This document shows positions 1 through 22,695 of a stretch of DNA of 22,695 nt, piece by piece. Below the pieces are notes generated by a model, which saw only the letters and a program-made list of their open reading frames with translations, made no database searches and was not told where the DNA came from. The translations under genes and the position numbers were made by a program. The DNA comes from a virus. The stretch is taken from positions 44,247 to 66,941 of the IMG/VR virus record IMGVR_UViG_3300030116_007542, one strand, 5' to 3'. How positions within the stretch are numbered: position 1 is the first letter of the stretch; each line of letters opens with the position of its first letter.

Positions 1-665
1 GCTATCTCTATTTGTCCTAATAACAAATCATTTACTTCATCCTGCCTCATACCGAACATGCCCATTCTACCTAAATTTAATTGGACTTGTTGCGATAATT
101 TTCCAAAACGTTGTGCAGACTCTAATGCCGAATCTCCAAGGGTACGTATAGTAAGACCATTACTCGTTATTATACGACTAAAATTGTCTATTGTCAAACC
201 TGCATCAGCAGAAGAATGTGCAAGTGTTATCATTTGTGCATTTAAACCTAATCCTACATTTGCTAAATCTCTAACACGTTTGACATATTGATCCATCATT
301 GCAGTTGCACTACCAATTATTCCGTTATTATCAAACATAATATTAGATAAACTGTTAAATGAACCATCAAGTTGATCTAAGTTTCTAATAAGCCTTGCAA
401 AATTCATTGAATAACTTTTCAAAGGATTCCATAAAGCTTCAATAAATCCTCCAAAGCCTGAACCCATTCGTCCGCTTGTACCTTCAATAGCTCGAATAAG
501 TTTATTTGTAGATTTAGTTGTGTGTCGCTGGGATTCATCTGATTCGTCTTTAGATGTTCTCTGTAAACCAGAAACCGCGGCTACTAATGTTTGCAGGGTT
601 GATTCATTTGCCCATTCAGGGTAGTCAACTCCCTGCTCTAATGCTGACATGGAAACTCGTGGCAT
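1..665 (-). CDS. Tail tape-measure-like structural protein, N-terminal part (runs off left edge)
   Basis: An open frame runs from an ATG at 665-663 leftward without a stop to the window edge, giving 221 codons of a longer protein. A good ribosome site (AAGGAAG) lies just upstream of the ATG. The N-terminus is hydrophilic (a Gln/Lys/Asp/Ser-rich stretch at about residues 36-55). It is followed by Gly-rich and amphipathic helical sequence with segments such as GTSGRMGSGFGGFIEALW and repeated MMDQ/LRDLAN-like helices, the look of phage tape-measure or other long tail proteins. It starts back to back with a gp26/gp51-like tail-assembly chaperone pair, which in many tailed phages sits next to the tape-measure gene. 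The role is inferred from this context and general composition. I do not see a family-specific motif, so another large structural protein is possible. Confidence 0.5.
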   Translation of the reverse strand, partial: MPRVSMSALEQGVDYPEWANESTLQTLVAAVSGLQRTSKDESDESQRHTTKSTNKLIRAIEGTSGRMGSGFGGFIEALWNPLKSYSMNFARLIRNLDQLDGSFNSLSNIMFDNNGIIGSATAMMDQYVKRVRDLANVGLGLNAQMITLAHSSADAGLTIDNFSRIITSNGLTIRTLGDSALESAQRFGKLSQQVQLNLGRMGMFGMRQDEVNDLLLGQIEI

Positions 666-674
666 TTTCTTCCT

Positions 675-682
675 TATAAATA
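675..682 (+). promoter_or_regulatory. T4-type late promoter (TATAAATA) for the gp26-like gene
   Basis: TATAAATA is an exact match to the T4 late promoter element read by gp55-RNA polymerase. It lies 28 bases upstream of the ATG at 711, so the leader would be only about 20 nt. No convincing Shine-Dalgarno sequence is visible before that ATG (the leader is AT-rich). Confidence 0.7.
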
Positions 683-700
683 ACTGAGAACACTTTCTTA

Positions 701-708
701 TATTTATT
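701..708 (-). promoter_or_regulatory. Late-promoter-like AATAAATA facing the tape-measure-like gene
   Basis: On the minus strand positions 708-701 read AATAAATA, one base from the T4 late element and matching the looser NATAAATA form. It lies 35 bases upstream of the minus-strand ATG at 665 and overlaps the leader of the divergent gene, so both divergent tail genes could be transcribed late from this 45-base gap. Confidence 0.45.
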
Positions 709-710
709 CT

Positions 711-1541
711 ATGGAAAATCCTTTAAAACAGTATTTCAGGGTTCCTGGTGCCTTTATCAAATTACCTAGTAATGGTAAATTTTATTCAGTTCCACCAAAA
801 TTATCCTCTGAAGGTGAATTAGCAATTTATCCTATGACAGCAGAAGATGAATTATGGCTTAAGAACCCTGATGCATTATTAAATGGCGAAGCATCAAAAC
901 GAATTATACAAAGTTGTGCTCCGGATATTGTTAATCCTGAAGAAACTGTATTAGCAGATGCAGATGTAATTATGGTTTCTGCAAGGTTTGCTACATATGG
1001 CGAAGGGCTTACAGTTACAAGTGAATGTCCTTCATGTAAAGAAAACACAGAATATAGTTTTAAATTACCTGATATTCTTGCTAGTGTTAAACAAATACCT
1101 GATGATAATTCTATACAAATTGGAGAATTACAAGTATTTGTAAAGCCTACAACCGTTAATTTACAAGCAAAAATAGGATTAGCATCTCTACAATATAGAA
1201 TGTTACTTAATAAAATTGCCGAAGAAAAACAAGAATTACTTGAAGATAGGCAAAAGGAAATGATAAAATCATTTTCACATAATATAACTACATTACAATT
1301 TGAAATATTAAGAGAAAATATTGAAAAAATTGTAATGCCTGATGGTAATCATGTTTCCACAAAAGATCATATTAAAGAATGGTTACGTAATATTAAAAAA
1401 GTAGAGTTTGATGCATTAAACACTAAAATTGAACAATTAAATGAATCCGGTACTGACATTGCTTATAAGGCAGAATGCCAAGCATGTGGGCACAAATATG
1501 ATACTAATATTGCAATGGATCCAGTATCTTTTTTCGCATAA
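711..1541 (+). CDS. 26: gp26-like baseplate/tail assembly protein (zero-frame product)
   Basis: 276 aa. It resembles the T4 gp26 / T4_baseplate family: an N-terminal RVPGAFIKLPSNGKFY segment followed by a LAIYPMTAEDELWLKNPDALLNG-like block, then a zinc-ribbon-like pair of CxxC motifs at Cys106/Cys109 and Cys256/Cys259 (the second as CxxCGH). In T4, genes 26 and 51 are adjacent and needed for baseplate hub assembly; by organisation they resemble the tape-measure chaperones G/GT of other phages. The last codons before the TAA are TCT TTT TTC GCA, which contain a -1 slippery heptamer (separate entry). A minority of ribosomes would therefore be expected to read on into the gp51-like frame. Start chosen as the first ATG after the late promoter; there is no clear ribosome site. 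Confidence 0.75.
   Translation: MENPLKQYFRVPGAFIKLPSNGKFYSVPPKLSSEGELAIYPMTAEDELWLKNPDALLNGEASKRIIQSCAPDIVNPEETVLADADVIMVSARFATYGEGLTVTSECPSCKENTEYSFKLPDILASVKQIPDDNSIQIGELQVFVKPTTVNLQAKIGLASLQYRMLLNKIAEEKQELLEDRQKEMIKSFSHNITTLQFEILRENIEKIVMPDGNHVSTKDHIKEWLRNIKKVEFDALNTKIEQLNESGTDIAYKAECQACGHKYDTNIAMDPVSFFA
1529..1535 (+). other. -1 ribosomal frameshift slippery heptamer T TTT TTC
   Basis: In the reading frame of the upstream gene the bases fall as xxT TTT TTC, the canonical X XXY YYZ arrangement for simultaneous P- and A-site slippage by -1. It lies one codon before the zero-frame stop (1539-1541). After slippage the ribosome enters the frame that stays open to the stop at 1772-1774. That downstream frame has no ATG until about 1680. 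Confidence 0.75.
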
Positions 1542-1774
1542 GGCTTCTTGACGCAGGGTGGGATAACATCGATTCGCTAGTTGAGGAGTATCATAACGAA
1601 AGCGATCAATTCATAAAAAGTTTATTTAACATTGTTCTTACAACCGAAGGTGCCGTGTCTTATCAAGATGTTGCTAAAATGACCGGTAAGGAACGTAACT
1701 TACTGATTGAAGTAGCAAACGAAAGATCAGAAGAGTTAAAGAAAGAGTTTGAACAAAGAAGGACTAAAAGGTAG
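1535..1774 (+). CDS. 51: gp51-like frameshift extension of the gp26-like chaperone
   Basis: From the slippage point the -1 frame encodes 79 residues beginning RIRLLDAGWDNIDSLVEEYH and ending in a charged helical tail (EELKKEFEQRRTKR). In frame with the first 275 residues of the upstream gene it would give a fusion of about 354 aa. The frame is open back to 1508 but has no plausible start codon at its beginning. The only internal ATG would leave about 30 residues, so expression by frameshift is the simplest reading. The segment SYQDVAKMTGKERNLLIEVANE resembles the helical second half of tape-measure chaperones and the T4 gp51 position. It overlaps the convergent glycosyltransferase gene tail-to-tail by 11 bases, which also argues that the frame is real. 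Confidence 0.65.
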   Translation, partial: RIRLLDAGWDNIDSLVEEYHNESDQFIKSLFNIVLTTEGAVSYQDVAKMTGKERNLLIEVANERSEELKKEFEQRRTKR

Positions 1775-2630
1775 ACGGCATATCATAGTCTCTACGAGTA
1801 TTACTCCAATGAGCATTTATACCATCCCATTTTTGAGAAACTTTAGCCATTGCTTTCCAGGACATTTCTTCCTTAGGTATTTTAGTTGCAGGTTCTCTTA
1901 TTAATTTATGAGGTAATGGATTTTTATATGTACGTAATTTTACATTTGAAAATTTGTAGATATGCGACCATCCAGTATGTGTATGAAAATGCCTTTCGTT
2001 TATTTTAGGATCTGTTATACAAAATTTCATAATATCTAGAATAGGTTCATATAACATTTGTGAAGCACTATGACTTCCAAAATATAATATATCCACAATT
2101 TTTGTTTTACCACGTTTTAAAGTCATATCTGTTGTATACATACCATCTGGTAATTTATTTTCCGCCCAACTTATTGCATCTGCAATAGGAGCGGCCGAAT
2201 TATAGTTTATAGCACAATCTAATCGCATTCTATATACAATGTCATAGTTATCTTCTAATAATTTAAAACTGTGATATGCACTAAAAAACATACCATATGC
2301 TTGATAGTTTCCAGCATGGCCGATCTCACATTCTGTTTCTTGTTTCTCGGGGTCTTTCCAATAACAACAATTAGGATTTTCCTCAAGCCATTCGTCTATA
2401 ATATTATACCCTGTAATTTCTATACGTTTAAAAGGATAACATTCATTTAAATCTCGTATTAATTTATCTTTATCATGTTTTACAACAACCTCTGCTATTG
2501 TTTGAGTATCCCACGTATGTAGAAAATAATCAACTGAAGTTTCTTCAGTTTCAAAATACTGCCTGTTGAATATACATCCAATATCAGCAAACCTAGGTTG
2601 TCCACTAAAACATACTGCTACTTTTTTCAT
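1764..2630 (-). CDS. Glycosyltransferase-like protein (GT-A type, R-x-D motif)
   Basis: 288 aa. It opens with a beta-strand and loop VAVCFSGQPRF at residues 4-14, typical of a group of bacterial and phage sugar-transferase-like proteins annotated as polysaccharide biosynthesis. There is a YDIVYRMRLDCAI segment at about residues 129-141, where Arg-Leu-Asp (136-138) would take the place of the metal/nucleotide-sugar DxD motif. It ends in a basic, aromatic tail. The start codon overlaps the stop of the GDPD-like gene (ATGA), so the two are translationally coupled and transcribed from the promoter at 3173-3200. A role in modifying host surface glycans or phage structures is inference. Donor and acceptor cannot be read from the sequence, and the family assignment is moderate. 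Confidence 0.55.
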   Translation of the reverse strand: MKKVAVCFSGQPRFADIGCIFNRQYFETEETSVDYFLHTWDTQTIAEVVVKHDKDKLIRDLNECYPFKRIEITGYNIIDEWLEENPNCCYWKDPEKQETECEIGHAGNYQAYGMFFSAYHSFKLLEDNYDIVYRMRLDCAINYNSAAPIADAISWAENKLPDGMYTTDMTLKRGKTKIVDILYFGSHSASQMLYEPILDIMKFCITDPKINERHFHTHTGWSHIYKFSNVKLRTYKNPLPHKLIREPATKIPKEEMSWKAMAKVSQKWDGINAHWSNTRRDYDMPSTF

Positions 2631-3061
2631 ATTTCAAATTGTGTAAAATCATCTGAGCAAATACCATAAAAATTTTCTAACTTCATTGCCGGTGTCGGTA
2701 AGACAGCTATTGTTTTAACTTCGCTTCCATATTGTCCTGGATATGCCCATATATATCCTTGAGATGTTACAGTATAATTGTCTTGTTGATGCCAAAATAC
2801 ATTTATTTTCTGAAAGGTAAGTAAGTAATTTAAAGCCTCGAAATTTTTTGCATGACACCATAACCGATTATGTCTATCTTGTAACCACGAAATATCTACC
2901 ATGTATGTAGGATTATCATGTCCAAGCCACAACCCATCATTATAATACCAAACATCAATTTCTGCTTCGTATCCTTCGCTTAAAGATTTATCGATATATT
3001 CAGGAGCATTTTCAAGAGGATTGCTTCCAACAGTATTACCTCTATGTGCTATTTTAATCAT
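2627..3061 (-). CDS. Short glycerophosphodiester phosphodiesterase-like protein
   Basis: 144 aa from the ATG at 3061; a TTG start six codons further upstream is possible but less likely. The N-terminus IAHRGN, followed by LENAPEYIDKSLSEGY, EAEIDVWY and WLGHDNPTY, reproduces the GDPD TIM-barrel signature: HRG, Glu-x-Asp metal ligands, then the second catalytic His in GHD. At 144 residues it is shorter than typical GDPD domains (about 230-250), so later barrel strands are reduced; a SDDFTQFE end recalls the family's C-terminal strand. The ribosome site GGAG sits about 10 nt before the ATG. It could act on phosphodiesters of lipids or glycan headgroups together with the coupled glycosyltransferase; that pairing is inference. 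Confidence 0.6.
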   Translation of the reverse strand: MIKIAHRGNTVGSNPLENAPEYIDKSLSEGYEAEIDVWYYNDGLWLGHDNPTYMVDISWLQDRHNRLWCHAKNFEALNYLLTFQKINVFWHQQDNYTVTSQGYIWAYPGQYGSEVKTIAVLPTPAMKLENFYGICSDDFTQFEI

Positions 3062-3084
3062 ATATCTTTTACTCCACAATTAAA

Positions 3085-3135
3085 CGATGAGCAAAGCTCA
3101 TCGAAACCATCAGATACTTCGTATCTTCGGTTTAA
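3085..3135. promoter_or_regulatory. Tandem hairpins in the leader of the GDPD-glycosyltransferase pair
   Basis: Two perfect stems sit side by side. CGATGAGC (3085-3092) pairs with GCTCATCG (3096-3103) across a 3-nt loop, and AGATAC (3112-3117) pairs with GTATCT (3121-3126) across TTC. The second is enclosed by AAACC (3104-3108) pairing with GGTTT (3129-3133). They lie between the predicted leftward start site (about 3166) and the ribosome site of the GDPD-like gene, so they would be in its 5' leader. No poly-T run follows on either strand, so an ordinary intrinsic terminator is unlikely. A stabilising or regulatory leader structure is a guess. Confidence 0.5.
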
Positions 3136-3172
3136 TTTGTTTGTTATGTTACTTATTATAGATATTAACTGA

Positions 3173-3200
3173 ATTATAGAACTTATTCCCTGAGTGTCAA
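3173..3200 (-). promoter_or_regulatory. Consensus sigma70 promoter, leftward (TTGACA, 16 nt, TATAAT)
   Basis: On the minus strand positions 3200-3195 read TTGACA and 3178-3173 read TATAAT, both perfect, separated by 16 bases. Transcription would begin near 3166 and run into the GDPD-like and glycosyltransferase-like genes. A perfect host-type promoter implies expression by unmodified host RNA polymerase, that is, early in infection. Confidence 0.7.
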
Positions 3201-3203
3201 GCC

Positions 3204-3500
3204 ACACTTAGCCTGTATTTGGCTAAGTGTCCTATTCCCTTCGGAACTGCACACCTCCTATTAACTAACCTAATTAAAGGAAAAAGGCGGTTGGGCTATA
3301 CCCTTTTACAGTCTACTATACCAACGCAGGCTAAATGATTACAACTATAGGAGGCAGTTAATAATCAAGCCTTGCAAGTTTCAAGTCGTCAGAATTGCTT
3401 GCTCGTTCCCATCTCGTGAATTATGGGCTTGTTAATGATCCTTGCCAACGGAAATCTGCACTAGCACTATGTACTCATAGTATTGCTAGAACTCGACCGG
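3204..3500. ncRNA. Candidate structured noncoding RNA region of unrecognised class
   Basis: No reading frame of note spans 3080-3500, and the stretch looks richer in G+C than its neighbours. It holds many complementary segments. A 10-bp perfect stem pairs 3204-3213 with 3221-3230. CTAGCA/CTATG (3461-3471) pairs with CATAG...TGCTAG (3476-3489) with a 3-nt bulge. CCCAT (3408-3412) pairs with ATGGG (3423-3427). A long-range CCTCCTAT (3254-3261) / ATAGGAGG (3347-3354) helix encloses a GCGGTTGG (3287-3294) / CCAACGC (3321-3327) hairpin. It follows the nuclease gene and precedes a sigma70 promoter. I tried to fit tmRNA, RNase P, group I intron and hammerhead cores and could not, so class and transcribed strand are unknown. 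Confidence 0.45.
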
Positions 3501-4037
3501 TCAAATAAGACAGTTAGTGGCGTATGGGTTACCTTGGATCGAAAGGTATTTTACCGATTCTTTATTTAATTGCCAAAAGTCTGAATAGCCTGTGAAAAGC
3601 CAATCTTTATATATGGTGTGCCTAAATGTTTTAAATGAGGTTTTATGGAGGGATTCCTGAAAGCCAATGTATTTGCCTTTGCGATTAAATTTTAATATTA
3701 ATAAGTTCAAATCTTTATCTTCTGATACGTCTAATAATTGTTCTATCCATTCTTCTAATAGCCTAATTTCACCATTATATAAAAATTGGTGAAATGGAAA
3801 ATCTGCATATGATTTACATTCTACATTAAAATATTTCCAATTATCAGGTGGTATTATGTCTCCTCTAAATGATTGAACTTGCCCTTCAGACAAATGTTCT
3901 TTTCTTATAACATTAGAGCCACCGACATAAGCACCTGACGACGGTGTTCTTATAAAACTTTCGTTATATAAATCAGAAAGTTCTTTTGCTATTTCTCTTT
4001 CAAATGAACTACCTTTAGTTTTACTTTTACTTGGCAT
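3501..4037 (-). CDS. PD-(D/E)XK-type nuclease (resolvase-like)
   Basis: 178 aa. After a basic Ser/Lys start comes a helix with Glu13 (SFEREIAKEL), then TPSSGAYVGGSNVI, FRGDIIPP with Asp60, and NVECK with Glu73 and Lys75. This is the E...D...ExK constellation of the PD-(D/E)XK nuclease fold used by Holliday-junction resolvases and restriction-like nucleases. The remaining half is helical and aromatic. Its ATG lies inside the end of the upstream ACP-like gene (11-base overlap), so it is the last gene of the gp55-gp47-gp46 operon. Processing of recombination or packaging DNA intermediates would fit that company. The exact substrate cannot be told; a Holliday-junction or Vsr-like enzyme are alternatives. 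Confidence 0.65.
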   Translation of the reverse strand: MPSKSKTKGSSFEREIAKELSDLYNESFIRTPSSGAYVGGSNVIRKEHLSEGQVQSFRGDIIPPDNWKYFNVECKSYADFPFHQFLYNGEIRLLEEWIEQLLDVSEDKDLNLLILKFNRKGKYIGFQESLHKTSFKTFRHTIYKDWLFTGYSDFWQLNKESVKYLSIQGNPYATNCLI

Positions 4038-4386
4038 TACCTAAAGTGGCGTTATGTATTGCTAATAAATCTTCTTTTGTTTCTTTTTTAACTTCTTCTA
4101 CAAGAGTAGGCATATTTGAAAGATTACCATTTTTTATTATAAAATTCCACAAATCTTCAAGGGTATTTAATTCATACTCAACAACATGCAATAAACTTTT
4201 ATTATCAACAATAATATGTTCTTCGGAATGTAATTTGTCTACAAATTCTTTAAGTTTAATTCCTTTAAAATTTTGAGAATTTAATTCAGTAATTCCTGGT
4301 ATCGGTCCTTTTTCTTCATAAATTTGTTTCCACATTCTTTTAACTGCACCTACTACTCTTTCTTCTATTTCCGAACGATTAATCAT
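4027..4386 (-). CDS. Small acyl-carrier-protein-like protein lacking an obvious attachment serine
   Basis: 119 aa, alpha-helical. The pattern EIEERVVGAVKRM ... IKLKEFVDKLHSEEHIIVD ... LNTLEDLWNFIIKNG follows the order of an acyl carrier protein: helix 1, helix 2, a short hydrophobic strand-like segment, then the typical 'T-x-x-D-L' final helix. Where an ACP has Asp-Ser-Leu, this protein has Gly-Ile-Lys-Leu, so no phosphopantetheine site is visible; it would be a degenerate ACP or a chance look-alike. It overlaps the pyrD-like gene by 8 bases and the nuclease gene by 11, so it is firmly part of the operon. Function unknown; similarity is weak. Confidence 0.4.
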   Translation of the reverse strand: MINRSEIEERVVGAVKRMWKQIYEEKGPIPGITELNSQNFKGIKLKEFVDKLHSEEHIIVDNKSLLHVVEYELNTLEDLWNFIIKNGNLSNMPTLVEEVKKETKEDLLAIHNATLGNAK

Positions 4387-5086
4387 TTATTAAATTCCGA
4401 ATTTTCCATGGTGTGAAGCAAACTGTACCTAGACTAAAATGATCTGCTCCATGGTCCTTATACATATTTATTGTGTCTTTTGTGTAAATCCCTCCACCTG
4501 CTATAACGGTCACTGAGGGATACTTTGTCTTTATGAATTTCAGAATCTTTAATGTATAAGGGATTATTGCTCGTCCGCTCAACCCACCCTTCTCCGTTCG
4601 TATCGTGTTCGAAGCGTGTATTTGAGTGTATCCGCTCATTAGGACTGATTCTATTTCTCTTTCTGAATACGTAGGGGGTATTTTGCAAATACACCATTCT
4701 CTTTTATCCTCCGTCCATTTACTAAACCCTGTCCATAATGGATATTCCTGTGCAAATTTTTTTGGTGGCCATTTACCAGTATTTGGACAAGAAATGTTTA
4801 TTTCTACAGATGCATCTTTTGGCACAATGTCGTACATGTTGTGCCAGTCATCGCCTTCTATATGTGCTAAACTTAAAATTTCATTGGGTTTGTGTTTTTG
4901 TACACCAGTATGTATGCCTGGATTGCGTAATCCAAGTTTATTTATCCAGCCACCCCGTGTTGGCCGTAAAGTTTTTACAATTTGTTTTAATCTTCCTGTT
5001 CTTCGTTCTAAAGTCCAAGAACCAGTTACAGATATTGCATTTTTAAATTTTAAATAATTCCCAAAGGGAGCAGAAATAAAATACAT
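4379..5086 (-). CDS. pyrD: Dihydroorotate dehydrogenase-like enzyme (class 1 type active site)
   Basis: 235 aa, shorter than usual (about 300-340). DHODs oxidise dihydroorotate to orotate in pyrimidine synthesis using FMN. Family motifs appear in order: VTGSWTLERRTGR (19-32), KLGLRNPG (50-57), EINISCPNT (95-103), CKIPP with Lys135, HASNT with Asn160, KGGLSG (166-171), VIAGGG (194-199) and a final SLGT phosphate-binding turn. The Cys in NISCPN (Cys100) matches the catalytic base of class 1 (soluble) enzymes rather than the Ser of class 2. The missing length seems to lie in loops and the N-terminus rather than in the FMN core. It starts 13 bases after the gp46 stop and overlaps the next gene by 8. 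Activity is likely but not certain given the short length. Confidence 0.75.
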   Translation of the reverse strand: MYFISAPFGNYLKFKNAISVTGSWTLERRTGRLKQIVKTLRPTRGGWINKLGLRNPGIHTGVQKHKPNEILSLAHIEGDDWHNMYDIVPKDASVEINISCPNTGKWPPKKFAQEYPLWTGFSKWTEDKREWCICKIPPTYSEREIESVLMSGYTQIHASNTIRTEKGGLSGRAIIPYTLKILKFIKTKYPSVTVIAGGGIYTKDTINMYKDHGADHFSLGTVCFTPWKIRNLIND

Positions 5087-5099
5087 ACAAGTATTTAAT

Positions 5100-6875
5100 T
5101 TATTCTAGAACAAAATCTTTAGTAGTTTCGTATGTTGTAAAACCATTTTCCTTTGTTACTTGTAATATATCTGTAACTCTGCTTTGTAATTCATCCTTAT
5201 GACTTACAAGAAATACATTTTTATTACGTTCTCTTGCCATCTTTTTTAATACTGACATACTTGCTTCTACGCCCATTGTATCCATGCCACTATCAATAAG
5301 TTCATCTATACATAATAAATTAATAGGATGATTTAAATTTTCAAAAACATCTCTAAAGGACCAACTTAAACCTAGTATAAGTCTATTACGTTCTCCTCGA
5401 GATAAATTATCAAAATCTAAATCACGTCCTAGTTCTGTAATTTCTACAGTTAGATCATTTAAAAATTTAACACTATGTGGTAATCCTAAATCTAACAAGT
5501 ACTTTTGTAATTTATTATTTAGATACTTTAAGTTTTGCTCAACAATAAGTTTACGTATATACGAATCTGGTTTTGTTAACATATCCTTTAAAAATTCTCT
5601 ATGAGTTAAATCATCAGTTAACTCGTTAAGTTTATCAAATGATACGTCTGTCCACGCCGTTTCTTTTAAACTTTTAATTTGATCTGCATATGGATCTTCT
5701 TCTTTTTGTTTTGTTTCTAATTTTTCTTTTAAGTTTTTTAAAGAGTTTTTATGATCATGTGCATGTTGTATGTTAGTATAACTAACAGACGGTTTTTCTT
5801 TATGATGTCCTATTACTGTATTAGCCGCAGTAGCCGCATCATGCTCACTTTGTGCTTTATCTATTTGCGTCTGTGCATCTTCTAACTGTTTTTCTTTTTG
5901 TTTAATTAATGTCTCGTGTCCATTTGTATGTAAATCCTGTTTGCAAAGCGGACAACTTTTATTTTTTAATTGCTCAAGATCATTTAATATAGATGTACGT
6001 ACATTGTCTGCATGTTTTAATGCCTTTTCAGCAAGTGATAATTCTTTCTTACATTGGTTTTTGGCATTAATCCATTCGTTAAATTCGTCTAATAATTCAT
6101 GTTGTTTTAACTCATGCTCAATATCTATTTTGCTTAAACGTTCAATTCCTAATGTTAATTCATTAACTTCCTTTTTCCAGTTTTTTTGCCAAACAGTTGT
6201 ACGACGTTCTAAGTCTGCTATTGTTTTTTCTATTCTTGCATTTGCTTCTTGTTGTGCTTTAACTCTAAATTCTTCTTCCTTAATGTTTGATTTTACTTCT
6301 TTAATAGACTCTTTTAAAACTTCCGCTTTTTCACTAAGTTGTGTAACACCTAGTATGAGTTCAATCATCTCACGTTGTTCGTGTGCTCGTAAAGCAAGAA
6401 ATGGTTCTGTGTATGTATTAAGTGCAATAATATGTTTAAAAAGTGTACTATTAATACCAAGTATTTTGTTTATTTCTGCTTGTGTATTACGTCCTTCGCC
6501 TTGCATTTCATCTGTAGTACCATTATCAGTTTCATGTGCATCAACAATAAATTTAAAAATATTAGGTTTTCTACCACGTTCAATTTTATAAAAATGTCCA
6601 TCCTTTTCAAATTCAACGGCAACCATCATGCCTTTGCTATTTGTTTTGTTTATTAGGTTGTCCTTTTTAATACTTGTTAAAGGAACACCAAATAAACCAT
6701 AACTTAGAGCATTGATAATTGTAGTTTTACCTGTTCCATTACGTGATTCGTTAGAACCTAAATCTAAATTACTACCTAATACTAAAGTTAACACTGAGTC
6801 GTCAAATGTAACGGCCTGCGTTACATTACCTACACTCATAAAGTTTTTTACAGATAATGTTTTTATATTAAGCAT
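5100..6875 (-). CDS. 46: gp46-like recombination endonuclease subunit (SbcC/Rad50-type ATPase)
   Basis: 591 aa. It is the ABC-ATPase subunit of the gp46/gp47 complex that resects DNA ends for recombination-dependent replication. Visible features are a Walker A loop GSNESRNGTGKTT (40-52); a long charged coiled coil from about 185 to 400 with the zinc-hook CPLC at 308-311; the ABC signature LSRGE (491-495); Walker B LLCIDEL (520-526); a D-loop at about 528-532; and an H-loop VSHKDE near 560. Length is close to T4 gp46 (560 aa). The start overlaps the end of the pyrF gene (8 bases, ATG inside the last codons), so the metabolic gene is translationally linked to it. The nuclease partner gp47 lies two genes upstream in the same operon. 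Confidence 0.95.
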   Translation of the reverse strand: MLNIKTLSVKNFMSVGNVTQAVTFDDSVLTLVLGSNLDLGSNESRNGTGKTTIINALSYGLFGVPLTSIKKDNLINKTNSKGMMVAVEFEKDGHFYKIERGRKPNIFKFIVDAHETDNGTTDEMQGEGRNTQAEINKILGINSTLFKHIIALNTYTEPFLALRAHEQREMIELILGVTQLSEKAEVLKESIKEVKSNIKEEEFRVKAQQEANARIEKTIADLERRTTVWQKNWKKEVNELTLGIERLSKIDIEHELKQHELLDEFNEWINAKNQCKKELSLAEKALKHADNVRTSILNDLEQLKNKSCPLCKQDLHTNGHETLIKQKEKQLEDAQTQIDKAQSEHDAATAANTVIGHHKEKPSVSYTNIQHAHDHKNSLKNLKEKLETKQKEEDPYADQIKSLKETAWTDVSFDKLNELTDDLTHREFLKDMLTKPDSYIRKLIVEQNLKYLNNKLQKYLLDLGLPHSVKFLNDLTVEITELGRDLDFDNLSRGERNRLILGLSWSFRDVFENLNHPINLLCIDELIDSGMDTMGVEASMSVLKKMARERNKNVFLVSHKDELQSRVTDILQVTKENGFTTYETTKDFVLE

Positions 6876-7479
6876 TAAGAAAAGATCTCCCCATTACAAG
6901 ATAATCAGCACCGGCATTAATAGCCTCCTTTGGTGTTGCTACTTTTGTTTGATCGTCATTAGTAGAAGTTAAACGTATCCCAGGACAAATTCTAGATAAT
7001 GCATGTTTTGGATCTGCTTGGTTTACTTTTTTTAAATCTGGAACTGAACAAACAATTCCATCAAAGTTATCTATTATTTTATTAACATGTACTTTCCAAA
7101 ATTCATCAGTAGCATGTATTGAAGACTCTTCTGTTGAAGACCATGATGTAAGAGATGTTACTCCTAGCATATGAATGTCTTTACTAAATTCTTTGAGATC
7201 TTCAAATACTCTAGGATTGTTAAGTGTGCTAATAGTTATATAACTTGCTCCTAAATCAATAGCATGGCTTACTATTGTTTTTACAGTATTTGGTATATCC
7301 CACAATTTTAAGTCAAGGAAAATATTAAGATTGTCATAAGGAGCCAAATCATGCATGAGCAAATGATTAACTTTAAAACCGTATACTTCATCGTTGTATT
7401 TTTCTATAATATCTCTGGCGTTACTTACAGACATATTATCAAGTGCTACAAACACTTTTTCAATTTGCTCTTTTTCCAT
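6868..7479 (-). CDS. pyrF: Orotidine 5'-phosphate decarboxylase
   Basis: 203 aa, slightly short for the family (about 230). It catalyses OMP to UMP, the last step of de novo UMP synthesis. The signatures are intact: VALD with Asp14; FKV with Lys36; DLKLWDIPNT, in which Asp56, Lys58 and Asp61 complete the Lys-Asp-Lys-Asp catalytic array; CPGIRL (165-170); and the phosphate-binding ADYLVMGRS end (191-199). An active enzyme is therefore expected. The gene overlaps the small ORF upstream by 20 bases and gp46 downstream by 8, so it is locked into the gp47-gp46 operon rather than inserted as a separate unit. With the pyrD-like gene it brackets gp46; the intermediate step (orotate phosphoribosyltransferase, pyrE) is not seen in this window. 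Confidence 0.92.
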   Translation of the reverse strand: MEKEQIEKVFVALDNMSVSNARDIIEKYNDEVYGFKVNHLLMHDLAPYDNLNIFLDLKLWDIPNTVKTIVSHAIDLGASYITISTLNNPRVFEDLKEFSKDIHMLGVTSLTSWSSTEESSIHATDEFWKVHVNKIIDNFDGIVCSVPDLKKVNQADPKHALSRICPGIRLTSTNDDQTKVATPKEAINAGADYLVMGRSFLNA

Positions 7480-7663
7480 GTAAGTCAGTATATATTATTG
7501 AGTAAATGTTGTCCGCTTCGTCTTCTTCTATGATGACGAAATCACCTAAAGCATCCAATATTACGTAACCACCGCCATCGCGGTATTTACGCACCTCATA
7601 GTTTCCTGAATGCCCAAGGTGATTGGAAACATCTAAAATTTCCATATGTTTTTTTAAATTCAT
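7460..7663 (-). CDS. Small acidic protein of unknown function between gp47 and pyrF
   Basis: 67 aa; I do not recognise it. The predicted shape is mostly beta: a YEVRKYRDGGGYVILDAL segment followed by GDFVIIEEDEADNIYSIIYTDLHG. A small barrel or an oligomeric regulator is conceivable. The start overlaps the gp47 stop (ATGA) and the end overlaps the pyrF start by 20 bases, so ribosomes would pass from gp47 through it into pyrF. That tight coupling on both sides supports it being a real gene. A second in-frame ATG six codons downstream is an alternative start. Confidence 0.6.
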   Translation of the reverse strand: MNLKKHMEILDVSNHLGHSGNYEVRKYRDGGGYVILDALGDFVIIEEDEADNIYSIIYTDLHGKRAN

Positions 7664-8676
7664 AACGAATTGTAGATGTTTACTAATTTTTCAACCTTTA
7701 TTGTTTCACTTTTAATACATTGTAACTGATTTAGTACCACTTTGTCAACCGTTTCAAACTCAATTTCACCTTCAGTTTGGTCTTCAGTATACTCTGTATT
7801 TGTATTTGGAAGCATTGTTATTTCACGAATAGGGTATTTTTCTAGGTATATTTCTTTAATTTGAGTAGCCTCTTGATACGTTATATCTATGTCTAAATTA
7901 ACTTTTAGATGCGTTTTAGCCTTTAACATATCATCGGTATTATCCATTAAAGTACTAAGATCGGTTGTTACATACCTAGGACAATTATCCCAGTTTAAAA
8001 ATTCAGGAACACCACCCCATTCTAATATCATCATGCCTCTATCATCATCCCATGCATCTGCATAGTTATGAGGAAAAGCATTACCTATGTAATGTACATT
8101 TGATTTATTTTGTCGCTTGTGAAAATGTCCAGTAAACACATATTCTTGATTAGGAAAATGTGACATGCCTGGTCCGCCATGATCGGGCATTTCTACCATA
8201 GCATTCATTTTAAAACCACTAAGTTCAAAATGCCCAAACATATAAGGTTCTTTAAATTTAACAACTTTTTTCCATTCATTTTCAACAAGCCACGGAACAA
8301 TAGCAACATCACCGTCTTGCATTATCTCATTTACAATTTCAATATTTTTCCATACTCTTCCAAAAGGAAGCGAATTAATTTCACGTTTTTCTCTGTAATA
8401 TAAATCATGGTTGCCCATAATCATATAAACTTTTTCAAACGCTTGACTTAATCTTTCTAAATTACTTATAGTATAGTTTAATGTTGAAACGTTTATTTGA
8501 GCTCTGTGGTGATGCCAATCACCTAAAAATATAGCAGTTTCACAATCCCTTGCTTGTGCTTCGGTTATAAACCATTTTATAAATTCTTCACAATCATCGT
8601 TATGCAAACGACTATTGTTTCGTAATCCAAAATGTATATCTGTAAAACATGCAACTTTTTTAAATAATTTTTTCAT
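7660..8676 (-). CDS. 47: gp47-like recombination nuclease subunit (SbcD/Mre11-type phosphoesterase)
   Basis: 338 aa, the same size as T4 gp47 (339 aa). It is the metallophosphoesterase partner of gp46. All five metal-binding motifs are visible: FTDIHFG (Asp13, His15), LGDWHHHR (Asp53), MGNHD (Asn89, His90, Asp91), FGHFE (His149) and TGHFHKRQ (His184, His186). The C-terminal third is acidic and presumably holds the gp46-binding part. The start overlaps the gp55 stop (ATGA), and its own stop overlaps the start of the small ORF downstream. Expression from the sigma70-type promoter at 9548-9576 would make it an early gene. Confidence 0.95.
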   Translation of the reverse strand: MKKLFKKVACFTDIHFGLRNNSRLHNDDCEEFIKWFITEAQARDCETAIFLGDWHHHRAQINVSTLNYTISNLERLSQAFEKVYMIMGNHDLYYREKREINSLPFGRVWKNIEIVNEIMQDGDVAIVPWLVENEWKKVVKFKEPYMFGHFELSGFKMNAMVEMPDHGGPGMSHFPNQEYVFTGHFHKRQNKSNVHYIGNAFPHNYADAWDDDRGMMILEWGGVPEFLNWDNCPRYVTTDLSTLMDNTDDMLKAKTHLKVNLDIDITYQEATQIKEIYLEKYPIREITMLPNTNTEYTEDQTEGEIEFETVDKVVLNQLQCIKSETIKVEKLVNIYNSL

Positions 8677-9518
8677 TTTGCTTCTGCTTGTTCCAAAGGT
8701 AAAATTGATTCATCAGTTCCCCATTTTTCTGCTTTAGATTTTTGGTTCTGAAGATAATCATTTAATTGTCTTGTATAACTAGGATTATACCCATGTTTTA
8801 TAAGTAGGTCATCACGTATGTTTTGACTCTTTTTCTCTAGGTTCAATATACGTGTAAACGAGTTTGTAATTGCGGCAGTATAATATGCAAATGGATTTTG
8901 TGATTTGCTTTCATCAAATTGTAAACCTATTTGACTAAGTTGCAATAATGCTTGTGATCGCATTTCATCAACATATGTATATCCACGCCAATTAGATCGC
9001 ATACTATAACGATCGCACAATAACATGAAGCCTTTTGCTAAGTCATCAGTAATATATCCATGTACTGATGAAAAATGCCCGTCTTTTAAATCACCTTTCC
9101 AATGACTTCTTCCAACTTCTACAAGTTTATCATTGATTAACGTCCAATGTTTAAATGCTGGAAAGTTAATTTTAACGTGATAATCTGCTTCTGTTTTTGG
9201 ATTCTTTTTTAGTTTTTCTTTTGGAGGAATGTGATCATAATCTGTAACTCTATAAATCACATGATTTTTAAGTTCTTTGTCGGGGACCTTTATTGGTGGG
9301 TCTTGTGCCTCTAATTTAGCCTTACGTATGTCCTTTGCTTGCTTAGTTGTTCTTATATTAATCTTGTCTAACGAAGGAAGAATTATGTCATAATCTGAAT
9401 ACTTGTCATCTTTAAACCAACAATAAGTTTTTTTAGATAAATGTATTTGCTTTAATAATTCTTTATTCGTTAGGTATTTCTTCGCGGCTTTTTTGCCGGG
9501 TGCTACTATTTTTTGCAT
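8673..9518 (-). CDS. 55: gp55-like late transcription sigma factor with N-terminal extension
   Basis: 281 aa against 185 aa in T4. The C-terminal half (about 155-255) is the recognisable part: MRSNWRGYTYVDEMRSQALL, then ESKSQNPFAYYTAAITNSF, then LNLEKKSQNIRDDLL and a GYNPSYTRQL tail, as in gp55 of marine T4-like phages and corresponding to sigma region 2. It would recognise the TATAAATA-type late promoters seen elsewhere in the window. Residues 1-150 form a basic extension, including HWTLINDKLVEVGRSHWKGD, which I cannot assign. First gene of the leftward operon; ribosome site AGGTAG before the ATG. A gp33-type coactivator is not seen here. Confidence 0.88.
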   Translation of the reverse strand: MQKIVAPGKKAAKKYLTNKELLKQIHLSKKTYCWFKDDKYSDYDIILPSLDKINIRTTKQAKDIRKAKLEAQDPPIKVPDKELKNHVIYRVTDYDHIPPKEKLKKNPKTEADYHVKINFPAFKHWTLINDKLVEVGRSHWKGDLKDGHFSSVHGYITDDLAKGFMLLCDRYSMRSNWRGYTYVDEMRSQALLQLSQIGLQFDESKSQNPFAYYTAAITNSFTRILNLEKKSQNIRDDLLIKHGYNPSYTRQLNDYLQNQKSKAEKWGTDESILPLEQAEAK

Positions 9519-9547
9519 AATAATCTACCTAATTTTGTGTTATATAT

Positions 9548-9576
9548 ATTATACGATAAAATGTACTGAAAATCAA
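9548..9576 (-). promoter_or_regulatory. Sigma70-type promoter of the gp55-gp47-pyrF-gp46-pyrD operon
   Basis: On the minus strand TTGATT (9576-9571) and a perfect TATAAT (9553-9548) are separated by 17 bases. This places a start near 9541, about 25 bases before the gp55 ATG. A host-type promoter here is consistent with early expression of the recombination, nucleotide and sigma genes. Confidence 0.65.
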
Positions 9577-9578
9577 CG

Positions 9579-9586
9579 GATAAATA
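9579..9586 (+). promoter_or_regulatory. Late promoter (GATAAATA) of the rightward baseplate operon
   Basis: GATAAATA matches the NATAAATA late element (one base from TATAAATA), 21 bases before the ATG at 9608. It abuts the -35 box of the leftward sigma70-type promoter, so host-type and late promoters stand back to back in this 89-base gap. Confidence 0.6.
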
Positions 9587-9607
9587 TCTAAAAGAAAAGA
9601 TTATCCT

Positions 9608-10231
9608 ATGCGTATTTTTGAAGTTATAAAATCGAATATTGATGTTGCCGTTTTTTACGGCGGAAGATTTCAGCCAATGCATAAAGGTCATTATGGACTG
9701 TACCAATCATTAAAAGACAAGTTTGGTCCTAATAGTGTATTTATCGCAACTACTTTTGGTAAGAAACAACAACAAGCACATGCAGTAGGCGACTTTAGTA
9801 CCGATCCATTTACATTTGAAGAGAAGCAATTTATAATTAACACAATGTATGGAATACCAAGCGAGCATATTGTTAATACACAACCGTATAGACCTGATAT
9901 GAGTTTAGTTGGTTTAGACAAAGAAAAGAATGCATTAATACTTGCTTTTAGCGACAAGGATGCAGGCCGTCTTAAGCCAGGTAATGTACTACGTAATTAC
10001 GAACCTGGTATGGCATTAGAACCAAACTTTGTTGACGGCAAAGAACATAGAGCATACATTTATACATCAGCATTATTTCATGGCGGAGCAAATGCATCAG
10101 ATTTTAGAAGTGGTATGCGAAACTTAGAATCTGAAGATGCTAGAAAAGAATTATTTGTACATTATTTTGGCATAATGAATGATGCAGTATATAATTTGAT
10201 TAACGAGAGATTAAATGGCGGCGGCACCTGA
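9608..10231 (+). CDS. Nucleotidyltransferase (HxGH cytidylyl/adenylyltransferase family)
   Basis: 207 aa. The FYGGRFQPMHKGHYGLYQ stretch (16-33) is the G-x-F-x-P-x-H-x-G-H active site of the nucleotidyltransferase alpha/beta phosphodiesterase superfamily (NMN adenylyltransferase, phosphopantetheine adenylyltransferase, glycerol-3-phosphate cytidylyltransferase), with His25 and His28. Near the C-terminus YTSALFHGGANASDFRSGM stands where the family has its second, ISxTxxR-type motif, with Arg in place. It is the first gene after the late promoter and overlaps the next baseplate gene by 17 bases, so it is co-expressed with virion genes, which is odd for a metabolic enzyme. A cofactor (NAD-type) or sugar-nucleotide substrate cannot be decided. 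No good ribosome site precedes the ATG. Confidence 0.75.
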   Translation: MRIFEVIKSNIDVAVFYGGRFQPMHKGHYGLYQSLKDKFGPNSVFIATTFGKKQQQAHAVGDFSTDPFTFEEKQFIINTMYGIPSEHIVNTQPYRPDMSLVGLDKEKNALILAFSDKDAGRLKPGNVLRNYEPGMALEPNFVDGKEHRAYIYTSALFHGGANASDFRSGMRNLESEDARKELFVHYFGIMNDAVYNLINERLNGGGT

Positions 10232-10847
10232 TCAACGAGCTTATATATTACCACCAAAACATATAGCAGTATTAATGCAGGAAAGTCCTATATTTAAGCC
10301 TATTGTAAACACAGGTTATAAAGTATTATTTCCTTTTACACCGACTATACAAGGCGTACATTCTGCAGAATATGGACCTATGGGCGTAACTCATACAAAT
10401 TATCAATACTACTCTTATCAAGGATCAACATCACCGCAACTATCAGTAAGTGGTCCGTTTTACAATCAAACAATAACAGAGGCGGCTTATTATTTGGCTT
10501 GTGTACACTTTTTTAGATTAGTAACTAAAATGCGGGCAGGAGTAAATGACCCTTATAGAGGAGCACCTCCGCCTATATTAAGATTTTTTGCTTTTGGACA
10601 TTTAATGTATCATAATATACCTGTTGTTGTAAGAAGTTTTAACTTTGAATTAAATCCCCAAGTAGATTATATAGATGTTGGCGTTGAGCAAACCGAAGGC
10701 CAAGACGAAATGTATTATCAACGTGTACCTACACAATCAAATTTATTTTTAGATTTACAAACACAATATTTGCCAGGAAAAGCATTAAACGAATGGCATA
10801 TAGATGATTTTGCAAAAGGTAATTTAGTTAAGAAAGGATTCATTTAA
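10215..10847 (+). CDS. Tail-tube/baseplate junction protein (gp48/gp54-like)
   Basis: 210 aa. The central part VLFPFTPTIQGVHSAEYGPM and the block PPPILRFFAFGHLMYHNIPV, VVRSFNFELNPQVDYIDV, followed by PTQSNLFLDLQTQY, has the beta-strand pattern of tube-like baseplate proteins: a 'force the frame then report the strand' domain shared by T4 gp48/gp54 and other tail-tube initiators. It is shorter than T4 gp48 (364 aa) or gp54 (320 aa). It overlaps the nucleotidyltransferase upstream by 17 bases and the gp53-like gene by one base (TAATG). The order junction protein, gp53, hub, spike fits the hub/tube module. Which of gp48 and gp54 it corresponds to is uncertain. Confidence 0.6.
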   Translation: MAAAPDQRAYILPPKHIAVLMQESPIFKPIVNTGYKVLFPFTPTIQGVHSAEYGPMGVTHTNYQYYSYQGSTSPQLSVSGPFYNQTITEAAYYLACVHFFRLVTKMRAGVNDPYRGAPPPILRFFAFGHLMYHNIPVVVRSFNFELNPQVDYIDVGVEQTEGQDEMYYQRVPTQSNLFLDLQTQYLPGKALNEWHIDDFAKGNLVKKGFI

Positions 10848-11137
10848 TGGCATTTAAATCAGCAAGCCATTATTCAAATACAGTATCTAATAGTAAGTAC
10901 CTAGATATCTGGGATCCTCCTTCTAATTTAGAAAAAACAGGAAAAGAACAAACTATAACAATTGAATCAAAATATGCAAATCGTCCTGATTTGCTTTCTT
11001 CAGATTTATATGGTACGCCTAGACTTTGGTGGACTTTTTCATATCTAAATGCAGATTTACTTGAAGATCCTATATGGGATTTTAAGGCAGGCTTGGACAT
11101 TCTTATTTTTGATCCAAACGATATAAGAAGGGTATAG
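10847..11137 (+). CDS. 53: gp53-like baseplate wedge protein with LysM-like fold
   Basis: 96 aa, against 196 aa for T4 gp53. The YANRPDLLSSDLYGTPRLWW block followed by LLEDPIWDFKAGLDILIFD is the 'rPDLlAydlYGnp.lWWvfa..Np...DPi.df.pG..i.iP' pattern of LysM-like domains in gp53 and many other phage baseplate proteins. Only this domain plus a short N-terminal arm is present. It shares the TAATG junction with the gene before and is 1 base from the next ATG. In T4, gp53 ties wedges together around the hub. The match is to the domain; whether it acts at the wedge or at the tube is inferred. Confidence 0.72.
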   Translation: MAFKSASHYSNTVSNSKYLDIWDPPSNLEKTGKEQTITIESKYANRPDLLSSDLYGTPRLWWTFSYLNADLLEDPIWDFKAGLDILIFDPNDIRRV

Positions 11138-11138
11138 C

Positions 11139-13370
11139 ATGGCTACAACTCATAATGACGATGAACGTTATAATAAAGCCATAGGTGCTAACGCAAGAGG
11201 TGGAATAGGCGAAGAAGAAGGTAAGTTTATTCTTGGTAGTTTACTTGATCATTTTAATTATACATACCATCTTAGATTTACGATGCTAAATCCAACACAA
11301 GCAAAAAAGATGGATGCCTCTCTTGGCGTTGTAATGGTCGAATCGGCGGCGACAACAAGATATATCATTGATAGTTTTGAGCTTACACAATCTGTTGGAT
11401 GGACCAGAGTAACACGAAGTGCTTTTGGCGGTAGAGGTACTTTAAATTTAACAGAAGCCGGTGGTGCATCATTTTTAGATAGTATATTACGTGCCGCTAC
11501 ATTTCTTAAAATTCCTAATTATTTAGAAGCAACATATTTAATGGAAGTAAGTTTTCCAACCGAATCACCTGAAGATATAAAATTACCAACATATAAATGG
11601 TTATTCAAATGTACAGGTATAACAACCAATGTATCTCAAGCAGGTTCAGCATATGCGATACAATTAGTAGATGTCTCTCAAAGTGCTATAACATCTGTTG
11701 CAACTACAATTAAAGAAGCAATAGTTTTAGATAAAATAGAAACGTTTGGAGATTTTGTAGAAGAAATAGAGAAAAAATTAAATAATGCCCAAACGAAAAA
11801 AATAAAAACAACGCATCTTGTTAATGATGAATATGAATTTATATACCCACAATCATGGAAATCTTGGAAATTTGAAAACGTTGATCAACCAGATGAAAAT
11901 GATCCTCTTATGCGATCTAGAACAGATCCGTCAAAGATACAAGTAAAAATTACAAAAGGAACTAATTTTCTTGATATAATAGGACAAGCATTAGGCTCAA
12001 CTGTAAATTTTCAAAAATGGGTTAGTGATAGAAGTTCGTCAGGGGAAGCACCAGATAGAGATAAAACAGACGAATTATCGTTATCTACGATTAAAAAGTT
12101 CTACAGAATACAAACAGACGTAGATTATATAAAATATGATGTTTTGCGAGGAGATTATGCTAGAAAATATACGTACAAAATAATGAGTTATTTAGAGCCT
12201 AGACTAGATTCTGGAATGGCTAAAACGTATGTTCCAAATATCGGAAACAAATCACAAGCAAATGCAAGAATAGACAAATTACGTAAAACAGGATTACTTA
12301 AAAAAGTATATGCACATACAGGAACAGGTATAAACACAAATGTATTAAATTTTGATTGCACAATTGATGCTTCCTATTTTCAATTACAACCTGTTTTTAA
12401 TAGTGCTAGTTTAGATTTTATACCAGGATATAAATTTAAACAAGGCGGTAAGCATAAAGAAAATGCATTACTAGATGATATTAAAAAGTTAGATGCAAAA
12501 ATAGAAAAATTACAAACACAAATTGAATCAATGAATCCTGCTGAAAGCGGAGTGCAACAACAAACAAAAGAAAATGCTATTAATGAACGTAATGCTAAAA
12601 TAGATGAACTAAGTAAATCACCATCAACTAGTAATGAAAGATTAACGCCACCTACAACAAGTAATAAAGGGCGTATGACAGGATTAACATATGTAGAACA
12701 ATTTCAAAACGAAGAAGAATATTTAAATCCAAATAGTTTTCCTGTAAAGTTTATAGAAGATGCAAATCAACCAACAAACATGGAAGCATTTCCTGGTGGA
12801 ACACATCGTGGTAGAGCATTTTTTAATACAACATATCTAAATTTAAGTTCTGCGCCTGAGTTTTCAAAAATAGATTTACATATAAAAGGCGATCCGTATT
12901 GGTTTGGTAGTCCAAACACTATACGAGATGATTTACCAGAAAATACATGGTATGCTAATTATGAGTTAGGTAGTAATTGTTTCTTTTTTACAATGAATTT
13001 CCCTTCAACTTCTTTAGCAACAATGGATTCAAATTCTCAGTATGGTAGTCCAGATGAAGACAATATAAAAAATCTAGGCCTAGCATCAGGTGGTTCATTA
13101 GGACAAACAACTTCAATGTTAACTGCTGATTCAATGTCAAAAGGACAAACTGATGGATTAGGTGTAATGACAAGTCCAGAACCATGGGTGCAAGAAGCAA
13201 ACGGACTTGAGGCGGTTTATCAAGTTACGCAAATTATAAGTAATTTTTCTAATGGACAATTTACACAACATTTATATGGCTTTAGAGATGTAACAGTTAA
13301 TATTGCATTAATAGCTGAAGAATTAAAAAAGAATATATCTCAGATAAAATTAAAAACAGGTGGTAACTAA
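11139..13370 (+). CDS. 27: Large baseplate hub protein (gp27-like)
   Basis: 743 aa, nearly twice T4 gp27 (391 aa). The N-terminal region has YHLRFTMLNP and YIIDSFELTQSVGWTRVTRS, then YLEATYLMEVSFP and FKCTGITTNVSQAGSAYAI, the paired beta-barrel pattern of tail hub proteins. The C-terminus AVYQVTQIISNFSNGQFTQH followed by LYGFRD is the typical closing strand of hub proteins. Between them lies a charged coiled-coil/linker at roughly 445-510 (LDDIKKLDAKIEKLQTQIES and onward) rich in Gln, Asn and Ser. A good ribosome site (AAGGG) precedes the ATG, and the stop overlaps the gp5 start (TAATG). Position between gp53 and gp5 supports the hub role; homology to gp27 itself is at the level of fold and context. 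Confidence 0.62.
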   Translation: MATTHNDDERYNKAIGANARGGIGEEEGKFILGSLLDHFNYTYHLRFTMLNPTQAKKMDASLGVVMVESAATTRYIIDSFELTQSVGWTRVTRSAFGGRGTLNLTEAGGASFLDSILRAATFLKIPNYLEATYLMEVSFPTESPEDIKLPTYKWLFKCTGITTNVSQAGSAYAIQLVDVSQSAITSVATTIKEAIVLDKIETFGDFVEEIEKKLNNAQTKKIKTTHLVNDEYEFIYPQSWKSWKFENVDQPDENDPLMRSRTDPSKIQVKITKGTNFLDIIGQALGSTVNFQKWVSDRSSSGEAPDRDKTDELSLSTIKKFYRIQTDVDYIKYDVLRGDYARKYTYKIMSYLEPRLDSGMAKTYVPNIGNKSQANARIDKLRKTGLLKKVYAHTGTGINTNVLNFDCTIDASYFQLQPVFNSASLDFIPGYKFKQGGKHKENALLDDIKKLDAKIEKLQTQIESMNPAESGVQQQTKENAINERNAKIDELSKSPSTSNERLTPPTTSNKGRMTGLTYVEQFQNEEEYLNPNSFPVKFIEDANQPTNMEAFPGGTHRGRAFFNTTYLNLSSAPEFSKIDLHIKGDPYWFGSPNTIRDDLPENTWYANYELGSNCFFFTMNFPSTSLATMDSNSQYGSPDEDNIKNLGLASGGSLGQTTSMLTADSMSKGQTDGLGVMTSPEPWVQEANGLEAVYQVTQIISNFSNGQFTQHLYGFRDVTVNIALIAEELKKNISQIKLKTGGN

Positions 13371-14509
13371 TGGCTGGCGTTATTTCAAGTGCGATACAAG
13401 AACAATATAAAACAGGTGCTGGATATTATAATAAAATGTCCGGCATTTATATTGGTAAAGTAAAAAAGAATGAAGATCTTGAAAATCATGGTAGATTGTG
13501 GGTATGGATTCAATCTACTGGCTCATCTGAAGATGATGAAACATATTGGTTTCCATGTGTTTATACTAGTCCTTTTGCAGGTGCAACAGATCAATTTAAA
13601 GTAACACCAGGCAAAACATATGATTCTACACAAAAAAGTTATGGTTGGTGGGCTACACCGCCTGATATTAATAACTATGTAGTTTGTGCTTTTCCTGAAG
13701 GATATCCCTGGGGTATATGGTTTTCATGTTTATATCAAATTAGTACCAATCAAACAGTACCAGGTATTCCTTTTAATACAACTACTGCTGGCGAATTTCC
13801 TGCCGCTAATAAAAATAGATTATCACAAGGTAAAAAAGATACAACATTTCCACCACATGATGTATTAAAGAAAGGACTTACAACTCAAGGATTAGAAAAA
13901 GACAAAGTTCGTGGTTTAACTACAAGTGGTGCAAGACGTGAAAGTCCTAGTAAGGTTATTGGTGTATTAAGTCCTGCTCAACATCAATTTGTTATGGACG
14001 ATGTTGATCCTGATAGTGGTATAAGATTACGTACTGCAAATGGTGCTCAAGTGTATATAAATGATACCAATGGTTTTGTATACATTATTACTAAAGATGG
14101 CAATAGTTGGATAGAGATGGACAATGACGGCAACATAGATATGTATGCAAAAAATAATGTTAGTATACATAGTGAAACAAATATAAACTTACATGCTAAT
14201 CAAGATATACGTATGCAAGCAGATAATATTATAGGTATAAAAGCACTTGCAGATGTGCATTTAGAAAGTGTTGGCACAACAAATATTCAATCTGGTAGTA
14301 ATTTAATGATAACAACAGATGCAGATGGTAATATAAAATGTGCAGGTGGATATAAAGAAACTGCAAGTAGAATTGACATGAATGGGCCTACTGCGACTTC
14401 CGCAACTAAATTAACTGCAAATAGTTTAAGCGAAAATACAAATGTAACCTCAAGTATTGCAGTTCGAGTTCCTGAACACGAGCCTTGGAAAGGACATATA
14501 AATCAATAA
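13370..14509 (+). CDS. 5: gp5-like central spike protein without lysozyme domain
   Basis: 379 aa, against 575 for T4 gp5. Residues about 22-140 form the OB-fold (GIYIGKVKKNEDLENHGRLW, WFPCVYTSPFAG, VVCAFPEGYPWGIWF). A linker follows with SPSKVIGVLSPAQHQFVMDD and GIRLRTANGAQVYINDTNG, and then a repetitive triple-stranded beta-helix (DGNIDMYAKNNVSIHSETNI, INLHANQDIRMQADNIIGIK and onward) at about 240-325. Together this is the membrane-piercing needle that trimerises under the hub. T4 gp5 carries a lysozyme domain between OB-fold and helix; here the linker is too short for one. A separate lysozyme-like gene lies three genes downstream. Start and stop both overlap neighbours (TAATG). Confidence 0.82.
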   Translation: MAGVISSAIQEQYKTGAGYYNKMSGIYIGKVKKNEDLENHGRLWVWIQSTGSSEDDETYWFPCVYTSPFAGATDQFKVTPGKTYDSTQKSYGWWATPPDINNYVVCAFPEGYPWGIWFSCLYQISTNQTVPGIPFNTTTAGEFPAANKNRLSQGKKDTTFPPHDVLKKGLTTQGLEKDKVRGLTTSGARRESPSKVIGVLSPAQHQFVMDDVDPDSGIRLRTANGAQVYINDTNGFVYIITKDGNSWIEMDNDGNIDMYAKNNVSIHSETNINLHANQDIRMQADNIIGIKALADVHLESVGTTNIQSGSNLMITTDADGNIKCAGGYKETASRIDMNGPTATSATKLTANSLSENTNVTSSIAVRVPEHEPWKGHINQ

Positions 14510-15819
14510 TGTGGATAGGCACAGACTGTCAACAAGACGAAGTGTTTAATGAAAACACTTACACTTGGCCAACAGGACAAAAATATACTGGCGAATTTAT
14601 TAAAAATCCAAACACAAGCAAAAATAACTCTCCTATGATTCCTCATGGTAAAGGTACATGCGAATATCCTGATGGAAGAAAATTTGTTGGTACATTTAAT
14701 TTAGGAGTGCCTGCAGAAGGAAAATGGAATGTACTAACAGATATAAAACAAGATAATAAAATGTATACTTCAGATGGTAGAGTATATGAAGGAAATTGGA
14801 TAAATGGTAATGCTAGATTAACATTGCATACAGGTACAATATATGAAGGTGTTTTTAAAGACGGAAAAATAATTAAAGGAACAATGACATATCCTTCTGG
14901 AAGGAAATGGAATGGCAAATTTGATGAAAATATGCAACGATATATTCATGATCCAGTAAAAGAAACAATAGTACCTAGAGGTAAAAGAATATACTATGGA
15001 GAAGTTAACGAATTTGGCGAAGAAGATGGAATAGGATATTTTACTATCGAAGATGGTACACAAGGAGCAGGCGAATTTAAAAATGGACATTTATCTGGTA
15101 TTTCTGTTTTACAAAGAGCTTCAGGAGAAACATATGCTATTGATAGAAAAGGTAATGATAAAGAAGGTCATGGCATTTATATTTGGCCGGCAAAAAATGC
15201 ATATGAAGAAGATACTTGGTATATAGGAGAATTTAAAAAAGCAAAGCCAGAAGGATTTGCAATATTTAAAACAAGTTATGGATATACTTGGGTCGGCGAA
15301 GTTAACAGATCATGGATGCCTGTAGCTGGTAATGGAACTTGGTATAATAGATATAATAAACCTGTAGAATTGCCTATCTGGATAGGTGGAGAAAAAAAGT
15401 TTGAAGGATTTGGTACATTAATTGCAGATAATGGAATTTATTACCAGGGCGAATGGCTTAATGGTTTAAGACATGGCTGGGGTATATACATAAAACCTGA
15501 TGGATATAGATATGAGGGTGAATTTAAAAATGATAAAAAGCATGGCAAAGGTATATTTTTTAAAGCCAAACACAATAATGTTTATGAAGGTGACTTTGCT
15601 GACAATCTCCCTAATGGTTATGGTATTCGTTATATGGCCGAAGGATTTAAAGGTAATGTCATATATAGAGGAAAATTTAAAAACGGGTTGTTTGAAGGAA
15701 AAGGAGAATTGCGGTTTAGTGATCGCACATCATTTTTTGGCACTTGGAACAACGGTGAATTAATTACTGATGATTTAAAACGATATGAAGAACAAACAGG
15801 ATCACCATACCACATTTGA
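14509..15819 (+). CDS. MORN-repeat protein in the baseplate operon
   Basis: 436 aa from the ATG that overlaps the gp5 stop (TAATG). Nearly the whole length is made of MORN-type repeats, about 23 residues each, of the form Y-x-G-E-F/W-x-x-G-x-x-x-G-x-G. Clear copies are YTGEFIKN..HGKG, YEGNWINGNARL, YEGVFKDGKIIKG, YYGEVNEFGEEDGIG, YQGEWLNGLRHGWG, YEGEFKNDKKHGKG, YEGDFADNLPNGYG and YRGKFKNGLFEGKG. MORN arrays form elongated beta-solenoids known mainly in eukaryotic and some bacterial proteins that organise membranes or act as protein scaffolds. In a phage this could be a fibre, spike accessory or host-surface contact protein; that is inference. An in-frame TTG eight codons upstream is a less likely start. 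It continues into a second MORN gene in another frame. Confidence 0.85.
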   Translation: MWIGTDCQQDEVFNENTYTWPTGQKYTGEFIKNPNTSKNNSPMIPHGKGTCEYPDGRKFVGTFNLGVPAEGKWNVLTDIKQDNKMYTSDGRVYEGNWINGNARLTLHTGTIYEGVFKDGKIIKGTMTYPSGRKWNGKFDENMQRYIHDPVKETIVPRGKRIYYGEVNEFGEEDGIGYFTIEDGTQGAGEFKNGHLSGISVLQRASGETYAIDRKGNDKEGHGIYIWPAKNAYEEDTWYIGEFKKAKPEGFAIFKTSYGYTWVGEVNRSWMPVAGNGTWYNRYNKPVELPIWIGGEKKFEGFGTLIADNGIYYQGEWLNGLRHGWGIYIKPDGYRYEGEFKNDKKHGKGIFFKAKHNNVYEGDFADNLPNGYGIRYMAEGFKGNVIYRGKFKNGLFEGKGELRFSDRTSFFGTWNNGELITDDLKRYEEQTGSPYHI

Positions 15820-16135
15820 AGCAGGAAATTTTAATAATGGTATTGGTATTAGATATTATGAATCTGAAAAACATGCCGGTGTATATTTAAACAACGTAGA
15901 AAACGGTGTAGGCATTAAAGAATGGTCATCAGGTGCTAAAATGTATGGTTATTTTAAAGATGGTAAAATAGACAGTTTAGGACTTTTTATAACAAGTAAT
16001 AAACTAAGATATTATGGCAAAATAAAAGACTTTAAGCCAGTTGATAATAAACATTGGTTTGATAACGATAACAATCCACTTAGTTTTACGTTAGACGAAT
16101 CAAAGGATATATTTGCAAAAGATATTGATGCTTAA
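15785..16135 (+). CDS. Second, short MORN-repeat protein overlapping the first
   Basis: 116 aa, about three to four degenerate MORN repeats (AGNFNNGIGIRYY, AGVYLNNVENGVG, YGYFKDGKIDSLG, YYGKIKDF), then a short acidic tail. Its ATG lies 35 bases inside the end of the preceding MORN gene, in the +1 frame. The repeat pattern runs almost continuously across the junction, so the two may be halves of one ancestral solenoid separated by an indel, now linked by translational reinitiation. No canonical -1 slippery site is visible at the overlap. Function is presumably that of the longer partner. Confidence 0.7.
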   Translation: MKNKQDHHTTFEAGNFNNGIGIRYYESEKHAGVYLNNVENGVGIKEWSSGAKMYGYFKDGKIDSLGLFITSNKLRYYGKIKDFKPVDNKHWFDNDNNPLSFTLDESKDIFAKDIDA

Positions 16136-16138
16136 ATA
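16131..16138 (+). promoter_or_regulatory. Weak late-promoter-like element before the lysozyme-like gene
   Basis: CTTAAATA differs from NATAAATA at one position and lies 16 bases before the ATG at 16154, overlapping the MORN stop codon. It may give extra late transcripts; read-through from upstream would serve as well. Confidence 0.25.
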
Positions 16139-16153
16139 TAGTAAAGGAATATA

Positions 16154-17035
16154 ATGTTAAAAGTCGCACCAACAGTTGATTTTAGTATTTTTACAGCCTC
16201 AACAACTGTAGATACAACTACAAAAGCATTAGTAACTAGTTTTGCTTTAAGTACATACGGCAAATCATTTATCCTATCACAAACAAGATATCGTCCTGTA
16301 AGAATATATCAAAACGGCACATATCAACAAGGTTATTATAATACTACTCTTAATTTTGAATATGGATTAACGGCAACAGAAGCATATAGAGTTTTTGAAC
16401 AAGATGTTGCAGATGCCGCAATATTTGTTAAAAACTTTTATCCCGATACTACAAAATGTACACAAAATCAATTTGATACATTAGTTAGTTTATACTTTTT
16501 TGAAAAGAATTTACAAACATTGTTAGGCAATTCTGGTACATATGATATACAAACTGCATTCTTATCTGGTACTGCTGAAAACTTTGCAAATATATTAATG
16601 GATACTTCTACTAACAGACAACGACATTTTAAAGAAGCAAAAATATACGCTTTAGGTGAGTATGGAGATGCTTTATCTACGGCATGGCTTCGTAATGAAG
16701 GTATTCAATATATACGAGCTAATTATCCGGATAATTTTCCTAGTGTGGCGAGCAGTCCAACAACTGAGCAAAAAAGACAAGCTCGGCTATCCTATTACCG
16801 TGAAGTTCAACTTTGGCTTTCAGGAATGACCGAGCTTGAAAAGCAAGATACAACTAACTTATATGATCAAGTTGTTGCAGGAACAATTGATCCGTTAAAG
16901 GCATTAAAAAGCGGAACATCAAATACGTCATCCAGAACAACTTCAATTACTGGTGCAACAACATCTACTAGTTCTACTTCGTCGTCTAGTAGTAGTTCTA
17001 CTTCGTCGTCTAGTAGTAGCAGTTCTAGTTATTAA
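16154..17035 (+). CDS. GH24 lysozyme-like structural protein with poly-serine tail
   Basis: 293 aa. Residues 45-170 follow the phage-lysozyme (GH24) layout: YRPVRIYQNGTYQQGYYN in place of the 'aYxDxxGxxTIGyGh' loop, LTATEAYRVFEQDVADAAIF (helix after the loop), CTQNQFDTLVSLYFFEKN ('l.q.qfdALvSf.fN'), and TSTNRQRHFKEAKIYALGEY ('GL..RR..E..lY..G'). The catalytic Glu expected before the loop (fEG motif) is not there; the segment reads SFALSTYGKSF. The loop Asp is replaced too, so the protein is probably a non-catalytic lysozyme fold. After a helical stretch (about 200-250) it ends in about 40 residues of Ser/Thr. Ribosome site AAAGGA precedes the ATG. Position in the baseplate operon, with gp5 lacking lysozyme, suggests a split and altered gp5 lysozyme domain; this is inference. 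Confidence 0.5.
   Translation: MLKVAPTVDFSIFTASTTVDTTTKALVTSFALSTYGKSFILSQTRYRPVRIYQNGTYQQGYYNTTLNFEYGLTATEAYRVFEQDVADAAIFVKNFYPDTTKCTQNQFDTLVSLYFFEKNLQTLLGNSGTYDIQTAFLSGTAENFANILMDTSTNRQRHFKEAKIYALGEYGDALSTAWLRNEGIQYIRANYPDNFPSVASSPTTEQKRQARLSYYREVQLWLSGMTELEKQDTTNLYDQVVAGTIDPLKALKSGTSNTSSRTTSITGATTSTSSTSSSSSSSTSSSSSSSSSY
16971..17018 (+). repeat. Two perfect 24-bp tandem repeats encoding Ser/Thr
   Basis: Positions 16971-16994 and 16995-17018 are identical 24-mers beginning GTTCTACTTCGTCG. They encode most of the poly-serine tail, and mixed TCT/TCG/AGT serine codons show that the unit was duplicated as DNA rather than built codon by codon. Copy number could vary by slippage. Confidence 0.85.
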
Positions 17036-18635
17036 GTGAAACTATTTTATTATTATCTTCCCAATTTAACATATAATCCCATTCAAAAATAGTAACTTTA
17101 CAAGTATGAAATTCAGAAGTTCCAGGACCATCATTCCAAGTACCTAATTTTTTATCTGGGTTCGAATTTTTGAGTATCATCTCGGCATAATCTTCATTAA
17201 AGTTATAATTATTTGGTTCTTTTGGTGCCCAATTAGTAAAAGATGGATTTGAATTATCGGACCATCTCCAATCATTTTCTTTTGACAAATCGGTTAATCC
17301 TATTCTTAATGAATACCCTGATGTTTTATCGATCTCATCATTTAATTGTTTATAAAAATAATTTGCTAAAAATTCATTTTCTTCAGAATTATCAATTTTC
17401 ACTGGATACGAATTGAATTCTTTTGATAGATTTTTAGCCATTGACCAGGTAACACACTTATTGGTTAATGCGTATGTATGGTTTTGATAGACTGTAAAAT
17501 GTAAAAAGTATTCATTAATTTGAGCTTCAGGGGAAGGAATAACGGCTAGGATTTTCTTTTCCTTCCGAACACAACGGACATTGTATTCTTTCAATTTATC
17601 CTTTGTTTCATACACATCAGGATTCATTTCTGAAAAATTTACTGTCCATGCACTAACATCCATAGATTCAGTTAGGGTCCAAAATTGTTCATAAATCTTT
17701 GATTTCTTATCTGGATAATCTCCCTTTTCAGGCAAAGTCCAATCATTGAATCCTTCAAGCTCTAGATTTTTGCAATATTCGACAGCACCATACCAATTAA
17801 CTTGGTAATCAAATGCTTCTTTCTGCCACATCAGCTCGGTTGTTGGTTTATTATTAGAAACGAGTTTTTTGGGCGTTTTATTAACAACTTTTTTAGCAAC
17901 AGGTTTCTTCTTTGCATAACCAGCCTGTTCAAACAACTTGTTAGATTGCATAACCTGATTCATAGCAAGTAGTTGGTTGTTTCTTTCAAGTTGCTGAAGT
18001 CTATTTTCAAGTGATGTATTTTTCTTAGATAATTTTGTTAGTGTTTCGGATTGGTCTTCCATGTAAGCATTTGCAGTTTTCCTATTTTCTTTACAAGTTT
18101 CCATTTCATCATGTGGAACTTTTATTAATGTTGACACTACAAAAGAATGTCCCATAAAACTTCCACCATGAAAGTTGCTATACCGTTCTAAAAAACGATC
18201 TTCGACTGTAACATTGCCCATGAACATTTCTGCTCTCATTTTAGCAAACGAATTACCATGGGTTAATGTATCAATGACTCCGCCATTTCCACCTATACTT
18301 ACGTCTTTATGTTCTTCCATAACAGAAACATTAAGTCCGCAAAAACGAGCAAATGCAATCATAGCATCATTAAACGATTCGTTTTTTGCATCTTTACGTT
18401 CCGAGCGTTTATTTGACATACCTACAAAAAAATATGCATCATTAGTTTGTGGAGGTTTTCTCAGCCAATTAGGTTCTATTGCAGGCTCGGTATGATCTAG
18501 TTGAGAGTAGCCTGATATTTTTACTTTGTGTATTGATTTTGCTTTTGGAGTAGTAGCCGTTGCAGTTGAACAGCCTATAATAAACGGAAGAAGTAAATAT
18601 AAAATCTTATCCTTTATTGTTATTTTGTTTTTCAT
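17025..18635 (-). CDS. Multidomain lipoprotein: LPP20-like, coiled coil, DUF1566 and C-type lectin domains
   Basis: 536 aa. The signal peptide ends in the lipobox IIGC (Cys22) followed by Ser, so outer-membrane sorting is likely. Residues about 50-185 resemble the LPP20-type domain of the neighbouring lipoprotein (PNWLRKPP...YFFVGMSN...). Residues about 190-240 are a coiled coil (TLTKLSKKNTSLENRLQQLE), then a Lys/Pro linker. DUF1566/Lcl follows at about 270-360 (LMWQKEAFDYQ, LEGFNDWTLPEKG, VRCVRKE). The C-terminal part, about 380-515, is a C-type lectin fold with RIGLTD, WRWSDNSNPSFTNW, an EPN motif at 473-475 and WND at 500-502; EPN plus WND is the calcium/mannose-type sugar-binding combination. 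It overlaps the lysozyme-like gene tail-to-tail by 11 bases. A surface-displayed glycan-binding protein made in the infected cell is inferred. Confidence 0.75.
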   Translation of the reverse strand: MKNKITIKDKILYLLLPFIIGCSTATATTPKAKSIHKVKISGYSQLDHTEPAIEPNWLRKPPQTNDAYFFVGMSNKRSERKDAKNESFNDAMIAFARFCGLNVSVMEEHKDVSIGGNGGVIDTLTHGNSFAKMRAEMFMGNVTVEDRFLERYSNFHGGSFMGHSFVVSTLIKVPHDEMETCKENRKTANAYMEDQSETLTKLSKKNTSLENRLQQLERNNQLLAMNQVMQSNKLFEQAGYAKKKPVAKKVVNKTPKKLVSNNKPTTELMWQKEAFDYQVNWYGAVEYCKNLELEGFNDWTLPEKGDYPDKKSKIYEQFWTLTESMDVSAWTVNFSEMNPDVYETKDKLKEYNVRCVRKEKKILAVIPSPEAQINEYFLHFTVYQNHTYALTNKCVTWSMAKNLSKEFNSYPVKIDNSEENEFLANYFYKQLNDEIDKTSGYSLRIGLTDLSKENDWRWSDNSNPSFTNWAPKEPNNYNFNEDYAEMILKNSNPDKKLGTWNDGPGTSEFHTCKVTIFEWDYMLNWEDNNKIVSLNN

Positions 18636-18665
18636 CTTGCCTTTATTTGCCTGTGTTGAGAGTTT

Positions 18666-18687
18666 AGGAGTGACCTAAGCCACTCCT
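18666..18687. repeat. Hairpin between the two lipoprotein genes
   Basis: AGGAGTG (18666-18672) pairs perfectly with CACTCCT (18681-18687) around an 8-nt loop, in the 59-base gap between the lipoprotein genes. No T-run follows on the minus strand, so it may be an attenuator or a processing signal that makes the two genes unequal in expression, rather than a full terminator. Confidence 0.5.
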
Positions 18688-18694
18688 GAATGGA

Positions 18695-19360
18695 TTACTG
18701 GACTGGTTTTTCAATTTGGAAAAAGTCGTCATCATTGATGCCTTCTTCTTCGACCAATTCCCAAAATTTAAGGCTGTTTTCAGCCTGCTCTTTGGCGACC
18801 GCGGTTACTGCATTACTTGCTTCTTGCTTTGCTTTCCAAACATTTGCTTTTGCAGTTTCAGCAAATGCCTCCATAAAATGCTTCTTAGGCATTGATACTA
18901 ATGCAAAGTACTTGTATCCTGGGCGTCCAACCATATCAGTTTCACGCTCAAAATACCACTTAGTTGTGCGGGCACCTTTAAGAACATTCATATGAACGAA
19001 CTTATAATAGCCCCTCGAACCTACTGTTGGTGCAAATGTAGCACCATCAAGACCAAAACTTAATTCAGCCTCTTCGTATTTTGCAGTAGCAACGGTGCTT
19101 AAATATTCCATACCAGAAAATAAAGCATCACGTTTAGCGGCACGTCTTGCTGATTTTTCAGTCGCATAAAGCGAACTAACACCGGTAAAGTATATCTTAT
19201 CGCCGTCGAGCAATGGTTCGTTCATTACCCATTCAGGACGATTTGATTGATCCGGATATGTCACTGGTTTAAGTTGAACTTCTTCCAGTGGTGGCCGGGC
19301 TGAGTTGGAACAACCAACTGCTACTAATGCAATCACCATTGCAACGAGGATATATTTCAT
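18695..19360 (-). CDS. LPP20-like lipoprotein
   Basis: 221 aa. The signal peptide ends in AVGC (Cys17) followed by Ser, pointing to the outer membrane. The body starts with RPEWVMNEPLLDGDKIYFTG and continues with an ARRAAKRDAL helix and a YFALVSMPKKHFMEAFAETA end, the pattern of LPP20-type bacterial lipoproteins ('PxWv...p...yfavG.s......A...A...Ar..l'). The first domain of the next lipoprotein repeats this pattern, so the pair probably arose by duplication. G+C appears higher than in the phage genes around it (judged by eye), which suggests recent acquisition from a bacterium. A good ribosome site (AAAGGA) and its own sigma70-type promoter precede it. Function unknown; surface or exclusion roles are possible. 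Confidence 0.72.
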   Translation of the reverse strand: MKYILVAMVIALVAVGCSNSARPPLEEVQLKPVTYPDQSNRPEWVMNEPLLDGDKIYFTGVSSLYATEKSARRAAKRDALFSGMEYLSTVATAKYEEAELSFGLDGATFAPTVGSRGYYKFVHMNVLKGARTTKWYFERETDMVGRPGYKYFALVSMPKKHFMEAFAETAKANVWKAKQEASNAVTAVAKEQAENSLKFWELVEEEGINDDDFFQIEKPVQ

Positions 19361-19387
19361 AACATTCCTTTCAATTAGGATTAACTT

Positions 19388-19419
19388 ATTTTAAAATATA
19401 TGTTTACACAATGTAAACA
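19388..19419 (-). promoter_or_regulatory. Sigma70-type promoter overlapping a perfect palindrome, for the lipoprotein genes
   Basis: TGTTTACA (19401-19408) and TGTAAACA (19412-19419) form a perfect 8-bp inverted repeat with a 3-base centre. On the minus strand its outer half supplies a TTTACA -35 box (19417-19412), and TAAAAT (19393-19388) follows after 18 bases. The palindrome could be an operator for a dimeric repressor. Because a T-rich tract follows it, it could also serve as a terminator hairpin for the glycosyltransferase gene upstream; the two readings are not exclusive. Confidence 0.55.
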
Positions 19420-19447
19420 CTTCTTTACCTCATGCATTTATTATACA

Positions 19448-20152
19448 CTATGCTTGCTCTAGCGTCAACCTCTTTTTTAATTTTTTTTCATAATAAAGCC
19501 ATTTTTTTGCAAAATCACACGATTTTGTTTCTTCTGCCCACGGCCCACCTAGTGTATAATGATAATTTTTTATATTTTTAATAGGATTATATTCACCTAC
19601 AAGGAAGTTATAATGTATAGGCATTTTACCTATAAAGGGAGTTTCGGTCCATTTGAAGTGCAATAAATCACTTGCTGGAGCATTGTTAACATACTGTAAA
19701 GTTAGTTTTCTACAATCAGGATGTCCGTTATTAAACAACATAAAACTGGACCAGTTTTTACGTGGAAAATCTGCATTTTTTTGATCATTACCTGAAGAAA
19801 CATACTTTGTTTGTCTGGCTTTATAATTATGTTGTACTACGCTAACCGCTTGCATATCATTTATATAACGAAGTGTTTCCATTAAATTACATTCTACAAT
19901 AAAATCATCATCCATGAATATACTGTATCCTTTAAACTTACAAAAAGCAGGACAAATAAATCTAACAATAGTGTGATCTGTGTGCTGATCTGCTGGTCGT
20001 TTTCTAGTCCATCCGTTTATATGTTGTGGGTGCAATGGAAATATACTAGCATCAGGGTTATATGTTAAAATGCTTTCTTTACACACATCTGACACATAAG
20101 GACGTTCATGTGTAACACCAACAAAGATATTTAATTTTGGTAGTTTTTTCAT
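19448..20152 (-). CDS. Glycosyltransferase-like protein (GT-A fold, DDD motif)
   Basis: 234 aa. NIFVGVTHERPYVSDVCKES at residues 8-27 is the first nucleotide-binding strand and helix, and YSIFMDDDFIVE (76-87) holds the DxD metal/nucleotide-sugar motif (Asp81-83). Further on, RKNWSSFMLFNNGH (about 130-143) and an acidic/aromatic end (HYTLGGPWAEETKSCDF) resemble GT8-like or related short glycosyltransferases found in marine phage genomes. It lies alone on the minus strand between the lipoproteins and gp25, with a 31-base gap to the divergent gp25 ATG. It is not similar in motif order to the other glycosyltransferase-like gene (1764-2630). Target unknown; glycosylation of tail proteins or host surface sugars is possible. 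Confidence 0.65.
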   Translation of the reverse strand: MKKLPKLNIFVGVTHERPYVSDVCKESILTYNPDASIFPLHPQHINGWTRKRPADQHTDHTIVRFICPAFCKFKGYSIFMDDDFIVECNLMETLRYINDMQAVSVVQHNYKARQTKYVSSGNDQKNADFPRKNWSSFMLFNNGHPDCRKLTLQYVNNAPASDLLHFKWTETPFIGKMPIHYNFLVGEYNPIKNIKNYHYTLGGPWAEETKSCDFAKKWLYYEKKLKKRLTLEQA

Positions 20153-20153
20153 T

Positions 20154-20161
20154 GGTAAATA
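20154..20161 (+). promoter_or_regulatory. Weak late-promoter-like element before gp25
   Basis: GGTAAATA is one mismatch from NATAAATA, 22 bases before the gp25 ATG, the same spacing as the late promoters at 675 and 9579. The alternative TATAAAAT at 20162-20169 is a poorer fit. One of them probably drives gp25-gp6. Confidence 0.35.
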
Positions 20162-20183
20162 TATAAAATTAAGGGTACTTCGT

Positions 20184-20567
20184 ATGGCAAAAATTCTATT
20201 TAAAGGTTATTCATCTGTTGGTAAAAAAATTGGAAGTACACAACTTTTTGATTTAAATTTAGCAAAACAAGATTTAATGAATCACTTTTATACAAGACGT
20301 GGCGAACGACTAATGGAGCCTACATTTGGTAGTATTATTCCTACATTGCTATTTAACCCGATTAGTAACGAAACAGAAGATCTTATTGTACAAGATGCAC
20401 AAGAAATTGTAGATTTAGATCCACGTTTTACATTAGTTACAGCAAATAGTAGTGTCAACGCAGACGGAAATGCAATAACATTAAATTTATTGTTAAATTA
20501 TGTACCTGATAACAAACAAGTAACCATGGAGTTACAATTTGATGCAAGAGCTGAAGAGGCAATATAA
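20184..20567 (+). CDS. 25: gp25 baseplate wedge subunit
   Basis: 127 aa, close to T4 gp25 (132 aa). The FYTRRGERLMEPTFGSIIPT block is the signature of the gp25/lysozyme-like baseplate family (trrGER...P.fGs.i...lf.p). It is followed by the acidic helix LIVQDAQEIVDLDPRFTL and the last beta strands. It is part of the wedge core with gp6 and gp53, at the point where sheath polymerisation starts. Ribosome site AAGGG upstream; the stop overlaps the gp6 start (TAATG), so the two wedge subunits are translationally coupled. Confidence 0.92.
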   Translation: MAKILFKGYSSVGKKIGSTQLFDLNLAKQDLMNHFYTRRGERLMEPTFGSIIPTLLFNPISNETEDLIVQDAQEIVDLDPRFTLVTANSSVNADGNAITLNLLLNYVPDNKQVTMELQFDARAEEAI

Positions 20568-22695
20568 TGGCAACAACATTACGACAGAAAAAACTTTTAG
20601 CCGCTGAAGATTTTACGGCGTTGTATGAATCATTTGCAAGTGCAAATTTTAAAGCATACGATTACGATAGTATCAGAGAAGCATTAATCAACTATGTACG
20701 AGATAATTATGCTGAAGATTATAATGATTGGATTGAAAGTAGTGAATTTGTTGCTTTAGTAGATTTATTCAGTTTTATCGGACATAGTATTGCATTTAGA
20801 TTAGATTTAACAACCAGAGAAAATATTCTTGATACTGCAACTAAATCTTCAAGTGTTTTAAATCTTGCAAGATTTGTAGGTTATAATCCAAGTAGATGTA
20901 ACCCTGCAACAGGATTATTAAAATTAAAAGCATTACGTACAACAGAAACAATTTATGATTTTAACGGCACTGATATAGGTAATACTGATATAATTTGGGG
21001 AGATGCTAGTAATACAGATTACTACGAACAATTTATTACAGTATTAAACAGAACATTTCAAACTATTAATCAGTTTGGAAATCCTTACAAAAAAGGAAAA
21101 GTTGATGGTATATCAACAGAAGTATATAAGTTAAATTCTAATACTGATAAAGCCGATGTTACATATCCATTTACTGCTACGGCTAATGGTGCTTCACATT
21201 CTTTTGAGGTTGTTAACGGAACATTTAAAGATACTGAATATTTTCACGAAGAAGATCCAGACCCAAACGCCGCAATGAGTATATATTACAGAAATGACGG
21301 TACAGGATTTTTAAGTAAAGATACTGGATTTTTTACTATGTTTAAACAAGGATCAATTAACTATACAGACTTTACTTTAAACGAAGCAGTAGAAAATAGA
21401 GTAATAGATATTGATACAGAAAATATTAATAATACCGATGTATGGGTTCAAACTGTTAGTGCTGACGGAACTGTAACAACTGCAAACAAATGGACTAAAG
21501 TAGATAATACTGAAGGTAATAACGTAATATATAATTCACTAAACAAAAACATACGTAAGATTTTTTCTGTAGTTTCTAGATTAAACGATCAAATTAGTAT
21601 TAAGTTTGCCGATGGTAATTACGGTGAAATTCCACGTAACTTAATAAGAGTTTGGTATAGAACTAGTAATGGTGAAACATATGTTTTACGAAGTGCTGAT
21701 GTACAAGATGTATCAGTTACATTTCCATATATTGGTGTAGACGGATTACCATATGACTTAACATGTACATTTGATTTAGAGTATACTGTTAGAACTGCTA
21801 CTGCAACTGAAAGTGTAGATAACATCAAACAAAATGCACCACTAGTTTATGCAAGTCAAAATAGAATGGTATCAGCACAAGATTATACAGTATTTCCATA
21901 TACTCAAAGTAGTGCTATTAAAAAGGTAAAAGCAGTTAATAGAACTAACATTGGACATAATAGATTTTTAACATTCAATGATCCGACTGGTGTTTACACT
22001 AATCTTAACATATTTGGTTCTGATGGATATATTTACAAAGAGTCATTACTAAAACGAAAAATTATCACATTACCTAGCACATACACAAATCAAGAGATAG
22101 CAGATGACTTAATGACTAATATGTTATTTGATGCAGATGTTGCAAATTTTTATTATGAAAATTATCCTAAAATTGTAGCAACACCATATTTGGCATCTAG
22201 TAATTCAGCAGTAAAAATTTTTAAACAAGTATCAAGTACTTCAACAACATCAACAGGATATTTTAAAGTTGGTGGTGCTTTAACAACTGCGGCGGCTGTT
22301 GGAAATGATTATACAACAGACTCAATTTTAAAAGTTATTAAAAAAGATGCATTAATAGGATTTGCAGAACCAACAACAAGTGATACAGAAACATCTACAT
22401 GGTCGTCCGGTGATACACATACAATAACTTGGGCAAAAGTATTAAGTGTTACAGGATCTGGTTTAGGCACAGTTGATTCTGATGGAAATTATACCGGTAA
22501 AGATACTGCTGGTGTTGGAACAATATCACTTAGTCAACGTATACCAGATAATGCTAGAATTTTATATGCAGTACCAAAATTTAGAAGAAAATTTACGTCA
22601 TCAGAACGAGATTTAATTGTTGAACAATTATCATTAAAAAACAATTTTGGTTTAGGATACGACGAAGGTTTAGATTTGTGGTGGATAATAGACGA
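20567..22695 (+). CDS. 6: gp6 baseplate wedge subunit (runs off right edge)
   Basis: An open frame of 709 complete codons from the ATG overlapping gp25 to the window end. It begins MATTLRQKKLLAAEDFTALY and continues through FKAYDYDSIREALINYVRDN, SSEFVALVDLFSFIGHSIAF and RLDLTTRENILDTATKSSSV, which is the gp6/baseplate-J type N-terminal domain of wedge proteins. Further on, SVVSRLNDQISIKFADGNYG and PRNLIRVWYRTSNGETYVLR are typical of the wedge family. It already exceeds T4 gp6 (660 aa) and its end is not seen. Gene order gp25-gp6 is the same as in marine T4-like phages. In T4, gp6 dimers form the ring that holds the wedges together. Confidence 0.9.
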   Translation, partial: MATTLRQKKLLAAEDFTALYESFASANFKAYDYDSIREALINYVRDNYAEDYNDWIESSEFVALVDLFSFIGHSIAFRLDLTTRENILDTATKSSSVLNLARFVGYNPSRCNPATGLLKLKALRTTETIYDFNGTDIGNTDIIWGDASNTDYYEQFITVLNRTFQTINQFGNPYKKGKVDGISTEVYKLNSNTDKADVTYPFTATANGASHSFEVVNGTFKDTEYFHEEDPDPNAAMSIYYRNDGTGFLSKDTGFFTMFKQGSINYTDFTLNEAVENRVIDIDTENINNTDVWVQTVSADGTVTTANKWTKVDNTEGNNVIYNSLNKNIRKIFSVVSRLNDQISIKFADGNYGEIPRNLIRVWYRTSNGETYVLRSADVQDVSVTFPYIGVDGLPYDLTCTFDLEYTVRTATATESVDNIKQNAPLVYASQNRMVSAQDYTVFPYTQSSAIKKVKAVNRTNIGHNRFLTFNDPTGVYTNLNIFGSDGYIYKESLLKRKIITLPSTYTNQEIADDLMTNMLFDADVANFYYENYPKIVATPYLASSNSAVKIFKQVSSTSTTSTGYFKVGGALTTAAAVGNDYTTDSILKVIKKDALIGFAEPTTSDTETSTWSSGDTHTITWAKVLSVTGSGLGTVDSDGNYTGKDTAGVGTISLSQRIPDNARILYAVPKFRRKFTSSERDLIVEQLSLKNNFGLGYDEGLDLWWIID

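Follow-up and report, generated by a model that had tools for sequence, protein, structure and literature searches.

Two genes of UMP synthesis, pyrF and a short pyrD, flank gp46 in a marine T4-like virus, within one overlapping operon on the minus strand (Table 1). The window, by which we mean the whole 22,695-nucleotide stretch that was analyzed, comes from a 66.9-kb record. Gene calls and reading of the junctions bear out the original prediction that two UMP pathway enzymes are encoded within one overlapping operon, and the coordinates of both genes were correct on re-check. On this strand, overlaps join gp55 to gp47 (4 bp), gp47 to a 67-aa ORF (4 bp), this ORF to pyrF (20 bp), and pyrD to a 119-aa ORF (8 bp) that has no family match among Pfam and phrog profiles, while a 13-bp gap separates gp46 from pyrD. 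The predicted start-stop overlap of pyrF and gp46 is also present, with 8 bp shared at the gp46 start, and translation of gp46 is probably initiated within pyrF. As proposed, pyrF lies between gp47 and gp46, but it does not directly follow gp47, as the 67-aa ORF intervenes.

Table 1. Features of the overlapping gene run around gp46, from its first gene to its last
Feature	Coordinates	Strand	Basis
gp55-like late sigma factor, first gene of the run	8673..9518	-	phrog_12791 E 9e-76
gp47, SbcD/Mre11-like nuclease subunit	7660..8676	-	phrog_100 E 8e-62
67-aa ORF between gp47 and pyrF	7460..7663	-	ORF; kept in L006, L010, L011
pyrF, OMP decarboxylase, 203 aa	6868..7479	-	PF00215 E 1e-25; TIGR01740 above cut-off; catalytic residues
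GGGGAG, probable gp46 Shine-Dalgarno, within pyrF 3' end	6887..6892	-	read from sequence
gp46, SbcC/Rad50-like recombination nuclease subunit	5100..6875	-	phrog_77 E 1e-99
short pyrD, class-1-like dihydroorotate dehydrogenase, 235 aa	4379..5086	-	PF01180 E 4.5e-14; fold; residues
119-aa ORF, overlaps pyrD end	4027..4386	-	ORF; 8-bp overlap
PDDEXK nuclease, closes the overlapping run	3501..4037	-	PF24608 E 9e-26

Position of the pyr genes at gp46

The pyrF/gp46/pyrD order of the window recurs in L010 and L011, and pyrF is absent from L006 to L009, where gp46 is intact. In L006, pyrF has been deleted in frame, with the gp46 start and Shine-Dalgarno sequence kept. An extra 191-aa ORF lies between gp46 and pyrD in L006 and L010, and in other phages pyrF and pyrD lie apart from gp46, either overlapping each other as a pair or among purine genes. 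The original prediction had seen a special coupling of pyrimidine synthesis to the recombination nuclease. Functional coupling of UMP synthesis to gp46/gp47, with recombination-dependent replication fed, for example, through a physical complex or coupled translation, would accord with the pyrF/gp46 overlap, the probable gp46 Shine-Dalgarno inside pyrF, and the conserved order in L010 and L011. However, relatives dispense with pyrF while retaining gp46, an ORF can separate gp46 from pyrD, pyr genes are distant from gp46 elsewhere, and overlaps of similar size occur throughout the run from gp55 to the PDDEXK nuclease, such that we regard this coupling as very improbable. The link of the pyr genes to gp46/47 looks positional rather than biochemical.

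Host DNA or an assembly artifact could in principle place bacterial pyr genes in a phage contig, and some PyrF matches, those in phage records from Listeria and Klebsiella, do resemble host DNA and were set aside as such. For the window, this origin is refuted by recurrence of the gene order in the independent contigs L010 and L011, with PyrF identity of 57 to 70%. As pyrF and pyrD also lie between phage genes with overlapping frames, the chance of such an origin is negligible.

PyrF and a short, class-1-like PyrD

Profile scores and alignment substantiate the prediction of an OMP decarboxylase with its catalytic residues. The window PyrF scores 91.3 bits against PF00215 (cut-off, 27) and 101.1 bits against the TIGR01740 pyrF model (cut-off, 92.3), and falls under the cut-off of 193 of the stricter NF001273 (120.4). 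In the alignment, the catalytic Lys/Asp array and phosphate-binding residues are all present, with K36, D56, K58, D61, G197, and R198 identical in 31 of 31 aligned PyrFs and Q177 in 30 of the 31. Thus, family and residues identify the gene as a confident, if predicted, pyrF that shares Pfam and TIGR01740 membership and the full catalytic set with known OMP decarboxylases, and differs from them in its short C-terminal end. Phage PyrF copies form a separate branch in a tree with the few cellular PyrFs compared.

The short PyrD is the more divergent enzyme. It scores 52.8 bits against PF01180 (DHO_dh; cut-off, 27) but is far under every cut-off of the curated NCBIfam DHODH models (best score, 54.7; cut-off, 269). 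Its best profile and fold matches are class-1 DHODHs (L. lactis A/B and trypanosomatid), and the top 50 Foldseek matches to the predicted fold are all DHODHs, mostly class 1. The short PyrD shares with these enzymes the Cys base, Lys135, and the Asn residues for the substrate, and Cys100, Lys135, and Asn49, -97, -102, and -160 are invariant among 65 short PyrD sequences. In contrast, the protein has 235 aa rather than the ~300 of class-1 DHODHs, and Gly22, itself invariant in the family, replaces the first FMN-side Lys of class 1, which in S. mutans lies in the motif VTK. Of the class-1 features originally predicted, the Cys base and Lys therefore stand, and the FMN motifs are incomplete because the first Lys is Gly22. 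No PyrK partner was seen in the operons read. The short PyrD forms a distinct DHODH-like family that appears to be new.

This family comprises 182 viral stretches as well as members in Actinomarina, Marinimicrobia, and Francisella; four genome-collection matches (L147, L148, L181, and L182) were left out as cellular evidence, being apparent phage contigs binned into MAGs. In the genomes tested from these groups (Actinomarina, four; Marinimicrobia, two; Francisella, one), no DHO_dh gene scores above cut-off other than the short pyrD. In Actinomarina it belongs to a pyr operon with the order pyrR-B-C-carA-carB-pyrF-short pyrD-mini-PRT, in which the PyrD is 47 to 53% identical to that of the window and likewise adjoins pyrF. 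This operon encodes a complete cellular pathway, whereas the window has pyrF and pyrD alone, split by gp46. The short pyrD also adjoins pyrF in Francisella and several phages, and the pyrF-pyrD-mini-PRT order recurs in 25 loci. Francisella pyrD and pyrF mutants have been reported to be uracil auxotrophs (PMC9643745).

The scores below all NCBIfam DHODH cut-offs and the Gly22 replacement would also fit another flavin enzyme or a noncatalytic barrel, in which case only the PyrF step would be lifted by the phage. Three Planctomycetes have a short PyrD homologue alongside a longer DHO_dh gene, and therefore not every member need be a pathway enzyme. We nevertheless consider a non-DHODH function unlikely, given that the Cys base, the second Lys, and the Asn residues for the substrate are invariant across 65 relatives, that the short pyrD is the only DHO_dh gene in Actinomarina, where it lies inside a complete pyr operon, and that it is paired with pyrF in Francisella and several phages.

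A candidate PyrE in Actinomarina and marine phages

The Actinomarina pyr operon ends with a 118-aa OPRTase-like protein, the mini-PRT, and similar genes of 118 to 168 aa are common in marine phages. At the end of the Actinomarina operon, the mini-PRT stands where a pyrE would be expected, and no other PyrE was recognized; in eight genomes, none was above the TIGR00336 cut-off, and the other PRTases were identified in one of these. OPRTases rank first in Foldseek for its predicted fold, and it carries the PRPP motif DDVYTTGTS and an N-terminal FxSHAGxxL that aligns with FxLxSGR of OPRTases. In hhalign, the one strong score (95.7%) came with PyrE, the only PRTase family compared as an alignment, and single PRTase sequences did not cleanly separate PyrE from an XPRT-like protein. 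The mini-PRT differs from PyrE in its size, in a gap of ~22 residues that covers the flexible catalytic loop stretch, and in scores under the cut-offs of TIGR00336 (20.6 versus 106.8) and PF00156 (24.2 versus 26.3). The flexible loop of OPRTase is usually considered part of catalysis. On this evidence the Actinomarina protein is a likely PyrE candidate.

These genes bear on the original prediction that the phage lifts two steps and leaves the middle one to the host or a distant gene. Absence of pyrE from the window holds, as searches of the 66.9-kb record, which may itself be a fragment, turned up neither a PF00156 PRTase nor a mini-OPRTase. For the wider group, leaving this step to the host is probably wrong: marine phages with pyrF or pyrD frequently have a mini-PRT gene that standard models overlook, so an unrecognized mini-enzyme probably often supplies the "missing" pyrE. 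PF00156 alone, which misses the mini-PRT, had suggested no PRTase partner other than Prs-sized frames.

A probable shared pool of phage pyr genes

Each of the pairs pyrF-pyrD, pyrF-mini-PRT, and mini-PRT-pyrD is adjacent or overlapping in some phages, and one record (G043) holds all three genes. ATCase is above cut-off alongside PyrF and PyrD in G041 and G045, and in G041 PyrD lies between PurC-like and PurM. A search for PyrC found none in 44 records. Most tested PyrD-carrying phage records are without PyrF, and all may be fragments; as loci were also chosen by search patterns, we claim no significance for co-occurrence counts. Scanning viruses with the single PyrF protein gave no match, and a profile was needed to find relatives.

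Trees of PyrF and PyrD differ in their details. A grouping in the PyrD tree (support, 94/66) suggests that the window lineage may have split a captured pyrF-pyrD pair; for PyrF, this grouping is rejected with six sequences (p 7e-5) but not with eight (p 0.08).

Some phages modify pyrimidines, and a ThyX-like gene near pyrF-pyrD in L012 (translation read by eye) would be in keeping with pyr genes that serve a modified pyrimidine for virion DNA rather than UMP. However, no base modification gene was recognized in the window's gene run, and elsewhere the neighbors of these genes belong to the standard pyr and pur sets, which makes this purpose scarcely credible.

We judge it probable that pyrF and the short pyrD serve as auxiliary metabolic cargo to increase the supply of UMP, drawn from a reshuffled pyr pool shared by marine phages and placed positionally at gp46. 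The short PyrD would oxidize dihydroorotate to orotate, using FMN, the Cys base, and a putative electron acceptor; orotate and PRPP would be converted to OMP by host PyrE, or by a mini-OPRTase-like protein as in other pyr-carrying phages; and PyrF would decarboxylate OMP to UMP. The pool shared and reshuffled among marine phages would include pyrB, short pyrD, mini-pyrE, and pyrF, with short pyrD beside pyrF and mini-PRT matching the Actinomarina arrangement. In the window lineage, the pyr genes sit on both sides of gp46, within a putative transcription unit that already encodes repair proteins along with a late sigma factor. Their expression, whose timing and benefit we infer, would raise UMP supply during infection.

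Nucleotide synthesis genes are known phage cargo, including cyanophage pyrE, purC/purM/purN, and thyX, and both pyrDI and pyrF are on an estuarine list of virus genes (PMC9983427, PMC4022391, PMC13288924). The window resembles these in having host-type nucleotide enzymes in a marine T4-like phage, and pyrD and pyrF were already together in one virome gene list. Unlike these precedents, two pyr genes here flank gp46 in one run, and relatives carry paired or triple pyr modules, a short PyrD, and an unrecognized mini-OPRTase. We found no description in the literature of pyr genes flanking gp46, the modules, the short PyrD family, or the mini-OPRTase; thus, the module, family, and mini-PyrE appear new.

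On balance, we lean toward a reduced UMP set common to marine phages and streamlined marine actinobacteria, comprising a short class-1-like DHODH without the usual first FMN-side Lys and a loop-less OPRTase of ~118 to 168 aa, which phages reassemble with PyrF and ATCase such that viruses jointly carry four of the six steps. If so, phages would boost de novo pyrimidine synthesis through a set of genes rather than through single ones, correcting a reading that can be expected to recur, namely that phages with pyrD and pyrF have no pyrE. An abundant marine bacterial group with no PyrE above cut-off in standard models would gain a likely one, in the form of a very small OPRTase that does without the loop commonly tied to catalysis.

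Placement of pyrF and pyrD beside gp46

The window forms the final 22.7 kb of a 66,941-base IMG/VR virus record, and ORF coordinates confirm the predicted arrangement, with pyrF between gp47 and gp46 and pyrD after gp46 in an overlapping run.

Overlapping gene run of the window
Feature	Position	Strand	Remark
gp55	9518-8673	-	
gp47	8676-7660	-	
67-aa ORF	7663-7460	-	between gp47 and pyrF
pyrF	7479-6868	-	Pfam and TIGR01740 match
gp46	6875-5100	-	
short pyrD	5086-4379	-	Pfam DHO_dh match
119-aa ORF	after short pyrD	-	
PDDEXK nuclease	after 119-aa ORF, end of run	-	

The coupling to the recombination nuclease proposed in the original prediction was not borne out. The gp47-pyrF-gp46-pyrD order is kept in relatives L010 and L011; in L006-L008, which are close to L010, the gp47-gp46 interval lacks pyrF, and L009 starts at pyrD, its record yielding no pyrF. 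The L006 deletion is in frame: its junction, at a short GAGAT repeat, fuses the first ~22 codons with the few at the end, and both pyrD and an AGGAG that serves gp46 as a Shine-Dalgarno are retained. L006 and L010 have an extra 191-aa ORF in the gp46-pyrD interval, which is absent from the window. Cargo placed where expression is good would behave in this way, a nuclease cofactor would not. The PyrF and PyrD trees disagree in detail, so the two genes may or may not have arrived together. What the internal deletion leaves in L006 is a pyrF stub of ~28 codons (L006:7560-7720).

Elsewhere, the window encodes a MORN-repeat protein (14485-15819) and a protein with C-type-lectin and Lcl domains (17025-18635). 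Outside it, the same record (G000) carries an ATP-type PEP carboxykinase (locus L003, G000:C1:14621-15850; PF01293, E 8e-93), an unusual phage metabolic gene, and, at G000:C1:10078-13089 and 16873-17865, a radical-SAM protein and a family-3 solute-binding protein, with a second radical-SAM-like ORF, by reading of the sequence.

Identity and spread of the short PyrD

Sequence and predicted fold identify both enzymes. The call of an OMP decarboxylase with its catalytic residues held, as PyrF scores above the Pfam and TIGR01740 cut-offs with its Lys/Asp array and phosphate-binding residues intact. The PyrD-like protein reaches the Pfam cut-off and that of none of the NCBIfam DHODH models; by profile and predicted fold its closest solved relatives are class-1 DHODHs. 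The expectation of a class 1-type enzyme with Cys base, Lys and FMN motifs thus stood in part: Cys100, Lys135 and the substrate Asn residues do not vary across 65 relatives, but the class-1 hallmark Lys of VTK is missing, with Gly22, itself invariant across these relatives, in its place.

The window PyrD as query retrieved 25 viral loci, and a profile scan found the family in 182 viral stretches. A genome scan placed cellular homologues in Candidatus Actinomarina (47-53% identity), Marinimicrobia, Planctomycetes and Francisella philomiragia. In four Actinomarina, two Marinimicrobia and one Francisella genome, no DHO_dh gene other than the short form passes the cut-off; Francisella pyrD and pyrF mutants are reported to be uracil auxotrophs (PMC9643745), the match of their pyrD to the F. 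philomiragia gene being putative. Because a longer DHO_dh gene is also present in the three Planctomycetes tested, the short homologue there is possibly a paralogue with a different role; at Planctomycetes loci L185 and L195 it adjoins ComF-like and FliM-like genes. In the PyrD tree, phage sequences are mostly grouped, adjacent to the Actinomarina and Marinimicrobia branches. The contig of locus L148 (PBPT01000016.1, 335 kb), filed as a Marinimicrobia MAG, has phage-like genes around its short PyrD and appears to be a jumbo phage that binning assigned to a genome. In L013, L014 and L029, the short PyrD adjoins a UvdE-like UV endonuclease; upstream lie a QueD-like protein and a small OPRTase-like protein (mini-PRT), as named from their translations.

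A candidate PyrE in Actinomarina

Actinomarina genome G026 carries a tightly packed pyrR-pyrB-pyrC-carA-carB-pyrF-short pyrD operon ending in a 118-aa PRTase-like gene, and the pyrF-pyrD-miniPRT order recurs in 25 loci. None of eight genomes of this kind has a PyrE above the TIGR00336 cut-off, and the remaining G026 PRTases are HPRT, PyrR, an XPRT-like protein, Upp and, by size, Prs. The 118-aa protein has a PRPP motif and an OPRTase-like N-terminal motif; its family profile matches an alignment of four PyrE sequences at 95.7% (E 1e-8) and leaves a gap at the expected place of the flexible catalytic loop, and a predicted phage mini-PRT structure (pLDDT 93) has OPRTases as top PDB matches. The protein, which falls below the cut-offs of curated models and lacks the loop, is probably the PyrE of these cells.

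The pyr set among phages

Phages share and shuffle this set. Mini-PRT relatives occur in 336 viral stretches, with no match among 50,697 phage records; PyrE of cyanophage P-SSM7 is matched by ordinary PyrE, not mini-PRT. pyrF and pyrD are adjacent, the pyrD ATG lying within the pyrF end, in L012, L049, L050 and L105; pyrF and miniPRT overlap by 4 bases in L299, L302 and L312; miniPRT adjoins pyrD in L030; and record G043 has all three. Records G041 and G045 combine PyrF and short PyrD with an ATCase above the TIGR00670 cut-off. PyrD in G041 is flanked by a PurC-like gene and PurM, with PurL and PurQ a short way ahead of PyrF; this 117.6-kb record (L047, L320) holds PurL, PurQ, PurM, the PurC-like gene, PyrF, short PyrD and ATCase together. 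No PyrC was found across 44 records. The record that holds the window and its close relatives yielded no mini-PRT, and each of them may be a fragment.

The short PyrD of the 595-kb phage LR756511.1 (L001, L346) is a distant one; this phage also has an ATCase above cut-off and an ordinary-size PyrE-like PRTase, and PyrF was not found there. A recurrent 274-284 aa protein (MTxLIxPxxFTxA...VHTQNRLSILAACEDP) adjoins pyr genes in several phages (L012:1393-2229, L147:2028-2852, L182:1156-2010, L347:2364-3206); it looks class-II-synthetase-like and has no NCBIfam match at 1e-20.

The presence of pyrE in cyanophages and viromes is well recognised (PMC9983427, PMC4022391), and pyrDI and pyrF are among the genes listed for estuarine viruses (PMC13288924). 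We found no description of the pyr module, short PyrD family or mini-OPRTase in literature whose coverage excludes most subscription journals and all preprints.

The activity of the two enzymes, its timing and its benefit are inferred. The proposed effect in infection is a flow of dihydroorotate and PRPP to UMP: short PyrD would convert dihydroorotate to orotate, host PyrE, or a mini-PRT encoded beyond the sequenced part, would convert orotate to OMP, and PyrF would convert OMP to UMP.
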